Assembly (NCBI RefSeq): GCF_001927245.1
Contig: NZ_MJUX01000006.1
Location: 62,001-126,000 of the forward strand
DNA: 64,000 nucleotides
Source of the DNA: Acuticoccus yangtzensis
Lineage (GTDB): Bacteria; Pseudomonadota; Alphaproteobacteria; Rhizobiales; Amorphaceae
Reading direction: 5' to 3'
Part shown: positions 1 through 64,000 of the stretch, one piece after another
How the letters are laid out: each line of letters opens with the position of its first letter
Position numbering within the stretch: the stretch's first letter is position 1
Translations under genes and position numbers: made by a program
The notes under the pieces: model-generated
What the model was told of the DNA's origin: nothing
The model's database searches: none
Seen by the model: only the letters and a program-made list of their open reading frames with translations

Positions 1-863
1 AAGGCGCGGGTCTCGTCGTTGAGGTCCCAGTACCAGCCGGTGGTGATCGTCAGACCGGCCGTCGTCTCGAGGCCGAGGGCGTGGATGTCGGTGAGGAAGA
101 TGAGGAGGCCGGCCAGCGACTGACCCGCCGCCACGATGCCGAATTCCTGCGCCTGCTTGATGGAGTTGACGGTGTCGCCACCCGCGTTGGCGAGGCCGAT
201 GACCTTGGCGCCGGACGCCTGGGCCTGCAGCAGGAAGGACGAGAAGTCCTGGTTGGACAGCGGCGCGCGCACCGAGCCGAGGATCTCACCGCCGGCGTTC
301 TTCACGGCGTTGGAGGTGTCGGCCTCGAGCGCATGGCCGAAGGCGTAGTCGGCGACGATGAAGAACCAGGAATCGCCGCCTTCCTTCACCATCGCGCCGC
401 CGGTGCCGGTGGCCAGCGCGTAGGTGTCGTAGACGTAGTGGACGCCGTTGGGCGAGCACTGCTCGTTGGTGAGCGCGGTGGTGGCGGCGCCGGAGTTCAT
501 CGACACGATGTTCTTCTCGGTCGCGACCTGCTGCACGGCGAGGCCCACCGCCGAGTTCAGGATGTCGAAGATCGCGTCGACACCGTCAGTATCGGCCCAC
601 TGGCGGGCGATGTTGGCGCCGATGTCGGCCTTGTTCTGGTGGTCGGCGGACACGAGGTTCACCGGCTTGCCGTTGAAGTCGCCGAAATCTTCCAGCGCCA
701 TCTGCGCGGCCACGACCGAGCCCTGGCCGCCGACGTCGGCATAAACGCCGGACATGTCGGTGAGGACGCCGATGGTGATGCCGTCGTTGGAATATTGCGC
801 CTGCGCGCTCGCAGTCATCGCCAGACCCGCGACACCTGCCAGAAGGGCTTTCTTCAGACCCAT
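1..863 (-). CDS. ABC transporter substrate-binding protein, branched-chain amino acid (LivJ) type, partial
   Basis: Reading the minus strand from the ATG at 861-863 gives MGLKKALLAGVAGLAMTASA, a clear Sec signal peptide ending near residue 22, followed by YSNDGITIGVLTDMSGVYAD, typical of the periplasmic-binding fold of LivJ/leucine-isoleucine-valine-binding proteins. The frame stays open for all 287 codons to the window edge, so the C-terminus is missing. A GGGGAG ribosome-binding site lies just upstream of the start. It follows livF by about 40 bases and is the third gene of the livG-livF-SBP run. The protein would capture a small amphipathic substrate (amino acid, amide or urea-like) in the periplasm. 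Substrate cannot be told from the sequence. The permease genes are not in the window and may lie downstream, left of base 1. Confidence 0.9.
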   Translation of the reverse strand, partial: MGLKKALLAGVAGLAMTASAQAQYSNDGITIGVLTDMSGVYADVGGQGSVVAAQMALEDFGDFNGKPVNLVSADHQNKADIGANIARQWADTDGVDAIFDILNSAVGLAVQQVATEKNIVSMNSGAATTALTNEQCSPNGVHYVYDTYALATGTGGAMVKEGGDSWFFIVADYAFGHALEADTSNAVKNAGGEILGSVRAPLSNQDFSSFLLQAQASGAKVIGLANAGGDTVNSIKQAQEFGIVAAGQSLAGLLIFLTDIHALGLETTAGLTITTGWYWDLNDETRA

Positions 864-903
864 GTGACTCACTCCCCTTATTGAATTTTCGTTGGTTCGA
901 CCG

Positions 904-1604
<701 letters not shown>

Positions 1605-1608
<4 letters not shown>

Positions 1609-2354
1609 GCGTGGCCTCCCATGTAGGCGGCGCGCACTTCGGGGTTGTTGGAGACCTCTTCGTAGGACCCCTCGGCCAGCACCTGGCCGCGCTGCAGAAC
1701 GGTGATGGTGTCCGACAGGTCCGCCACCACGCCCATGTTGTGCTCCACCATCAGCACGGTGCGCCCTTCGGCCGCCTTGCGGATGAGGTCGACCACCATC
1801 TGGATGTCGCCGGTGGACATCCCCGCCATCGGCTCGTCGAACAAGAGAACCTCGGGCTTCAGGGCGAGCGTCGTCGCAAGCTCCAGCAGGCGCTTGCGGC
1901 CATAGGACAGCTCCACCGCCATGGCGCCGCGCATGTCCCACAGCCCGACCGATTTCAGAATCTCGTCGACCTCGTCGTCGAGTTCGTGGAGCACGCTTTC
2001 CGGCTTCCAGAACTTGAACGAGTTGTGCATCTGCCGCTGCAGGGCGACGCGCACGTTCTCCGCGCACGTCAGGTGCGGGAAGACCGAGGAAATCTGGAAC
2101 GAGCGCACCATGCCGCGGCGCGCCAGGGCAGCGGGCTTGGTGGTCGTGATGTCCTGTCCGTTGAGCCGGATTTTCCCCGAGCTCGGCTGAAGGAACTTCG
2201 TGATAAGGTTGAAACAGGTGCTCTTCCCGGCCCCGTTGGGACCGATCAGCGCATGAATGGTGTGCCGTTTAACCTGAAGATTGACGCCTTGAACGGCATA
2301 GAAACCGCCGAATTGCTTCGTCAGCCCTTCAGTCTCGATCGCGATATCCGTCAA
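1605..2354 (-). CDS. livG: High-affinity branched-chain amino acid-type ABC transporter ATP-binding protein LivG
   Basis: A 249-residue ABC ATPase with Walker A GPNGAGKST at residues 38-46, a LivG-type signature LSYGRKR at 149-155 in place of LSGGQ, and Walker B VLLFDEP at 169-175. The C-terminus carries the branched-chain transporter extension (GQVLAEGSYEEV and AYMGGH). It is the first gene of the minus-strand livG-livF-SBP run, so the promoter should lie in 2355-2718, shared divergently with alaS. In most genomes livH and livM precede livG; here they do not, so permease genes must be elsewhere, probably downstream of the binding protein. Confidence 0.93.
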
Positions 2355-2718
2355 TGTTCAGGGCCTCGCTCTGTGATGTCCACAGAAGGTCCACCCCAGT
2401 GCGCGCAACAAAGCCGGCTAAGAGCGGCGGAACCGTCCTTAGCGCGTGGCCAATCGATTGGATCGAACGCCACCGAACCTCCCCTTGGATCTTTTTAGAT
2501 CCTTCTTTCACTTAGCGCTACAATGCATGCGGAAACGTCTTTCGCAAGACCAAACCTTATGCAAATGCGGCACTTGGGTGACGCGGCGGACCCGCCACCC
2601 CCGCGTCCGAGGGTGACAAGACGGGCCACTCTCGCTACCTGAGGAACCATGAAAAACATCAGTGCCCGCATGGGATCGCCGCGGCGATCGGCCGGCACGA
2701 CCGTCGGAGGGGTCATTC
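2355..2718. other. Divergent intergenic region between livG and alaS
   Basis: This 364-base region must hold both promoters. It contains a perfect palindromic hairpin GGATCT-TTTT-AGATCC at 2487-2502, and a second GC-rich hairpin possibility at 2580-2607 (GACGCG pairing with CGCGTC) that would lie in an alaS leader. A short open frame with a good ribosome-binding site begins at 2649 and runs into alaS. No convincing -35/-10 pair could be picked out by eye. Confidence 0.5.
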
Positions 2719-5397
<2,679 letters not shown>

Positions 5398-5480
5398 ACT
5401 AACGGCGGCGCCTCAGCCGGAGGCGGATGTGACGGAGGGGGCCCCGCGGCCGACGCACCTCTCCCCTCCAGACCACACGA

Positions 5481-5517
5481 AAAAGCGGGCCCGGTTTTGC
5501 CGGGCCCGCCGCTTTTT
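5481..5517. terminator. Bidirectional rho-independent terminator between alaS and the DUF4112 gene
   Basis: The inverted repeat GCGGGCCCGG-TTTTG-CCGGGCCCGC is flanked by an A-run on the left and a T-run on the right, so it can terminate transcription from both convergent genes. Confidence 0.85.
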
Positions 5518-5533
5518 CGGGATCGTTGGAGCG

Positions 5534-5926
5534 TCAGTGGCGCCGGACGACCCCAGGCCGCGCCAGATCCCGCTTCAACATCCGCATGTTGGAGTTGTTG
5601 GCCTTCCAGAACACATCGGCCACGGTGCCGACGAGGGGGATCGACCCCACCACCGTATCACCGGCGACATTCATGGCCATGCGGGCAAGGGTGCGCTTGC
5701 GGGCGCCCATCCGGTACCCCTGGCCCAGAATATAGGCCGAGATGGCGAGACCCGCCGCATCGCCGATGCCCGGAACGATGCCGAGGATCGAGTCGAGGCC
5801 GAACCGGATCCCCATAAAGCTGAACTTCGAGTCGAGGAGGTGGGCAAGCTTGTCGAGTTCCGCCGTAGACGGCGCTGCCGAATAGGTTCGGTCACGGCCA
5901 CGGCGCATCGTGATGGTCGGTGCCAT
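5534..5926 (-). CDS. DUF4112 domain-containing membrane protein
   Basis: A 130-residue protein matching the DUF4112 family: LDKLAHLLDSKF, then the conserved GLDSILGIVPGIGDAAGLAI, an amphipathic or transmembrane segment around residues 40-75, and a second hydrophobic segment (GSIPLVGTVADVFWKANNSN). Function is unknown; the family is common in Rhizobiales. The start at 5926 is chosen because AAGGAGA lies at the right distance upstream; an extension to 5986 lacks such a site. It is monocistronic and converges on alaS. Confidence 0.85.
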   Translation of the reverse strand: MAPTITMRRGRDRTYSAAPSTAELDKLAHLLDSKFSFMGIRFGLDSILGIVPGIGDAAGLAISAYILGQGYRMGARKRTLARMAMNVAGDTVVGSIPLVGTVADVFWKANNSNMRMLKRDLARPGVVRRH

Positions 5927-6088
5927 AATGAAAAATCTCCTTCGCTGTAATAATTCCGTCGCGACCACCCGGTTCCCGTGGTTCACCGCCGCGTAACCTG
6001 CGCCTCCTCTTCACTCGGCCTCTTGCCCTGTCCCCCGGCTTCGCGAGACAACATCCGCCACACCAAGAGAAGGACCGCGCGAGGCCCG

Positions 6089-6904
6089 ATGCCCATCTCC
6101 CAACCGCTCGATGTTTTGGCGGCGCTGATCCCCGACGGCGCGCGCCTCGCCATCCCGGCCGACTATGCGGGCGTTTCCATGGCGATGGTGGCGCCGCTGC
6201 TCAAACGTGGTGCCCACGGCCTTCACCTCGTGTGCGTGCCCACCAGCGGCATCCAGGCCGACATTCTGATCGGCGCCGGGGCCGTCGCCACGGTCGAGAC
6301 CAGCGCCGTGACCCTCGGCGAAGCGGGAGGTGCCCCGGCTTTTAATCGCGCGGTTAAAAGCGGGACGATCCGGCTGATGGACGCCACCTGCCCGGCCATC
6401 CACGCCGGGCTCATCGCCGCGCAAAAAGGGATGCCATTCCTACCGCTGCGCGGCCTCATCGGCTCGGACATCCTCGCCAACCGCCAGGACTGGCGGGTGA
6501 TCGACAATCCCTTCGCCGATGAGCGCGATCCCGTCGTCCTCATCCCCGCCCTCGCCCCCGACGTGGCGCTTTTCCACGCGCCAGCCGCCGACCGCTTCGG
6601 CAACGTGAAGATCGGCCGTCGCCGCGAGCTCGCAACCATGGCCTATGCGGCGCGCTCCACCATCGTCACCGTGGAACGGATCGTCGAAGGCGACCTGATG
6701 GCGAGCGAGGAGAGCGCGGCGGGCACCCTCCCGGCGCTCTATGTGGACGCGATCGGCGTCGCCCCCGGCGGTGCTGCCCCCTGCGCGCTGTGGGGCGAGT
6801 ACGAAACCGACACCGCCGCCATGCGCGCCTACGCCAAAGCCGCGCGCGATCCGGCCGCGTTCGCCGACTACGTCGCCGCCCTCACCGGTGAGGTGCCGGC
6901 ATGA
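6089..6904 (+). CDS. CoA-transferase family I, subunit A
   Basis: A 271-residue protein of the family I CoA-transferase alpha subunits. It shows the opening IPDGARLAIPADYAGVSMAM, a central GAGAVATVETSAVTLGE segment and HAPAADRFGNVKIGRRREL, the family's DxxGN motif. These enzymes move CoA between carboxylic acids, or in the IpdAB branch hydrolyse a cyclic CoA thioester. The GACxG-like glycine loop usual near the N-terminus is replaced by PADYAGVSM, so a divergent substrate is likely. It overlaps subunit B by four bases (ATGA). The acceptor and donor acids cannot be named. Confidence 0.8.
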   Translation: MPISQPLDVLAALIPDGARLAIPADYAGVSMAMVAPLLKRGAHGLHLVCVPTSGIQADILIGAGAVATVETSAVTLGEAGGAPAFNRAVKSGTIRLMDATCPAIHAGLIAAQKGMPFLPLRGLIGSDILANRQDWRVIDNPFADERDPVVLIPALAPDVALFHAPAADRFGNVKIGRRRELATMAYAARSTIVTVERIVEGDLMASEESAAGTLPALYVDAIGVAPGGAAPCALWGEYETDTAAMRAYAKAARDPAAFADYVAALTGEVPA

Positions 6905-7662
6905 GCGCGGCGCCGGGCGCCTCCCCCCGCGAGATCCTGATCGCCACCATCGCCGACCTGTTGGACGGCGTGCGCCACGTCGCCGTCGGCGCGTCCTCGC
7001 CCATCCCCGCGGCGGGGGCGATGCTGCGGCGCGCGCTGAACGAAACGGAGGGCAAGCCGCCGGTGCGGCTCTCCATCCTCGGCTCGGTGCGCCACAACTT
7101 CTTCACCAACGGCGGGGTGGAGCTGTTTGACTGTGCCGCCCAGGGGCGCATCGACGCCTTCTTCCTCGGCGGCGGCCAGATCGACGGGGAGGCCAACATC
7201 AACCTCGTCGGCACCGGCACCTATCCTGAGACCGACGTCCGCTGGCCCGGCTCCTTCGGCTCGGCCTACCTCTATTTCGTGGTGCCGCGGGTGATCCTCT
7301 TCCGCGAGGAGCACAGCCCGCGGGTCTTCGTGCCGAAGGTGGATTTCGTGTCCGCGCCGGGGGTCAGCGATCCCGGCACCTTCCGCACCGGCGGGCCTTA
7401 CGCGCTCCTGACCGGCAAGGGGCTGTTCGACTTCGACAAGGAGCGGCGCCGCTTCGCGCTGCGCAGCGTCCACCCCGGCCACAGCCTGCGGGAGATCGAG
7501 GCCGCTACGGGCTTCGGCTTCGACCATGCGGCAGCCCCGGCCGAAACGCCGCAGCCGCGGGCGGAGGCGATGCGCCTCCTCCACGGCCGCGTTCTGGACG
7601 AGCTGGCGGAGACCTATCCTGACTTCGCCGCCAGCCTCAAGGACGAGCGTGCGGCCGCCTGA
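6901..7662 (+). CDS. CoA-transferase family I, subunit B
   Basis: A 253-residue partner of the upstream subunit. The motif LGGGQIDGEANINL near residue 90 corresponds to the GAxQVDxxGNIN signature of beta subunits, and DPGTFRTGGPYALLTGKGLFDFD resembles IpdB/GctB-like proteins. I do not see the SENG-type motif that carries the catalytic glutamate in SCOT-like enzymes; IpdB-like proteins also lack it, so hydrolase-like chemistry is possible. Its last codons and TGA stop lie within the first copy of a GC-rich repeat (7651-7744), so the C-terminus may have been reshaped by repeat expansion. Confidence 0.8.
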   Translation: MSAAPGASPREILIATIADLLDGVRHVAVGASSPIPAAGAMLRRALNETEGKPPVRLSILGSVRHNFFTNGGVELFDCAAQGRIDAFFLGGGQIDGEANINLVGTGTYPETDVRWPGSFGSAYLYFVVPRVILFREEHSPRVFVPKVDFVSAPGVSDPGTFRTGGPYALLTGKGLFDFDKERRRFALRSVHPGHSLREIEAATGFGFDHAAAPAETPQPRAEAMRLLHGRVLDELAETYPDFAASLKDERAAA

Positions 7663-7744
7663 GCAGCGGCCGGAGGGGTCCAAGCGCGGCCGCCTGAGCG
7701 GCGGCCCGTATAGTCCGAGCGTGGCCGCCTGAGCGGCGGCCCGT
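7651..7744 (+). repeat. Three imperfect copies of a GC-rich palindromic repeat spanning the stop codon of the CoA-transferase B gene
   Basis: The core GGCCGCCTGAGC(A/G)GCGGCC occurs at about 7652, 7687 and 7722, spaced 35 bases apart. The first copy includes the TGA stop of the upstream gene, and each later copy repeats that gene's last codons and stop. Each copy is itself partly palindromic (GCCGC and GCGGC arms). Confidence 0.85.
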
Positions 7745-7750
7745 CTGTTC

Positions 7751-7780
7751 AAAAAAGGCGGCCGCCCCAGTGGCGGCCGC
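7751..7780 (-). terminator. Rho-independent terminator of the OmpA-like gene
   Basis: On the minus strand, a perfect 9-bp GC stem (7772-7780 with 7758-7766) and a 5-base loop are followed by six T residues (complement of 7751-7756). Confidence 0.8.
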
Positions 7781-7785
7781 GCAGG

Positions 7786-8349
7786 TCATTCGCCCAGATT
7801 GATGATCTGGACGCGGCGGTTCACGCCGCTGTCCGGATTGGCCGGGTCCTGAAGCTGCTCCTCGCCCAGGCCGATCGCCACGAGACCTGCGGCCGGAACG
7901 TTGAACGTCGTCGTCAGCGCGTCGTAGATCGACGCAGCGCGCTGCTTGCTGAGGTTGAAATTCAACTCCCGCCCGCCGGTGGCGTCGGTGTGGCCGACGA
8001 TGACGAGGCGCTGACCCATCAGATAAGGCGTGTGCAGCGCGTCCGCGATGAGGCCGACCGCGTGGTAGCTTTCCGGCCGGATACGCGCCGAACCACGGTC
8101 GAAGTTGATCTCGATGCTGAGCTGCGGGTAGGCGGACAGGCTGTCCGAGAGCGGGCCGGGGGCGTTGTCGCCACCGCTGGCCGCCGCGGCAGCCGCAGCC
8201 GCCTCGAGCGCGATCGGATCGAGCCGGGCCACCGTCGCTTCAGTCTGGTAGAGGCTGTTGATGATCTGGTTGCGGTCGATCCGCTGCTGGGCGTTCGCGC
8301 CCGTGGAGGCGGCCAGCGCCAGAGCGGCGAGAAGAACGATGTGCTTCAT
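7786..8349 (-). CDS. OmpA family protein
   Basis: A 187-residue exported protein with signal peptide MKHIVLLAALALAASTGANA and no lipobox cysteine, so it is periplasmic or otherwise non-lipidated rather than Pal. The OmpA C-terminal peptidoglycan-binding domain fills the second half: INFDRGSARIRPES, VIVGHTDATGG with the diaminopimelate-contacting Asp, and LSKQRAASI with the Arg. An alanine-rich linker follows the first 40 mature residues. The start at 8349 gives the signal peptide; GGGGAAG lies just upstream. It sits 14 bases after a Cys-rich repeat protein gene, a likely two-gene operon. Confidence 0.9.
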   Translation of the reverse strand: MKHIVLLAALALAASTGANAQQRIDRNQIINSLYQTEATVARLDPIALEAAAAAAAASGGDNAPGPLSDSLSAYPQLSIEINFDRGSARIRPESYHAVGLIADALHTPYLMGQRLVIVGHTDATGGRELNFNLSKQRAASIYDALTTTFNVPAAGLVAIGLGEEQLQDPANPDSGVNRRVQIINLGE

Positions 8350-8363
8350 GTCAGATCTTCCCC

Positions 8364-8780
8364 TCAGCGCCAGCCGGCATTGGTGATGGCGGCATTGCAC
8401 GCCGCGCTGACGGTACGCTCCGCCTTCAGCAGGCACTGCAGGACGCGGCCACGCCCCGCCTCGGTCATCGGACAGCGGCGGCGGATATCGGTGGCGCAAA
8501 TCTGCTCGGCGCTCGCCTGAGCCGCCTTGCGCGCTTCGATCGACTGGCCCACCCGCACGAGGTCGGCCGCACATTGGCCGGAAAGGTTCGCACGGTTCTG
8601 CATGAGGCAGCGACCGATCTCCCAATTGCCGAGGTTGGCTTTAGGGCAATATTTGCCGATATCGCTGCCGCAGCTGTTGGCGAGAAGGGTGATCGCGTCG
8701 GCATAGCCGATCGTATCGGCGGACGCCGGCCCCGCGAGGCCGACCACCATGGCCAAGGCGGCCATGCTTCGCTTGAACAT
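8364..8780 (-). CDS. Cysteine-rich repeat-containing secreted protein
   Basis: A 138-residue protein with signal peptide MFKRSMAALAMVVGLAGPASA. Mature sequence has two copies of a Cys-rich module: CGSDIGKYCPKANLGNWEIG..CLMQN..LSGQC and CATDIRRRCPMTEAGRGRVLQCLLKA..VSAAC. This matches the GLG1-like Cys-rich repeat family. Eight cysteines imply four disulfides in the periplasm. It is upstream of and probably co-transcribed with the OmpA-like gene. Molecular role unknown. Confidence 0.85.
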   Translation of the reverse strand: MFKRSMAALAMVVGLAGPASADTIGYADAITLLANSCGSDIGKYCPKANLGNWEIGRCLMQNRANLSGQCAADLVRVGQSIEARKAAQASAEQICATDIRRRCPMTEAGRGRVLQCLLKAERTVSAACNAAITNAGWR

Positions 8781-8931
8781 AAATTAGCTCCCCACGCACG
8801 TTTCTGAGGAGCGGTATAAGCTGATCCTGCACCGTGCAACGGCACTTTTTTGCCTGAACAGGTTGTGGCCGGCCTATTGATGCGGGAAGGCCACACGCGG
8901 CGGGCGTGGGCGGGGCCGCGCCCGGCCTGTT

Positions 8932-10926
8932 TCAGGCGGCGCGGACGGCGCTGCGTGCGGCCCGTGCCACCGCCGCGGCATCGCCGCCGAGGTCGCCCAG
9001 CGCCATGATGAGCGGGCCGAGGTGCGCTGCATAACGCTGCCACACCGCCGAGCTTCCGGCGTAGATGGGCTGACGAACCTGCCCGGCGCTCGCCGTCATC
9101 ACCGGGCGCTCCACCATATGGGGGGCGAGGCAGGCCGGGTTGAACTTCAAGCCGCAGAAGGCCAGCAGCATGCGCGTCGTCACCGCGGGTTCCTCGGTGA
9201 GATCGCGATAGTCGAGCGGCAGGATGCGGCCGGGGAAGAGCTGACCCCAGCGGGCCACCAGCGCGGCCTCCTGGCGCATATAATGCCCGATCGCGGCGAG
9301 ATCGCTCGCATAGGAATTCCCGGCGCCGGTGAAGTCGTGCTTATAGATCGACCAGCCCGTGGCGACGGCGTCGCGCGACATGAGGACGAAGCGGGCTTCC
9401 GGGAAGACCGCCGCGATGAGGCCGACCCGGCGCGTGTTGGAGAGGCTCTTGTCCACCACCACCGGAGCCGACAGCGGAAGTTCGGCGATCGCCGCACGGT
9501 AGGCCGCGCGCACTTCGCCGATGATCGCCTGGCACGGCGCCTCCCCGGCTTCGAGACCCGCGATCAACGGCTGCGCGGCCCTCTCGAAGGCGCCGGTTTC
9601 CCCTGCTCCGTCGACCTCCGGATGGGCCGCCAGGATCTGCTCGGCGAGGCTGGATCCGGACCGCGGCATGCCGACGATGAAGAGGGGGCGCGGGCCGTCG
9701 TCGGTCCTCCCCTGCCAGGCGGGCAGGGCCCCCGCCTCGAACACCTTGGCGATCGCCGCGAATTGACGCTCCACATGGTCCGGGTCGTAGGGCCGCTCGG
9801 CATAGCGGGCGGCGTTGGCGGCGGAAAGGTGGGCGAAGGCGCGCTCGGACTGGCCGGTCGCGTCGTAGGCGGTGCCGAGGGCGAAGTTCAGGCGGGTGCG
9901 CGCGCCTGACCGCTGCTCTTGCTCCAGCAGCGCCTCCATCTCGGCGATGTGCGGGTGACCGGCGCGGTAGGTGGTCCAGTTGGCGAGGTTGGCGTGGGCG
10001 CTAGCGTAGGCCGGGTCGATGGCGAGGGCCGCCCGCAGCGTCTCCGCCGCCTCCCCCGCGCGGCCCATCTCGCCCAGCACCTGGCCGAGATTGCAGAGCG
10101 CGACCTCGGACTGCGGCTCGTGCGCCAGCGCGGTGCGGAAGGCGGCGGCCGCGTCCTCGTGGCGCAGGCAGTCGCGCAGGGCGTTGCCGCGCTTGATGTG
10201 GATCTCGGCCGCCGCCGCATCGTCGCGGACGAGGTGGAGAGCACGGTCATAGTCGGCAAGCGCCGCGGCGTAGGCGCCGGCGTGGTGGTGGGCAAGGCCG
10301 CGGTCGGTGAGGAGCGTCCACTCGGCCGGAGCGAGCGCGATCGCGGCGCCGAACGCCGAGGCGGCCTTCGCCGCGTCGCCCGCGCGCATCAGCGCCGCGC
10401 CGAGAAGGCGGTGCATGTCGGCGTTGAACGGCTCCACGCGCACCGCTTCCATGTTGAAGGCGATGCCCGCCTTGAACTCGCCGATGTCGGCGAGCAGCGT
10501 CGCGAGGCGCAGGAGGGCCGCGGTGAAGGTCGGTTGGGCCTTGATGGCAGCGGTGTGGGCGGCGATGGCGGCGGCGCGGTTGCCGAGCCGCTCCTCGATG
10601 ATGCCGAGGGCGAATTGCAACTCCACCGCGTCCGGGTAGCGCGCGGCGAGGGGGCGCGCGATCTGCAGCGCCTCGGCATGCGCGCCGGCGACCGCGAGCG
10701 CCTTCATGCGGCCCATCGCCTTGGCGAGATTGGCCGCTGAGTCGCCCTCGTGCGGAACGATGCGGGCCGGCTCGGTCAGCGCCTTCAGCCCGTCGCGGGC
10801 GCGGACATTTTCGGGGAATCGCGAGAGGATTTCGAGGTAGGCCGCGTGCGCTTCGAGGTACTGGCCCGCGTCGGCGAGCTTCTGCGCCGAGATGAGGATG
10901 CGGTTGATCGGCAGTGCAGCAGTCAT
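8932..10926 (-). CDS. TPR-repeat sulfotransferase family protein
   Basis: A 664-residue protein. About the first 370 residues form tetratricopeptide repeats (for example DAAKAASAFGAAIALAPAEW, EDAAAAFRTALAHEPQSEVA and GEAAETLRAALAIDPAYASA). The rest is a sulfotransferase domain with the PAPS 5'-phosphosulfate loop FIVGMPRSGSSLAEQIL and the 3'-phosphate segment FVLMSRDAVATGWSIYKHDF. This architecture resembles tyrosylprotein sulfotransferase-like bacterial proteins. The start at 10926 has a GGAGGCG site and is preferred over a longer frame. It has no nearby PAPS synthesis genes and no signal peptide. Acceptor unknown. Confidence 0.88.
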   Translation of the reverse strand: MTAALPINRILISAQKLADAGQYLEAHAAYLEILSRFPENVRARDGLKALTEPARIVPHEGDSAANLAKAMGRMKALAVAGAHAEALQIARPLAARYPDAVELQFALGIIEERLGNRAAAIAAHTAAIKAQPTFTAALLRLATLLADIGEFKAGIAFNMEAVRVEPFNADMHRLLGAALMRAGDAAKAASAFGAAIALAPAEWTLLTDRGLAHHHAGAYAAALADYDRALHLVRDDAAAAEIHIKRGNALRDCLRHEDAAAAFRTALAHEPQSEVALCNLGQVLGEMGRAGEAAETLRAALAIDPAYASAHANLANWTTYRAGHPHIAEMEALLEQEQRSGARTRLNFALGTAYDATGQSERAFAHLSAANAARYAERPYDPDHVERQFAAIAKVFEAGALPAWQGRTDDGPRPLFIVGMPRSGSSLAEQILAAHPEVDGAGETGAFERAAQPLIAGLEAGEAPCQAIIGEVRAAYRAAIAELPLSAPVVVDKSLSNTRRVGLIAAVFPEARFVLMSRDAVATGWSIYKHDFTGAGNSYASDLAAIGHYMRQEAALVARWGQLFPGRILPLDYRDLTEEPAVTTRMLLAFCGLKFNPACLAPHMVERPVMTASAGQVRQPIYAGSSAVWQRYAAHLGPLIMALGDLGGDAAAVARAARSAVRAA

Positions 10927-11068
10927 GGATCGCCTCCGTTCGCCCGGATCCGCCCGAGACGGTGAGACGACGGTAGCGGCCGAGGCTCGCGCGAAGCTGA
11001 TTTCTGCGAAACGAATAGCCGCCCGCGGGGACCGTGATCCGGCACCGGCCGCGCGGGCCTGCGGCACG

Positions 11069-11095
11069 AAAAAAGGCGGGATCGCTCCGGCCTTT
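11069..11095 (-). terminator. Rho-independent terminator of recA
   Basis: On the minus strand AAAGGCCGGA-GCGA-TCCCGCCTTT forms a stem with one C-C mismatch and continues into further T residues, 28 bases after the recA stop. Confidence 0.75.
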
Positions 11096-11122
11096 CCTCA
11101 GGTGTCGCGTGCCGCCGCGGGC

Positions 11123-12223
11123 TTATTCGGCGGCGAAGCTGTCGTCGTCGTCCGGGCTTTCGGCGTCGCCGTCGGGCTCCGGCGCACCGGCGATCTTGTC
11201 GGCGATGATGCCGGCGGACTGGCGCACCGCCATCTCGATCGCGTTGGCAATCTCCGGATTGTCGCGCAGGAACTGCTTGGAATTCTCGCGCCCCTGGCCG
11301 AGCCGCTGGGTGTCGTAGGAGAACCAGGCGCCCGACTTCTCGACGATGCCGGCCTTCACGCCGAGGTCCAGAAGCTCACCGAGCTTGGAGACGCCCTCGC
11401 CGTACATGATGTCGAACTCGACCTCGCGGAACGGCGGGGCGAGCTTGTTCTTCACCACCTTCACGCGGGTCTGGTTGCCGACCACCTCGTCACGGTCCTT
11501 GATGGCGCCGATGCGGCGGATGTCGAGACGCACGGAGGAGTAGAATTTCAGCGCGTTGCCGCCGGTGGTCGTCTCGGGCGAGCCGAACATCACGCCGATC
11601 TTCATGCGGATTTGGTTGATGAAGATGACCATGGTGTGGCTGCGCGAGATGGAGCCGGTCAGCTTCCGGAGCGCCTGGGACATCAGGCGCGCCTGGAGGC
11701 CGGGGAGCTGGTCGCCCATCTCGCCCTCAAGCTCGGCCCGCGGGGTGAGGGCTGCGACGGAGTCGACGACGAGAACGTCCACCGCGCCGGAGCGCACCAG
11801 CGTGTCGGCGATTTCCAGCGCCTGCTCGCCCGCGTCGGGCTGCGAGATCAAGAGATCGTCCACCTGGACGCCCAGCTTGCGGGCATAGATCGGGTCGAGC
11901 GCGTGCTCGGCGTCGATGAAGGCGCAGATGCCGCCCTTCTTCTGCGCCTCGGCGATGGTGTGCAGCGCCAACGTCGTCTTGCCCGACGATTCCGGCCCGT
12001 AAATCTCGACGATGCGGCCCTTGGGCAGACCGCCGATGCCGAGCGCGATGTCGAGGCCGAGCGACCCTGTGGATACGGTCTCCACCTCGATCGTCTGCCC
12101 CGCGCCGAGCTTCATGATCGAGCCCTTGCCGAAGGAGCGCTCGATCTGGCTGATCGCGGCGGTCAACGCTTTGGTCTTATCCACGGACGACCCCTCAACC
12201 AGGCGTAGATCTGATTGCGCCAT
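11123..12223 (-). CDS. recA: Recombinase RecA
   Basis: A 366-residue RecA, the ATP-dependent strand-exchange protein and LexA coprotease. Walker [10 protein letters not shown] is at residues 76-84; [13 protein letters not shown]-like core ([13 protein letters not shown]), [19 protein letters not shown] and [14 protein letters not shown] loop 2 region are intact. The acidic C-terminus ([13 protein letters not shown]) is normal. The start [11 protein letters not shown] at 12223 matches rhizobial RecA N-termini and has AAAGGAT upstream; an extension of seven codons to 12244 is less likely. A LexA-type box lies 69-83 bases upstream of the start, so SOS regulation is expected. Confidence 0.97.
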
Positions 12224-12291
12224 GCCGGATCCTTTGCGCTTCATTCTGTTAAGCCCATCCTGACTGATTTCAGTGTTTCACAAAAATTCAG

Positions 12292-12306
12292 CGTTCGCAA
12301 TATGTT
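12292..12306 (-). promoter_or_regulatory. LexA (SOS) box of recA
   Basis: The sequence GTTCGCAATATGTTC is an exact alphaproteobacterial LexA operator, the direct repeat GTTC-N7-GTTC. It lies within the recA upstream region, where LexA repression of recA is expected. Confidence 0.85.
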
Positions 12307-12452
12307 CGGCACGTTAAGATTGCGTTTACCAAACAAAATTGAGCGCGTGACCTGCTCTGGCAGCGCCAACCTAACGCGCCGGACGGGGGACGCTGAACCC
12401 GCCCGCCGAGATTCACACAGGAAGGATGGCGCACCCCGGCGGCGCGGTCGCT

Positions 12453-14546
12453 TCAGGAACGGCCCAGCTCGCGCTTCACCGCTTCGGCCAATGCCTTGAG
12501 GGTGAAGGGTTTGGGGAGGAACTGCGCCGCGGGAAGCTCGTCTAGCGAGGCGCCGTCCGCGTAGCCGGACATGAACAGCACCTTGAGGTCCGGCCGCACC
12601 TCGCGCACCTTCTTGACGAGGCTCGGCCCGTCGAGCTCGGGCATGATGACATCGGTCACCAAGAGGTCGATCGCGCCGCCCTCCTCCTCGAAAATTTCGA
12701 ACGCCTCCACGCCCGACGAGGCGGACAGCACCGTGTAGCCCTTGGCCGACAATGCGCGGGCGGCGAAGGCGCGGATGGCCTCCTCGTCCTCCACCAGGAG
12801 CAGCGTCGCCGAGCCGGTGAGGTCGGCGGCCTGGGACGGGCGATCACCATCGGACACCGCGGAGGGGGCGCGTTCCACCGCCTCGGTGCGCGGCAGATAG
12901 ATGCGGAAGGTTGTGCCCTCCCCCACCCGGCTCGTCACCGCGAGCGTGCCGCCGGTCTGCTTGACGATGCCGTAGACCGTCGACAGGCCGAGCCCCGTGC
13001 CCTCGCCGGTCGCCTTTGTGGTGAAGAAGGGCTCGAAAATCTTGTCCAGCATGTCCTGCGGCATGCCGGTGCCGACGTCCTCCACCTCGATCAGCACCGC
13101 GTCGCCGGCGAGGTCCTCGGCACCGTCGCCCTCGATCTCGCCCGCCGGCACGTTGCGGGTGCGGATCATCAATTTGCCGCCGCCCTTCATGGCGTCGCGC
13201 GCATTGACGGAGAGGTTGATCACCACCTGCTCGAGCTGGGACAGGTCGGCCAGAACCGGCCACAGATCGCGCCCGTAGGCGACCTCCAGCTTGATCGTCT
13301 CGCCCAGCAGGCGGTCGAGCATGATCGAGGAATCGGCGATCACGTCGTTGAGGTTGAGGACGGTGGGGCGCAGCGTCTGCCGGCGCGAGAAGGCGAGGAG
13401 CTGCTTGACCAGCCCCGCCGCGCGCTGCGCCGACTGTTTGATGTTCATGATGTCGCGGAAGGCGGGGTCGGACGGCCTGTGGCTTTGAAGGAGCAGGTCC
13501 GAGAAGCCGATGATCGCCTGCAGCACGTTGTTGAAATCGTGGGCGATGCCGCCGGCGAGCTGGCCGATCGCCTGCATCTTCTGGCTCTGCGCGATCTGCG
13601 CTTCCAGCTCCGACTGGTCCGTCACGTCGGCGAGGACGACCATGGCGGCGTCCTCGCGGCCCGGAAAGGGGCTCGCGGTGAGGCGCACGCGGCGCCCTTC
13701 GATGGCCTTGAGCGCAGCGTCGGCCCGGCCGGACCCGTGCTTGTGCGCCTGGGCGACGAGGCGGGCGAAAACCCCCTCTTCCGCCGCGAGACCCTCGGCC
13801 AAGTTGGCCGCGGGGGCGGCGTGGCCGAGAAGGTCGTGGCAGCGGGCGTTTGCGGCGAGGACGGCGCCAGTGCGGTCCACCACGGCGGCCGCCGCGGGGA
13901 TGATGTCGACGATCCCCGCCGAAAGCCCCTCGGCCGCCGCGCCCGCGGATACCGACGGCTCGAACGTATGGACGAGGCGGTTGTCGCGCACGGTGAGGCG
14001 GGCGAAGAGGTCCGGCGGCAGGAAGCCTTCGGCATGACCGGTGGCGATGGCCTCGCGCCGCAGGGTGAAGAGGGCAAGCGCCGCTTCGGGGCTGGCGGCG
14101 AGAGCGTCCGGATGGGCGGGGGCGCTGCGGGCGGCCATCAGGTCCGCAAAGGCGGCGTTCGCGGCGACGAGGTCGCCCGTGATGGTGGTGACGGCCATCG
14201 GCGCGGCGGCCGTGAGGTGCGCGCCCGGCAGGTCTGCGGCGGAAAGGTGCGCGGCGGGAAGGTCACGGGCCGGGGGACGGCCGAGGCGGAAGGCGCCGAG
14301 AGCTGCGGCCCCGGCTGAGGCGATCGCCATCACACCGGCGAGGACGTCCGGCCCGTCGAACGCAACGGTTATCGCCGCGGCGGAGAGCCCTGCGAAGGCG
14401 AGTGCGGTGAGGGCGCTGGTGTCGAGTGTCGGCCGCGCCCTCGTCGCCGCGGAGGAGCCGAGAGGGCCTGAAGCGCCGGCGGTCGAGGCCGGCTGCGTCC
14501 CATGCGGCGGTCGATCTTCGGCGAGACGGGGCGGTATTGCGTTCAT
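12453..14546 (-). CDS. cckA: Hybrid sensor histidine kinase CckA
   Basis: A 697-residue hybrid kinase. Two hydrophobic segments lie at about residues 46-65 and 68-88, PAS-like sensor regions at about 115-320, and the DHp helix contains [19 protein letters not shown] with the phospho-acceptor His near 336. The ATPase domain has the N box ([10 protein letters not shown]), DVGTGMP and [11 protein letters not shown]. The C-terminal receiver domain has the phospho-Asp in [12 protein letters not shown] near 632. In alphaproteobacteria CckA feeds phosphate through ChpT to CtrA and CpdR to control the cell cycle. Location beside recA is conserved in relatives. The start at 14546 (MNAIPPRL) is chosen; a GTG extension to 14672 adds a charged low-complexity stretch. 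Start uncertain. Confidence 0.92.
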
Positions 14547-14880
14547 CGCTCCATTTTGCCTGATTCGTCGCGGTTTCGCCCGCTCCACGGCGGCATTGCT
14601 GCCCCTCTTCGGCGCGACGTCCGTGTCGCGCTCCGGCTCGGCGACTAAGTCACGCTCTGTCGCTGGTGTCACACGTCAGGGCGGCGCCGTTGTCGCTCTC
14701 CGGCGCGGCGCTTTACTGCCGCCGCACCGGCCGACCGCCTCTATGAGACGCCGGGCCGATCATCGTGACGGGTGCGCAGCCGCTGACGGGGTGCGCACGG
14801 CGGGCCTCTGCGGGTGTGCCGCGGAAGCCTCGACCGGTCGAACACGCGATGGGGCGCCGATCGGCACCCCGCGCGGTGGA
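14547..14880. other. Intergenic region between dksA and cckA
   Basis: About 330 bases with no convincing gene. It contains a strong inverted repeat GGGGcGCCGATCGGCaCCCC near 14850-14870, close to the dksA 3' end, which may end dksA transcription although no T-run follows. The rest must hold the cckA promoter; none could be assigned. Confidence 0.4.
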
Positions 14881-15309
14881 TCAATCGTCCCGGTGGATGC
14901 GCTCGCGGCGCTCGTGCCGCTCCTGCGCTTCGATGGAGAGCGTGGCGATGGGCCGCGCGTCCAGCCGGCGGATGCCGATGGGTTCGCCCGACTCTTCGCA
15001 ATAGCCGTAAGAACCATCGTCGATCCGCGACAAGGCGGCGTCGATCTTGGCGATCAGCTTGCGTTGCCGGTCGCGGGCCCGAAGCTCGATCGCGTGATCG
15101 GCTTCCGACGTCGCACGATCCGTCAGGTCCGGATGATTCCGTTCCCGCTCGGCCATCTGATCCAATGTGAACTTCGATTCCCGCAATATATCCGACCGCC
15201 AATCCAGCAGTTTCTTGCGAAAATATTCTCTCTGCCGCTCGTTCATGAACGGTTCGTCCTCGCTCGGACGATAGTCGTCGTTGACCCGTTCTTTGACCGT
15301 CTCAACCAC
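14881..15309 (-). CDS. dksA: RNA polymerase-binding transcription factor DksA
   Basis: A 142-residue DksA. Features are the helical N-terminus (MNERQREYFRKKLLDWRSDI), the coiled-coil arm ending in ATSEADHAIELRARDRQRKL with the acidic tip region, and the C-terminal GYCEESGEPIGIRRLDARPI followed by LSIEAQERHE. Only the first of the four zinc-finger cysteines is present; single-cysteine DksA is known in alphaproteobacteria and is still active with ppGpp. It modulates transcription initiation during the stringent response. A second in-frame ATG at MNERQ is possible. Confidence 0.93.
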   Translation of the reverse strand: MVETVKERVNDDYRPSEDEPFMNERQREYFRKKLLDWRSDILRESKFTLDQMAERERNHPDLTDRATSEADHAIELRARDRQRKLIAKIDAALSRIDDGSYGYCEESGEPIGIRRLDARPIATLSIEAQERHERRERIHRDD

Positions 15310-15655
15310 GCGTGATCACCCCCGCTAGTGCGCCTTCGCAATACACTCTTACGGAACAAATGCAAGCTGGAAGGGGCAAATAGGACAATCCGTTAAGCGA
15401 TTAATGATGCTTGTGCCGCGCTTGCATATCCGTCGGTGCACCCGACTACCGTCGCGAATGCAGGATCGGCGCCGTTTGCCCGAAAACAGCCGCAACGCGG
15501 ATTTTCAGCCTCTCGCCTTGACACCGAAGGTGCGGCCAGCCCTCATGCAAATCGGTGCCGAGACAGAGCCGGTCCGGACACGCCGAAGAGGCCATTTTTC
15601 CCCGGTCTCCCCCCTTTCCACGGCCCCAGATCATCCCCGCTGCACGAGAGGTGCC
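15310..15655. other. Divergent intergenic region between dksA and the MoxR gene
   Basis: About 345 bases holding both promoters. A TTGACA element at 15518-15523 could be the -35 of a plus-strand promoter for the MoxR gene, but no good -10 follows at 17 bases. No small gene is supported. Confidence 0.4.
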
Positions 15656-16498
15656 ATGCGTTTCCAAGGCTCGGACACCTACGTCGCGACGAAGGACCTC
15701 GCGATCGCCGTCAATGCCGCCATCGCCCTGGAGCGGCCGCTCCTCGTCAAAGGCGAGCCGGGCACCGGCAAGTCCGTCCTCGCCCACGAGGTCGCCGCCG
15801 CCATGGGCACCCCGCTCATCGAATGGCACATCAAATCGACGACAAAAGCGCGTGAGGGGCTCTACGAATACGACGCCGTCGCCCGGCTGCGGGACAGCCA
15901 GCTCGGCGACCCGCGCGTGTCCGACATCGCCAACTACATCCGCCGCGGGAAGCTCTGGGAGTCCTTCGTCGCGCCCGAGCGCCCGGTCCTCTTGATCGAC
16001 GAGATCGACAAGGCCGACATCGAGTTCCCCAACGATCTCCTCCTCGAACTCGACCGCATGGAGTTCGACGTTCTGGAGACCGGCGAGCACGTGAAGGCGG
16101 TGCGGCGGCCGATCGTCATCATCACGTCCAACAACGAGAAGGAGCTGCCGGACGCCTTCCTGCGCCGCTGCTTCTTCCACTACATCAAGTTCCCCGACGC
16201 CGAGACGCTGGCCGAGATCGTCACCGTCCACTTCCCGGACCTGAAGAAGGACCTCTTGCGCGTCGCGCTCGAAACCTTCTTCCAGATCCGCGAGGTTCCG
16301 GGCCTGAAGAAGCGTCCGTCCACGTCCGAGCTGCTCGACTGGATCAAGCTCCTCGTCGTCGAAGACCTCGACCCGGCGGCGATCGCGGAGAAGAAGTCCG
16401 GCAACATCCTGCCCCCGCTGCACGGCGCTCTGGTGAAGAACGAGCAGGACGTCCACCTGTTCGAGCGCCTCGCCTTCCTCGACAGGGCCCGCCGCTGA
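15656..16498 (+). CDS. MoxR family AAA+ ATPase
   Basis: A 280-residue AAA+ ATPase with Walker A GEPGTGKS at residues 33-40, Walker B VLLIDEIDK, and sensor 1/arginine region ITSNNEKELPDAFLRRCFFH. MoxR ATPases act with VWA-domain partners as chaperones for metal-centre insertion or complex maturation. The start at 15656 gives the family N-terminus MRFQGSDTYVAT and has GAGAGG upstream. A VWA/CoxE-like partner is encoded nearby at 18522-19706 on the opposite strand rather than immediately downstream as is usual. It overlaps the next gene by one base (TGATG). Confidence 0.93.
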   Translation: MRFQGSDTYVATKDLAIAVNAAIALERPLLVKGEPGTGKSVLAHEVAAAMGTPLIEWHIKSTTKAREGLYEYDAVARLRDSQLGDPRVSDIANYIRRGKLWESFVAPERPVLLIDEIDKADIEFPNDLLLELDRMEFDVLETGEHVKAVRRPIVIITSNNEKELPDAFLRRCFFHYIKFPDAETLAEIVTVHFPDLKKDLLRVALETFFQIREVPGLKKRPSTSELLDWIKLLVVEDLDPAAIAEKKSGNILPPLHGALVKNEQDVHLFERLAFLDRARR

Positions 16499-16962
16499 TG
16501 CGCTATTTCATCATCATGCGCCACGCGAAGGCCGAGGTCGGCGAGGGCAAGAGCGACTATGACCGCGAGCTGGTCGAGCGCGGCTGGGCGGAGGCCGACT
16601 CCACGGCGAGCCAGCTCGCCGCCCACGGCCTCGCCCCCGACACGGTGCTCTGCTCCGCCGCCCGCCGCACGCGCGACACGCTGGCCGCGGTGATGCGCCA
16701 TGTGCCGGGCGACTGCGTGGTCCACCTGCGCCGCTCGATCTACGAGGCCGAGACGGTCGACCTGCGCGACATGCTGCGCAAGACGAGCGGCCAGCGCGTT
16801 CTCGTCATCGGCCACAATCCTACCGTCCACGAGCTGTCGATGGATTTCGCCGGCCAGGACGGCGGCGCCCTGTCGCGCGGCTTCCCGACCGCCACGGCCG
16901 CCGTCTTCACCCTCGGCTTCGGGCTCGACACGCTGAAGTTCGACGGTCTGATCAACCCCTGA
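16498..16962 (+). CDS. SixA-like histidine phosphatase
   Basis: A 154-residue phosphoglycerate-mutase-fold phosphatase. The catalytic RHG-type motif is MRHAKAE with the nucleophilic His8; the second arginine is in CSAARRTRDT and the second histidine in VIGHNPTVHELS. This short form matches SixA, which dephosphorylates phosphohistidine on signalling proteins. It starts within the stop of the MoxR gene, indicating coupled translation. Target protein unknown. Confidence 0.9.
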   Translation: MRYFIIMRHAKAEVGEGKSDYDRELVERGWAEADSTASQLAAHGLAPDTVLCSAARRTRDTLAAVMRHVPGDCVVHLRRSIYEAETVDLRDMLRKTSGQRVLVIGHNPTVHELSMDFAGQDGGALSRGFPTATAAVFTLGFGLDTLKFDGLINP

Positions 16963-16986
16963 CGCCGGTCCCGTACGCGGCGGCGG

Positions 16987-18456
16987 TCAGGCTTCGACCG
17001 CCTCCACCGCCTCGCACGCACCCGGCGCCTCGTCCTCCTGGATGTGGCGCACATCCTCCGCATCGTGCAGCTTGATCAGCCTGTCATAGTGCTGCGCGGC
17101 GGCGGCGAAGGTCGGGAAAATGTAGCTCGTTCCGCTCTGGGTGACGGCGCCGTCGGCCGTCAGGCGGCGCAAGGCATCGTCGATCTCGAAGTCCACCTCG
17201 ACCTTGTAGCGCTCGGCCAGAAGAGCGTCGATCTCGGCCTTGCGGCGGGCAACGTCCGCCTGCTCCACCGTCTCCCCGGCGAGGTGGTAGAGGGTGATGA
17301 GATCCTCCTTCATGTCCTCCTCCTCCGCACGGTCGACCAGAAGCGTGATCGCCGCCCGATTGTTGGCAAGGTTGTGGAAGAAGAGCTTTTGCGACAGCTC
17401 CATCATGTAGCGGTTGCGCTGGTTGAAGAAGCCGGTCACCTGCCGCGCGACGAGACCGCCGAAGGCCACCAGCGCGCCCACCGCCGCGAACGGGTTGGTC
17501 GCCGCAACCACCTTGCCGGTGGTGGAGAAGAGGCCGAACAGCGTGCCGCCGCCCGCCGTCGCATAGAACTTCAGCTTGTCGAACGGGCGGAACTGCACGC
17601 GGCGCAGGGGAAAGAGGATCTGCAGGTCATGCTCGGGCATGTCCTTGAAGACCTTGATGTAGATGTTCTCGGTCGAGGTGCCCGTCGGCAGCCCCTTGCG
17701 CCGCTTGGCCACCCTCTTCTCGGCCGTCTTCAGCGGCACGTTCTCGGCGGCGGCGATCTCGGCCGCCCGGTCCGCGTTCGACTTCAGCTTCAACAGCACG
17801 AAGAGGCGGCGATAGACCGGAACGTCATAGCTGTAGGACAGCAGATAGGCCGTCTCGGGCCGCCGCACGGTATGGTGCGTGGAATAGACGTCGCGCCCGT
17901 AGACCTGGAGAATGTCGTACTCGTCCAGATCCACCTCGATCCGCAGGGAATAGCTCGACTGCTCATTCAGGATCGCGTTGATCTCGGCGGTGGACAGGGG
18001 CGAATAGTTCGCCCGCGTCAGAAGATGCGCGGTCATCTCGGCAAGGCGCGCCTGCATCGCGGCGGCCTCTTCGGCGGTGAACTGGCAGACCTTCACCGTG
18101 TCGGTGTCCGGGCTGAACGGCAGGTAGACGCGGCGCAGCTCGGCGGCGAGCTGGCGATAGTCGTGGTTGCGGTGACGCTCCAGCTTCAGCGCCATCATGG
18201 CGAAGGTCTGGCCGTCCTTTTCGCCCGGAATGTCGTGGCAGAGGTCCACCGCCACCGCCTGGCGCGACAGCGGTATGAAACGCGAGCGCGGCAGGGCACG
18301 CCGCGGCGCCTCGTGGTCGGGTGGGATCGGGAAGCCCGCGAACTCGCGCAGCCAGATGAGAAGCGGCCGTCGCGGTCCCGGCGCGGCGGCGGGCGCCTCG
18401 TGCGGGTCCGCAGCGGGCGCCGTGGTCCTCGGCTGGGTCGAATGCATGGCGTCCAT
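16987..18456 (-). CDS. DUF3754 (TMEM143-like) domain-containing protein
   Basis: A 489-residue protein. After a proline- and alanine-rich N-terminus it has the RFIPLSRQAVAVDL segment, a domain with RVYLPFSPDTDTV and, in the middle, LFPLRRVQFRPFDKLKFYATAGGG, which is the core of the DUF3754 family, followed by one or two hydrophobic segments (VAATNPFAAVGALVAFGGLV) and a helical C-terminus. Related to mitochondrial TMEM143; function unknown. The start at 18456 (MDAMHSTQP) is chosen over a frame reaching 18630 because the extra codons are arginine-rich and overlap the upstream VWA gene. It lies 65 bases after that gene. Confidence 0.8.
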   Translation of the reverse strand: MDAMHSTQPRTTAPAADPHEAPAAAPGPRRPLLIWLREFAGFPIPPDHEAPRRALPRSRFIPLSRQAVAVDLCHDIPGEKDGQTFAMMALKLERHRNHDYRQLAAELRRVYLPFSPDTDTVKVCQFTAEEAAAMQARLAEMTAHLLTRANYSPLSTAEINAILNEQSSYSLRIEVDLDEYDILQVYGRDVYSTHHTVRRPETAYLLSYSYDVPVYRRLFVLLKLKSNADRAAEIAAAENVPLKTAEKRVAKRRKGLPTGTSTENIYIKVFKDMPEHDLQILFPLRRVQFRPFDKLKFYATAGGGTLFGLFSTTGKVVAATNPFAAVGALVAFGGLVARQVTGFFNQRNRYMMELSQKLFFHNLANNRAAITLLVDRAEEEDMKEDLITLYHLAGETVEQADVARRKAEIDALLAERYKVEVDFEIDDALRRLTADGAVTQSGTSYIFPTFAAAAQHYDRLIKLHDAEDVRHIQEDEAPGACEAVEAVEA

Positions 18457-18521
18457 CGTCGGCCCCGTCAGCTTTGCGCGGGCGACAGACGGCCTCGCCT
18501 CGTCCGCCCCGCCGTCACACG

Positions 18522-19706
18522 TCAGCGTCGCAGCGCGTCGACCGCCTGATCGAGGCCGGACAGGGTCAACTCGTACATGCGCCCGCCCATCACCTCCCGC
18601 AGGATCTCCGTCGACTGCGTATACTGCCATAAATCACCCCGAACGGGGTTGATCCATGCAGCTTTGGTAAAATGTCCGAGAAGACGTTGCATCCAAACCG
18701 CGCCAGCCTCGGCGTTCCAATGCTCCACGGAGCCGCCGGGCGCGACCACTTCATAAGGGCTCATCGCCGCATCACCGACGATGATCAGCCGCGTATCGGC
18801 GGGAAAGCGACGGATGATGTCGAGCGTTGGCGTCTGCTCGGTCCGGCGCCGGGCGTTGGAGGTCCACAGCCCTTCATAAACGCAATTGTGGAAATAAAAC
18901 TGCGTCAGCGAATTGAACTCGGATTTGGCCGCAGAGAAGAGCTCTTCGCAGACCTTCACGTGGTCGTCCATCGACCCGCCGATATCCAAAAGCAGCAGGA
19001 TACGCATGGAATTCTGCCGCTCGCGCCGGGTTTTGACGTCGAGAAAACCTTCGCGCGCGGTGGAGGAGATGGTTTCGGGAAGGTCCAGCTCCTCCGCCGC
19101 GCCGGTGCGGGCGAGCTTGCGCAGCTTGCGCAGGGCGATGCGGATGGCGCGGGTGCCGATCTCCGTGTCGCCGTCGAGATCGCGGAACTCGCGCTTCTCC
19201 CAGACCTTCACCGCGCGGCGATGGCGGCCCGGCCCGCCGATCCTGACCCCTTCCGGGTTGTAGCCGCCGTGGCCGAAGGGCGACGTGCCGCCGGTGCCGA
19301 TCCACTTGTTGCCGCCCTGGTGGCGCCCTTCCTGCTCCTTCAGGCGCTCCTTCAGCGTCTCCATCAGCTTCTCGAACCCGCCCAGCGCCTCGATCGCCGC
19401 CTTCTCCTCCGGCGTGAACACGCGGTCGGCGAGGAGCTTCAGCCACTCCTCCGGCAGCTCGGCGACGTCGACCCCGTCCGGCGCGTCGGACAGGGCGGAA
19501 AGGCCCTTGAAGACGCGGCCGAACACGCGGTCGAAGGCGTCGATCTTCGTCTCGTCCTTCACCAGGGTGGCGCGGGCGAGGTAGTAGAAGGTCTCGACGT
19601 CGCCATCGCCCAGGCCGTCCTTCATCGCCTCCAGCAGCGTGAGATATTCGCGCAGGGAGACCGGGACGCCCTCGGCGCGCAGGCCCTCGAACAGGGGTGT
19701 GAACAT
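18522..19706 (-). CDS. VWA domain-containing protein, CoxE-like
   Basis: A 394-residue protein with an N-terminal helical CoxE-like region (MFTPLFEGLRAEGVPVSLRE), a central segment GTGGTSPFGHGGYNPEG, and a C-terminal von Willebrand A domain whose metal site reads LLLLDIGGSMDDH, the DxGxS variant typical of this family, with later TRLIIVGDAAMSPYE. Such proteins work with MoxR ATPases. GGAGG lies before the start at 19706. In many relatives it follows the MoxR gene directly; here they are on opposite strands about 2 kb apart. Confidence 0.9.
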   Translation of the reverse strand: MFTPLFEGLRAEGVPVSLREYLTLLEAMKDGLGDGDVETFYYLARATLVKDETKIDAFDRVFGRVFKGLSALSDAPDGVDVAELPEEWLKLLADRVFTPEEKAAIEALGGFEKLMETLKERLKEQEGRHQGGNKWIGTGGTSPFGHGGYNPEGVRIGGPGRHRRAVKVWEKREFRDLDGDTEIGTRAIRIALRKLRKLARTGAAEELDLPETISSTAREGFLDVKTRRERQNSMRILLLLDIGGSMDDHVKVCEELFSAAKSEFNSLTQFYFHNCVYEGLWTSNARRRTEQTPTLDIIRRFPADTRLIIVGDAAMSPYEVVAPGGSVEHWNAEAGAVWMQRLLGHFTKAAWINPVRGDLWQYTQSTEILREVMGGRMYELTLSGLDQAVDALRR

Positions 19707-19740
19707 CGCCGGCCTCCGCCTCGGTCCCATCGGTGTAGCA

Positions 19741-20181
19741 TCAGGACGGGCCTGTCGGCGAGCGCTCCTTGTGCGAGGAGCGGAGCGGCGCGGCGGTGAC
19801 GGCGAGGATGGCGGCGATCAGCGGGAATTGCAGCGCGACGCGGCCCCACAGCGCCCAGTCCGGCAGAACGGCCCCGCCGACCGGGATGCGCTCCAGCGCC
19901 ATGTAGACGTTGGCCGGCAGCACGGCGAGGAGATAGAGCGCCAGCACCCGGCCCGTGACGCGGCGCCAGCGCGGGACGGCGAGGCCGGCGGCGAAGGCGA
20001 TCTCCATCGCCCCGGTGAGCCGCACGATGGCTTCCGGCGCCGGCAGCCACGGCGGGACGATGCGCGCAAACGCCTCCACCGCGACGAAATGCAGGACACC
20101 CGCGGTGAGGAAGAAGACCGCGAAGCCCCACGCGGCCACGGCGCGCCAGCGGGCGGCGGACCGGCCGCCGCCGTCGCTCAC
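19741..20181 (-). CDS. DoxX-like family membrane protein
   Basis: A 146-residue integral membrane protein with four hydrophobic segments: WGFAVFFLTAGVLHFVAVEA, IVRLTGAMEIAFAAGLA, LALYLLAVLPANVYMAL and VALQFPLIAAILAVTAA. The GVLHF..AFARIVPPWLP pattern fits DoxX-like proteins. Role unknown. It overlaps the YcjF-like gene by four bases (ATGA), so the three minus-strand genes YcjX-YcjF-DoxX form one operon. Confidence 0.8.
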   Translation of the reverse strand: MSDGGGRSAARWRAVAAWGFAVFFLTAGVLHFVAVEAFARIVPPWLPAPEAIVRLTGAMEIAFAAGLAVPRWRRVTGRVLALYLLAVLPANVYMALERIPVGGAVLPDWALWGRVALQFPLIAAILAVTAAPLRSSHKERSPTGPS

Positions 20182-21608
20182 TTGTCGTCTTTGGGCGCGA
20201 TCTTGGCGATCTCGCTCATCACGTCGTTGATGCGCGGGCGGCGGGTGCCGTGGAAGGGCAGCGGGCGCAACACGTCGAGCGCGGCGAGGCCGAGGCGCGC
20301 CGTCATGAGGCCGTTGACGATGCCTTCGCCGAGGCGCGCCGAGAGCTTGGCCGCGATGCCCTTGCCGATCACTTCGCCGATGAGGGAATCGGTGGCCGCC
20401 ATGCCGCCGGTCACCGCGAGGTGGGCGATGGCGTGGCGCAGCACGCGCAGGAAGCCGAGCGTCCCAGGCCGCCCGCCATAGATCGTCGCGATCTGCCGCA
20501 CCATGGAGAGCGAGGCGAAGATGACGTAGCCGACATCCACCAGCGCGCGCGGCGACAGCGCCGTGACCGCCGCCACACGGCGCGCGGCCGAGACGATCTG
20601 CGTCACCGCCTGCCGGTCGAGCTGGGCCAGCATCTCCCGTTCGCCCAGCGCGATGAGGTCACGCCCGTCGATCACCTCGCGCATGTGGCCCTTCATCGAC
20701 TTGCGGCCGCGCGCCAAGGTCGGCCGGTCCTCGTAGGTGGCGATGAGGTCGGTGATGACGGCTCTCGCGTCGCGCGGGTCGTCGGTGGTGATGACGTCGT
20801 CGGCCCGGCGGCGCAGGTCCTCCAGCACCTTGAGGTGGCGGATGGCCAGCCACTCGCGCAGGATCATGCCGACGAGGCCGGTGGTGGCCAGCACCGCCAG
20901 CGAGGCGGCGAGGTAGCCGAGCCACGGCCCGCGGGCGAAGAGGTCCTCCACGAAGGCGAAGAGGGAGACGGTGAGGGCGAGGCCCGTGAGGCCGGAAATG
21001 CCGGCGGTGAAGAGGCCGAGCCAGCTCCAGCGGCGGCGGCGCTTCAGCGGCTCTGGCGTGACGACGGCGGCGCCGCGCGCCTCGGGCACGGCGATCGGCT
21101 CCGCCTCGCGGCGGGACCGTGCATCGCCCCTTTGCCGTGCGGTGCCGCGGCGGCGGAAGAGGCCGCCCCCGTCGCGCGGGGCGGTGCGCCCAGCGGTGCG
21201 CCCGCCTTGCGCCGCAGCCCCGCCGGACGGCGCGCCCTCGGCCGTCGCGGCGCCGGAATAGGCGGCGTCCGCGGCATCGTCCCAATCCTCGCCGTCCCAG
21301 CCGCCGGCGGCGCGATCGTCCGCCTCGAACGGCGCGTTCTGACCAACCGCGGACGGCCGCGCACGCTCCGAAGCGGGCTCGGCCGAGCCCCGCGCGGCGG
21401 CGTTGTCGGACGCGAAGGCGGCACGCGGCTCGGCCGCCGGCCCCCGCCGCGGTGCCGGCGCGGCCGCGGGCGGCGGCTGCATGTGCGGCTGACGCGGATC
21501 GGGGTCGGACAGTGCCCCGAAGGCGTCGGACTCCGGCGCGAAATCGTCGTCGTCCTCGTCGAACTCGACATCTTCGATATCGAAGACGATGGGGCGGCGC
21601 TTGGTCAT
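20178..21608 (-). CDS. YcjF-like protein (TIGR01620/DUF697 family)
   Basis: A 476-residue membrane protein. The first 190 residues are acidic then proline- and arginine-rich and probably disordered. Two transmembrane segments follow (WLGLFTAGISGLTGLALTVS and LGYLAASLAVLATTGLVGMI), then a DUF697-type region (ALVDVGYVIFASLSMVRQIA and GRPGTLGFLRVLRHAIAH). It is encoded directly after and overlaps the YcjX-like gene by four bases, the pairing seen in E. coli ycjXF of the phage-shock regulon. I see no psp genes here. Confidence 0.88.
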   Translation of the reverse strand: MTKRRPIVFDIEDVEFDEDDDDFAPESDAFGALSDPDPRQPHMQPPPAAAPAPRRGPAAEPRAAFASDNAAARGSAEPASERARPSAVGQNAPFEADDRAAGGWDGEDWDDAADAAYSGAATAEGAPSGGAAAQGGRTAGRTAPRDGGGLFRRRGTARQRGDARSRREAEPIAVPEARGAAVVTPEPLKRRRRWSWLGLFTAGISGLTGLALTVSLFAFVEDLFARGPWLGYLAASLAVLATTGLVGMILREWLAIRHLKVLEDLRRRADDVITTDDPRDARAVITDLIATYEDRPTLARGRKSMKGHMREVIDGRDLIALGEREMLAQLDRQAVTQIVSAARRVAAVTALSPRALVDVGYVIFASLSMVRQIATIYGGRPGTLGFLRVLRHAIAHLAVTGGMAATDSLIGEVIGKGIAAKLSARLGEGIVNGLMTARLGLAALDVLRPLPFHGTRRPRINDVMSEIAKIAPKDDK

Positions 21609-23050
21609 TGCAGACGGTCCCCGATCAGATACTGAAGCACGCGGTCCAGACGAATATGGGGCAGCGAGAGCGTCAGCGCCCCCTCCGTCTCGATCTTGCC
21701 CGGCCGGAAGCGGAGCGTCGTGACGCCATATTCGTCGCGCGGCGCCTCGAACACGGCGCGCGGATCGTCCGGCAGATCGCCCGGAAAGAGGCCGACTTCC
21801 TTGATGCCGTCGAACACGCGGTCGCCGATCTTCTGCCCCTCCATCGGCGTTCCGGCGATGGTGAGATAGGTCTCCCCGCCGCGCGTCACCGAGGCTTCGC
21901 GGGTGGCACGCACCGCCGCCATCGCCATCACGTCCACCTCGGCCCCGGCGAACTCGGCCGCGTCTATCGCCTCGGCGACGAGGTGGCGCAGGATGCGCTC
22001 CAGCCGGTCGTGATCGGCGTGGTGGATGTGGTCGGCCTTGGTGGCGACGAACAGGATCTTCTGGATCCGCCGGTCCACCAGCGCGCCGAGGAAGGACATC
22101 TTGCCGGTGCGGAAACAGGCGAGAACCGCGCGCAGCGCCCGGCGCAGCTCGTCCAGCGCCTGCGGCCCGCCGTTCAGCGCCGCCAGCACGTCCACCAGAA
22201 CAATCTGCCGGTCGAGCCTTGCGAAGTGATCCTTGAAGAAGGGTTTGACGACGTGGGTCTTATAGCTCTCGTAGCGCCGTTCCATCATGGCGTGAAGCGA
22301 GCCTTGCGCGGCCTCTTCGGCGCTCAGAGGCAGCGGCGCGAAGGTGAGCGCGGGCGAACCCTCCATGTCGCCCGGCATCAGGAAACGGCCGGGCGGCAGC
22401 GAGGCGAGCGCGTTGGGGTCCGCCCGCGCGTCCTTCAGGTAGCGCGTGAAGGCTTCGGCGAGGCGCTGGGCGTCCGCCTCGCGCGCCGGGGCCTCGGGGT
22501 CGATCCCCTCCAGCGCGGCGCGGAAGGGCGCGGCGTCGGCCGGACGGCGCGCCGCCTCCTCCATCGCCTCGCGCGACCATTGGCGGTAGTCGAGATGCAT
22601 CAAGGGAAGGTCGAGCAGCCATTCGCCCGGATAATCCACCAGGTCGAGGTGCAGCTTCCCGGCACCGAAGCGGCGCGAGAAGACCCGCGCGCTCTCATAC
22701 TCGATCGTCACCCGAAGCTGGGCGATCTTGTGGGTCGAGCGCGGCCACACCCTGTCGTCCACCAGCGCGCGGACGTGGTCCTCGTATGGGAAGCGAGGCA
22801 CCTCGTCGTCCGGCTGCGGGGCGAGCCCGGCGGAGGAGAGACGCCCCTCGGCATAGGGCGCGAACAAGGGGAGGCGGCCGCCATGGACGAGGTTGTGAAC
22901 GAGCGTCGCCAGGAACACCGTCTTGCCGGAGCGCGACAGGCCGGTGACGCCGAGCCGCAGCGACGGCGCGAAAGCCTCGCCCAGCCGCTCGCCCACGGCG
23001 CCCGCCGCCAACAAGGCCTCATCACCGATCCGCCGCCAACGCTCACGCAC
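21605..23050 (-). CDS. YcjX family GTP-binding protein
   Basis: A 481-residue P-loop NTPase of the YcjX family. Walker A is GLSRSGKT near residues 37-44, the second motif is LDLVDYPGEWLLD, and NKxD is replaced by a VATKADHIH-type segment (FVATKADHIHHADHD). Family members are probable GTPases co-occurring with YcjF; structural work places YcjX among dynamin-like or stress-related P-loop proteins, but the function is not settled. First gene of the operon; divergent from the lipid kinase gene. Confidence 0.9.
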   Translation of the reverse strand: MRERWRRIGDEALLAAGAVGERLGEAFAPSLRLGVTGLSRSGKTVFLATLVHNLVHGGRLPLFAPYAEGRLSSAGLAPQPDDEVPRFPYEDHVRALVDDRVWPRSTHKIAQLRVTIEYESARVFSRRFGAGKLHLDLVDYPGEWLLDLPLMHLDYRQWSREAMEEAARRPADAAPFRAALEGIDPEAPAREADAQRLAEAFTRYLKDARADPNALASLPPGRFLMPGDMEGSPALTFAPLPLSAEEAAQGSLHAMMERRYESYKTHVVKPFFKDHFARLDRQIVLVDVLAALNGGPQALDELRRALRAVLACFRTGKMSFLGALVDRRIQKILFVATKADHIHHADHDRLERILRHLVAEAIDAAEFAGAEVDVMAMAAVRATREASVTRGGETYLTIAGTPMEGQKIGDRVFDGIKEVGLFPGDLPDDPRAVFEAPRDEYGVTTLRFRPGKIETEGALTLSLPHIRLDRVLQYLIGDRLQ

Positions 23051-23200
23051 GAACAGCCCCCTTCGCCGACTCCCGTCCCCTTAAGCGCCAATGGCCCGCG
23101 TGAACACCCGGCGATGGGGCCACCGCACGCAAAACACGCCGCCACGCAACAAATCACAAGCCTCGCGCGTTGGACGCTTACACCATTCGCGGAAAAACCG

Positions 23201-24127
23201 ATGCCGTCGGCAGCTCTGATTTTCAACGCCTCTTCCGGCCGCCACCTCACCTCGCAGGGCGCCAGGGACGCGACGATCGCGACGCTCGAGCGTGCGGGCA
23301 TCACCGTCAACCCGATGCCCGGCGACCTCGGCGAGCAGCTCGTCGCCAGCCGCGAGGCGCCGGACGACATCATCATCGTGTCCGGCGGTGACGGCACCAT
23401 CCGCGCCACCATCGAGACGCACCGCGGCCACGGCCGGCCGATCGGCATCCTGCCCGCCGGCACCATGAACCTCCTCGCCCTCGATTTCGGCATTCCCGAG
23501 GACCCCGACGAGGCTGCGCAGGTGATCGCGAGCGGCCACACCCGAAACGTCGACTATGGCTGCGTGGAAAACCACGTCTTCCTGCACACGCTCTTCACCG
23601 GGCTGCCGGTGCGCATCGGCGTCCACCGCGAGGCGCGCCGCGGCAAGATGAGCGCGCTCGACCGCATCTGGCTCGCCGCTCACGCGCTGACGACGCTGCC
23701 GCGCGACCCCAAGCTCTCCCTGTCGGCGCTGCGGGACGAAGGCGGCATGACGGAGCTGACGTCGCCGTCCTTCGCCCTCCTCGTCGGCACGCTCGGCACG
23801 CAGATGCTGCCCCGACCCCGGCGCGAGACGGTGGACGGCGGCAACATGACCATCTTCGCCATTCATCCCAAGACCGGCGCCGATGTCGCGCGCATGCTGC
23901 TGCGCGGCGCCTTCGGCCAACTCGCCAGCGACGATCAGATCGACAAGGTGGTCGCCACCCGCGCCACCATCAAAGGCCCGCGCCGGCGCATGCATGCGAT
24001 GCTGGACGGCGAAGACACCTTGATCCCCTCCCCCGCCGAGGTGACCATCGTGCAAGGCGAGATCCAGGTGTTCGCCCCGCCCGTGGCCGAGCACCCCCCT
24101 GAGACCCGAGTAACGGAGGCGTCGTGA
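23201..24127 (+). CDS. Diacylglycerol kinase family lipid kinase
   Basis: A 308-residue protein with a DAGK catalytic domain: IFNASSGRHLT at the start, the nucleotide loop VSGGDGTIRATIE near residue 63, and GILPAGTMNLLALDFGIP. These enzymes phosphorylate lipid hydroxyls such as diacylglycerol or sphingosine. A much longer open frame exists upstream but is antisense to the YcjX-like gene; the ATG at 23201 gives the family N-terminus. The stop overlaps the next gene (GTGA), so kinase and phosphoesterase are translationally coupled. Confidence 0.9.
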   Translation: MPSAALIFNASSGRHLTSQGARDATIATLERAGITVNPMPGDLGEQLVASREAPDDIIIVSGGDGTIRATIETHRGHGRPIGILPAGTMNLLALDFGIPEDPDEAAQVIASGHTRNVDYGCVENHVFLHTLFTGLPVRIGVHREARRGKMSALDRIWLAAHALTTLPRDPKLSLSALRDEGGMTELTSPSFALLVGTLGTQMLPRPRRETVDGGNMTIFAIHPKTGADVARMLLRGAFGQLASDDQIDKVVATRATIKGPRRRMHAMLDGEDTLIPSPAEVTIVQGEIQVFAPPVAEHPPETRVTEAS

Positions 24128-24978
24128 CGCGCATCGCACAGGTCTCCGATCTGCATTTCGGATCGGAAGACCCGGCCACCACCGAGTCCCTTCTCCACTT
24201 TCTGAACCGCCTGAAGCTCGACCTCGTGATTTTGTCCGGCGACCTGACGCTGGCCGCAAAGCATGACGAATTCGCTCGCGCACGGGCCTTCATCGACCGC
24301 CTTCACGCCCCGACCCTGTCGGTTCCCGGCAATCACGACCTGACGCCCTGGAACATCCCCGAGCGCATGCTGCGGCCCTATCGCCGCTGGCACCGCTATG
24401 TCGGCGAGGAACTCGAGCCGTCCTGGTTCGGGCCCGACGTCGCCGTGGTCGGCCTCAACACCGCGCGGCGCATGCGGCTGAAGCTCGACTGGTCGCACGG
24501 CAGCCTGTCGCGTACGCAGATCAACAGGCTCGGCGAGCGGTTTCGCGGCGCCAAGCCCGGTGCCTTTCGCATCGTCGTGGCGCACCACCCCTTCCTCGAC
24601 GAGGAGGGTGCGGACCTTGCCAACCGGCCCAAGGCGATCGTCCACCGGGCCGACAAGGCGCTGGACGCCTTCGTCACCCAGCGTGTCGACCTCGTCACCG
24701 CGGGCCACCTTCACCGCACCTATGCCGCCGCCTTCCAGACCGAGGCGGGCCAATCCGCCGTCGTCGCCGAGGCGGGCGAGCCTGCCCACAAGGTGACGGT
24801 GATCCAGGCCGGAACCGCGCTCTCCTCGCGCACCCGCGACGAGGCCAACTCGTTCAATCTGATCGAGATCGAGGGCGGCCGCCTGGAGGTTCACCCGATC
24901 ACCTGGACCGGCGCGGCCTGGCGCCGGGCGGACGCGGCGCTGGTCGCGATCGCCCGCCCCTCCGCCATGGCCGCCTGA
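24124..24978 (+). CDS. Metallophosphoesterase family protein
   Basis: A 284-residue calcineurin-like phosphoesterase starting at a GTG that overlaps the preceding stop. All metal-site motifs are present: ISDLHFGS-type (QVSDLHFGS), SGDLTLA, VPGNHDLTPW, VAHHPFLDEEG and AGHLHRT. The substrate could be a phospholipid, cyclic nucleotide or nucleotide sugar; coupling to a lipid kinase suggests lipid or phosphate-ester turnover, which is an inference. Confidence 0.9.
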   Translation: MTRIAQVSDLHFGSEDPATTESLLHFLNRLKLDLVILSGDLTLAAKHDEFARARAFIDRLHAPTLSVPGNHDLTPWNIPERMLRPYRRWHRYVGEELEPSWFGPDVAVVGLNTARRMRLKLDWSHGSLSRTQINRLGERFRGAKPGAFRIVVAHHPFLDEEGADLANRPKAIVHRADKALDAFVTQRVDLVTAGHLHRTYAAAFQTEAGQSAVVAEAGEPAHKVTVIQAGTALSSRTRDEANSFNLIEIEGGRLEVHPITWTGAAWRRADAALVAIARPSAMAA

Positions 24979-24992
24979 CTGGCCTCCCGCGG

Positions 24993-25775
24993 TCAGACGC
25001 AGGCGGTCATGCCGCCGTCCACGAACAGCGTCTGGCCGTTGACGAAGCTCGCCGCCTCCGAGGACAGGAAGACGCACGCCCCCACGAGCTCGGGAAGCTG
25101 GCCCCATCGGCCCTGCGGCGTGCGCTTCTCCAACCACCCTGTGAACACCGGGTCGCTGGAAAGGGCGGCGTTCAGCGGCGTGTCGAAATAGCCGGGCGCG
25201 ATGGCGTTGATGTTGAGGCCGTGCTTGGCCCAGTCCGTCGCCATGCCCTTGGTGAGGTTGGCGACAGCGCCCTTGGAGGCCGTGTAGGGCGCGATCCCCG
25301 GCCGCGCCAGCGCCGTCTGCACCGAGGCGATGTTGACGATCTTGCCCCGCCCGCGGCCGATCATGTGCCGCCCGACCGCCTGGCCGACGTTGAACACGCT
25401 GGTGACGTTGGTCGCCAGCAGCCGCTCGAACGCCTCGGCGGGGAACTCCTCCAGCGGCGCGCGATGCTGCATCCCGGCGTTGTTGACGAGGATGTCGATG
25501 GCGCGGCCGTCGGCCTCCACCGCGTCCACCGCGGCGCGCACGGCGGCGTGGTCGGTCGCGTCGAAGGCGAGGGTCGTGACCGGGGCTCCGGCATCGGCGA
25601 GGCGGGCGGCTGCGGCGTCCAGCTTGGCCGCGTCACGTCCGTTCAGGATCACCGCGGCGCCCGCAGCTGCGAGACCCTCGGCAAGCGCGTAGCCGATCCC
25701 CTGGCTGGACCCCGTCACGAGGGCGGTGCGCCCCGTCAGCGAAAAGGCCGCGAGACCGGCAGGTAAATCCGTCAT
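24993..25775 (-). CDS. SDR family oxidoreductase, gluconate 5-dehydrogenase-like
   Basis: A 260-residue classical short-chain dehydrogenase. NAD(P) binding motif TGSSQGIG at about residues 21-28, NNAG, the catalytic serine in NIASVQTAL and YTASKGA with Tyr and Lys, and the C-terminal SFVNGQTLFVDGGMTACV. Overall it resembles gluconate 5-dehydrogenases, but no sugar-acid catabolic gene is near, so the substrate is not fixed. It is about 96 bases downstream of the OpgH-like gene on the same strand. Confidence 0.85.
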   Translation of the reverse strand: MTDLPAGLAAFSLTGRTALVTGSSQGIGYALAEGLAAAGAAVILNGRDAAKLDAAAARLADAGAPVTTLAFDATDHAAVRAAVDAVEADGRAIDILVNNAGMQHRAPLEEFPAEAFERLLATNVTSVFNVGQAVGRHMIGRGRGKIVNIASVQTALARPGIAPYTASKGAVANLTKGMATDWAKHGLNINAIAPGYFDTPLNAALSSDPVFTGWLEKRTPQGRWGQLPELVGACVFLSSEAASFVNGQTLFVDGGMTACV

Positions 25776-25871
25776 AGTCCGTCCATCCGTCGTCGATCGC
25801 CGCCACCCGGCGCCGTCCCGTCCTAAGACGGATTAAGGCGCCGGGGAATCCGCACTATCGACGGATCCGCC

Positions 25872-27686
25872 TCAGGCCGCCGCGGCCTGGACCTCGGCGG
25901 GCGGCATCGGCGTCTGGCGCAGGCGCGTCAACGACACCGGCTCGGCGTGCTCTTCGGGGATGGCGCAGATCCCCGCCCGCGTCATCGCCCGGCCGACGGC
26001 GGGGTGTGCCGTCACCACCGCGAAGGGCGCGGCGAGGACGAGCCCGGCGACCACCGGCAGCGCGAACCAGATCATCTGCGGCGCCCCGCTCAGGATGATG
26101 ACGAGGAGCGCCGTGCCGAACAGCGTCTGCGGCAGGAAGGTGGACAGCGCCTCGCCCCAGGTGATGCTGCGCACGGACCGCGCCTGCGCCTGCCACTCGA
26201 TCCGCTTGCCGAACAGGAGGCCGAAGGCGAAGACGGCGGTCGCGAAGGCCACCGCGGGCGCCATCAGCGTCGACGCGAAAAGCTCGAACAGGCCGCCGAG
26301 CGCGGTCTTCACCCGCCCGCCATAACGGCGCGACTGGTTGGGGCTCGCAATGGTTGCGAGCAGGCCCATGATCTTCGGCGCGAAACACATGAAGAGAACC
26401 ACGCCGACGAGGGCGAGCCCCCACCCCTCGGGCACCCCCGCAACGCCGCCGCCGAGGATGGTCAGCGCACCCAACACGATGAACGTCATCCACGCCGGGG
26501 CGCCGAGGAACATGACGACCGCGAGCGCGAGCTGCAGACGGCTGATCGGCTTCAGCCCCGGCATGCCGATGAGCCACAAATACTGGAAGTTCCCCTGGCA
26601 CCATCTGAGATCGCGGCGGACATAGTCGGGCAGCGTCGGCGGGTTCTCCTCCCAGCTCTCGCTCTCCTCGGCGATCACGCGCACATGGTAGCCGCAGCGG
26701 CGCATCATCACCGCTTCGACCTGGTCGTGGCTCATGATCGCCCCGCCGAGAGGCCCCGTCCCGGACAGCACCGGCAGGTGGCAGTGCGCGTGGAAAGGGG
26801 CCATGCGGATCAGCGCGTTGTGTCCCCAGTAGGGTCCGCAATCGCCCGTCCACCACACCGAGCCTGCGGTGAAGGCCCGCATCCCGTGGCGCATGCCGAA
26901 CTGGAAGGTGCGCGTGAACATCGACGTCGACGGCGTGCCGATGGCGAGCGTCTGCAAAATTCCGACCCGCGGCGCCGCCTGCATGGTTCTCACCAGGCGC
27001 AGCACGGTGCGGGCGGACATGTAACTGTCGGCGTCCAACGTCAGGAAAAAGGTGTAGTCGTTCGCGTGACGGCCGCAGAATTCCTGGATGTTCCCGGCCT
27101 TGTAACCCGCATTGTCCATCCGGCGGCGGTAGAAGATCTGCCCCGGCCGCGCGCTCTCGCGCCGCCAACGGGCGACGGTGTCGACCTCCTCCGCGGCGAT
27201 CGCCGGGTCGTTGGTGTCGGACAGGATGTGGATGTCGAAATGCTCCGCCTCGCCCTCGGCCTCCAGCTCCTCGAACATCAGCTTGAGGCGGCGCGTCGCC
27301 ACCGCGACGTCCTCGTTGCGCAGCGTCATCGCGATGGCGGTCCGGGTGGTGATGGCGCTGCCGGTCGCCTCGTCCAACGCCAAGGGATCGTTCGGCACCG
27401 GCCCGCGGGCGATCAGCAGGGTGCCGATGATGGCGTTCCAGAACCCGATCGAGAGCCACGGCAGGGTGATGACGAAGGCGACCCACATCACCGCACCGCT
27501 GAGGCTGATGCCGCCGCCGAACATGAGGCCCGCCATTGCCGCCCCCAGACCCGCCACCGTGACGAGGTTGAGGACCGCGAAGATGATCCGTCGCCGGAAG
27601 AGACGCTTCGGCAGGTCATCGCCGCCGCTGATCTCGCGAAGGGGCGAGAGCCACGCGGGTTTCCCGGCCGGTGTCATTTCAACCAT
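25872..27686 (-). CDS. Glucans biosynthesis glucosyltransferase (MdoH/OpgH-like)
   Basis: A 604-residue inner-membrane family 2 glucosyltransferase. An N-terminal pair of transmembrane segments (FAVLNLVTVAGLGAAMAGLM and VMWVAFVITLPWLSIGFW) precedes a cytoplasmic GT2 domain with HILSDTNDP, LTLDADSYM (DxD), GHNALIR and RRDLRWCQGN (the QxxRW-equivalent), followed by at least four more membrane segments. It polymerises UDP-glucose into osmoregulated periplasmic glucans. The partner opgG is not adjacent. Starts at 27686 or at 27737 (17 codons longer) are possible; the shorter leaves room for a divergent promoter. Confidence 0.88.
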   Translation of the reverse strand: MVEMTPAGKPAWLSPLREISGGDDLPKRLFRRRIIFAVLNLVTVAGLGAAMAGLMFGGGISLSGAVMWVAFVITLPWLSIGFWNAIIGTLLIARGPVPNDPLALDEATGSAITTRTAIAMTLRNEDVAVATRRLKLMFEELEAEGEAEHFDIHILSDTNDPAIAAEEVDTVARWRRESARPGQIFYRRRMDNAGYKAGNIQEFCGRHANDYTFFLTLDADSYMSARTVLRLVRTMQAAPRVGILQTLAIGTPSTSMFTRTFQFGMRHGMRAFTAGSVWWTGDCGPYWGHNALIRMAPFHAHCHLPVLSGTGPLGGAIMSHDQVEAVMMRRCGYHVRVIAEESESWEENPPTLPDYVRRDLRWCQGNFQYLWLIGMPGLKPISRLQLALAVVMFLGAPAWMTFIVLGALTILGGGVAGVPEGWGLALVGVVLFMCFAPKIMGLLATIASPNQSRRYGGRVKTALGGLFELFASTLMAPAVAFATAVFAFGLLFGKRIEWQAQARSVRSITWGEALSTFLPQTLFGTALLVIILSGAPQMIWFALPVVAGLVLAAPFAVVTAHPAVGRAMTRAGICAIPEEHAEPVSLTRLRQTPMPPAEVQAAAA

Positions 27687-27802
27687 TGCAATGTTGGCCT
27701 TTTCTCTTCCTGCACCACGTAGCAAGGACAGCGCCATCCGCGCGATACGAAATGACGTTCAACCTCACGACGGGCGATATGGACACTGCACAGAATTCGT
27801 CC

Positions 27803-28780
27803 ATGACGGTGCGACAAGCCAAAGCACTTTGGTGTGATGGCAGGCACCGCTTCAGCGTCCGGACCGCCCCCTCAGCCGCGCCGGGGCCGGGCGAGGTCGC
27901 CATCGCCGCCGAACACTCCGCGATCAGCCGCGGCACCGAGCGTCTCGTGGCCGAAGGGCGCGTGCCCGCCTCGGAGGCCGAGCGAATGCGCTGCCCCTTT
28001 CAGGAGGGGGATTTCCCGTTCCCGGTGAAGTACGGCTACGCCCTCGTGGGACGCATCGTCGCGGGCCCTGCCGCGCGCATCGGCGAGCGGGTGTTCGCCC
28101 TCCACCCGCATCAGAGCCTCAGCGTAGTTCCGGAGGGGGCCGCCAACAGGGTGCCGGAGGATGTGCCGGCGCGCCGGGCCACCCTCGCCGCCAACATGGA
28201 GACCGCGCTCAACATCGTCTGGGATTCGGGGGCGGCGCCCGGCGACAGGGTGCTCGTCATCGGCGCCGGCGTGGTGGGGCTGTGCGTCGCCCATATCCTC
28301 GGCCGCATGCCCGCCGTCACGGTGACGGTGGTCGACCGCGACCCCGCCAAGGGCGCCGTGGCCGAGGCGATCGGCGCGCGCTTCGCCGCCGAGCCGCCGC
28401 GGGACGTCGACGTCGCGATCAACGCCAGCGGCAACGGTGCGGCGCTCGCCACCGCGATCGAGGCGGCGGGCGTCGAGGCGCGCATCGTCGAGGCGAGCTG
28501 GCTCGGCGAGGGTGAGACAGCGGTCCCCCTCGGCGGCCCCTTCCACGCGCGCCGCCTCTCCATCGTCTCCTCGCAAGTCGGCCGACTGCCTGCCGCCAAG
28601 GCGCCGCGCTGGGACTTCGCGCGCCGCATCGCCGCGGCCCTGTCGCTGCTCGCCGACCCTCGCCTCGACCATCTCCTGACCCATTCTTTGACGCTCAGCG
28701 AGGCGCCGGCCGCACTGCCGCGTCTCTTGCGGGACGATGGCCCCCTCGCCATCACCCTCGATTATTCCTCGGAGACCTGA
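27803..28780 (+). CDS. MDR-family (zinc-type alcohol dehydrogenase-like) oxidoreductase without zinc ligands
   Basis: A 325-residue medium-chain dehydrogenase/reductase. The N-terminal GroES-like domain includes PGPGEVAIAAEHSAISRGTE, and the Rossmann domain has VLVIGAGVVGLCVAHILG and a VVDRDP adenosine-binding Asp. The catalytic Cys of zinc enzymes is replaced (SAISRGTE) and the GHE motif is missing (YGYALVGRIV), so catalysis cannot use the usual active-site zinc. It is the first gene of a four-gene operon and its TGA directly abuts the next ATG. An alternative start is 27779. Likely an NAD(P)H-dependent reductase acting on a pathway intermediate; this is inferred from context. Confidence 0.82.
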   Translation: MTVRQAKALWCDGRHRFSVRTAPSAAPGPGEVAIAAEHSAISRGTERLVAEGRVPASEAERMRCPFQEGDFPFPVKYGYALVGRIVAGPAARIGERVFALHPHQSLSVVPEGAANRVPEDVPARRATLAANMETALNIVWDSGAAPGDRVLVIGAGVVGLCVAHILGRMPAVTVTVVDRDPAKGAVAEAIGARFAAEPPRDVDVAINASGNGAALATAIEAAGVEARIVEASWLGEGETAVPLGGPFHARRLSIVSSQVGRLPAAKAPRWDFARRIAAALSLLADPRLDHLLTHSLTLSEAPAALPRLLRDDGPLAITLDYSSET

Positions 28781-29179
28781 ATGTACGCCCTCGAAGTCCG
28801 CGACCACATCATGATCGCCCACAGTCTGCCCGGCGAGGCGTTCGGACCCGCCCAGAAGATGCACGGGGCGACCTTCGTGGTGGACGCCGCATTCTTCGCC
28901 GAACGGCTCGGCCCGAACGACATCGTCATCGACATCGGCCTTGCCACCGACACGCTGAAGGCGATCCTGTCGACGCTCAACTACGCCAACCTCGACGAAC
29001 TGCCGGACTTCGCCTCGCAGCGCTCCACGACCGAGGTGCTGTGCCGCTGGATCTTCGACAAGCTGGCCGCCGCCTGCCGTGACGGCACGCTCGGCGAGGA
29101 CGGACAAGCCGTCGCCAAGATCCGCGTCACGCTGAACGAGTCGCACATCGCCCGCGCCTGGTACGAGGCCGCGCTCTGA
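28781..29179 (+). CDS. 6-pyruvoyl-tetrahydropterin synthase/QueD-fold protein, divergent
   Basis: A 132-residue protein with the PTPS/QueD layout: an early IAHSLPGEAF with the first zinc-type His near residue 14, KMHGATFVVDAAF near 28, VIDIGLATDTLKAIL, LNYANLDELPDF, a TTEVLCRWIFDKL helix and a conserved glutamate in TLNESHIA. Canonical members have CxxxHGH and DHxxLN; here the catalytic Cys is absent, HGH is HGA, and the DH pair is NY. So one zinc ligand and the Cys/Asp/His catalytic residues are missing. It starts immediately after the MDR stop and overlaps the glycosyltransferase by one base. It may bind a pterin-like compound or carry out a different reaction. Confidence 0.82.
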   Translation: MYALEVRDHIMIAHSLPGEAFGPAQKMHGATFVVDAAFFAERLGPNDIVIDIGLATDTLKAILSTLNYANLDELPDFASQRSTTEVLCRWIFDKLAAACRDGTLGEDGQAVAKIRVTLNESHIARAWYEAAL

Positions 29180-30312
29180 TGCGCATCGCCTTCGCGATTC
29201 CCGGCGACATCGACACGCCGACCGGGGGTTATCGCTACGACCGACGCATCCTCGCCGAGCTTCGCGCGGCGGGGCACGAGGTCGACCACGTCGTGCTGAA
29301 CGGCGGCTTCCCGGACCCGCTGCCGGAGGAGGCCGAGGCGGCAATCGCGACCCTTGCCGCGCTGGAGGCGGACGCCGTTCTGGTGGACGGCCTCGCCTTC
29401 AGCGCGTTGCCGGTGGAGGGGCTGCGGAGCGTGCGCGCGCCGCTCGTCGCGCTGATCCATCACCCGCTGGCGCTGGAGACGGGCCTTTCCCCCGCCGCCG
29501 CGGCCGCCCACCGCAGCCGCGAGACGGCGGCCCTCACCGCCGCCGCCGGTGTCGTCGTCACCAGCGAGCCGACCCGCGACACTCTGCTGGCGGACTACGC
29601 CGTGCCGCCGGAGCGGATCGACGTCGCCGTCCCCGGTCTCGATCCGTCGTGGTTCCAGCAACGCGACCCGTCCCCGGAGGGTGACGCGGTCCCGCTGATC
29701 GTCTCGGTCGGTTCGATCATCAGCCGCAAAGGCCATGATGTTCTGCTGGATGCCCTCGGCCGCCTGATGGATCACCCTTGGCGTGCCGTTGTCATCGGCT
29801 CTAAAACCTGGGATAGTTCATTGACTGCCGCGTTGGAGCGGCAGATCTCGCATTTCGGTGGCCGGGCCTCTCTCGCCGGCGCATTGAGCGAGGAGGACAT
29901 TCGCGCGCATTACCGGGCCGCCAGCGTCTTCTCCCTTGCAACGCGCTATGAAGGGTTCGGCATGGTCTTCCTGGAAGCGATGGCCTCGGGCCTGCCGGTC
30001 GTCGGAACGCGCGGAGGTGCCGTGCCCTCCGTCGTGCCGGACAGCGCCGGCCTTCTCGTCGACGTCGACGATTCCGCCGCCCTCGCGGCAGCGCTGCGCC
30101 GTGTGCTGACGGAACCGGCTTTAGCCGCCCGCCTGTCGCACGGTGCGCGTGAGGCCGCCCGCTCCGCGTCGAGCTGGGCCGAATCGGCCGCCCTCATCGC
30201 CCGCCGGCTGGAGGCCGCCTCCCGCGCCCCGGCCTCGCACAGCGCCACGCCATCCGCCGCCGGCGACGGCACCGCGCCATCGGCCACCGCCACACAGACG
30301 GTCCTCTCATGA
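29179..30312 (+). CDS. Glycosyltransferase family 4 protein
   Basis: A 377-residue GT-B glycosyltransferase. The N-terminal acceptor domain starts MRIAFAIPGDIDTPTGGYRY; the donor domain has VSVGSIISRKGHDVLLDAL and the E-x7-E motif in TRYEGFGMVFLEAMASGLPV followed by GGAVPSVV. The C-terminal 30 residues are Ser/Ala/Thr-rich. No signal peptide or membrane segment. It is translationally coupled to both neighbours (TGATG and ATGA). In cyanobacteria and Chlorobium related GT4 enzymes glycosylate pterins, which makes a role on a GTP-derived product reasonable but unproven here. Confidence 0.88.
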   Translation: MRIAFAIPGDIDTPTGGYRYDRRILAELRAAGHEVDHVVLNGGFPDPLPEEAEAAIATLAALEADAVLVDGLAFSALPVEGLRSVRAPLVALIHHPLALETGLSPAAAAAHRSRETAALTAAAGVVVTSEPTRDTLLADYAVPPERIDVAVPGLDPSWFQQRDPSPEGDAVPLIVSVGSIISRKGHDVLLDALGRLMDHPWRAVVIGSKTWDSSLTAALERQISHFGGRASLAGALSEEDIRAHYRAASVFSLATRYEGFGMVFLEAMASGLPVVGTRGGAVPSVVPDSAGLLVDVDDSAALAAALRRVLTEPALAARLSHGAREAARSASSWAESAALIARRLEAASRAPASHSATPSAAGDGTAPSATATQTVLS

Positions 30313-31088
30313 GCTTCAGTGCCGATTGGCTGGCCCTGCGCGCGAAGGCCGACCGCAGGGCCCGGTCCGACCTCGCCGAACGCCTCGCCGACCTGACCGA
30401 CGCGCTCCCCCGGCCGCTCAAGGTGATCGACCTCGGGTCCGGCACCGGCGCCAACGTGCGCGAGCTCTTCCCCAAGATCCGCCCGCCCCAGGACTGGACG
30501 CTGGTCGATGCCGACGCCGAGCTTCTGAAACGCGCCAAGGTCAATCTGGAGCATCATGGCGGGCTCAGGATCGCGCTTCACCACGCGGACCTGATGGTCG
30601 AACCGTTGTGGACCGAGCACCCCCACATCGTCACCGCCTCGGCGCTGTTCGACATCGTGTCCGAAGCCTTCGTCGACCGGCTGGCAAGCGCCCTCGCCCG
30701 CCAGAAGACGCCGCTCTTCTCGGTTCTCACCTACGACGGTCGGTTGAAGGTGACGCCCGATCACCCCTTCGACGCGGCGATGATCGACGCCTTCAACGCT
30801 CACCAGCGCGGCGAGAAATCGTTCGGCCGTGCGCTGGGGCCGGACGCCTCTGACACGTTGACCGCCACGTTGCGCCGCTATGGTGCCACCGTGCTGGAGG
30901 ACGACAGCCCGTGGCGGCTGGAGGCCCGTCAGGACAACGAGCTGATGCAAGCCAAGTTCGACGGCTGGGCCGCCGCCGCGCGCGAGATGATGCCGGACCA
31001 GGCCGACGCGATCGACAATTGGCGGGCCGCACGGCGCACCGCGGCCACCGTCTTCGTCGGCCACCGCGACCACCTCGCCACCTTCTGA
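30309..31088 (+). CDS. Class I SAM-dependent methyltransferase
   Basis: A 259-residue Rossmann-fold methyltransferase. The SAM-binding motif I is VIDLGSGTGANVRE near residue 40; the acidic strand-2 residue is in WTLVDADAELL, and motif III-like ADLMVEPLW follows. The middle VTASALFDIVSEAFVDRL resembles small-molecule methyltransferases. It overlaps the glycosyltransferase by four bases and closes the four-gene operon. A hairpin at 31101-31124 follows. Acceptor unknown. Confidence 0.85.
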   Translation: MSFSADWLALRAKADRRARSDLAERLADLTDALPRPLKVIDLGSGTGANVRELFPKIRPPQDWTLVDADAELLKRAKVNLEHHGGLRIALHHADLMVEPLWTEHPHIVTASALFDIVSEAFVDRLASALARQKTPLFSVLTYDGRLKVTPDHPFDAAMIDAFNAHQRGEKSFGRALGPDASDTLTATLRRYGATVLEDDSPWRLEARQDNELMQAKFDGWAAAAREMMPDQADAIDNWRAARRTAATVFVGHRDHLATF

Positions 31089-31100
31089 CAGCCGCGTTCC

Positions 31101-31124
31101 GGCGCCCCCCGTCTCAGGGGCGCC
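31101..31124 (+). terminator. Possible terminator hairpin after the methyltransferase gene
   Basis: GGCGCCCC and GGGGCGCC form a perfect 8-bp stem around an 8-base loop, 13 bases after the stop codon. There is no T-run, so intrinsic termination is uncertain. Confidence 0.4.
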
Positions 31125-31134
31125 CGCCTCGACG

Positions 31135-31188
31135 GTGTCCAGCCTCGGCGTTGTCCAGCCTCAGCGGTGTCCAGCCTCAGCGGTGTCC
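31135..31188 (-). repeat. 16-bp tandem repeat (three copies plus a partial) spanning the stop of the RibD-like gene
   Basis: The unit GTGTCCAGCCTC(A/G)GCG is repeated head to tail at 31135-31150, 31151-31166 and 31167-31182, with a partial GTGTCC at 31183-31188. The TCA at 31177-31179 is the complement of the stop codon of the RibD-like gene, so its last codons seed the repeat. Confidence 0.9.
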
Positions 31189-31869
31189 GCGGCGCAGGTC
31201 GCAATCAAACACGACGTCACCGCCGGAGAGGAGCGTGACCTCCATCGCCGGGCGGATCGCCTCGTCGAGCCGGGCGATCGGCGGCAGCGCGATCCCTGTC
31301 GGCCCGGAGCCGATGATGATCGGTCCGACCAGCACCATCAGCCGGTCGATCGCCCCGGCGGCGATGAAGCCGCTCACCGTCGCAGCGCCGCCCTCGATGA
31401 GGAGGCGCCTCATGCCGCGCTCGGCCAGAGCGCCGACGATCGTCGCCGGCGACAGCGGCGCGGGCGCGTCGATCGTTTCCACGCCGGCCGGATCGTCCGC
31501 GAGCGCCGGGCCGAAGACGATGCGCCGGCTGCCGTCGTCGGCCAGCAGCCGCAGCGCGGCCCCCGCCGAGCGGCGCTGGTCGATGAGGACGCGCGCAGGG
31601 TTCGGTCCCTCCACATGGCGCACGGTGAGTTGCGGATCGTCCGCCCGCGCGGTGCCTGAGCCGATGACCACCGCATCGACGTTGGCGCGCAACGCATGCA
31701 GCAGCGCGATCGCCTCCGGTCCGTTGATGTAGTGGGAATGTCCCGTGGGGGTGGCGATGCGCCCGTCGAGCGACTGGCCGAGCTGCGCCACCACCATCGG
31801 GTCGCCCCGCCGCGCCGCTTCGGCCAGCGCGGTGACGGTTGCCGAAGGAGGGATCAACGGCCGCCCCAC
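31177..31869 (-). CDS. RibD C-terminal (pyrimidine reductase) family protein, no deaminase domain
   Basis: About 230 residues of the RibD_C/dihydrofolate-reductase-like fold. Diagnostic segments are QLGQSLDGRIAT, LRANVDAVVIGSGTARADDPQLTV, and LLIEGGAATVSGFIAAGAIDRL. The deaminase half of bifunctional RibD is absent, so the enzyme should reduce a ribosylamino-pyrimidine without prior deamination or act on another substrate. The start is uncertain: a GTG at 31869 overlaps cytochrome b561 by 16 bases, and an ATG at 31797 is the minimal alternative. Proximity to a GTP cyclohydrolase II gene suggests the two act in sequence. Confidence 0.82.
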   Translation of the reverse strand: MGRPLIPPSATVTALAEAARRGDPMVVAQLGQSLDGRIATPTGHSHYINGPEAIALLHALRANVDAVVIGSGTARADDPQLTVRHVEGPNPARVLIDQRRSAGAALRLLADDGSRRIVFGPALADDPAGVETIDAPAPLSPATIVGALAERGMRRLLIEGGAATVSGFIAAGAIDRLMVLVGPIIIGSGPTGIALPPIARLDEAIRPAMEVTLLSGGDVVFDCDLRRGHR

Positions 31870-32423
31870 ATGCGTTGAAACACGCCGTCCCGCTTCACAA
31901 TGAGGTGATAAAAAGCAGCGGCGATGTGAAGTCCCGCGACCCCCATCAGCACGAAGGCCGCCGTCGCGTGCCAATCGGCGACGGTCTCGTAGAACACCTT
32001 GTCGGGCGCGGCGAGCGCGGGCAGATCGAACCAGCCGAACACCGTGCGGGCGGGGAAGAGGGAAACCGCATACCACCCGAGCAGCGGCAGGAGGACGAGG
32101 AGCCCGTAAAGGGCAACGTGGGTCAGCCCGGCCACCGCCTTCTGCAAGGCGGGCATCGGCACGGGCGGAGGCGCCCCAAATATCAAGCGGTTAAGCACCC
32201 GCAGGAGAGTCAGCCACAGGATGAGGAAGCCGACCAGCTTGTGGCTGGAATAGAGCCCGTTGGTGAGCCCGTCCCAGATGCCGAGATCGTTGCCGCGCCA
32301 TGTCATCGTCAGCCCGGTTACGAGCATGAAGGCGACCGCAAGCACGCTGACCCAGTGGAAGGTGCGTGCGAGCGCCCCATAATGAAGGTGAGCCGGGGGG
32401 CCGGCGGCGGGCGTTGTGGTCAT
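31854..32423 (-). CDS. Cytochrome b561 family protein
   Basis: A 189-residue four-helix membrane cytochrome. Helices are around VSVLAVAFMLVTGLTMTW, KLVGFLILWLTLLRVLNRLI, HVALYGLLVLLPLLGWYAV and AAFVLMGVAGLHIAAAFYHL. Heme-ligand histidines are visible in RTFHW, SSHKLVG, LTHVALYG and GLHIAAAFYH. Family members (CybB, SoxR-reducing or superoxide-oxidising) pass electrons between quinone and a partner. It overlaps the RibD-like gene and is divergent from the GTP cyclohydrolase gene; it may be co-transcribed with the reductase. Confidence 0.88.
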   Translation of the reverse strand: MTTTPAAGPPAHLHYGALARTFHWVSVLAVAFMLVTGLTMTWRGNDLGIWDGLTNGLYSSHKLVGFLILWLTLLRVLNRLIFGAPPPVPMPALQKAVAGLTHVALYGLLVLLPLLGWYAVSLFPARTVFGWFDLPALAAPDKVFYETVADWHATAAFVLMGVAGLHIAAAFYHLIVKRDGVFQRMWGGR

Positions 32424-32617
32424 CGCGGGTCTCCCTGCGGCGGTCTGTCGCCCATCTGGTCGCGACCGTCGTTCAGCCCCAAACTATCCATGTCGGCGGT
32501 CGCGGGTGCTTCCGCCGCTGTGCGCCTGGGTTGCATAACGGCGCCGCCCGACCATGGTGTGTCGGGACGACATTGGCAAACCCAATTCCTAAATGGGCTG
32601 CTGGAGATGAAACGTTG

Positions 32618-33319
32618 ATGCACTTGTCCGAAGCCCTCTCCTTCGCCGGGCTGAACCTCGTCGCCGTCACGCCGCTGGAGATCCGGCGGGAAGTCGTCGC
32701 CTGCGTCGCCTTCGAGCCGCTCGGCCTGTCGATGGGCGATTTCCCCCACCTCGCCATCCTCTTCAGCAAACGCGATTGGGCGGGCGAGGCGGACATCCAC
32801 AAGGCGGTGATGCAGGAATTTTCCGGCGCCCGGAACGTTCTGACGCGGCTCCATTCGGAATGCTTGCTGGGCGACGCGTTCGGCTCCTCCATGTGCGACT
32901 GCGGCAGCCAGATGCGCGTGGCGATGGAGGAGATGCAGGCCCGCGGGGAAGGCCTCTTCATCTACCTTCGCCAGGAGGGGCGGGGGATCGGCATGCGTGC
33001 CAAGCTCGACTGCCTGGCGCTCCAATATGGCTTCGTGAAGGGCAAGCGCACCGCGCGCCGCCACACCTCCGACGAAGCGAACCTCGCGCTCGGCTTCGAC
33101 GTGGACGAACGCTCCTTCGACATCGCCGGCAAGCTCTTGAAGGCGCTCGACATCGCGTCGGTTCAGCTCGTGACGGGCAACCCGCGCAAGATCGAGGATA
33201 TCGCCGCCGAGGGCGTCACGATCGACGAGACGAAGGACCTGTGGTGCGGGTCGATGTCGGCGCGCGCGGCCGAGGAGTTCGCCGAGAAGATCGCGCGCGG
33301 CTATACCTACCAGCGGTGA
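32618..33319 (+). CDS. ribA: GTP cyclohydrolase II
   Basis: A 233-residue GTP cyclohydrolase II, which opens the imidazole ring of GTP to give 2,5-diamino-6-ribosylamino-4-pyrimidinone phosphate. The zinc site is intact (LHSECLLGDAFGSSMCDCG, three Cys), as are YLRQEGRGIGMRAKL and the catalytic Asp and Arg in DVDERSFDIAG. The usual TNNP is TGNP. There is no fused DHBP synthase (RibB) domain. The start at 32618 has GGAGATG upstream and is preferred to an upstream extension. Classical riboflavin genes (ribB, ribH, ribE) are not in the window, so this may be a dedicated copy for the adjacent cluster; the symbol denotes the enzyme family. Confidence 0.9.
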   Translation: MHLSEALSFAGLNLVAVTPLEIRREVVACVAFEPLGLSMGDFPHLAILFSKRDWAGEADIHKAVMQEFSGARNVLTRLHSECLLGDAFGSSMCDCGSQMRVAMEEMQARGEGLFIYLRQEGRGIGMRAKLDCLALQYGFVKGKRTARRHTSDEANLALGFDVDERSFDIAGKLLKALDIASVQLVTGNPRKIEDIAAEGVTIDETKDLWCGSMSARAAEEFAEKIARGYTYQR

Positions 33320-33423
33320 GGCCGCGCGCCGTGTGCTCGGGCGCGCGCCGGTCTCTTGCCGGGGTCCGGCGCTGCGTGGTAGCGGCCTTCATGACGATAC
33401 GCTCAACCGGCTGACGGCTCGCT

Positions 33424-33450
33424 CCGCTGCATAATCTCCCGCTGCATAAT
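33424..33450 (+). repeat. 15-bp direct duplication with two CATAAT elements upstream of the GNAT gene
   Basis: CCGCTGCATAAT occurs at 33424-33435 and again at 33439-33450. CATAAT resembles a -10 box preceded by TG, so the duplication may double a promoter element 25-50 bases upstream of the start. Confidence 0.6.
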
Positions 33451-33474
33451 TTTCAGGACATTCGCGGACGCCCC

Positions 33475-33975
33475 TTGCCGCCCGGCCTCATCATCCGCGC
33501 TGAAGACGAGGACGACGACGAGGACGTCGAAGCCCTCTACGGCATCGCCTTCGGGCCGGGCCGCTTCTCCCGCACGGCCTACCGGCTGCGTGAGGGGGTG
33601 ATGCACGACCCGCGCGTGTCCTTCGTCGCCGACCGCAATGGACTGGTGATCGGCGCCATCCGGCAGACTGCGGTGATGGTGGGGGATCGCCCGGCTTACC
33701 TTCTCGGCCCCCTGGCGGTGGCGGAGACGGCGGCCAAGCAGGGGATCGGCCGCGCGCTTCTGCACCAGTCGATTGCCGCGGCGGCTGAGACGAAGGCGGA
33801 TGCGATCCTTCTCGTCGGCGACCCGGCCTTTTATGCGCCGTCCGGCTTCGTGCAGATCTGGAACCAGGTGGAGATGCCGGGGCCGGTGGAGCGTCACCGG
33901 CTGATGGAGCGGCCGCTGCGCCGCTCGGTGGAAGGGCGGCTCGCCGCCCTGCCCTGGCCCGAAACGAGCCTCTGA
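33475..33975 (+). CDS. GNAT family N-acetyltransferase
   Basis: A 166-residue acetyltransferase of the type often named putative acetyltransferase YhbS-like. The domain includes IIRAEDEDDDEDVEALYGIA, FVADRNGLVIGAIRQT, LLGPLAVAETAAKQGIGRAL (acetyl-CoA loop Q/RxxGxA variant) and ILLVGDPAFYAPSGFVQI. The frame has no upstream ATG; a TTG at 33475 is the best start available, and the ribosome-binding site is weak. Monocistronic, convergent with cbiM. Substrate unknown. Confidence 0.83.
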   Translation: MPPGLIIRAEDEDDDEDVEALYGIAFGPGRFSRTAYRLREGVMHDPRVSFVADRNGLVIGAIRQTAVMVGDRPAYLLGPLAVAETAAKQGIGRALLHQSIAAAAETKADAILLVGDPAFYAPSGFVQIWNQVEMPGPVERHRLMERPLRRSVEGRLAALPWPETSL

Positions 33976-34021
33976 AACGACCTTGCGAGACGCCGGGCGC
34001 CGCAGCGCCCGGCGCGCCGGA

Positions 34022-34699
34022 TCAGGCCGCCTGATAGACGCGGCGCGAGACGAGCGCCGAGCCCAGCACGCCCGCGCCCATCTTGGCGCCCGCCAGCACG
34101 GCGAGGTCGACCAGCGGCTCGGCCAGAACCACCAGCATGTAGGCGCCGCCGAAGGAGGCCACGCTCTCGAGGTTCGCCGCGCCGAAGCCCTGGCCGTAGA
34201 AGGCCCAGAAGGCGACCCAGGCGACGATGCCGCCCTGGTAGGTGGTCGAAAGCACCAGCGCCTGACGGTAGGTGAGGTCCACATAGGCCGTGTTCGGCGC
34301 GATGATCCGCTTGGCGATGACGCTGACGGCCCACAGCGGGACGAGCAGCGTGGTGACGTTGACGGCGTACATCGGCAGGTCCGCCGGGGCGAAGAAGAGG
34401 CCCTGGAGGAGGAGGCCGGCGGCGAGGCCGATCGCGGCCGGGCCGCCGCCCAGGATCAGGAACAGCGTGGAGCCGAGGATGAAGTGGACCTCGGAGACGC
34501 CGACCGGATAGTGCGGCAGCACCTGGAAGAAGCAGAAGACGGCCGCCGTCGCGATGACGCTGCGGCTCAGAAGCGCGCTCACACCGTCCTGGCGGACCGT
34601 GTCGAAGGCGAGCTTGCCGGCGACGACGGCGCCGCCCGCGGCCGTCGCCAGGCTGAGCATCATCTTGGCGCCGTGGACGATTCCGGGTTCGATATGCAT
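34022..34699 (-). CDS. cbiM: Energy-coupling factor transporter permease, CbiM family (solitary)
   Basis: A 225-residue multi-pass membrane protein with the diagnostic N-terminus MHIEPGIVHGAK, whose early His residues coordinate Co2+ or Ni2+. Hydrophobic segments include VIATAAVFCFFQVL, GSTLFLILGGGPAAIGLAAG and MYAVNVTTLLVPLWAVSV. The start at 34699 gives MHI at position 1-3 and has AAAGGAC upstream. No cbiN, cbiQ or cbiO follows: the next gene is a convergent GNAT. A cobalamin riboswitch precedes it, so it should be repressed when B12 is abundant, consistent with cobalt supply for B12 synthesis. Confidence 0.88.
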   Translation of the reverse strand: MHIEPGIVHGAKMMLSLATAAGGAVVAGKLAFDTVRQDGVSALLSRSVIATAAVFCFFQVLPHYPVGVSEVHFILGSTLFLILGGGPAAIGLAAGLLLQGLFFAPADLPMYAVNVTTLLVPLWAVSVIAKRIIAPNTAYVDLTYRQALVLSTTYQGGIVAWVAFWAFYGQGFGAANLESVASFGGAYMLVVLAEPLVDLAVLAGAKMGAGVLGSALVSRRVYQAA

Positions 34700-34740
34700 G
34701 TGTTGTCCTTTCTGCACCCACCGTGCAGGGAGTTGGGGAT

Positions 34741-34756
34741 GCGGGGCGAACCCCGC
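34741..34756 (-). promoter_or_regulatory. UUCG hairpin downstream of the B12 box, possible expression platform
   Basis: On the minus strand GCGGGG-UUCG-CCCCGC forms a perfect tetraloop hairpin nine bases after the B12 box. A second hairpin, CTGCAC and GTGCAG at 34712-34728, lies directly before the AAAGGAC ribosome-binding site of cbiM. No T-run is present, favouring control of translation or another mode. Confidence 0.5.
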
Positions 34757-34759
34757 GGC

Positions 34760-34960
34760 GTCGATGGCAGGTCTCCTGGCTTGCGGGTCGCCGCTCGATC
34801 CCGCCTTCCCGGCCGGCCGGGATGAACCGGGGCCAGTGGCATTCGGGGATCTCGCTCACCGCTCACAGTTGCGGGGGCAGCCACGGTCTTGGTCCCTGAT
34901 GGGTACGCCGCACCGTGTTCCCTTTTCACCCGCCCCACAGCGTTTGCCGGGGCGGGAACC
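34760..34960 (-). promoter_or_regulatory. Cobalamin (adenosylcobalamin) riboswitch
   Basis: On the minus strand all conserved blocks appear in order: GGTTCCC (34954-34960), GGGTGAAAAGGGAACACGGTG (ending near 34911), GCTGCCCCCGCAACTGTGA (34863-34881), the GCCACTGG core (34833-34840), GGGAAGGCGGG (34800-34810) and the B12 box AAGCCAGGAGACCTGCC (34766-34782). It lies 60 bases upstream of cbiM and should shut it off when coenzyme B12 is bound. Confidence 0.95.
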
Positions 34961-35154
34961 ATCGCTGGGCAAAATCGGTCAGTCTGCGCTGCGACGCAAG
35001 CGCCGTCTGCGGCCGCAGGGCAAAAACCGGACGATCTCCGGCCTTATGCCGCCCAGAACGGCACAATACGCCCAATAATGACGCAACCGAGGCTCTTCCG
35101 CCCGCCTTGCGGGGACGCTACCGTCCCGCGTCACGCACAACAGACGAGCCCGAT

Positions 35155-36243
35155 ATGATGCGTTTTGCGCCACTCTTCGCTCTGGCCGCCACGGCTGCCC
35201 TCGGGGCCGCGGTAGGGGCCGTCACGCCCGCCGCCGCGCAGGACAAGACCAAGGCCTGCTTCATCTATGTCGGATCGGTCGGCGATTTCGGCTGGACCTA
35301 CCAGCACGACCAGGGCCGCAAGGCGGTCGAAGCGGAGTATGGCGACAAGGTCGAGACCGCGTTCCTGGAGAACGTGGCCGAAGGCGCCGACGCCGCCCGC
35401 GCCATCGAGCGCATGGCCCGCTCCGGCTGCGACATCATCTTCACCACATCGTTCGGCTTCATGGACGCCACGAACCGGGTCGCCGGCCGCTTCCCCGACA
35501 TCAAGTTCGAGCACGCCACCGGCTACAAGCGCGACCACCCGAACGTCTCCACCTACAACTCGAAATTCTACGAAGGCCGCTATGTGATCGGGCAGATCGC
35601 GGCCGCGGTGTCCGAGACCGGGATGGCCGGCTACATCGCCTCCTTCCCGATCCCGGAGGTCGTGCGCGGCATCAACGCCTTCCTTCTGGGCGCGCAGTCG
35701 GTGGATCCGGACTTCTCGCTGAAGGTCATCTGGGTGAACACCTGGTTCGACCCGCCGCGCGAGGCGGACGCGGCCCGCGCCCTCATCGACCAGGGCGTCG
35801 ACATCATCACCCAGCACACCGACTCCACGGCGCCGATGCAGGTGGCAGCCGAGCGCGGCGTGCACGCCTTCGGCCAGGCGTCCGACCAGATCGCCTTCGG
35901 CCCTGAGACGCAGCTCACCGCGATCGTCGACGACTGGGCGCCCTACTACATCGAGCGCGTCGGCGCGGTGATGAACGGCACGTGGGAGCAGCAGGACAGC
36001 TGGCACGGCCTCGACACCGGCAACGTCGCCATGGCGCCTTTCACCAACATGCCCGAAGAGGTCGCCGCGAAGGCGGCCGAGACCGTCGCTGCGATCGCGT
36101 CCGGCGAGCTCGAGCCCTTCACCGGGCCGATCAACAAGCAGGACGGCACGGTCTGGCTGGAAGACGGCGTGGAAGCCGAAGAGGGTGAGCTTCTCGGCCT
36201 GAACTTCTACGTCGAGGGCGTCGACGGCCAGCTTCCCCAATAA
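35155..36243 (+). CDS. BMP family ABC transporter substrate-binding protein
   Basis: A 362-residue exported protein with a signal peptide ending near AAAQ (residue 29). The mature part is the basic membrane protein/Med family: FIYVGSVGDFGWTYQHDQGR, IIFTTSFGFMDATNRVAGRF, DIKFEHATGYKRDHPNVSTY and DIITQHTDSTAPMQVAAERG. These proteins bind purine nucleosides or similar ligands for ABC import. No ATPase or permease gene is adjacent, so it is an orphan. ATG codons at 35155 and 35158 are both possible starts. It is divergent from the riboswitch-cbiM unit. Confidence 0.9.
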   Translation: MMRFAPLFALAATAALGAAVGAVTPAAAQDKTKACFIYVGSVGDFGWTYQHDQGRKAVEAEYGDKVETAFLENVAEGADAARAIERMARSGCDIIFTTSFGFMDATNRVAGRFPDIKFEHATGYKRDHPNVSTYNSKFYEGRYVIGQIAAAVSETGMAGYIASFPIPEVVRGINAFLLGAQSVDPDFSLKVIWVNTWFDPPREADAARALIDQGVDIITQHTDSTAPMQVAAERGVHAFGQASDQIAFGPETQLTAIVDDWAPYYIERVGAVMNGTWEQQDSWHGLDTGNVAMAPFTNMPEEVAAKAAETVAAIASGELEPFTGPINKQDGTVWLEDGVEAEEGELLGLNFYVEGVDGQLPQ

Positions 36244-36400
36244 GGCCCGCCTTCGACCAACGCCCCCGCACCGATCGGCGCGGCGCCTGTGGCCAATGGA
36301 CCACGGGCGCTTGCCTGACCGTGCAGGCGCGACATAATCGGAGCGCCGCAGGATCCGTCCGGCGGAGGCCCCGCGGGAGGGCGAGGGAGAACCAAACGCC

Positions 36401-37312
36401 ATGCGCCTCGCGCTGATCACGCCGAGTTTCAGCCGCGACTATCCCCTCTGCGCCGACCTCTGCCGCTCGATCGACACCTACATGACCGACGACATGGAGC
36501 ACATCCTGATCGTCCCCGCGGCGGACCGGGCGCTGTTCGCCCCGCTCGGCGGGCCGAACCGGCGCATCATGGCCGACGAGGAGGTGCTGCCGACGCGCCT
36601 CACCAAGCTGCCGCTGCCGACGCGGATCGGCATCCCCGGCCTGTGGCACAAGCGCCTGCGCCCGCTCTACATGACGCCGTCCTTCACGGTGACGCGCGGC
36701 TGGGTCATCCAGCAGGTCATCAAGATGTCCGCCCACAGGGTGACCGACGCCGAGGGCACCGTCTTCCTCGACAGTGACATCGCCTTCGTGCGCCCCTTCT
36801 CGGCCGAGACCTTCCTCATCGACGGCAAGCTGCGCTTCCTCTACGAGCCGGACTGCATCTACGAGAACGTCGCCCAGTACCAGGGGTGGCAGGACGTCGC
36901 CTGCGACCTTCTCGGCATCGACCGCTTCCCGTTCGCGCACGACAATTATATCGGCGCCGGCATCTGCTGGCGGGCCGACCGTCTGGCGGAGGTGCGCGCG
37001 CGCATCGAGGAGGTCGGCGGGCGGCCCTTCCACGAGACGCTGCTGCGCCAGTCGTCGTTTGCCGAATACGTCATCTACGGCATCTATTGCCGCCATGTGC
37101 TGAAGGGCGAGACCGGCCACGCGGAGACCACGAAGAGCTTCTGCCTCGGCGACTGGGTCTATGACACCGCCACCCCGGAGGGCTACGACGCCTTCCTCCA
37201 CGGCCTGACGGGCGACCATGTCGCGGTGCTCATCCAGTCGACCAGCGAGTGGCCGGTGGAGCGGCGTCGCGCGGCGATGGCGGCCATCCGCACCAACGCG
37301 GCCCTTGCGTGA
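36401..37312 (+). CDS. DUF6492 family protein, glycosyltransferase-like
   Basis: A 303-residue cytoplasmic protein. MRLALITPSFSRDYPLCADL and VFLDSDIAFVRPFS (a DxD-type motif) suggest a GT-A nucleotide-sugar-binding fold; later GAGICWRADRLAEV and the C-terminal SEWPVERRRAAM complete it. It fits the DUF6492 family, whose members often lie among surface-glycan genes, but there is no such locus here. It shares its last base with the next gene's start (TGATG), implying coupling to the DUF2927 protein. Acceptor and donor unknown. Confidence 0.75.
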   Translation: MRLALITPSFSRDYPLCADLCRSIDTYMTDDMEHILIVPAADRALFAPLGGPNRRIMADEEVLPTRLTKLPLPTRIGIPGLWHKRLRPLYMTPSFTVTRGWVIQQVIKMSAHRVTDAEGTVFLDSDIAFVRPFSAETFLIDGKLRFLYEPDCIYENVAQYQGWQDVACDLLGIDRFPFAHDNYIGAGICWRADRLAEVRARIEEVGGRPFHETLLRQSSFAEYVIYGIYCRHVLKGETGHAETTKSFCLGDWVYDTATPEGYDAFLHGLTGDHVAVLIQSTSEWPVERRRAAMAAIRTNAALA

Positions 37313-38133
37313 TGGGACGGATCCGCCGGAGCGCCCGGCCGATCACCCGCCTCGTGCAACGCATCGGCCTTTGCGCCCTGTTGGCGCTGTCCGCGGCCCC
37401 GTCACCGGCCGCGGCACAGACACCCTACGGCGACGACGAGCTCATCCAGGGCTTCCTCCTCACCGTCTTCGGAGCCGAGGTCGGATCCACCCCGCGCGAT
37501 ATCGAGGCGGCCAGCGTCGTGAAGAAGTTCACCGGCCCGGTGAGCTACACCATCGTCTCGGCGACGCGGCCCAACCAGTCGGCCAGCGTGCGGGCCTTCA
37601 TGGCCGAGCTGTCGGGCGCGGTGGAGGGCCTCACCCTGGTCGAGGCCGCACCCGGCGAAGACCCGGCGATGACCGTCTTCCTCGTCGCCCGGCGCGATTA
37701 TGTGCCGACCATCCGCGCCAAGGTCTGGCCGGGCGTCGATACGGCGTTCCTGGAGAGCAATGCCTGCTCGGCCGTGATCGCGGCGCGTCGCGCGGGGATC
37801 GAGAAGGCGTTCGTCTTCCTCGTCGCCGACGAAGGCTTCCTGCCGCTCGCCCACTGCATGGTCGAGGAAATCGCCCAGTCGCTCGGCCCCGCCAACGACA
37901 GCGATTTGTTACCCGACAGCATCTTCAACGACAGTTCCGACGTGAACGTCTTCAGTGTGTTTGACTGGTATATCCTCAACATGCTGTACGACCCGCGGGT
38001 GCAAGCCGGGATGACGATCGACCAGGTTTCGGCGATTTTGCCGGCCGTGATCGCCGATGCGCGACTGCGACTGCCCGAAATCATGGCGCACCGTCCGGCC
38101 ATTGCAGCCCACGCGGCGTTTACCCGGCCGTAA
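37312..38133 (+). CDS. DUF2927 domain-containing exported protein
   Basis: A 273-residue protein with an N-terminal signal or anchor (LVQRIGLCALLALSAAPSPAAA). The DUF2927 region begins DDELIQGFLLTVFGAEVG and includes FLESNACSAVIAARRAGIEKA and a C-terminal FDWYILNMLYDPRVQAGM. Predicted periplasmic; function unknown. The ATG at 37312 overlaps the upstream stop. A longer in-frame extension overlaps the upstream gene and is rejected. Confidence 0.82.
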   Translation: MGRIRRSARPITRLVQRIGLCALLALSAAPSPAAAQTPYGDDELIQGFLLTVFGAEVGSTPRDIEAASVVKKFTGPVSYTIVSATRPNQSASVRAFMAELSGAVEGLTLVEAAPGEDPAMTVFLVARRDYVPTIRAKVWPGVDTAFLESNACSAVIAARRAGIEKAFVFLVADEGFLPLAHCMVEEIAQSLGPANDSDLLPDSIFNDSSDVNVFSVFDWYILNMLYDPRVQAGMTIDQVSAILPAVIADARLRLPEIMAHRPAIAAHAAFTRP

Positions 38134-38275
38134 CCATAAGGCCACATTCGGCCGTGAAAAGGCGACCTCACGGGCCCGTGACTGGGAACCAATAACCAGC
38201 GCGGACATATGGTGTTCTCGTATGCCCATGCCTGTCAGCGTGAGTGACCAGCATATGCGCGGAGGAGTGTGCCGT

Positions 38276-39115
38276 ATGTCCAAACCTTTCTATAATCTTG
38301 CCAGCGGCACGATCGGTGTGGCGTTGGCGGTGTCATTCGTCTTGCCCGCGGCCGCCGATGCGGACCGCCGGTGGTGGCTTCAGACGCTGCAGGAGCAGCG
38401 CGCAGGCGCCACCGTCGAGGCCACCCCGGTGACCGCCACGGCCCCCGGCGTCACCTCCTCCACGGCCCAGCGTGACCCGCGGGACGCGGCCGTGATGTCC
38501 GCCGCCGTGGCGACCCCGACACCGCAATATCGCATGATCAGCGGCCGCCTCGTCCCGGTGAACGGGACCGTCACGGCCGTGCGTCAGGCCCCGCCGCCGG
38601 TGCAGGCCGCCCCCGCGCTGCGCACCGCCGCGGTGACGCCGCAGATGACCCGGCCGATCTCGCGCCAGATCGACCCGGCCTTCCTGCCGACGGAGGTGTC
38701 CTTCTCCGGCTACAAGCCGGGGACGATCGTCATCGACACGGAAGAGAAGTATCTCTACCTGCAGATGGACGGCGGCATGGCCAAACGCTACGGCGTCGGC
38801 GTCGGTCGCCCCGGCTTCCAGTGGGCCGGCACGCACAAGATCACCATGAAGCGCGAGTGGCCGGGCTGGACCCCGCCGGCGCAGATGCGCAAGCGCCAGC
38901 CCGAGCTGCCGGCCTTCATGGAAGGCGGCCCGGAGAACCCGCTCGGCGCCCGCGCGATGTATCTCGGCTCGACCCTCTACCGCATCCACGGCTCCAACGC
39001 GCCCTGGACCATCGGCCACGAGGTGTCGTCCGGCTGCATCCGCATGCGCAACGAGGACGTCATGGATCTTTACGACCGCGTCGGGGTCGGCACGACGGTC
39101 GTCGTCAAGCGCTGA
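38276..39115 (+). CDS. L,D-transpeptidase (YkuD/ErfK family)
   Basis: A 279-residue exported enzyme with signal peptide ending near ADA (residue 29) and a Pro/Ala/Thr-rich linker to residue 130. The catalytic domain has GTIVIDTEEKYLYLQ, the HG motif in YRIHGSNAPWTIGHEV and the active-site SSGCIRMRNED with the nucleophilic Cys. It forms 3-3 peptidoglycan cross-links or attaches lipoproteins to peptidoglycan. GGAGGAG eight bases upstream fixes the start at 38276 rather than an upstream ATG at 38255. A terminator follows. Confidence 0.92.
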   Translation: MSKPFYNLASGTIGVALAVSFVLPAAADADRRWWLQTLQEQRAGATVEATPVTATAPGVTSSTAQRDPRDAAVMSAAVATPTPQYRMISGRLVPVNGTVTAVRQAPPPVQAAPALRTAAVTPQMTRPISRQIDPAFLPTEVSFSGYKPGTIVIDTEEKYLYLQMDGGMAKRYGVGVGRPGFQWAGTHKITMKREWPGWTPPAQMRKRQPELPAFMEGGPENPLGARAMYLGSTLYRIHGSNAPWTIGHEVSSGCIRMRNEDVMDLYDRVGVGTTVVVKR

Positions 39116-39138
39116 GCCGCCCCGTCTGACGCGACGAG

Positions 39139-39168
39139 AAGCCGGACCGCCACCGCGGCCCGGCTTTT
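39139..39168 (+). terminator. Rho-independent terminator of the L,D-transpeptidase gene
   Basis: AAGCCGG (39139-39145) pairs with CCGGCTT (39160-39166) around a GC-rich loop, and TT then TATATTT follows. Confidence 0.65.
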
Positions 39169-39275
39169 ATATTTGTAGCACCGGCCTACAAGATTCTGCG
39201 TTGCCAAGGAGGTTGAGACCTTCCTAAGTTGTCGCCCGCCGCAGGAGAGGCCACGGGGCCGCACAGGGAGGCATC

Positions 39276-39962
39276 ATGCGCGTCAACCCGCAGGTCCTGT
39301 CCCAGAGCATCGCGCTCGACGGTCTGCCCGAGGAGCTGGCCGAGGAGCTGATCAAGGTCGCTCGCACGCGGCCGGTGAAGGCCGGCCAGGCGGTGTTCGA
39401 GGCGGGCGATCCGGGTGACGGCTTTTATGCTCTGCTCGAAGGCTCGCTCCGTGTCGTCCTGCGCGGCGAGGAGAGCGAGCAGGTGCTGGCGCTCCTCTCC
39501 CCCGGCGCCATCTTCGGCGAAATGTCGCTGTTCGACGGCGAGGCGCGGTCGGCGAGCGTGGTCGCGGCGAAAGCCTCGCGCGTCGCCTTCTTCGACAAGG
39601 CGGCCGTCTACCGCTTCGCCGACGATCACCCCGCCGTCTACCGGCACATGCTGACCATCGTCGGCAAGAGGTTGCGCGCATCCAACGCGACGCTGGCGGC
39701 GCGCTCGCTGCTGCCGCTGGCGGGCCGCGTGGCGCAGACCCTGCTGCACCTGTCGGACCTCTTCGGCAAGGATGTGGGCCAGGGGCGCACGCTCATTCAC
39801 CACAAGATCAGCCAGGCCGACCTCGCCGCGATGGTGGGTGCCGCGCGCGAAAATGTCAGCCGCGTCCTCAACGACTGGAAACGCGAGGGACACGTCTCGC
39901 GCATCTCCGGCTACTACTGCATCGAGGACGCCTCGGTGCTGCGCGCACTCGCCGCCATCTGA
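39276..39962 (+). CDS. Crp/Fnr family transcriptional regulator
   Basis: A 228-residue regulator. The cyclic-nucleotide-type beta barrel covers residues 20-130 with FGEMSLFDGEARSASVVA; it lacks the Fnr cysteine cluster. The C-terminal winged helix-turn-helix reads ISQADLAAMVGAARENVSRVLNDWKREGHV. AGGGAGG lies before the start. The effector is unknown; the phosphate-binding cassette FGEMSLFDGEARSAS has the Glu and Arg that contact cAMP in Crp. No target can be assigned, though an inverted repeat TGTAG-N7-CTACA sits upstream. Confidence 0.9.
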   Translation: MRVNPQVLSQSIALDGLPEELAEELIKVARTRPVKAGQAVFEAGDPGDGFYALLEGSLRVVLRGEESEQVLALLSPGAIFGEMSLFDGEARSASVVAAKASRVAFFDKAAVYRFADDHPAVYRHMLTIVGKRLRASNATLAARSLLPLAGRVAQTLLHLSDLFGKDVGQGRTLIHHKISQADLAAMVGAARENVSRVLNDWKREGHVSRISGYYCIEDASVLRALAAI

Positions 39963-40275
39963 CGGCGCCACCCCGCCGCGAAGCCATGCCCGGCCGAGGG
40001 ACGGGGCGCGGCATTTCGCGCGCCGTCGCGCCACCACCACGAACGGTGCGAGAACACCGCGTCAGATCGGCACACTGAAGCGGATCAGCAACCTGGCATG
40101 GCTCTAGCCACACACTGCGCAACGCGTTAGAGGGACCGCGGCTCGATGCGGTGCCAGACCGCTTGACTGTGACTTTTGTTCTTGGAGTGCTTCGACGTGA
40201 CGTGCAGCCGGTTGGCCCGACGACCGCTTGCCCTTGCCGGCGCGACTCCTTTCGCTCGCGCGAGGAATCTGCCCC
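39963..40275. other. Intergenic region upstream of tolQ
   Basis: About 310 bases without a supported gene. It should contain the tol operon promoter; a TTGACT at about 40162 is a candidate -35 without a clear -10. No terminator after the Crp-like gene is evident. Confidence 0.4.
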
Positions 40276-40950
40276 ATGGGTGACGAATTCTCTTTGCTCT
40301 CCCTGTTCCTGCAGGCGCACATCGTCGTCAAGCTCGTGATGATCGGGCTTGCGTTCGCGTCGCTGTGGTGCTGGGCGATCATCTTCTACAAGCTCGTGGC
40401 GTTCCGGCGCATCCGCTCGCGCATCCACGCCTTCGAGGACGACTTCTGGTCCGGCCAGTCGCTGGAGGAGCTCTACCAGGCGCGCGAAGAGGACGAGCCG
40501 GACGGAACGGCCGCCATCTTCGTCGCCGCGATGCGCGAGTGGAAGAAGAGCCACGAGGGCAACCGCCCCGCCCTCGCCTCCCTCGCCGACCGCATCGACC
40601 GCGTGATGTCGATGACCCTGGCGCGCGAGGGCGAGCAGATGGAGCGCGGCCTCATGGTGCTCGCCTCCGTCGGCTCGGCGGGTCCCTTCATCGGCCTGTT
40701 CGGCACGGTGTGGGGCATCATGTCCTCGTTCCAGGCCATCGCCGCGTCCGAATCGACCAACCTCGCGGTGGTCGCCCCCGGCATCGCCGAGGCGCTCTTC
40801 GCCACCGCGCTCGGACTTCTCGCCGCCATTCCGGCGACCATCTTCTACAACAAGCTCGCCACCGATGTCGGCCGCATCTCCGGCCAGATGGAAGGCTTCG
40901 CCGACGAGTTCCTGGCGATCCTCTCGCGCGAGATCGATGAGCGCCGTTAG
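40276..40950 (+). CDS. tolQ: Tol-Pal system proton channel subunit TolQ
   Basis: A 224-residue inner-membrane protein with three transmembrane segments: VKLVMIGLAFASLWCWAIIF near residue 20, MVLASVGSAGPFIGLFGTVWGIM near 135 and IAEALFATALGLLAAIPATIFYN near 170. This is the MotA/TolQ/ExbB fold. With TolR it uses proton motive force to energise TolA during outer-membrane constriction. GAGGAA eight bases upstream supports 40276; a longer frame is rejected. First gene of tolQRAB. Confidence 0.95.
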   Translation: MGDEFSLLSLFLQAHIVVKLVMIGLAFASLWCWAIIFYKLVAFRRIRSRIHAFEDDFWSGQSLEELYQAREEDEPDGTAAIFVAAMREWKKSHEGNRPALASLADRIDRVMSMTLAREGEQMERGLMVLASVGSAGPFIGLFGTVWGIMSSFQAIAASESTNLAVVAPGIAEALFATALGLLAAIPATIFYNKLATDVGRISGQMEGFADEFLAILSREIDERR

Positions 40951-41007
40951 GCCCCGTTCATCCGCCCCCTCTATCCTCGGCCGCGCCGCACGGCGCCGCA
41001 TTCCGGG

Positions 41008-41070
41008 GCGCATCGCCCGTCCCAGCGGGTGCGTCGCCTCTCCCATCGGGCGCACCGCCCGTCCAAGCTT
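41008..41070 (+). repeat. Three degenerate 21-bp tandem repeats in the tolQ-tolR spacer
   Basis: Units at 41008-41028, 41029-41049 and 41050-41070 share G(C/T)GC(A/G)(T/C)CGCC(C/T). The spacer between tolQ and tolR is 132 bases, much longer than the near-zero spacing of tolR-tolA. Confidence 0.75.
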
Positions 41071-41082
41071 TAGGAGGCTTTC

Positions 41083-41532
41083 ATGGGTATGAGTATGCCT
41101 TCCAGCGGCGGAGGTGGCGGCCGCCGCGGACGCCGCCGCCAACGCTTCCAACCGATGGCGGAAATCAACGTCACGCCCTTCGTGGACGTGATGCTGGTGC
41201 TCCTCATCATCTTCATGGTCGCGGCCCCCCTCCTCACCGTGGGCGTGCCGATCGACCTGCCGGAAAGCCGCGCCAACCCCATCGAGGGGCGCACCAATCC
41301 GATCACCATCTCCATCACCACGGACGGGGCGATCTACGTCAACGACGCGGAGGTGGCGATCACCCAGCTCGTCGACCGTCTCGGCCAGGAGGCGAACGGC
41401 AACCTGGAAGAGCGCGTTCAGGTGCGCGGTGATGCGGCGGCCAATTACGGCATCATCATGCGCGTCATGGGCCGGCTCAATCAGGCGGGCTATCACCGCC
41501 TCGCCTTGGTGACGACCGAGGAGGCGAGCTGA
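41083..41532 (+). CDS. tolR: Tol-Pal system protein TolR
   Basis: A 149-residue single-pass membrane protein. A glycine- and arginine-rich N-terminus precedes MAEINVTPFVDVMLVLLIIF, where the Asp is the proton-carrying residue of the ExbD/TolR family, and a periplasmic domain follows. AGGAGG is placed just before the start. Its stop is one base from the tolA start. Confidence 0.95.
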   Translation: MGMSMPSSGGGGGRRGRRRQRFQPMAEINVTPFVDVMLVLLIIFMVAAPLLTVGVPIDLPESRANPIEGRTNPITISITTDGAIYVNDAEVAITQLVDRLGQEANGNLEERVQVRGDAAANYGIIMRVMGRLNQAGYHRLALVTTEEAS

Positions 41533-41533
41533 G

Positions 41534-42583
41534 ATGCGCGCCGCGTTCATCGCCTCGGCGCTGATGCATCTGGCAATCCTGCTCGCGGCGATCCTCACGC
41601 TGCCGAACAGCGAGGCATTCACGACGCCCCCCGTCGCCGCCCTGCCGATCGAGATCATCACCATCGACGAGGCGACGGACGTGACCGCGGGCGATCCGGA
41701 GGAGCAGGAGGTCGTGATGGCCCCCGCCCCGGAAACGGTTGAGACCGAGACGCCGGCCGAGCCGGAGACCATGCCCGGCACCACCGACGAGCCCGCCGAC
41801 AGCATCGCGACGCTGGAGAACGCGATTGCCGACGCGGCCGAATCGAGCGCTCCCGAGGAGGCGGGCGAGCCGGAGCCGCAGCCGGAGGAGGCCGAGCCGG
41901 TGGAAGAGGTGGTCGAAAGCCCGCCGCCTGCACCGGAGCCCGAGCCGCTGCCGGAGCCCGAGCCGCTGCCCGAGCCGGCCGAGACGCCCGCCGAGGTGGT
42001 GGAAGCGCCGGAGCCCGCGCCGGAGCCCGAACCCGTCGAGGCCGCGGAGGCGCCGGCGGAACCCGCGGAGGCCGCCCCGCCGGTGCCCGAGACCGTGGTG
42101 CCGCGCAGCCGCCCCACGCCGCCGCCCCGCCGCACCCGCACGGCACGGGCCGAGACCCCGCGCGAGGACGCCTTCAGCGCCGACCGCATCTCGTCCCTCA
42201 TCAACCGCACGGCGCCGTCCGGCGGCGGCAGCGGCGCCGCACAGGCGAGCGCCGGCACCGCCAACGGACGCGCCGATGCGCCCCAGACCGCGACCTTCAC
42301 GGATGTTCTCATGAACCGCCTGAGGGAGTGCTGGATCCGCCCGGTCGCCATCGGCGCGGAGGAGGAGCTGGCCATCGTCGTCCAGTTCCGCCTGGCGCCG
42401 GACGGCGGGCTTCTCGGCATCGACGACGTACGCGCCCGCGGCATCGGCCCGATCTTCGACGTCGCCGCCGAAGCCGCCCGCCGCGCCGTCATCCGCTGCG
42501 CGCCCTATGATTGGCTGCCGCCCGGCCAGTACGACCTGTGGCGCGAGCTCCAGGTGACCTTCGACCCGCGCGAGTTCGGGTGA
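41534..42583 (+). CDS. tolA: Cell envelope integrity protein TolA
   Basis: A 349-residue protein with one N-terminal transmembrane helix (FIASALMHLAILLAAILTLP), a long Pro/Glu/Ala-rich periplasmic spacer at about residues 55-200 in place of the helical domain II of E. coli, and a C-terminal domain (LMNRLRECWIRPVAIGAEEE and later PYDWLPPGQYDLWRELQVTF) that contacts Pal and TolB. Position between tolR and tolB confirms the assignment despite low sequence conservation. Confidence 0.92.
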   Translation: MRAAFIASALMHLAILLAAILTLPNSEAFTTPPVAALPIEIITIDEATDVTAGDPEEQEVVMAPAPETVETETPAEPETMPGTTDEPADSIATLENAIADAAESSAPEEAGEPEPQPEEAEPVEEVVESPPPAPEPEPLPEPEPLPEPAETPAEVVEAPEPAPEPEPVEAAEAPAEPAEAAPPVPETVVPRSRPTPPPRRTRTARAETPREDAFSADRISSLINRTAPSGGGSGAAQASAGTANGRADAPQTATFTDVLMNRLRECWIRPVAIGAEEELAIVVQFRLAPDGGLLGIDDVRARGIGPIFDVAAEAARRAVIRCAPYDWLPPGQYDLWRELQVTFDPREFG

Positions 42584-42756
42584 GCCGCCGCCGGACAGCC
42601 CCGGCAACAGACCATCCGCCGGGGCCGACGCTCCGGCGGCACCGACCGTCCTTCCATCGTCCATCACATCGCCGAAACCCCTGTCCGGGCCCTCGCGGGG
42701 TGGCCGCCGCCGCCCTCCTGCCCTAGGACGAAGATGAATTTATAAAGGGTGTGCTC

Positions 42757-44085
42757 ATGATCTCGCGCATCAGGCCAATCGCCGTGGCCCTCGGTCAGCT
42801 CCTGGTCGCGGCCGCGGCCGTGATCGGGACCGCCGCAACCCCGGCGCGCGCGCTCGTCTCGATCGAAGTCACCGGCGGCGACGTCCGCCCGCTGCCGATC
42901 GCCATCCCCTGGTTCGAAGCCGGCGACGCTCTCGGCCAGCAGATTTCCGAGGTGGTTCTCGCCGACCTCGTCGGCTCCGGCCTCTTCGCCGAGGTCGACC
43001 GCGCCACCTATGCCGCGGCCACCATGGGCGTCGACACCGTCCCGGTGTTCCCCAACTGGCGCGCCAGCGGGGCGGAGGCGCTCGTCGCCGGCTCCGTCGT
43101 CCAGGAAGGCGGTGGGCGGCTGCGTGTCGACTTCCGCCTGTGGGACCCGCTTCAGGGCCAGCAGGTCGTCGGCCAGCAGTTCTTCACCACGCCCGACAAC
43201 TGGCGGCGTGTGGCCCACATCGTCGCCGACGCCATCTACGAGCGGCTCACCGGCGAGGAGGGCTACTTCGACACCCGCATCGTCTACGTCGCCGAATCGG
43301 GGCCGAAGAATGCCCGCGTGAAGCGCCTCGCGATCATGGACCAGGACGGCTACAACACCACCTATCTGACCGACGGCAGCACGCTGGTGCTCACCCCGCG
43401 CTTCAGCCCCGCGGGCCAATGGGTCACCTACATGAGCTACGAGGGCGCCCAGCCCCAGGTCTTCCTGCTCGACGTGGAGACCGGCCGGCGCCAGCTCCTG
43501 TCCAAGGCCGCCAACATGAGCTTCGCCCCGCGCTTCTCGCCCGACGGCGGAACCGTGGTGATGAGCCTGCAGGAAGGCGGCAACTCCAACATCTTCGCGA
43601 TGCCGCTGAACGGCGGCCAGCCGCGCCGGCTGACGAATTCGCCTTCGATCGACACCGCTCCGTCCTACTCCCCTGACGGCTCGCGCATCGTCTTCGAGAG
43701 TGACCGCGGCGGCACACAGCAGCTCTACGTGATGAGCGCCAACGGCGGCCCCGCGGAGCGGATCTCGTACGGCTCGGGGCGCTATTCGACGCCGGTCTGG
43801 TCCCCCAAGGGCGACCTCATCGCCTTCACCAAGCAGGACCAGGGGCGCTTCGCCATCGGCGTGATGAACCCTGACGGGTCGGGCGAGCGCATTCTCACCT
43901 CGGGCTTCCACAACGAGGGGCCCACTTGGGCGCCCAACGGCCGCGTCATCGCCTTCTTCCGCGATTCCGGCGGCCCGCAGGGGGGGCCGAGCATCTGGAC
44001 CGTCAACGTGTCAGGCCGCAACGAGCGGCGTTTGCAGACGCAGAGCTTCGCCTCCGACCCCGCATGGTCGCCCCGCCGCAAGTGA
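42757..44085 (+). CDS. tolB: Tol-Pal system beta-propeller protein TolB
   Basis: A 442-residue periplasmic protein with signal peptide to about residue 33 ([12 protein letters not shown]). The N-terminal domain includes [11 protein letters not shown] and [22 protein letters not shown]; the C-terminal six-bladed propeller has repeated [33 protein letters not shown] and [13 protein letters not shown] blades. AAGGG eight bases before the ATG at 42757 selects it over a GTG two codons earlier. A strong terminator follows and no pal gene is present downstream. Confidence 0.96.
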
Positions 44086-44111
44086 GCGGCGGCGGACCCG
44101 CGGACGTGACG

Positions 44112-44136
44112 AAAGGGCCTTTCGGGGCCCTTTTTT
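44112..44136 (+). terminator. Rho-independent terminator of the tol operon
   Basis: AAAGGGCC (44112-44119) pairs with GGCCCTTT (44126-44133) around a 6-base loop, followed by more T residues. Confidence 0.9.
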
Positions 44137-44179
44137 CGTGGCGGGGCAAAGGCCCATCTCCGCCACGGCCGGGGCGGGA

Positions 44180-45040
44180 TCAGGCGTGCGGCAGCTCGCG
44201 GCGGTCGGGCGCCTTGCACAGGTCGTAGATCACGCACGCCTCGCACAGCGGGCGGCGCGCCTTGCAGACGTGGCGCCCGTGCAGGATCAGCCAGTGATGC
44301 GCGCCGCGCAGATAGCGCTCGGGAACGATCTTCTCCAGCGCCGCCTCGACATCGTCCGGGGTCTTGCCGGGGGCGAGGCCGAGCCGGTTGCCGATGCGGA
44401 AGATATGCGTGTCCACCGCGATGGTCGGCTGCCCGAAGGCGACGTTCAGCACCACGTTGGCGGTCTTGCGGCCGACACCGGGGAGCATCTGCAGCGCCTC
44501 GCGGCTTTGCGGCACCTCGCCGCCGAACTCCTCGACGAGGATCTTCGACAGCGCCATCACGTTCTTGGCCTTGGTGTTGAAGAGGCCGATGGTCTTGATG
44601 TGCTCCTTCAGCGCGTCCTCGCCGAGGTCCAGCATCTTTTGCGGCGTGTCGGCCACGGCGAAGAGGCCGCGCGTCGCCCGGTTGACGCCGACGTCGGTCG
44701 CCTGGGCCGACAGCGCCACCGCGACGACGAGGGTGTAGGGGTTGGTGAACTCGAGCTCGGTCTGCGGCTCGGGCAGCGCATCGGCCAGGCGCTGGAAGAG
44801 CGCGTCGGCCTCCGCCCGGGAATAGCGCCTGCGCTTCAGCGTCTTCGCCGGCACCTTGGGTTTCGCCGCGGGTTTGGTCGCCGCCTTCGTCGCCACGGGC
44901 TTGGTCTTCAGAGGCTTCGCCGTTGCGGGCGTTGCCGGCATCGGTTCGGCCGGCACAGGCGCGGCGGCGCGCGGCTCGGGCGCGGCGGGTTTCGCGCTGC
45001 GGGTGCGCTTCGGGGCGGGCGCGCCGGTGTCGTCGGTCAT
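44180..45040 (-). CDS. nth: Endonuclease III with a long N-terminal extension
   Basis: A 286-residue DNA glycosylase/AP lyase for oxidised pyrimidines. The helix-hairpin-helix LPGVGRKTANVVL carries the catalytic Lys, VDTHIFRI carries the catalytic Asp, and the [4Fe-4S] loop is C-x6-C-x2-C-x5-C (starting CKARRPLC). The first 75 residues, rich in Lys, Ala and Pro, precede the usual start of the enzyme (about 210 residues in E. coli). The start at 45040 overlaps the upstream binding-protein gene by four bases (ATGA). Confidence 0.95.
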   Translation of the reverse strand: MTDDTGAPAPKRTRSAKPAAPEPRAAAPVPAEPMPATPATAKPLKTKPVATKAATKPAAKPKVPAKTLKRRRYSRAEADALFQRLADALPEPQTELEFTNPYTLVVAVALSAQATDVGVNRATRGLFAVADTPQKMLDLGEDALKEHIKTIGLFNTKAKNVMALSKILVEEFGGEVPQSREALQMLPGVGRKTANVVLNVAFGQPTIAVDTHIFRIGNRLGLAPGKTPDDVEAALEKIVPERYLRGAHHWLILHGRHVCKARRPLCEACVIYDLCKAPDRRELPHA

Positions 45041-46227
45041 CGGAGGAAGGCCTCGTCCCACACCCGCTCGATCACCTCCGTCCACGAAACGTGCGGCTCG
45101 GCGAGTGTCGGCGCGTCGACCGCGACTTCGCCCGAAAACAGCGCGCGATCCGCCGGGTCCAGCGCCTCCAGGCCGATCACCGCGGGATCGCCCCACACGG
45201 CAGGGTCGGCCTTGCGCGCCTGCGCCTCCGGCGACAAGAGGAAGTCGGCCACCACCAGCGCCCCGGCCTTGTCGCCCGCATTGGCCGGGATGGCCACGAA
45301 ATGCACGTTGCCGATCGTCCCGCCCGTGAACGCCGCCACGCGGCTGGCGGGTGGCAGCAGCCCGTCCGCCACTCCGGCCACCGCGTCGGACGGATTGCCG
45401 GTCAGGGCGAGAAGGATTTCACCGTCCGCATAAAGCGCCCGCGTCTCCGCGACGCCGGAGGGAAAGGCCGCACCGGAGCGCCACAGGTTGGGATGAAGCC
45501 GCGTCAGCACCGGAACCAGCGTGTCGCGCACCAGAGCGTCGGCGTCCTCGCCGGCTGGGGCGTAGAGCACCGCGCGGTCGGGCACGAGGTCCAGAAGGAG
45601 CTGCTTGAGGAAGGTGGTGCCGGTGAAGTTGGGCGGCTGCGGATAGGTGAAGCGGCCGGGGTGATCCGCCACGAAGCCCTCCAGCTCCGCCAGCGAGCGC
45701 GGCGGCTGCGGGGTGCGCGCCTCATCGTAGATCATCACAAGTTGGGCCCGGCCCCACGGGCTCTCCTCTCCGGCGACGTCGACGCCGAAGTCCCGCTCGA
45801 TCGCCGCGCCATAGCGGTCCATGTCGACGAGGGCGCGGTTGGGCAGCGCCTCGGCCCAGCGCCCGCCCATCAGCAGGCCGTTCATCTGCATCGCGGCGAA
45901 GTTCTCGCCGTTGATCCACACGAGGTCGACGGCGCCGCCCTCGGTCAGCCCCGCCGTCTTCTCCGCCAGGACGCGGGTCACCGCTTCCGCCGTGTCGGCG
46001 AGCTTCACGTGGTTGAGGGTGATGCCGTAGCGGGCGGCCACCTCCTCGCCCACCCAGGCGATATAATCGTTGATGTGGGTTTCGCCGCCCCATGCGTACC
46101 AGTCGACGGTCTCGCCCTTCGCATCGGCGAGCACGGCGGCCCAGTCGGCCGGGTCCGGCGCCTCTTGCGCGGTGGCGGGCGCGGCGGTCAGGAAGGCGGC
46201 GAGAAGGGCCGCGAGGGTCTGGCGCAT
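45037..46227 (-). CDS. YnjB-like ABC transporter substrate-binding protein
   Basis: A 396-residue exported protein with signal peptide MRQTLAALLAAFLTAAPATA. Mature motifs VDWYAWGGETHINDYIAWVG, VKLADTAEAVTRVLAEKTAG and DLVWINGENFAAMQMNGLL match the E. coli YnjB family of solute-binding proteins, related to thiamine and iron binders. The usual permease and ATPase partners (ynjCD) are absent. It overlaps nth and starts 19 bases after the dsbD stop, so all three may share a transcript. Confidence 0.87.
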   Translation of the reverse strand: MRQTLAALLAAFLTAAPATAQEAPDPADWAAVLADAKGETVDWYAWGGETHINDYIAWVGEEVAARYGITLNHVKLADTAEAVTRVLAEKTAGLTEGGAVDLVWINGENFAAMQMNGLLMGGRWAEALPNRALVDMDRYGAAIERDFGVDVAGEESPWGRAQLVMIYDEARTPQPPRSLAELEGFVADHPGRFTYPQPPNFTGTTFLKQLLLDLVPDRAVLYAPAGEDADALVRDTLVPVLTRLHPNLWRSGAAFPSGVAETRALYADGEILLALTGNPSDAVAGVADGLLPPASRVAAFTGGTIGNVHFVAIPANAGDKAGALVVADFLLSPEAQARKADPAVWGDPAVIGLEALDPADRALFSGEVAVDAPTLAEPHVSWTEVIERVWDEAFLR

Positions 46228-46246
46228 CGGCGGTGTCGGTCTCGTC

Positions 46247-48538
46247 TCAGCTGGCGAAGGCGGCCCGCAGTGTGTCGTCGGACAGAAGCTGCGGCAACAC
46301 CACGGGATCGGCCCCGGCGGGGAAGTAAACATAAAGCGGCACGCCCGCGCGTCCGAACTCTTCGATGAGGTGCGTCACCTCGGGGTCACGCCGCGTCCAG
46401 TCGGCCTTCATGTAGGTGACGCCGCGGGCCTCGAGCGCGGCGCGGAAGTCGTCGCCGGACAGGACCACGCGCTCGTTGACCTTGCAGGTGATGCACCACG
46501 CCGCGGTGACGTTGAGGAAGACCGGCCGCCCCTCGGCCCGCAACTGGGCGAGGCGCGCGGGGCTGAAGGCCTCCTCGGCGCCGCCGTCCACCACGCGCTG
46601 GCCGAGCGGCGCGCCGTCCGGCCGGCCGAGCGCCATGGCGGGCGAGGCGGACGGGCCGACCGCCGGCCACAGCGCCGCGAGGGCGAGCGCCAGGCTGCCC
46701 GCCGCGAGCCCGAAGGCCACCCGGTGGGACGAGCCGGACCCGCGCTGCGACAGTCCATAGAGCCACGCGGCCATGGCGAGGAGGACAAGCGCGGCCATCG
46801 CCGGCAGCAGCGATTCCACGCTGACGAGCTGGGCGAGCACCCAGAAGAGCCACGCCGCAGTGAGGTAGAGCGGGAAGGCGAGGGCCTGCTTGAAGCGCAC
46901 CATCCACAGGCCCGGCTTGGGGAGAACGCGGGCGAGCCCCGGCATCAGGCTGAGGAGCACGAAGGGGAGCGCGAGGCCGAGACCGAGCGCCGCGAACACG
47001 GCCAGCGCGAAGGCGGGCGATGCGATCAGCGCCGCGCCCATGGCCGGGGCCATGAAGGGCGCCGTGCAGGGCGTCGCGACGACGGTCGCGAGAAGGCCGG
47101 TGGAGAAGGCCGCCGCCGGCCCGGTGCCGCCCCGCGTGCCGAGCCGCGTGAAACTGGTGCCGATCTCGTAGACGCCGGACAGGTTGAGGCCGAAGGCGAA
47201 GAGGATCAGCGTCATCGCCGCGACGAAGGCGGGGCTCTGGAGCTGGAAGCCCCAGCCGACCGCCTCGCCGCCCGCGCGCAGTGCCAGCATGGCCGCCGCC
47301 ACCGCCATCAGGCTGACGAGGATGCCCGCCATATAGGCCGCCCCCGTCGCCGCCCGCGCGCGCCAGGGGGCCGCCGCATGCGACACGAGGCCGAGCGCCT
47401 TGACCGCCAGCACCGGGAAGACGCAGGGCATCAGATTGAGGATGATACCGCCGAGGAAGGCGAGGCCGAGCACCTGCCACATTCCGAGCCCTGCCGGACC
47501 TGCCGGCGGCGCGTCCGCCTTCTCCGCCGCGACGGGCAGGCGGAAGGAGGGCGCCGCGCTCTGCGTCGTGCCGCCGCCACCGCTCGCCCCGGCCCCGCTC
47601 GCTCCGGCCCCGCTCGCTCCGGCCCCCATCGCCCCGACCTCGCCCGCGCCGGCCCCGCTGGAGGTGGAGGCGGTGGCGATGGCGGGCGCGGCGACAGGCT
47701 CGGGATCGGCAGGGCCACCGGCGACGATCTCGATCGCCCCCTTGGAGGTGGTGAGGACACCGCCGAGCTCACCCGTCAGGCGGCCGCGTCCGGGTGTGAG
47801 GGTCAGGGTCAGAGCGCCGTCCGCCACGACCGCGGGCTGGTCCGCCACATGGTCGAGCGCGCGGTCGTTGAAGGCGAAGAAGTGGGCGTCCTCGCCGCTC
47901 GCCACGCCGGCGTCCGCGCCCGGAACCGTCAGGCGGATCGACGCGCCGTCCCGCACATAGGTGGCGGCGACGTCGCTCTTTGCCGGAATATCCCACCCGG
48001 CTTCGACGAAATCGTAGGCGACGGCGGGATCCTCGGCGCTCGCGGCGGCCGTCGGCACGTCGAATGTGGTCGTGCCGCTCGCCGGGATGCAGATCTTCTC
48101 GCAGACGAGCCAATCCATCGCCAGGGTGACCGGCCAGGGCCGCCCCGCGGGCCAGTCCGCCGGAACGGTCAGGCTGGTGAGAAGGGTGAAGCTGTCGGAA
48201 TAGCCATGGTTCATCAACGGCGGATAAGGCAGACGCTCAGGCGCCGGAAAGATCGTCTCGCCGTGCGCCCCGCCGTCCAGCGTCCAGGTGACCACGGGAG
48301 GCCCGCCCGAATCGCCGGGGTTCACCCAATAGGTGTGCCACCCCGCGTCCAGCCGGTGGGCCAGAGCGACGTCCACCGTCTCGCCCGGTGCCGTGGCCGC
48401 GTTCTTCAGCAGCACCCGCGCGGCCACATGGTCACCGGCGATCGCCGCCACCTCCCCCGCATGAGCGGCAGGGACCGCCGTCAGCGCGGCAAAGCCCACG
48501 GCGAGCGCGGACAGAAGGCGGGGCAAGAGCATGGTCAT
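46247..48538 (-). CDS. Thiol:disulfide interchange protein, DsbD/ScsB type
   Basis: A 763-residue membrane protein. After a signal peptide, a long N-terminal periplasmic domain (DUF-type of ScsB) contains CEKIC; a Gly/Ala/Ser-rich linker leads to the transmembrane domain with the redox cysteines in NLMPCVFPVLAVKALG and VVATPCTAPFMAPAMG; a C-terminal thioredoxin domain has AAWCITCKVNE. It carries electrons from cytoplasmic thioredoxin to periplasmic thiol partners. The N-terminal domain is larger than in E. coli DsbD and fits ScsB. Starts at 48538 or 48532. Confidence 0.9.
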   Translation of the reverse strand: MTMLLPRLLSALAVGFAALTAVPAAHAGEVAAIAGDHVAARVLLKNAATAPGETVDVALAHRLDAGWHTYWVNPGDSGGPPVVTWTLDGGAHGETIFPAPERLPYPPLMNHGYSDSFTLLTSLTVPADWPAGRPWPVTLAMDWLVCEKICIPASGTTTFDVPTAAASAEDPAVAYDFVEAGWDIPAKSDVAATYVRDGASIRLTVPGADAGVASGEDAHFFAFNDRALDHVADQPAVVADGALTLTLTPGRGRLTGELGGVLTTSKGAIEIVAGGPADPEPVAAPAIATASTSSGAGAGEVGAMGAGASGAGASGAGASGGGGTTQSAAPSFRLPVAAEKADAPPAGPAGLGMWQVLGLAFLGGIILNLMPCVFPVLAVKALGLVSHAAAPWRARAATGAAYMAGILVSLMAVAAAMLALRAGGEAVGWGFQLQSPAFVAAMTLILFAFGLNLSGVYEIGTSFTRLGTRGGTGPAAAFSTGLLATVVATPCTAPFMAPAMGAALIASPAFALAVFAALGLGLALPFVLLSLMPGLARVLPKPGLWMVRFKQALAFPLYLTAAWLFWVLAQLVSVESLLPAMAALVLLAMAAWLYGLSQRGSGSSHRVAFGLAAGSLALALAALWPAVGPSASPAMALGRPDGAPLGQRVVDGGAEEAFSPARLAQLRAEGRPVFLNVTAAWCITCKVNERVVLSGDDFRAALEARGVTYMKADWTRRDPEVTHLIEEFGRAGVPLYVYFPAGADPVVLPQLLSDDTLRAAFAS

Positions 48539-48975
48539 GCGGCAGGGTTCTCCCAGGCTGGGGATCACTTACGCCCCATGCAAATCGAGCGCAAAGTCGA
48601 TTGTCTCACAATTGCGAGACCGAACCGGCAGCATGCACCGCCTCGCTTTGGCCGGTCTCGCCTGACGGAACCGGCCGCACCGAGCGCGATCCGGCGATGC
48701 CCCGCCCCGCGCGCGGCGGCCCGCCGGGCCGCACGCCCTGCGTCCTTCCGTCTCGCCTTCTCGGCGGGCGCGATGATGCGGCGAGGCCGAACCGTATGCC
48801 GGAGGCCGATCCACCGCCCGCCGCACCCGCAAGAAGCTGCAATATAAGGCGAGATCACAGCGAACCCGAGTCGTTGCGCGCGATTACATCTCGGACAGAC
48901 TGACGCGCGCCGGGTTGCGCGCCTGCCTTCGGGCGATAAGGTCCGAAGCCACGAGACACGATGTGGAGATGTGAC
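48539..48975. other. Divergent intergenic region between dsbD/scsB and the yej operon
   Basis: About 435 bases. Contains an inverted repeat GTCTC-N8-GAGAC at 48603-48620, roughly 65-80 bases upstream of dsbD, which could be an operator. No gene is supported; short frames here have unusual composition. Confidence 0.45.
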
Positions 48976-50838
48976 ATGCGTGCCACGCTATGGGCGCTCT
49001 TACTGACGATCGCCGTCGCGCCGAATGCGCTGGCACAGGAGGCGGCCCCCTCGCCGCAAGAGCCCGCATGGCGCCACGCCAGCGCGCTGACGGGCGAGCC
49101 CGGCTACCCCGCCGATTTCACCCACTTCGGCTACGTCAACCCGGATGCGCCCAAAGGCGGACGCATCCGCCTCGCCGACCCCACCGGCTACGACACGTTC
49201 AACCCGGTGCTGCAGCGCGGCAACCAGGCGCCCGGCCTGTCGCTGATCTACGATTCGCTGATGACCCCGGCGCTGGACGAGCAGAACATCTCCGGCGCCT
49301 ACGGCCTGATCGCCGACGCGATGCGCTATCCGGACGATTATTCGTGGGTGGAATACCGCATCGACCCGGACGCCAAGTGGCACGACGGCACCCCCATCAC
49401 CGCCGAGGACGTCGCATGGACGCTGACGGCCGAGAAGGAGGCCGACCCCAACCGCGCCTTCTATTACAAGGACGTCGTGTCCGCCGAGGTGGTGGACGAA
49501 GGTGTCGTCCGCTTCACCTTCGCGCGCCCCGGCAATCGCGAGCTGCCGCACATCGTCGGCCAGCTTCAGCCGCTGCCCAAAGCGTGGTGGACCGGTACCG
49601 CGCCGGACGGAACCGAGCGCTCGATCACCCGCGGCACGCTGGAGCCGCCGCTCGGCTCCGGCCCCTACAAGATCGCCGCGTTCGAGCCGGGCCGCTTCGT
49701 CGAATATGAGCGCGCCGAGGAATATTGGGCGAAGGACCACCCGACCCAGATCGGCACCAACAATTTCGACGCCATGCGTTACGACGTCTACCGCGACCAG
49801 ACGATCCTGGTGGAAGCCTTCAAGGGCGGCCGGTTCGACTATCGCAGCGAGAACAGCGCCAAGAACTGGGCCACGGCCTATGAAAGCGACGCGCTGGAGC
49901 GGGGCGACATCGTCAAGGAAGAGTTCCCGATCCAGAACCAGGGCGTCATGCAGGCCTTCGTGATGAACCTGCGCCTGCCGAAATTCCAGGACGAGCGCGT
50001 GCGCCGCGCGCTCAACCTCATGTACGATTTCGAGGCCCAAAAGCGCACCATCTTCTACGATCAGTATGACCGCATCTCGTCCTTCTTAATGGGGACCGAG
50101 CTTGCGTCCACCGGACTGCCCGAGGGGCAGGAGCTGGCGATCTTGGAGGAGGTGAAGGACCTCGTCCCGCCGGAGGTCTTCACCGAGCCCTATGCCAACC
50201 CCGTGAACGGCACGCGCGAGGCGGTGCGCGACAATGCCCGCCAGGCCATCGCCCTCTTCCAGGAGGCCGGGTACGAGCTGCGCGGGCGGCAGATGGTGAA
50301 CTCGGCCACCGGCCAGCCCTTCACCATCGAGATGGTGGAGAATTCCCCGGCGGCCGAACGCTACATCCTGCCCTATGCCAACAGCCTGAAGCTGATCGGC
50401 GTCGAGATGAACGTGCGCATCGTCGACTCCACCCAGTACGTCGAGCGGGTGCGCAGCCGCGACTTCGAGATGACGGTTCTCGCCTGGGGCCAATCCACCT
50501 CGCCCGGCAACGAGCAGGCCTATTTCTGGGGCTCGGAGGCCGCCGACCAGGAGCAGAGCCAGAACTACGCGGGCATCAAGGACGACGGTGTCGACGCGCT
50601 GATCGAGAAGGTGATCCTCGCCAAGGACCGCGAGGAGCTGGTGGCCGCCACCCGCGCGCTGGACCGGGTGCTTCTCGCCCACAACTACGTCATCCCGCTG
50701 TTCTATTCGCCGAACCAGCGCACCGCGCGGTGGAACATCTTTTCCCACCCGGAGACGCTGCCCCCGTTTGGATCCCTGTTCCCGACCGTGTGGTGGTACG
50801 ACGAGGCGAAGGCCGCCACCGTAGAGGGCCGCCCGTGA
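48976..50838 (+). CDS. Oligopeptide ABC transporter substrate-binding protein (YejA-like), first copy
   Basis: A 620-residue family 5 solute-binding protein. Signal peptide ends near ALA (residue 20); FTHFGYVNPDAPKGGRIRLA, DAKWHDGTPITAEDVAWTL, EPPLGSGPYKIAAFEPGRFV and YDFEAQKRTIFYDQYDRI are typical of YejA, the binding protein for peptides and microcin C in E. coli. GGAG seven bases before 48976 selects this ATG over one five codons earlier. It starts the yej-type operon and overlaps the second copy (GTGA). Confidence 0.92.
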   Translation: MRATLWALLLTIAVAPNALAQEAAPSPQEPAWRHASALTGEPGYPADFTHFGYVNPDAPKGGRIRLADPTGYDTFNPVLQRGNQAPGLSLIYDSLMTPALDEQNISGAYGLIADAMRYPDDYSWVEYRIDPDAKWHDGTPITAEDVAWTLTAEKEADPNRAFYYKDVVSAEVVDEGVVRFTFARPGNRELPHIVGQLQPLPKAWWTGTAPDGTERSITRGTLEPPLGSGPYKIAAFEPGRFVEYERAEEYWAKDHPTQIGTNNFDAMRYDVYRDQTILVEAFKGGRFDYRSENSAKNWATAYESDALERGDIVKEEFPIQNQGVMQAFVMNLRLPKFQDERVRRALNLMYDFEAQKRTIFYDQYDRISSFLMGTELASTGLPEGQELAILEEVKDLVPPEVFTEPYANPVNGTREAVRDNARQAIALFQEAGYELRGRQMVNSATGQPFTIEMVENSPAAERYILPYANSLKLIGVEMNVRIVDSTQYVERVRSRDFEMTVLAWGQSTSPGNEQAYFWGSEAADQEQSQNYAGIKDDGVDALIEKVILAKDREELVAATRALDRVLLAHNYVIPLFYSPNQRTARWNIFSHPETLPPFGSLFPTVWWYDEAKAATVEGRP

Positions 50839-52733
50839 GCCGCGCCGGGCCGCGCTTCACCCGCCGCCGCATGCTGGAGCTGACCGGCGCCACCGCCGCC
50901 GGGGCGCTCGCCTGGCGCCTCACCCCCGCCCTCGCCCAAGGCACCCAGGCCGGCGTGGACGGCACGGCCGCCGGGGCCACAGCCGACCCGCGCACGACCC
51001 ACGCCCTCACCGTCTTCGGCGAGCCGCGCCACGGGCCGGACTTCACCCACTTTTCCTACGTGAACCCGGACGCGCCCAAGGGGGGCGAGCTGCGCCTCGT
51101 CCCCTCGTCCTTCGGCGGCAACCAGAACCCCACCACCTTCAACACCTTCAACATGTTCATCCTGCGGGGGGATTCGCCGCCCCTCATGCAGCTCTGCCAC
51201 GCCTCGCTGATGGTGCGCGGGCTGGACGAGCCCGACGCCGTCTACGGACAGATCGCCGAGGCGGTGGAGATCGACGGGCCGCGTTACGCCTTCACGCTAC
51301 GCCCCGGCGCCACCTTTTCGGACGGCACGGCGATCACCGCTGCCGACGTGATCTTCACGCTGGAGACGCTGCGCGAGAACGGTCACCCGATCTACGCGGG
51401 TCCGCTGAGTGACATCGACAGCCTCGAGGTCGCGGACGAGGCGACCGCGGTGATCACCTTCCGCGAGGGCGCCTCCAACCGCATGCCGCCGCTGGTCGCC
51501 ACCTATCCGGTGCTCTCCAAGGCCTACTACGAGGCGAACGACTTCACCGCCGCGCGGCTCGACAAGCCTGTCGTCTCCGGCGCCTACACCGTGGGCGACT
51601 TCGCCGCCGGGCGCTACGTGACCCTCGTCAAGCGGCCGGACTTCTGGGGCGACGATGTGCCGTCCGGCCGCGGCCACAACAATTTCGGCAGCGTGCGGGT
51701 GGACTTCTACCGCGAGCGGACGCTGGCCTTCGAGGCGTTCAAGACCGGCAAGGAGAATTTCCGCGAGGAGTTCACCTCCAAGGTCTGGGCGACGGAGTAC
51801 ACCTTCCCGGCGATCCAGCGCGGCGACGTGGTGCGGCGCGAATTTCCCGACGACCGTCCCGCCGGCGCGCAAGGGTGGTTCATCAACACCCGGCGGCCGA
51901 AGTTCGCCGATCCGCGCACCCGCGAAGCCCTCGCCTGGGCGTTCGATTTCGAGTGGACCAACCAGAACCTCTTCTACGGCGCCTACAAGCGCACCCAGTC
52001 CTTCTTCATGAACTCGGACATGATGGCCGAGGGGGAGCCCTCCGCCGCCGAACTCGCCCTCCTGGAGCCGTTCCGCGATCAGGTCGACCCCGCCGTTTTC
52101 GGCCCGGCCTGGACCGCGCCTGTGGCCGACGGGTCGGGCCGCGACCGCACCAACATGCGCCGCGCCATCGAGCTTTTGAGCGAAGCCGGATGGACGCGGC
52201 GGGACGGCCAGCTCGTCGACGCCGCGGGCGAGCCGCTGGTGGTCGAATATCTCTATCCGTCCGAGCCGACGTCCGAGCGCATCTTCCTGCCCTTCGCCAA
52301 CACGCTGCGGGCGATCGGCATCGACGCGCGGTTAACCCCTGTCGACGCCACCCAGTACCAGCTCAGAAGCGTCAACTTCGACTTCGACATTCTCACCCAG
52401 CGCTTCGCCTTCGCGCCGACGCCTTACGACACGATCCGGCAATATTTTTCGTCCGAGGCGGCGGCAACGGAAGGGTCCTACAACCTCGCCGGCATCGCCG
52501 ACCCAGTGGTCGACGCGATGCTGGCGGCGATGCTTGCGGCCTCCACGCGGGATGAAATGCTGGCCGCCGCGCGCGCCATGGACCGCGTGACGCGCGTCGG
52601 CCACTATTGGATCCCGCAATGGTACAAGGGTTCGCACACGGTGGCCTATTGGGAGGCCGATTTCGGCATTCCGGAAACCAAACCGCGGTACGAGCTTCCC
52701 GTGGCCGAAACGTGGTGGTCCGCCTCCGCATGA
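50835..52733 (+). CDS. Oligopeptide ABC transporter substrate-binding protein (YejA-like), second copy
   Basis: A 632-residue paralogue of the preceding protein, sharing FTHFSYVNPDAPKGGELRLV, ATFSDGTAITAADVIFTLET and a YGAYKRTQSFF region. It begins at a GTG overlapping the upstream stop. Its N-terminus FTRRRMLELTGATAAGALAW has a twin-arginine pattern, so it is probably exported folded by Tat, whereas the first copy has a Sec-type signal. Tandem yejA copies are common in Rhizobiales and may widen substrate range. Confidence 0.92.
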   Translation: MSRAGPRFTRRRMLELTGATAAGALAWRLTPALAQGTQAGVDGTAAGATADPRTTHALTVFGEPRHGPDFTHFSYVNPDAPKGGELRLVPSSFGGNQNPTTFNTFNMFILRGDSPPLMQLCHASLMVRGLDEPDAVYGQIAEAVEIDGPRYAFTLRPGATFSDGTAITAADVIFTLETLRENGHPIYAGPLSDIDSLEVADEATAVITFREGASNRMPPLVATYPVLSKAYYEANDFTAARLDKPVVSGAYTVGDFAAGRYVTLVKRPDFWGDDVPSGRGHNNFGSVRVDFYRERTLAFEAFKTGKENFREEFTSKVWATEYTFPAIQRGDVVRREFPDDRPAGAQGWFINTRRPKFADPRTREALAWAFDFEWTNQNLFYGAYKRTQSFFMNSDMMAEGEPSAAELALLEPFRDQVDPAVFGPAWTAPVADGSGRDRTNMRRAIELLSEAGWTRRDGQLVDAAGEPLVVEYLYPSEPTSERIFLPFANTLRAIGIDARLTPVDATQYQLRSVNFDFDILTQRFAFAPTPYDTIRQYFSSEAAATEGSYNLAGIADPVVDAMLAAMLAASTRDEMLAAARAMDRVTRVGHYWIPQWYKGSHTVAYWEADFGIPETKPRYELPVAETWWSASA

Positions 52734-52794
52734 TGCCGCGTCGACGCCGCCTCGCCCTCCCGTGCCCCGCTCCGCCGCGCCGAAAGCCTGATTG

Positions 52795-53898
52795 ATGCTC
52801 GCCTACATCGTCCGCCGCCTGGCCCTCATGGTGCCGACCCTGTTCGGCATCATGCTCATCTCGTTCGTCGTCATCCAATTCGCGCCGGGCGGACCGGTGG
52901 AGAAGGCCATCGCCGAGTTGCGCGGGACCGATGTCGGCTCCACCGCGCGCATCTCCGGCGGCACATCGGCGGGTGATTTCGCAGGCACCGGGGCCGGGGC
53001 GGGCGGCGGCGATTCCGGCTACCGCGGCGCCCAGGGCATCGACCCTGAGCTGATCGCCGAGCTGGAACGCCAATACGGCTTCGACAAAGGCCCGGTCGAG
53101 CGCTTCGGCATCATGATCGGCAACTACCTCACCTTCGACCTCGGCGAGAGCTTCTTCCGCGACCGCCGCGTGGTGGAACTCATCGTCGAAGCGCTGCCGG
53201 TCTCGGTCTCGCTGGGCCTCTGGATGACGCTGATCTCCTACGCCATCTCCATCCCGCTCGGCATCCGCAAGGCGGTGAAGGCGGGATCGGCCTTCGACAT
53301 CGTCACCTCCGCCGTCATCATCGTCGGCTACGCGATACCGGGCTTCCTGTTCGCCATCCTCCTCATCATCCTCTTCGCCGGCGGCTCCTTCTGGTCCATC
53401 TTCCCGCTCGGCGAGCTGACGTCCGAGAACTGGGACCAGCTCTCCTGGCCGGCCAAGATCGCCGATTATTTCTGGCACATGACGCTGCCCTTGATCGCCC
53501 TCTCCACCGGCGCCTTCGCCACCACCACGCTGCTGACGAAGAACTCCTTCCTGGAGGAGATCCGCAAGCAGTACGTGATGACCGCGCGGATGAAGGGCCT
53601 GTCGGAGCGCTCGGTGCTCTACGGCCACGTCTTCCGCAATGCGATGCTGATCATCATCGCCGGCTTTCCGGGCGCCTTCATCGGCGCCTTCTTCACCGGC
53701 TCGCTCCTCATCGAAACGATCTTTTCGCTGGAGGGGCTCGGCCTCCTCGGTTTCGAGGCGGTGTTCGACCGTGACTATCCGATCGTCTTCGGCACCCTCT
53801 ACGTGTTCTCGCTGATGGCGCTTCTCATCAACCTCGTGTCCGACCTCACCTACACGATGGTCGATCCCCGGATCGACTTCGAAAGCCGGGAGGTCTGA
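52795..53898 (+). CDS. yejB: Oligopeptide ABC transporter permease YejB
   Basis: A 367-residue permease. The first transmembrane helix (LAYIVRRLALMVPTLFGIML) and FVVIQFAPGGPVEKAIAEL are typical of the DppB/YejB family. An extended YejB-specific periplasmic loop (residues 45-85, Gly-rich) follows. The EAA-like loop is KQYVMTARMKGLSERSVLYG. The C-terminus TYTMVDPRIDFESR is conserved in YejB. It pairs with YejE to form the channel. Confidence 0.93.
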   Translation: MLAYIVRRLALMVPTLFGIMLISFVVIQFAPGGPVEKAIAELRGTDVGSTARISGGTSAGDFAGTGAGAGGGDSGYRGAQGIDPELIAELERQYGFDKGPVERFGIMIGNYLTFDLGESFFRDRRVVELIVEALPVSVSLGLWMTLISYAISIPLGIRKAVKAGSAFDIVTSAVIIVGYAIPGFLFAILLIILFAGGSFWSIFPLGELTSENWDQLSWPAKIADYFWHMTLPLIALSTGAFATTTLLTKNSFLEEIRKQYVMTARMKGLSERSVLYGHVFRNAMLIIIAGFPGAFIGAFFTGSLLIETIFSLEGLGLLGFEAVFDRDYPIVFGTLYVFSLMALLINLVSDLTYTMVDPRIDFESREV

Positions 53899-53900
53899 GG

Positions 53901-55055
53901 ATGACGAGCCCCGACACCATGCCGATGCCGCACGATACCGCCGCCGCGCCCGCCAAGGCACCGAAGGGGAGCGGTATCAACGCCCGCCGCTGGGCGATCT
54001 TCCGCCGCCACCGGCTCGGCTTCTGGTCGCTGTGCATTTTCATCCCGCTCTTCATCCTCACCCTGTTCGCCGAGTTTCTGGCCAACGACCGGCCGCTCGT
54101 CGCCATGTACAAGGGCGAGCTTCTCTTCCCCGTCCTCGTCGACTACCCGGAGGAGAAGTTCGGCGGCTTTTATGCGGTGACCGATTACCGCGACCCCTTC
54201 ATCAGCGAGGAGATCGCCGCCAACGGGTGGATGGTCTGGCCGCCGATCCGCTACGACTACCGCATCGAGAACAAGAACCCGCCGACCGCCCTCCCCTCGC
54301 CGCCATCCTGGATGTTCACGCGCGAGGAACTGTGCGCCCCCTACCAGGGCGGGGTGGACGATCCGGCCTGCTCGGTCTGGAACTACAACTGGCTCGGCAC
54401 CGACGATCTGGGGCGCGACGTTCTCGCCCGCGCCATCTACGGCTTCCGCATCTCGGTCATCTTCGGCCTGGCGCTGACGTTGCTGTCATCCATCATCGGC
54501 ATCGCGGCGGGCGCCGTACAGGGCTATTTCGGCGGCTGGACGGACCTGCTCTTTCAGCGCTTCATCGAGATCTGGACCTCGGTGCCGTCCCTCTACCTCA
54601 TCCTCATCTTCTCGTCCGTCTTCATGCCGAGTTTCTTCCTGCTGCTCGGTATCCTGCTGCTGTTCTCGTGGGTCGGCCTCGTCGGCGTGGTGCGGGCGGA
54701 GTTCCTGCGCGCCCGCAACTTCGAATATGTCGCGGCGGCGCGCGCGCTCGGCGTCGGCTCGGTGACGATCATGTGGCGCCACCTCCTCCCCAACGCGATG
54801 GTGGCGACGCTCACCTTCCTGCCCTTCATCATGTCGGGCTCCATCACCACGTTGACGTCGCTGGACTTCCTCGGCCTCGGCCTGCCTCCGGGCTCGCCGT
54901 CGCTGGGCGAGCTTCTGGCACAGGGCAAGAACAATCCCGGCGCGCCGTGGCTCGGCCTCACGGGCTTCGCGGTGCTGGCGATCATGCTATCCTTGCTCAT
55001 CTTCATCGGCGAAGGAGTCCGCGACGCCTTCGACCCGCGCAAAACCTTCGCATGA
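53901..55055 (+). CDS. yejE: Oligopeptide ABC transporter permease YejE
   Basis: A 384-residue permease with an N-terminal helix (LGFWSLCIFIPLFILTLFAEF), a long YejE-type periplasmic insertion (NDRPLVAMYKGELLFPVLVD up to NYNWLGTDDLGRDV) and the EAA loop VAAARALGVGSVTIMWRHLLP. The C-terminus FIGEGVRDAFDPRKTF is family-typical. In most yej operons the ATPase gene follows directly; here a toxin-antitoxin pair intervenes. Confidence 0.93.
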   Translation: MTSPDTMPMPHDTAAAPAKAPKGSGINARRWAIFRRHRLGFWSLCIFIPLFILTLFAEFLANDRPLVAMYKGELLFPVLVDYPEEKFGGFYAVTDYRDPFISEEIAANGWMVWPPIRYDYRIENKNPPTALPSPPSWMFTREELCAPYQGGVDDPACSVWNYNWLGTDDLGRDVLARAIYGFRISVIFGLALTLLSSIIGIAAGAVQGYFGGWTDLLFQRFIEIWTSVPSLYLILIFSSVFMPSFFLLLGILLLFSWVGLVGVVRAEFLRARNFEYVAAARALGVGSVTIMWRHLLPNAMVATLTFLPFIMSGSITTLTSLDFLGLGLPPGSPSLGELLAQGKNNPGAPWLGLTGFAVLAIMLSLLIFIGEGVRDAFDPRKTFA

Positions 55056-55064
55056 GGTGCCGTG

Positions 55065-55310
55065 ATGGATGACGTTCGGATCCGCCTGAAAGCCGCCGAC
55101 CTGCCGGACCATCTGCGCGGCACCATCGACCCCGCCCACGAGGTGGAGGTGTCGGTGCGCGACCTCGGCGCCAGCGCGACGCAGCAAGACCGCGCCGCCC
55201 GTGCCGCCGAAATTTTCAAGGCCTGGGATACCGCCCGCCAGATCCCCCCGCGGTCGACGCAGGAGATCCTCCAGGATGTCGATGCGCTGCGCGACGAATG
55301 GGAGCGCTAG
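55065..55310 (+). CDS. Putative antitoxin of a VapBC-type toxin-antitoxin pair
   Basis: An 81-residue acidic, mostly helical protein starting ten bases after the yejE stop and overlapping the downstream PIN-domain gene by 13 bases. It does not clearly match AbrB, Phd or CopG DNA-binding motifs by eye; the C-terminal half (STQEILQDVDALRDEWER) is the likely toxin-binding region. Assignment as antitoxin rests on size, order and overlap with the toxin gene. Confidence 0.65.
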   Translation: MDDVRIRLKAADLPDHLRGTIDPAHEVEVSVRDLGASATQQDRAARAAEIFKAWDTARQIPPRSTQEILQDVDALRDEWER

Positions 55311-55828
55311 ACCTGCGCCTCTATTTGGATGCCCCCGCGATCATTCCGCTGTTCGAAAGCGAGGACGATCTCAGCGTCCGGCTGCGCAGCCTTTTCACTC
55401 ACTACGCGGCGCAGCCTGAGAACACGATCTGCTCGAGCGAATTGTCGCTAACCGAATGCATCGTCCACCCCGCGCGGGAGGGCAATGCGGACCTGCTCGA
55501 CCGCTACGAACACTTCTTCGGAGATGATGACCTGATCGACGTTCTGCCCATCGACTGGTCCATATTCCACGCCGCCGGCCTGCTCCGCGGCAGGCACAAG
55601 GCGCTGCGTGCGCCCGATGTCATCCATGTGGCGGCGGCACTGCGCCACAAATGCAGCCTCCTTCTCACGGGCGACAAGCGCCTCTGCGGGCGCTACCGGT
55701 GGGCGCACCCTTGGTCCTCCACGCTTCGTCCCACAGCAATCGACACCAACCCCGTCGACGTCATCTCCTTCCACGACACCGACCAATCTCCCTTCAACGC
55801 ATTGCTCGACAAGGCCTATCATCGGTGA
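55298..55828 (+). CDS. PIN-domain ribonuclease, VapC-type toxin
   Basis: A 176-residue PIN-domain protein. Acidic metal-binding residues are visible in LRLYLDAPAIIPLF (Asp), ELSLTECIVHP (Glu), LRAPDVIHVAAAL (Asp) and LLLTGDKRLCGRY (Asp), so the nuclease site looks complete. VapC toxins cleave tRNA or rRNA when freed from antitoxin. The last bases overlap the GTG start of the yejF-like ATPase gene (GTGA), which means the toxin-antitoxin pair is embedded and translationally linked in the transporter operon. Composition is somewhat less GC-rich than its neighbours. Confidence 0.82.
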   Translation: MGALDLRLYLDAPAIIPLFESEDDLSVRLRSLFTHYAAQPENTICSSELSLTECIVHPAREGNADLLDRYEHFFGDDDLIDVLPIDWSIFHAAGLLRGRHKALRAPDVIHVAAALRHKCSLLLTGDKRLCGRYRWAHPWSSTLRPTAIDTNPVDVISFHDTDQSPFNALLDKAYHR

Positions 55829-57444
55829 CCTCCCCCCTCCTCTCCATCGAGAACCTCTCCGTCACCTTCCGCCAGGAGGGGCGCACGACGACCGCGGTGG
55901 ATGGCGTGTCGCTGACCGTCGCACCGGGTGAGACGCTCGCCGTCGTCGGCGAATCGGGGTCGGGAAAGTCCGTCACCGCGCTGTCGGTGGCGCGGCTGTT
56001 GCCGCCGGGAGCCACCGCCTCGGGCCGCGTGATGTTCAAGGGGCGCGACCTCATGAGCCTCCCCGACAAGGAGATGCGCAAGGTCCGCGGCAACGACATC
56101 ACGATGATCTTCCAGGAGCCGATGACCTCGCTCAACCCGCTCCACGTGGTCGAGCGGCAGATCGGCGAGATCCTGAAGGTCCACCAGGGCCTCGGCGACA
56201 AGGCCGCGCGCGCCCGCACGGTGGAGCTGCTGGCCGCGGTCGGCATCCCAGACCCGGAAGGGCGGCTGAAGAGCTATCCGCACCAGTTGTCCGGCGGGCA
56301 GCGGCAGCGCGTGATGATCGCCATGGCGCTCGCCAACGAGCCGGACCTCCTCATCGCCGACGAGCCGACCACCGCGCTCGACGTCACCGTCCAGGCGCAG
56401 ATCCTGGCGCTTCTGAAGGAGGTGCAGACCCGCGCCGGCATGGGCATGATGTTCATCACCCACGACCTCGGCATCGTCCGCTCCATCGCCGACCGCGTGG
56501 CGGTGATGACCGGCGGCAAGGTGGTGGAGACCGGCCCCACGGCGGAGGTGTTCGAAAATCCGTCCCACGCCTATACGCGCCACCTTCTGGCGGCCGAGCC
56601 GAAGGGAACCGCACCGGAGCCGGACATGAACGCCCCGATGCTGGTGGAGACCAACGACCTCAAGGTCTGGTTCCCCGTCAAACGCGGCCTGATGCGCCGC
56701 ACGGTGGGCCACATCAAGGCGGTCGACGGCATCGACCTCGCCGTGCGCCGGGGCGAGACGATGGGCATCGTCGGCGAGTCGGGATCCGGCAAATCGACGC
56801 TCGGATTCGCCATCCTGCGGCTGATCGCCTCCAAGGGGCGCATCGTCTTCATGGGCGAGGCGATCGAGGCGCGCTCGTGGGCGAAGATGCGACCGCTGAG
56901 GTCCAAGATGCAGATCGTGTTTCAGGACCCGTTCGGCTCGCTGTCGCCGCGCATGTCGGTCGGCGCGATCATCGCCGAAGGGCTGACGATCCATTCCGGC
57001 CTCAGCGCGCCGGAGCGGGAGGCGCGCGTCGTGCAGGCGTTGACCGAGGTGGGGCTGGATCCCGAGATGCGCCACCGCTACCCGCACGAGTTCTCCGGCG
57101 GGCAGCGCCAGCGCATCGCCATCGCCCGCGCGCTGGTGCTGGAGCCGGACCTCATCGTGCTGGACGAGCCGACCAGCGCGCTGGACCGCTCGGTTCAGGC
57201 CCAGGTGGTCGACCTGCTCCGCGACGTGCAGAAGAAGCACGACCTCACCTTCCTCTTCATCAGCCACGATCTGCAGGTGGTGCGCGCGCTCGCCAACGAG
57301 GTGATCGTGATGAAGGGCGGCAAGGTGGTGGAGCGCGGCCCGACGGCGAAGATCTTCGACGCGCCGGAGACCGACTACACCAAGGCGCTGATGGCCGCGG
57401 CACTGCATCACGAGGCCGCCCCCGCCGGCACCGTCGCGGACTGA
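55825..57444 (+). CDS. yejF: Oligopeptide ABC transporter double ATPase YejF
   Basis: A 539-residue protein with two ABC domains. Domain 1 has [16 protein letters not shown] and LLIADEPTT; domain 2 has a second [16 protein letters not shown] and LIVLDEPTS. This fused form is the normal YejF. The chosen GTG at 55825 overlaps the vapC stop by four bases and yields [17 protein letters not shown]; a longer frame starting inside vapC is rejected. Translation of this ATPase may therefore depend on ribosomes finishing vapC. Confidence 0.94.
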
Positions 57445-57543
57445 CACTTTCTTCACCGCGGCGCGTTATCCAATCCGGCGCGCGCCGTGGCTCCGATTCG
57501 CATGGGTTGGCAGAGGAGCCGGCGCGCATCAGGAGGGATCGAC

Positions 57544-57789
57544 ATGGACGTGCCGGCTCGTGTGCCGCTGGCGCCCCCGCGCGCATTTGAGAGAGCGCCC
57601 CTGCGCAGACGGAACACGGCGCCGCCGCGCCGGTTCACCGGGATCGCAAGCGAGTGGACAGTTCCGCTCCGCCGCACGATAGTGAGCGCCCTTTCATCAC
57701 CGCCAGCAGAGATTCGCGCTTGGACCAGCCGGACGAGAAAGACTGGTATCACGGCCTCTCCTTCCTCGCCCGCGGGGCGCGGGAGATGA
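57544..57789 (+). CDS. Possible small ORF with a strong ribosome-binding site
   Basis: An ATG at 57544 preceded by AGGAGGG opens an 81-codon frame encoding an Arg- and Pro-rich peptide (MDVPARVPLAPPRAFERAPL and on). It overlaps the 5' part of the metallopeptidase gene in another frame. No domain is recognised. The ribosome-binding site is the main support; the peptide could be a translated leader. Confidence 0.25.
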   Translation: MDVPARVPLAPPRAFERAPLRRRNTAPPRRFTGIASEWTVPLRRTIVSALSSPPAEIRAWTSRTRKTGITASPSSPAGRGR

Positions 57790-58556
57790 CGCGCCGCTAT
57801 GCCGGGCGCTCGCCGGTCGTCGCCGCCAAGCCCGACCCGTCGCAGCGCGAGGAGATCACCGTGGAGCTGCCGGACGGACCCACCGTGGTGGAGCTTCGCC
57901 GGGCGACGCGGGCGCGGCGCATGACCTTGCGCGTGCCGCCGGGAGGAGCCGCGCCGATCGTCACCGTGCCGGTGCGCGCGCCGATCAGCAATGCCGAGCG
58001 TTTCGTGAAGGGGCAGGCGCCGTGGCTGGCCGCGCGCCTCGCCGAGCGCAGCCCGATCGTTCCGCTCGCGGTGGGCGAGGTCATCCCGCTCAGGGGCGAG
58101 GCGCACGAGATCCGCGCGACGGGCCGGGTGCGCGGTACCGTCGCCGCCGAGTCGACTGACGAGGGGCACATCCTGTGGGTGCCCGGCGCGCCGGAGCATA
58201 TCGGCCGGCGCCTCGCGACCTGGCTGAAGGCCGAGGCGCGGGCGGACCTGGAGGCGGCGGTGGCGATCCACGCGGCCGTCGTAGGCAAGCGCCCGTCGAT
58301 GCTGAAGGTGAAGGACACGCGCGCCCAGTGGGGCTCGTGCAGCCCGTCGGGGGTGCTGTCCTTCTCGTGGCGGCTGGTGCTGGCGCCGCCTCTGGTCCTC
58401 AACTATGTCGCCGCGCACGAGGTGGCGCACCTGATCGAGCTGAACCACTCTGCGGCCTTCTGGGCGCTGAACGCCAAGCTGGACCCGAACCACGAAGCCG
58501 CGCGCCTGTGGCTGAAGACGCACGGACGGATGCTGCACGCGATCGGCGGCGCCTGA
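57654..58556 (+). CDS. YgjP/M48-like zinc metallopeptidase (DUF45)
   Basis: About 300 residues. The core YgjP-like domain begins near RRATRARRMTLRVPPGG and ends with the signature RAQWGSCSPSGVLSFSWRLV, then VLNYVAAHEVAHLIELNHS containing the HExxH-type zinc site (HEVAH) and a downstream WALN. Predicted cytoplasmic. The start is uncertain: a GTG at 57654, a TTG at 57720 and an ATG at 57786 are all possible, the last one giving 256 residues. It converges on the cytochrome c gene with a bidirectional terminator between. Confidence 0.88.
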   Translation: MDSSAPPHDSERPFITASRDSRLDQPDEKDWYHGLSFLARGAREMTRRYAGRSPVVAAKPDPSQREEITVELPDGPTVVELRRATRARRMTLRVPPGGAAPIVTVPVRAPISNAERFVKGQAPWLAARLAERSPIVPLAVGEVIPLRGEAHEIRATGRVRGTVAAESTDEGHILWVPGAPEHIGRRLATWLKAEARADLEAAVAIHAAVVGKRPSMLKVKDTRAQWGSCSPSGVLSFSWRLVLAPPLVLNYVAAHEVAHLIELNHSAAFWALNAKLDPNHEAARLWLKTHGRMLHAIGGA

Positions 58557-58590
58557 CCCGCGCGCCGCCTGCGGGCGGAGATCTTCACGC

Positions 58591-58640
58591 ACAACGAAAA
58601 AAAGCGCCCGAGCTTCCCGCTCGGGCGCTTTTTCGTTGTT
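58591..58640. terminator. Strong bidirectional rho-independent terminator
   Basis: AACGAAAAA-AGCGCCCGAGC and GCTCGGGCGCT-TTTTCGTT form a long near-perfect stem around CTTCC, with A- and T-runs in the stem base, between two convergent genes. Confidence 0.92.
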
Positions 58641-58701
58641 CGGGCCGCGTCGTGGGGCCGGCTTGCGGGATGCGGCCGGCGCAAGGCCGGCCGTGTCGCC
58701 C

Positions 58702-59781
58702 TTACTCGGCGGAGCGCGTCGGGTTGACGATCTCGACGTTGGCGGGCTCGGCCTCGTTGACCGTAACGGAACCGTCGTCAGCCGGCGCAGCCTCTTCGGC
58801 AGGCGCAGCTTCTTCAGCAGGCGCAGCCTCTTCAGCAGGCGCGGCCTCTTCAGCCGGCGCAGCCTCTTCGGCAGGCGCAGCCTCTTCGGCAGGCGCAGCC
58901 TCTTCGGCGGGCGCAGCCTCTTCGGCGGGCGCAGCCTCTTCGGCGGGCGCAGCCTCTTCGGCCGGCGCAGCCTCTTCGGCAGGCGCGGCCTCTTCAGCAG
59001 GCGCAGCCTCTTCAGCAGGCGCAGCCTCTTCGGCAGGCGCGGCCTCTTGGGCAGGCGCGGCCTCTTCGGCAGGCGCAGCCTCTTCGGCGGGCGCAGCCTC
59101 TTCGGCGGGCGCAGCCTCTTCGGCGGGCGCAGCCTCTTCGGCGGGCGCAGCCTCTTCGGCGGGCGCGGCCTCATCGGCGGGCGCGTCAGCCGCGGCCTCG
59201 CCTTCGGCGACAGCGTCGGCAGCCTCAGCCTCTTCCGCGGCAGGCGCCTCGGGGAACGGCGGCGCATCCGGCGAAACCGACTTCAGATAGGCGATCACGT
59301 TGGCGCGGTCTTCCGCGTTGCGGATACCGGCAAAGCTCATGATCGTGCCCGGAACGGCGTTGCGCGGGTTCTCCAGGAAGTGATCGAGCTTCTCGTAGGT
59401 CCAGGGCTCGCCACCATTGGAATATTCCTGCATCGCGCTGGAATAGGCGAACCCTTCGTGGCTGGCGATCGGACGGCCGGCCACGCCGTGCAGGTTCGGA
59501 CCGATGCCGTTGGGGCCACCCTCGTCGAACGTGTGGCAGGCGCCGCACTGACGGGCACCGCGCGCCCCCGCATCGGGATCGGCACTCGCCAGCAGCACGC
59601 CGAGCGGAATGGCCGCCGCCTCCAGCGGACCGCCGCCCGGCTCTTCGATGGCGATCGCATAGCCCGGAGTCTCCGGCGCCTCTTCCTCGAAGATGATCTC
59701 GGACAAGACGCTGAGGCCCATGATGAACACCAGCGCGGCGAGCAGCGCGCCGACGAATTTGTTGAGTTCGAAAGAGTTCAT
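58702..59781 (-). CDS. Membrane-anchored c-type cytochrome (CycM-like) with (AAPAEE)n tail
   Basis: A 359-residue protein. The N-terminus MNSFELNKFVGALLAALVFI gives an uncleaved membrane anchor. The cytochrome domain has heme-binding CGACH, GPNGIGPNLHGVAGR and the axial Met in GTIMSFAGIR; KLDHFLENPR is typical of class I cytochromes such as CycM, which link the bc1 complex to oxidases. From about residue 205 the protein becomes Ala/Pro/Glu-rich with about 21 hexapeptide AAPAEE units and ends NVEIVNPTRSAE. The start at 59781 is preferred to an upstream extension. Confidence 0.9.
   Translation of the reverse strand: MNSFELNKFVGALLAALVFIMGLSVLSEIIFEEEAPETPGYAIAIEEPGGGPLEAAAIPLGVLLASADPDAGARGARQCGACHTFDEGGPNGIGPNLHGVAGRPIASHEGFAYSSAMQEYSNGGEPWTYEKLDHFLENPRNAVPGTIMSFAGIRNAEDRANVIAYLKSVSPDAPPFPEAPAAEEAEAADAVAEGEAAADAPADEAAPAEEAAPAEEAAPAEEAAPAEEAAPAEEAAPAEEAAPAQEAAPAEEAAPAEEAAPAEEAAPAEEAAPAEEAAPAEEAAPAEEAAPAEEAAPAEEAAPAEEAAPAEEAAPAEEAAPAEEAAPAEEAAPADDGSVTVNEAEPANVEIVNPTRSAE
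58783..59180 (-). repeat. 18-bp coding tandem repeat, about 21 units (AAPAEE)
   Basis: Near-identical 18-bp units (plus-strand core GCGCAGCCTCTTCGGCGG) run through the 3' half of the cytochrome gene. Variation is mainly synonymous (GCA/GCG/GCC, TTCGGC/TTCAGC) with one unit reading AAPAQE, so copies have been aligned and homogenised while the frame was kept. Confidence 0.95.
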
Positions 59782-60325
59782 TCCCGTTCCAGACCTTTGC
59801 TCGTTCGCCGTCCGCTCATCGTGTTCCCCCCTCGTCCGGATCTGCCGCATCTGCCGCTGACGCGGGTCACACCCGCATCAATGTGTAGAATCGGTCGAAG
59901 TCGCGTCAGCTATAGAGCGACCCGCACGCCGTATCAAATTGTTCAGTCACCCGCACGGGTTGCGCGGCACATTTCCATCCGGGAGAAGCCGTTTCATCAG
60001 TTAAGACCGTAATATATGCGGCAATACTGAACTGAGCCGCCGGTCTGTGCTCGCTCCGGCCGCAGGCGCCGCGCGCTTCGGTTGCATTTAACCCAAATCA
60101 TAGTAACCGTTCCGCAACACTTCGCCGCCGTTGGTTGATTGAACCATCGTTGGATTCGCTCAAAGGTACCGCCACCTTCGTCGAATGCCAGACCCGGAAG
60201 GACCTTGCAATCGTGACCCCACCATCAACGCCGCTCGCCACATGGCGGTCGGCTGGCCGCTCTAGCAGCCGAACCTATCGCGGCGCCGTCTTCGCCGCGC
60301 CGGCCCCCTCCCGGACCTTGTCGCG
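59782..60325. other. Divergent intergenic region between the cytochrome and pheA
   Basis: About 545 bases, the longest gap in the window. Parts of it (TATATATGCGGCAATACT near 60015 and CAAATCATAGTAACC near 60097) are less GC-rich and may hold promoters. A 64-codon frame from a TTG at 60135 that ends at the pheA start lacks support. No RNA gene is recognised. Confidence 0.45.
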
Positions 60326-61207
60326 ATGACCGAGGCCGTCGTCTATCAGGGCGAGCCGGGCGCGAACTCGCACATCGCCGCGCGCGAGATGTTCCCCGAC
60401 TTCGAGGCCGTGGCGATGCCCACCTTCGAGGACTGCTTCGCCGCCGTCGAAGGCGGGACCGCGCGCTATGCGATGATCCCGATCGAGAACTCGACCGCCG
60501 GGCGCGTAGCCGACATCCATTCGCTGCTGCCGGCTTCCAAGGTCCACTTCGTCGGTGAGCATTTTCTGCCGATCCGCCACCAGTTGATGGTTCTGCCGGG
60601 CGCGCCGCTGGAGAAGGTGACGCACGTTTTCAGCCACGTGCAGGCGCTCGGCCAGTGCCGCAAGACGCTGCGTGCGCTGGGGCTGACGCCGGTGGTGGCG
60701 GCCGATACGGCGGGCTCCGCGCGACAGATCGCCGCCGACGGTGACCCGACCGCGGGCGCCATCGCCTCCCGCCTCGCCGCCGAGATCTACGACCTCGACA
60801 TCGTCAGGAGCGACATCGAGGACGAGGCGCACAACACGACGCGCTTCGTCGTCATGTCGGCGGAACCGGAGCCGGCGCCGAAGGGCGAAACGGTGATGAC
60901 GTCGTTCCTGTTTCGCGTGCGAAACGTTCCGGCGGCGCTCTACAAGGCGCTCGGCGGCTTCGCGACCAACGGCGTGAACATGACCAAGCTGGAGAGCTAC
61001 CAGACCGGCGGGCAGTTCTTCGTGTCGATGTTCTATGCCGACGTGGAGGGGCACCCTGAGGACGAGTCCGTGGCGCTCGCGCTGGAAGAGCTGCGCTTCT
61101 TTTCGGCGCAGGTGCGGATCCTGGGCACCTATCCCGCCTCGCCCTTCCGCGAGGCGATCCGCGAGCCGGCGGAAAACCGCCCGCTGCGCCCCAGCCCGGC
61201 GGTCTGA
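60326..61207 (+). CDS. pheA: Prephenate dehydratase
   Basis: A 293-residue monofunctional prephenate dehydratase, which converts prephenate to phenylpyruvate in phenylalanine synthesis. The catalytic domain starts VVYQGEPGANSHIAA and includes IPIENSTAGRV, VFSHVQALGQC and HNTTRFVVMS with the catalytic Thr. The C-terminal ACT domain begins TSFLFRVRNVPAALYKALGG and has NMTKLESYQTGGQF, the phenylalanine-binding region. No chorismate mutase domain is fused. Feedback inhibition by phenylalanine is expected. Confidence 0.95.
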   Translation: MTEAVVYQGEPGANSHIAAREMFPDFEAVAMPTFEDCFAAVEGGTARYAMIPIENSTAGRVADIHSLLPASKVHFVGEHFLPIRHQLMVLPGAPLEKVTHVFSHVQALGQCRKTLRALGLTPVVAADTAGSARQIAADGDPTAGAIASRLAAEIYDLDIVRSDIEDEAHNTTRFVVMSAEPEPAPKGETVMTSFLFRVRNVPAALYKALGGFATNGVNMTKLESYQTGGQFFVSMFYADVEGHPEDESVALALEELRFFSAQVRILGTYPASPFREAIREPAENRPLRPSPAV

Positions 61208-61220
61208 CACCCGGCCCGTG

Positions 61221-61243
61221 AGGCGGCCCAGTGCGGGCCGCCT
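61221..61243. terminator. Hairpin between convergent pheA and nudC
   Basis: AGGCGGCCC (61221-61229) and GGGCCGCCT (61235-61243) make a perfect 9-bp stem with a 5-base loop. The flanking T/A-runs are short, so termination strength is uncertain. Confidence 0.55.
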
Positions 61244-61256
61244 TGCGTCCGGCGCC

Positions 61257-62174
61257 TCAGCCGAGGATCGGCGCGCCGTGCGCCGCGTAGGCTTTGATGA
61301 GCTGGTGGGCGATCGAATATTCGCCGGGGATCGCGAAGGGCGGATTGCCCCCCTTGATCATCTCCGGCAGCTCGGCGCGGTCGAACCAGCGCACGTCCTC
61401 GAGCTCCAGGTCGCGCGGGTCGATCTCGAACGAGGTCGCCTCGGCGAAGCAGCCGATCATCAGGTTGGTCGGGAACGGCCAGGGCTGGCTGGCATAATAC
61501 AGAACGCGCCCGGTCCTGATGCCGGCTTCCTCCCAGATCTCGCGCCGCACGGCGGCCTCGATCGTCTCGCCCGGCTCCATGAACCCGGCGAGGCTGGAAT
61601 AAAAGGGCATCCCCGCGCGGCGGCCGAGGAGGCAGCGTTCTCCGTCGATGGCCACCATGATGACGACCGGGTCCGTGCGCGGGAAATGCTGGGCGCCGCA
61701 GGACGGGCAATCGCGCTTGTAGCCGGCCTGGCCGAGCGTGGTGCGGTTGCCGCAGCGGCCGCAGAACTGATGCGTGCGGTGCCAGCGCAGCAGCGCCGAC
61801 GCCTGCGCGGCGGGGCCCATGAGGCCGAGCGGCAGGTCCTTGTCGATGGCGACGTTGCGCAGCGTCTTGGTGTCGATCAGCTCCGATTCGGGGATCGTCG
61901 CGCCGAACAGCGGCCCCTCATCGCCGACGCCGAGGAAGGTCGCGCTCTCCCAGTCGGCGCCGAGGCTTTCGGCGTCGGCGCGGGAGAAGAGTGCTCCGCC
62001 GCCGGTGTGCATCACCAGGAGGTCCCCGGCGAAGAGAAGCGCCTTGGCGGCACCGTCGCGGCGCAGCGAATGGATGAGGGCGGTGTCGTCGCGCCGCTCG
62101 CTCATCCGGTCGAGTGAATTGACGCCGAAGCACATGGCGGCTGAGACGTCTGTGGCAGGATAGCGCAGGGTCAT
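61257..62174 (-). CDS. nudC: NAD(+) diphosphatase NudC
   Basis: A 305-residue Nudix hydrolase. A zinc ribbon (FCGRCGNRT and CPSCGAQHFP) is followed by the Nudix box GFMEPGETIEAAVRREIWEEAG and the NudC-specific SQPWPFPTNLM. NudC cleaves NAD(H) to NMN and AMP and removes NAD caps from RNA. Start at 62174. It converges on pheA and stands apart from the HemY-domain gene by about 105 bases. Confidence 0.94.
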   Translation of the reverse strand: MTLRYPATDVSAAMCFGVNSLDRMSERRDDTALIHSLRRDGAAKALLFAGDLLVMHTGGGALFSRADAESLGADWESATFLGVGDEGPLFGATIPESELIDTKTLRNVAIDKDLPLGLMGPAAQASALLRWHRTHQFCGRCGNRTTLGQAGYKRDCPSCGAQHFPRTDPVVIMVAIDGERCLLGRRAGMPFYSSLAGFMEPGETIEAAVRREIWEEAGIRTGRVLYYASQPWPFPTNLMIGCFAEATSFEIDPRDLELEDVRWFDRAELPEMIKGGNPPFAIPGEYSIAHQLIKAYAAHGAPILG

Positions 62175-62279
62175 AGAGGCTCGTTATACGAAGTGGCGAA
62201 TGAAGGCGACGGGCAAAAGGCGGCGAGGCGCGGTGCGGGCTCAGCCGGGCCGAGCTGGGGCGTGCGGGCTGCCGAAGCG

Positions 62280-63782
62280 TCAGGACGGCGAGGGTGAGGC
62301 GGCGCGCGGGACGCTGGGTCGCGGCGCCTCGCGCGGGTCGCCCGGCCGGGACGGCGCGCCGCCTTCCGCCGACACGGCATCGGGCGGCACTGCCGGCGCG
62401 GCGAGGGCCCGCGGCGCGTCTGCGCGTTCCGAAGCGATCGGCGCGGAGGCCGACGAGGGCAGAGCGCGGGTCAAGGCGGTGAGGTCGATGGCGGGACCCG
62501 AGGGCGCCTCCGCGCCGTCCGGCAAGCGCCACGCGAAGGCGTCCAATGTTCCGGTGACGGGCGAAATCGGCTCCCACGCCTCGTAAACGACACCGTCGGC
62601 GATCCACGCCGGGTCGCGCGGCGCGCGCACGGCGCGGGCCAGCCACTCGCGCACGGCGCCTTCGCTGCCGTCCTCCAGCGCCTCGATCTCGGCGATCGCG
62701 ATGCAGACGCGCTGTGACGGGCGACCGGAGAGGAAGGGACCGAGGGCGGCCCTGGCGCGGGCGAACTCCCATGCGGTGCTGGCGGCGGCGGCGAGGCCGA
62801 GCGCACTCTCCACATGGTCCGGGCGGAGGGCCGCCAGCGCCTCGGCGCGTTTCAGGCGGGCGGCGGCACCCTGAGCATCGCCGATGGCGAGGGCGGCGGC
62901 GAAGAGGTCCGGATGCGGCGCCGCGCGGTAGCAGGCCTCGACCACCGCGAGGGCGCGGCGGGGTGATTTGGGCGCCAACAACCGGGCCGCCAGCACCGCG
63001 GCGGGAACGAGGTCGCTCGCGAGACCGTGCGCGGCGATGGCGTGGCGGCGGGCCTCCTCCGGCGTCTCCGCCTCGGCGGCGAGGGCGGTGAGGAGGACGG
63101 CCTTGCGACGCTTCCAGCGGGGCCGGTCGACGAACTTGTAACGCAGCGCCTCGTCGTTGAGGCGGAGCGCCTCGGCGAAGCGGCGCTCCGCGGTGGCGGC
63201 ATGGAAGGCGGCCGCGGCGGCCCAGGAGAGGCTCGGCTCGGCGGCGTTGGCGGCCCTGGCGTGGGCGCGCTCGGCCTCGGTGTCGCCCGCGCGGGCGGCT
63301 TCCAGGGTGAGCCCCCTCAGCCCGACGATCAACGTTTCGGGCGAGGCGGTCATGGCGCGGAAGCGGTCTTCGGCGGTGGCGCGGTCGCCCCGCATCTGCG
63401 CGGCCTGGGCCGCCAGGAGGGTGGCGAGCGGCGCGCCTGGGGCGGCTTTCTCGGCCTCCGCGGCGGCTCTAGTGGCGGCGGCGGTGTTGCCGGCGGCCAC
63501 CGCGATGAGACCATCGCGCAAGGCGGCGAGGGTGCGGGCGCGGCGGCGTTCCTCCGCGCGGGCGGCCATGCGGCGGGGGGCGCCGAGGACGCCGCGCACC
63601 GCTTCGATGGCGAGGGTGAGGGCGAGGAAGGCCGCGGCGAAGAGGCCGAGCGCCTGACCGAGGGAGAGGACGGCCTCCGACTCGCCCCAGCGCAGGGTCA
63701 CGCTGCCGGGGCGCTCGGTGATCCAGACCGCGGCGGCGGCGGTGACGCCGACGAGGGCGATGAAGGCGAGGAGACGCAGCAC
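62280..63782 (-). CDS. HemY N-terminal domain-containing (TPR) membrane protein
   Basis: A 500-residue protein. Two N-terminal membrane segments (LLAFIALVGVTAAAAVWITE and LGLFAAAFLALTLAIEAVRG) are followed by RRRARTLAALRDGLIAVAAG, the HemY_N signature, and helical TPR-like repeats to about residue 390. A VYEAWEPISPVTGTLDAFAW segment and a Pro/Ala/Ser-rich tail end it. Despite the name it is not protoporphyrinogen oxidase; family members lie in hem operons and their role is unclear. The upstream partial gene on the same strand is only three bases away. Confidence 0.88.
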   Translation of the reverse strand: MLRLLAFIALVGVTAAAAVWITERPGSVTLRWGESEAVLSLGQALGLFAAAFLALTLAIEAVRGVLGAPRRMAARAEERRRARTLAALRDGLIAVAAGNTAAATRAAAEAEKAAPGAPLATLLAAQAAQMRGDRATAEDRFRAMTASPETLIVGLRGLTLEAARAGDTEAERAHARAANAAEPSLSWAAAAAFHAATAERRFAEALRLNDEALRYKFVDRPRWKRRKAVLLTALAAEAETPEEARRHAIAAHGLASDLVPAAVLAARLLAPKSPRRALAVVEACYRAAPHPDLFAAALAIGDAQGAAARLKRAEALAALRPDHVESALGLAAAASTAWEFARARAALGPFLSGRPSQRVCIAIAEIEALEDGSEGAVREWLARAVRAPRDPAWIADGVVYEAWEPISPVTGTLDAFAWRLPDGAEAPSGPAIDLTALTRALPSSASAPIASERADAPRALAAPAVPPDAVSAEGGAPSRPGDPREAPRPSVPRAASPSPS

Positions 63783-63785
63783 GGG

Positions 63786-64000
63786 TCAGCCGGCCGGATC
63801 GGACGGCTGCGGGCCGGCCCCGCGTGCCGCGGGCGCGAAGGCCGACGCGGGGGACGGGAGGATGGCGGCGAGCGCTTCCAGCATGGCCGGCTCGGTGGGG
63901 GCGGAGGCGACGCAGACGAGCCGTCCCGGCATCGCGGCGGCCACCTTGTCCGACATCGCGACGACGGCGGCCGAGTCCCACGGCGACGTTCCAGCGCCCT
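63786..64000 (-). CDS. C-terminal fragment, possibly uroporphyrinogen-III synthase (HemD)
   Basis: The minus strand from the window edge reads about 71 codons to a TGA at 63786-63788, with residues including SAAVVAMSDKVAAAMPGRLV, CVASAPTEPAMLEALAAIL and a Pro/Ala-rich tail. The pattern of SDKVAAA then VASAPTEPAMLEAL resembles the end of HemD. Position upstream of a HemY-domain gene fits hemD in alphaproteobacteria, although a mitofilin-like gene often lies between. The identification is tentative because only the end is visible. Confidence 0.45.
   Translation of the reverse strand, partial: GAGTSPWDSAAVVAMSDKVAAAMPGRLVCVASAPTEPAMLEALAAILPSPASAFAPAARGAGPQPSDPAG

What the first reader, a model, noticed from the sequence alone, without database searches (positions are those of the whole stretch)
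27803..33319. Candidate biosynthetic cluster for a modified GTP-derived pyrimidine or pterin
Seen: MDR dehydrogenase, PTPS/QueD-fold protein, GT4 glycosyltransferase and SAM methyltransferase are fused by zero-base junctions or 1-4 base overlaps into one operon. Directly next to it are a RibD-type reductase lacking the deaminase domain, a cytochrome b561 and a GTP cyclohydrolase II. Known: GTP cyclohydrolase II makes a ribosylamino-pyrimidine from GTP, RibD_C reduces its ribose, PTPS-fold proteins bind pterins, and GT4 enzymes glycosylate pterins in cyanobacteria. Inference: these genes make a reduced, glycosylated and methylated product that is neither riboflavin nor tetrahydrofolate, perhaps a redox cofactor or signal linked to cytochrome b561. 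No ribB, ribH or folE is present in the window.
Basis: partly seen in the sequence, partly recalled or inferred. Interest (0 to 1): 0.75.

Follow-up and report, generated by a model that had tools for sequence, protein, structure and literature searches.

The report
Conserved orphan GTP-to-pteridine-like biosynthesis cluster
Bacteria from several distant groups share a set of genes that appears to turn GTP into an unknown vitamin-like compound distinct from riboflavin and folate; this locus is one member of that set, with an unusual first enzyme.

Summary
The set is co-conserved. Across 150 genomes, cluster-type RibD_C is in 31 of 39 with this PTPS and 1 of 111 without. Where RibD_C is not beside the PTPS, b561 and/or GCH2 sit with it in 7 of 8 genomes. 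The host has other riboflavin genes. The PTPS is 'PTPS-IV': 116 of 116 lack a zinc His, the catalytic Cys is Ala or Gly. Its solved relative is Streptomyces SCO6650; a Streptomyces locus with a 92% identical PTPS has MDR, GT4, MT, GCH2 and a creatininase. Product unknown; best reading: a ribityl-diaminopyrimidine or ribityl-pterin, usually methylated and glycosylated. PTPS-IV near GCH2/RibD_C was noticed in 2017. New here: the two-module definition and a divergent GCH2 in this genus.

The parts
25872..27737 (-). MdoH/OpgH-like membrane glycosyltransferase (GT2), divergent from the operon
   Evidence: NCBIfam MdoH models, best E 3.7e-212; two of the MdoH models over their cut-offs (NF003958, NF003962), the best-scoring one under its own; family in 81 of 117 loci, median about -3 kb
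27803..28780 (+). MDR dehydrogenase, distantly BchC-like; catalytic-zinc ligand motifs not recognisable (Ser86 for Cys, Tyr123 for the His of GHE, in the numbering of the 369-residue frame from 27671; motif positions recalled)
   Evidence: PF00107; TIGR01202 BchC far under its cut-off; conserved columns; in 111 of 117 loci
28781..29179 (+). PTPS-IV subfamily protein (FGPAQ...HGA), without the PTPS/QueD catalytic residues
   Evidence: PF01242; profile of its family finds SCO6650/3d7j, E 1.9e-54; only PTPS found in the genome; H14, H28, A30, E85, E120 in 116 of 116
29179..30312 (+). GT4 glycosyltransferase
   Evidence: PF00534; in 106 of 117 loci
30309..31088 (+). class I SAM methyltransferase, own subfamily, no PDB sequence relative at E 0.01
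   Evidence: PF13649; model pLDDT 94.2; matches generic small-molecule methyltransferase folds; in 101 of 117 loci
31177..31869 (-). stand-alone RibD_C pyrimidine reductase (GTG start at 31869 inferred; frame open to 32076)
   Evidence: PF01872 4.1e-34, no deaminase domain; high-scoring subfamily in 32 of 150 genomes
31854..32423 (-). cytochrome b561-type membrane protein, upstream of and overlapping RibD_C
   Evidence: PF01292; beside RibD_C in 6 of 8 genomes where RibD_C is not beside PTPS
32618..33319 (+). GTP cyclohydrolase II of a divergent lineage seen in three genomes of this genus, with an inserted active-site loop and no long N-terminal region
   Evidence: PF00925 9.5e-35; alignment to 2bz0; zinc Cys and Arg conserved; tree

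Best explanation
The locus encodes a dedicated pathway from GTP to a non-flavin, non-folate pyrimidine or pteridine, built from two modules. Entry module: GCH2 opens GTP to a ribosylaminopyrimidine 5'-phosphate, either deformylated (DARPP) or still formylated (FAPy/AFRPP; some relatives carry a creatininase-type candidate formamidase nearby). The lone RibD_C then reduces ribosyl to ribityl; with no deaminase the 2-amino group stays. b561 is the membrane redox partner of this module. Tailoring module: PTPS-IV binds the pterin-like ring through its retained Glu/Thr residues but cannot do PTPS or QueD chemistry; MDR, MT and usually GT4 oxidise or reduce, methylate and glycosylate the product. The MdoH-like enzyme and other envelope genes suggest delivery to or through the cell envelope. 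Shown: gene identity, co-conservation, residue losses, other riboflavin genes in the genome. Inferred: reaction order, the ribityl-diaminopyrimidine or 8-ribityl-pterin product, the role of b561, the envelope destination.
For: Co-conservation: 117 PTPS-centred loci (window included) with MDR 111, GT4 106, MT 101, MdoH-like 81, RibD_C 71, GCH2 47, b561 47. One co-directional series GCH2-MDR-PTPS-MT-RibD_C in two Paracoccus loci (L144, L146) and a Palleronia plasmid (L163). Profile in 150 genomes of the order: PTPS x RibD_C 31/8/1/110, Fisher 1.5e-23; PTPS x MT 38/1/3/108, 7e-31. In 8 of the 31 genomes RibD_C is not within 6 kb of PTPS; beside it are b561 in 6 (L167, L169, L170, L172, L173, L174) and GCH2 in 4 (L168, L169, L170, L172), one or the other in 7; L171 ends at a contig edge. 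Five of the 8 are on the same contig as PTPS and clearly apart (G064, G065, G070, G106, G142), and 5 of these 5 have b561 and/or GCH2. Own genome has RibD, RibH, RibBA and another GCH2 elsewhere. GCH2: three zinc Cys and the R128 equivalent in 50 of 50, Tyr105 equivalent in only 6 of 50. PTPS: H14, H28, A30, E85, E120 in 116 of 116, A24 in 115. Creatininase family in 12 of 127 loci (one representative checked by Pfam), next to GCH2 in S. fungicidicus. L157 PTPS 92% identical to SCO6650.
Against: 8 of 39 PTPS-IV genomes have no cluster-type RibD_C. GCH2 was found near PTPS in only 47 of 117 loci, and one of these (L063) is a distant GCH2 on a long branch, perhaps not part of the set. Three of the 8 'apart' cases are on different contigs, G137 merely split by a contig end and G052 and G089 cut by contig ends. 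Two Streptomyces plasmids hold PTPS-IV with no match to the partner genes within 9 kb. GT4 and MT are not found in every locus. Loss of Tyr105 is not specific: the genome's other GCH2 also has Leu there, and the alignment at the inserted loop of the window protein is uncertain. The p-values ignore shared ancestry; by family, PTPS-IV occurs in 19 families of the sample and RibD_C in 17 of these. No metabolite or enzyme evidence.
Confidence: 0.55

Rival explanations
1. The GCH2 and RibD_C copies boost or divert riboflavin synthesis (for example secreted flavin), and the MDR-PTPS-GT4-MT operon beside them does something unrelated.
For: GCH2 and RibD_C are riboflavin-type enzymes; the authors of PMC9478397 propose separate flavin branches for secretion and internal use in S. 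meliloti (Discussion read).
Against: No deaminase domain in RibD_C. 31 of 32 genomes with cluster-type RibD_C have PTPS-IV, also where the two are not adjacent. One co-directional series in L144, L146, L163. RibH is elsewhere.
Confidence: 0.15
2. PTPS-IV serves coenzyme F420 synthesis, as stated for archaea from unpublished work (PMC5041015, passages read).
For: The review's statement; F420 also starts from a GTP-derived ribityl-diaminopyrimidine (recalled).
Against: CofD (PF01933) was not found in the own genome; 4 of 39 PTPS-IV genomes have it against 11 of 111 others (counted): no association.
Confidence: 0.03
3. The product is a reduced ribityl-pyrimidine or pteridine that ends in a cell-envelope glycoconjugate; the sugar-side genes (MdoH-like, CDP-alcohol phosphotransferase, flippase-like, sulfatase-like) are the point of the pathway.
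For: In 127 loci: MdoH-like 80, CDP-alcohol phosphotransferase 17, sulfatase-like 14, flippase-like 7 (Pfam of representatives, where the sulfatase-like one had no match; its label comes from the annotation).
Against: Apart from MdoH-like they are accessory and variable; some Rhodobacterales loci keep MDR, PTPS, MT and RibD_C without MdoH-like or the others (L144, L146; L161).
Confidence: 0.2
4. Neighbourhood is only inherited gene order without shared function.
For: Many loci come from one bacterial class.
Against: Same families together in loci titled beta- and gammaproteobacteria and in Actinomycetota, on plasmids, with rearranged order, and co-occurrence of modules that are not adjacent.
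Confidence: 0.04

Closest known systems
PTPS-IV neighbourhood of IPR007115 (AGeNNT, PMC5445326, cluster-node 62, 561 sequences; passages read)
   Same: FGPAQ motif; PF00925 (GCH2) and PF01872 (RibD_C) in the neighbourhood
   Different: The passages read propose no pathway, call PF00925 GTP cyclohydrolase I/FolE2, and name none of MDR, GT4, MT, b561 or MdoH
Streptomyces coelicolor SCO6650 (PDB 3d7j) and SCO6655
   Same: SCO6650 is a PTPS-IV relative, E 1.9e-54; S. fungicidicus L157 (PTPS 92% identical to it) has CDP-alcohol phosphotransferase, MDR, PTPS, GT4, MT, creatininase and GCH2 together
   Different: No RibD_C annotated or matched in the L157 stretch; the S. coelicolor cluster itself was not fetched, and that SCO6655 lies near SCO6650 is read from the locus numbers only. 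Recalled, papers not held: SCO6650 lacks zinc and catalytic triad, SCO6655 makes the formylated product
Riboflavin pathway (RibA, RibD reductase half)
   Same: GCH2 and RibD_C families
   Different: No deaminase domain here; the genome's RibD with deaminase and its RibH are on another contig
AFRPP formamidase route of Rhizobiales (BrbF, PMC9478397; abstract, passages, Discussion and one Results section read)
   Same: Creatininase-type protein acting on the formylated GTP-cyclohydrolase product
   Different: BrbF serves riboflavin; no creatininase is in the window (two in the genome, on contigs C28 and C12)
Pterin glucosyltransferase of cyanobacteria and toxoflavin ToxA-E (both recalled)
   Same: GT4 on a pterin; GCH2 + RibD-like + methyltransferase on a GTP-derived ring
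   Different: Not compared by sequence here; neither is recalled to use PTPS-IV or lone RibD_C with b561

Membership tests
PTPS-IV subfamily | FGPAQ signature (named in PMC5445326) | tested here: met
   F21 G22 P23 Q25 in 116 of 116, A24 in 115; followed by H28 G29 A30 in 116 of 116
PTPS-IV subfamily | GCH2 and RibD_C in the genomic neighbourhood | tested here: met
   window; in 47 and 71 of 117 loci
QueD / PTPS-I, II, III enzyme | catalytic Cys (or Glu) and HGH zinc motif | tested here: not met
   Ala at the Cys position, HGA for HGH, Asn/Tyr at the Asp-His positions (residue roles partly, partly recalled)
Riboflavin biosynthesis locus | deaminase domain and lumazine synthase with GCH2 and reductase | tested here: not met
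   no deaminase in the window RibD_C; only RibH found is on contig C23
Coenzyme F420 biosynthesis | CofD present | tested here: not met
   none found in own genome; 4 of 39 PTPS-IV genomes
GTP cyclohydrolase II | three zinc Cys and catalytic Arg | tested here: met
   50 of 50 including the window
GTP cyclohydrolase II making deformylated product | Tyr105 equivalent | tested here: inconclusive
   6 of 50 keep Tyr; the window has His by alignment across a 9-residue insertion; effect on product recalled
Streptomyces L157 (SCO6650-like) cluster | MDR, PTPS-IV, GT4, MT and GCH2 together | tested here: met
   window and L157; L157 adds creatininase and CDP-alcohol phosphotransferase and lacks RibD_C in the stretch seen

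The most novel reading that the evidence does not exclude
A widespread, undescribed GTP-derived molecule class: a 2-amino-8-ribityl-pterin (or ribityl-diaminopyrimidine), usually methylated and glycosylated, assembled with a T-fold protein that lost PTPS catalysis, redox-coupled to the membrane through cytochrome b561 and delivered to the cell envelope, in Pseudomonadota and Actinomycetota.
Probability: 0.3. Interest if true: 0.85.

Novelty: new variant of a known kind. Interest (0 to 1): 0.62.

Why it matters
Defining it as two co-occurring modules turns an old puzzle, what the odd Streptomyces PTPS and GCH2 paralogs are for, into a gene-deletion and metabolomics test in harmless laboratory strains, and warns against annotating these genes as queuosine or riboflavin genes.

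Tried and rejected
Tried and dropped: F420 (no association). Regulatory motif upstream of MDR: Pho, FNR, EcfG, ECF11 and LexA-type patterns in 0 to 2 of 111 loci on either strand; the enriched 8-mers are GC-rich strings or look like the start of the MDR coding sequence (ALWY; read by eye). Photolyase family PF04244 as a partner: 25 of 39 PTPS-IV genomes against 31 of 111 others, p 1e-4, but absent for example from the three f5 and two f52 genomes with PTPS-IV, so a weak, ancestry-confounded lead. Fold of the methyltransferase: generic small-molecule methyltransferases, no substrate clue. PDB sequence relatives of the MdoH-like protein (E 0.001) and of its frequent neighbour, family 10 (E 0.1): none. 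Origin of the divergent window GCH2: in 289 genomes of the class (which did not include its two congeners G064 and G131) three partial matches at 45-48% identity; in plasmids and phages nothing at 60% or more. Literature: ten searches; among the listings and the passages opened I saw no paper that describes the whole cluster. This covers only the open-licence library. Frames opposite MDR, PTPS and MdoH formed families (shadow ORFs) and were not counted as genes.

Dropped or chosen before counts: two duplicate genomes (L101, L137); G035 (E 7e-4) counted as PTPS-negative and G083, a partial PTPS, as positive; RibD_C-positive set at 236 bits or more (next 138), MT-positive at 144 bits or more. 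X_L004 was left out of the tree, where long branches (L063, L001, L157, E. coli) have unsure places. One search used a stricter gene choice (PTPS itself kept in 95 of 127 loci), so its counts are lower bounds; several loci are cut by contig ends. Loci were collected by their PTPS, so they say nothing of clusters without it. Ten of the 20 plasmid records were opened.
Full report
WHAT IS THERE.

NOT THE ONLY RIBOFLAVIN-TYPE GENES. The genome has four GCH2 domains, two RibD_C domains, one PTPS, that of the window, and one RibH. Pfam shows a full deaminase-reductase RibD at L006 on contig C23, a RibBA at L003, a GCH2 whose N-terminal region matches no Pfam family at L001, and a GTP_CH_N-type protein at L004. 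RibD and RibH are within 2 kb on C23. In the translation I do not see the zinc cysteines in the GCH2 half of L003.

CO-CONSERVATION. A PTPS search of 150 genomes of the order gave 40 hits: 38 strong, one strong but partial (G083) and one marginal (G035). In 118 loci, 117 after removing two duplicates and adding the window, the neighbours were MDR 111, GT4 106, MT 101, MdoH-like 81, RibD_C 71, GCH2 47 and b561 47. Order varies: in six betaproteobacterial loci the MT is at about -5.5 kb on the other strand; in Paracoccus L144 and L146 and the Palleronia plasmid L163, GCH2, MDR, PTPS, MT and RibD_C run in one direction. Of 20 plasmid records with the PTPS ten were opened: L157 and L160 to L165 show cluster genes by annotation; L166 has no annotation but matches MDR and GT4; L158 and L159 show the PTPS without partners.

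TWO MODULES. A model of the lone RibD_C (A2) splits 150 genomes cleanly: 32 at 236 bits or more, the next at 138. Against PTPS-IV the table is 31 both, 8 PTPS only, 1 RibD_C only (G123, 56% complete), 110 neither, Fisher p 1.5e-23; for the methyltransferase (A3) 38, 1, 3, 108, p 7e-31. These p-values ignore shared descent; PTPS-IV occurs in 19 families of the sample and RibD_C in 17 of them. In 23 of the 31 the two lie within 6 kb; in 8 they do not. In those 8, b561 is beside RibD_C in 6 and GCH2 in 4, one or the other in 7. Five are clear cases on one contig, 58 kb or more apart (G064, G065, G070, G106, G142), and b561 and/or GCH2 sits with RibD_C in 5 of 5. The other three are on different contigs: G137 looks only split by a contig end (the RibD_C contig also holds GT4 and MT ends), G052 and G089 are cut at contig ends. 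Entry (GCH2, RibD_C, b561) and tailoring (MDR, PTPS, GT4, MT) genes thus co-occur without being adjacent, the strongest sign of one pathway.

RESIDUES. In the alignment with a PTPS of known structure (1b66; rat origin and residue roles recalled), the subfamily has Ala for the catalytic Cys, Ala for one zinc His and Asn/Tyr at the Asp-His pair, and keeps the Thr-Glu that holds the pterin. That H14 and E120 match the first zinc His and the late pterin-binding Glu is inferred; they lie outside the printed alignment. In 116 sequences H14, H28, A30, E85 and E120 never vary, A24 is Ala in 115 and Gly in 1, N67 is Asn in 87, Y68 is Tyr 110/Phe 6. The solved relative is SCO6650, 3d7j. I recall, without the paper, that SCO6650 lacks zinc and PTPS activity. 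GCH2: in 50 sequences (47 loci, three plasmids) the three zinc Cys and Arg128 are invariant; Tyr105 is Tyr in 6, otherwise Leu 23, His 9, Phe 7, Val 3, Met 1, Trp 1. I recall that replacement of this Tyr in SCO6655 stops the reaction at the formylated product (paper not held; its title was seen in a reference list). SCO6655 itself appears in one held paper only as a GTP cyclohydrolase II in an expression table (PMC2853524, passage). A formylated product would fit the creatininase-family genes, the family of the AFRPP formamidase BrbF, in 12 of 127 loci. Two cautions: the genome's other GCH2 has Leu too, and two creatininases lie elsewhere in the genome.

A VARIANT IN THIS GENUS. In the GCH2 tree the window protein and those of two congeners (L038, L168) form a clade with 100/100 support on a branch of 2.57, apart from the other 53 rows. 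The window and L038 proteins are 233-236 residues, without the N-terminal region of the common form of about 370-400 residues, and carry an inserted loop of about 9 residues near the Tyr105 position; L168 was not inspected for these. Nothing close was found in 289 genomes of the class, a sample that did not hold the two congeners. In G064 this GCH2 sits with RibD_C about 0.9 Mb from the PTPS operon (L168). The usual GCH2 seems to have been replaced while the pathway was kept (inference).

ACCESSORY GENES. In 127 loci (representatives by Pfam): FkbM-type methyltransferase 27, an unnamed protein beside MdoH 20, CDP-alcohol phosphotransferase 17, sulfatase-like 14, creatininase 12, flippase-like 7. 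They point to the envelope but vary.

MECHANISM. Most likely: GTP to FAPy/DARPP (GCH2, with a formamidase where needed), ribosyl to ribityl (RibD_C, 2-amino group kept), ring handling on PTPS-IV, then MDR, MT and usually GT4; b561 as membrane redox partner. Steps one and two rest on family chemistry, the rest is inference. F420 is disfavoured and riboflavin does not fit.

PRIOR KNOWLEDGE. AGeNNT 2017 (PMC5445326, passages) already saw PF00925 and RibD_C around PTPS-IV; Zallot 2016 (PMC5041015, passages) attributes PTPS-IV to archaeal F420 from unpublished work. S. fungicidicus L157, whose PTPS is 92% identical to SCO6650, shows the actinobacterial version. No paper on the whole set or its product was seen in the ten searches listed under Tried and rejected.

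VERDICT. Interest 0.62.

Noticed in passing
L001:1420-2553 (own genome contig C12): The genome's other GCH2 has Leu at the Tyr105 position. PMC9478397 (Discussion) says the enzyme making AFRPP in BrbF-containing bacteria is still to be found; a GCH2 of this type is a candidate.
   Followed up: partly
L003:1474-2571 (own genome contig C27): RibBA whose GCH2 half appears to have lost the zinc cysteines (read by eye from the translation; domains).
   Followed up: partly
L070, L077, L084, L086, L088, L089, L091, median about -7 kb from PTPS: A sigma-factor-like family appears in 9 of 127 loci (these seven, L158, L159), and a second regulator-like family in 7; by eye they resemble EcfG and PhyR of the general stress response. 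No matching promoter stood out upstream of MDR.
   Followed up: partly
150 genomes of the order: PF04244 photolyase-related proteins are commoner in PTPS-IV genomes (25 of 39 versus 31 of 111); ancestry not corrected for.
   Followed up: partly
window 34022-34717 minus: CbiM-like cobalt-uptake membrane protein next to the cluster.
   Followed up: no
window about 35100-36243 plus: Looks by eye like a BMP/nucleoside-type ABC substrate-binding protein (frame listed; no family search made).
   Followed up: no
L158 and L159 at 9001-9396: PTPS-IV genes on Streptomyces plasmids without the partner genes, 72-76% identical to SCO6650.
   Followed up: no
L090 about -4.7 kb from PTPS and relatives, 20 loci in all: Conserved protein next to MdoH-like with no Pfam or PDB match, twin-arginine-like start by eye.
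   Followed up: partly
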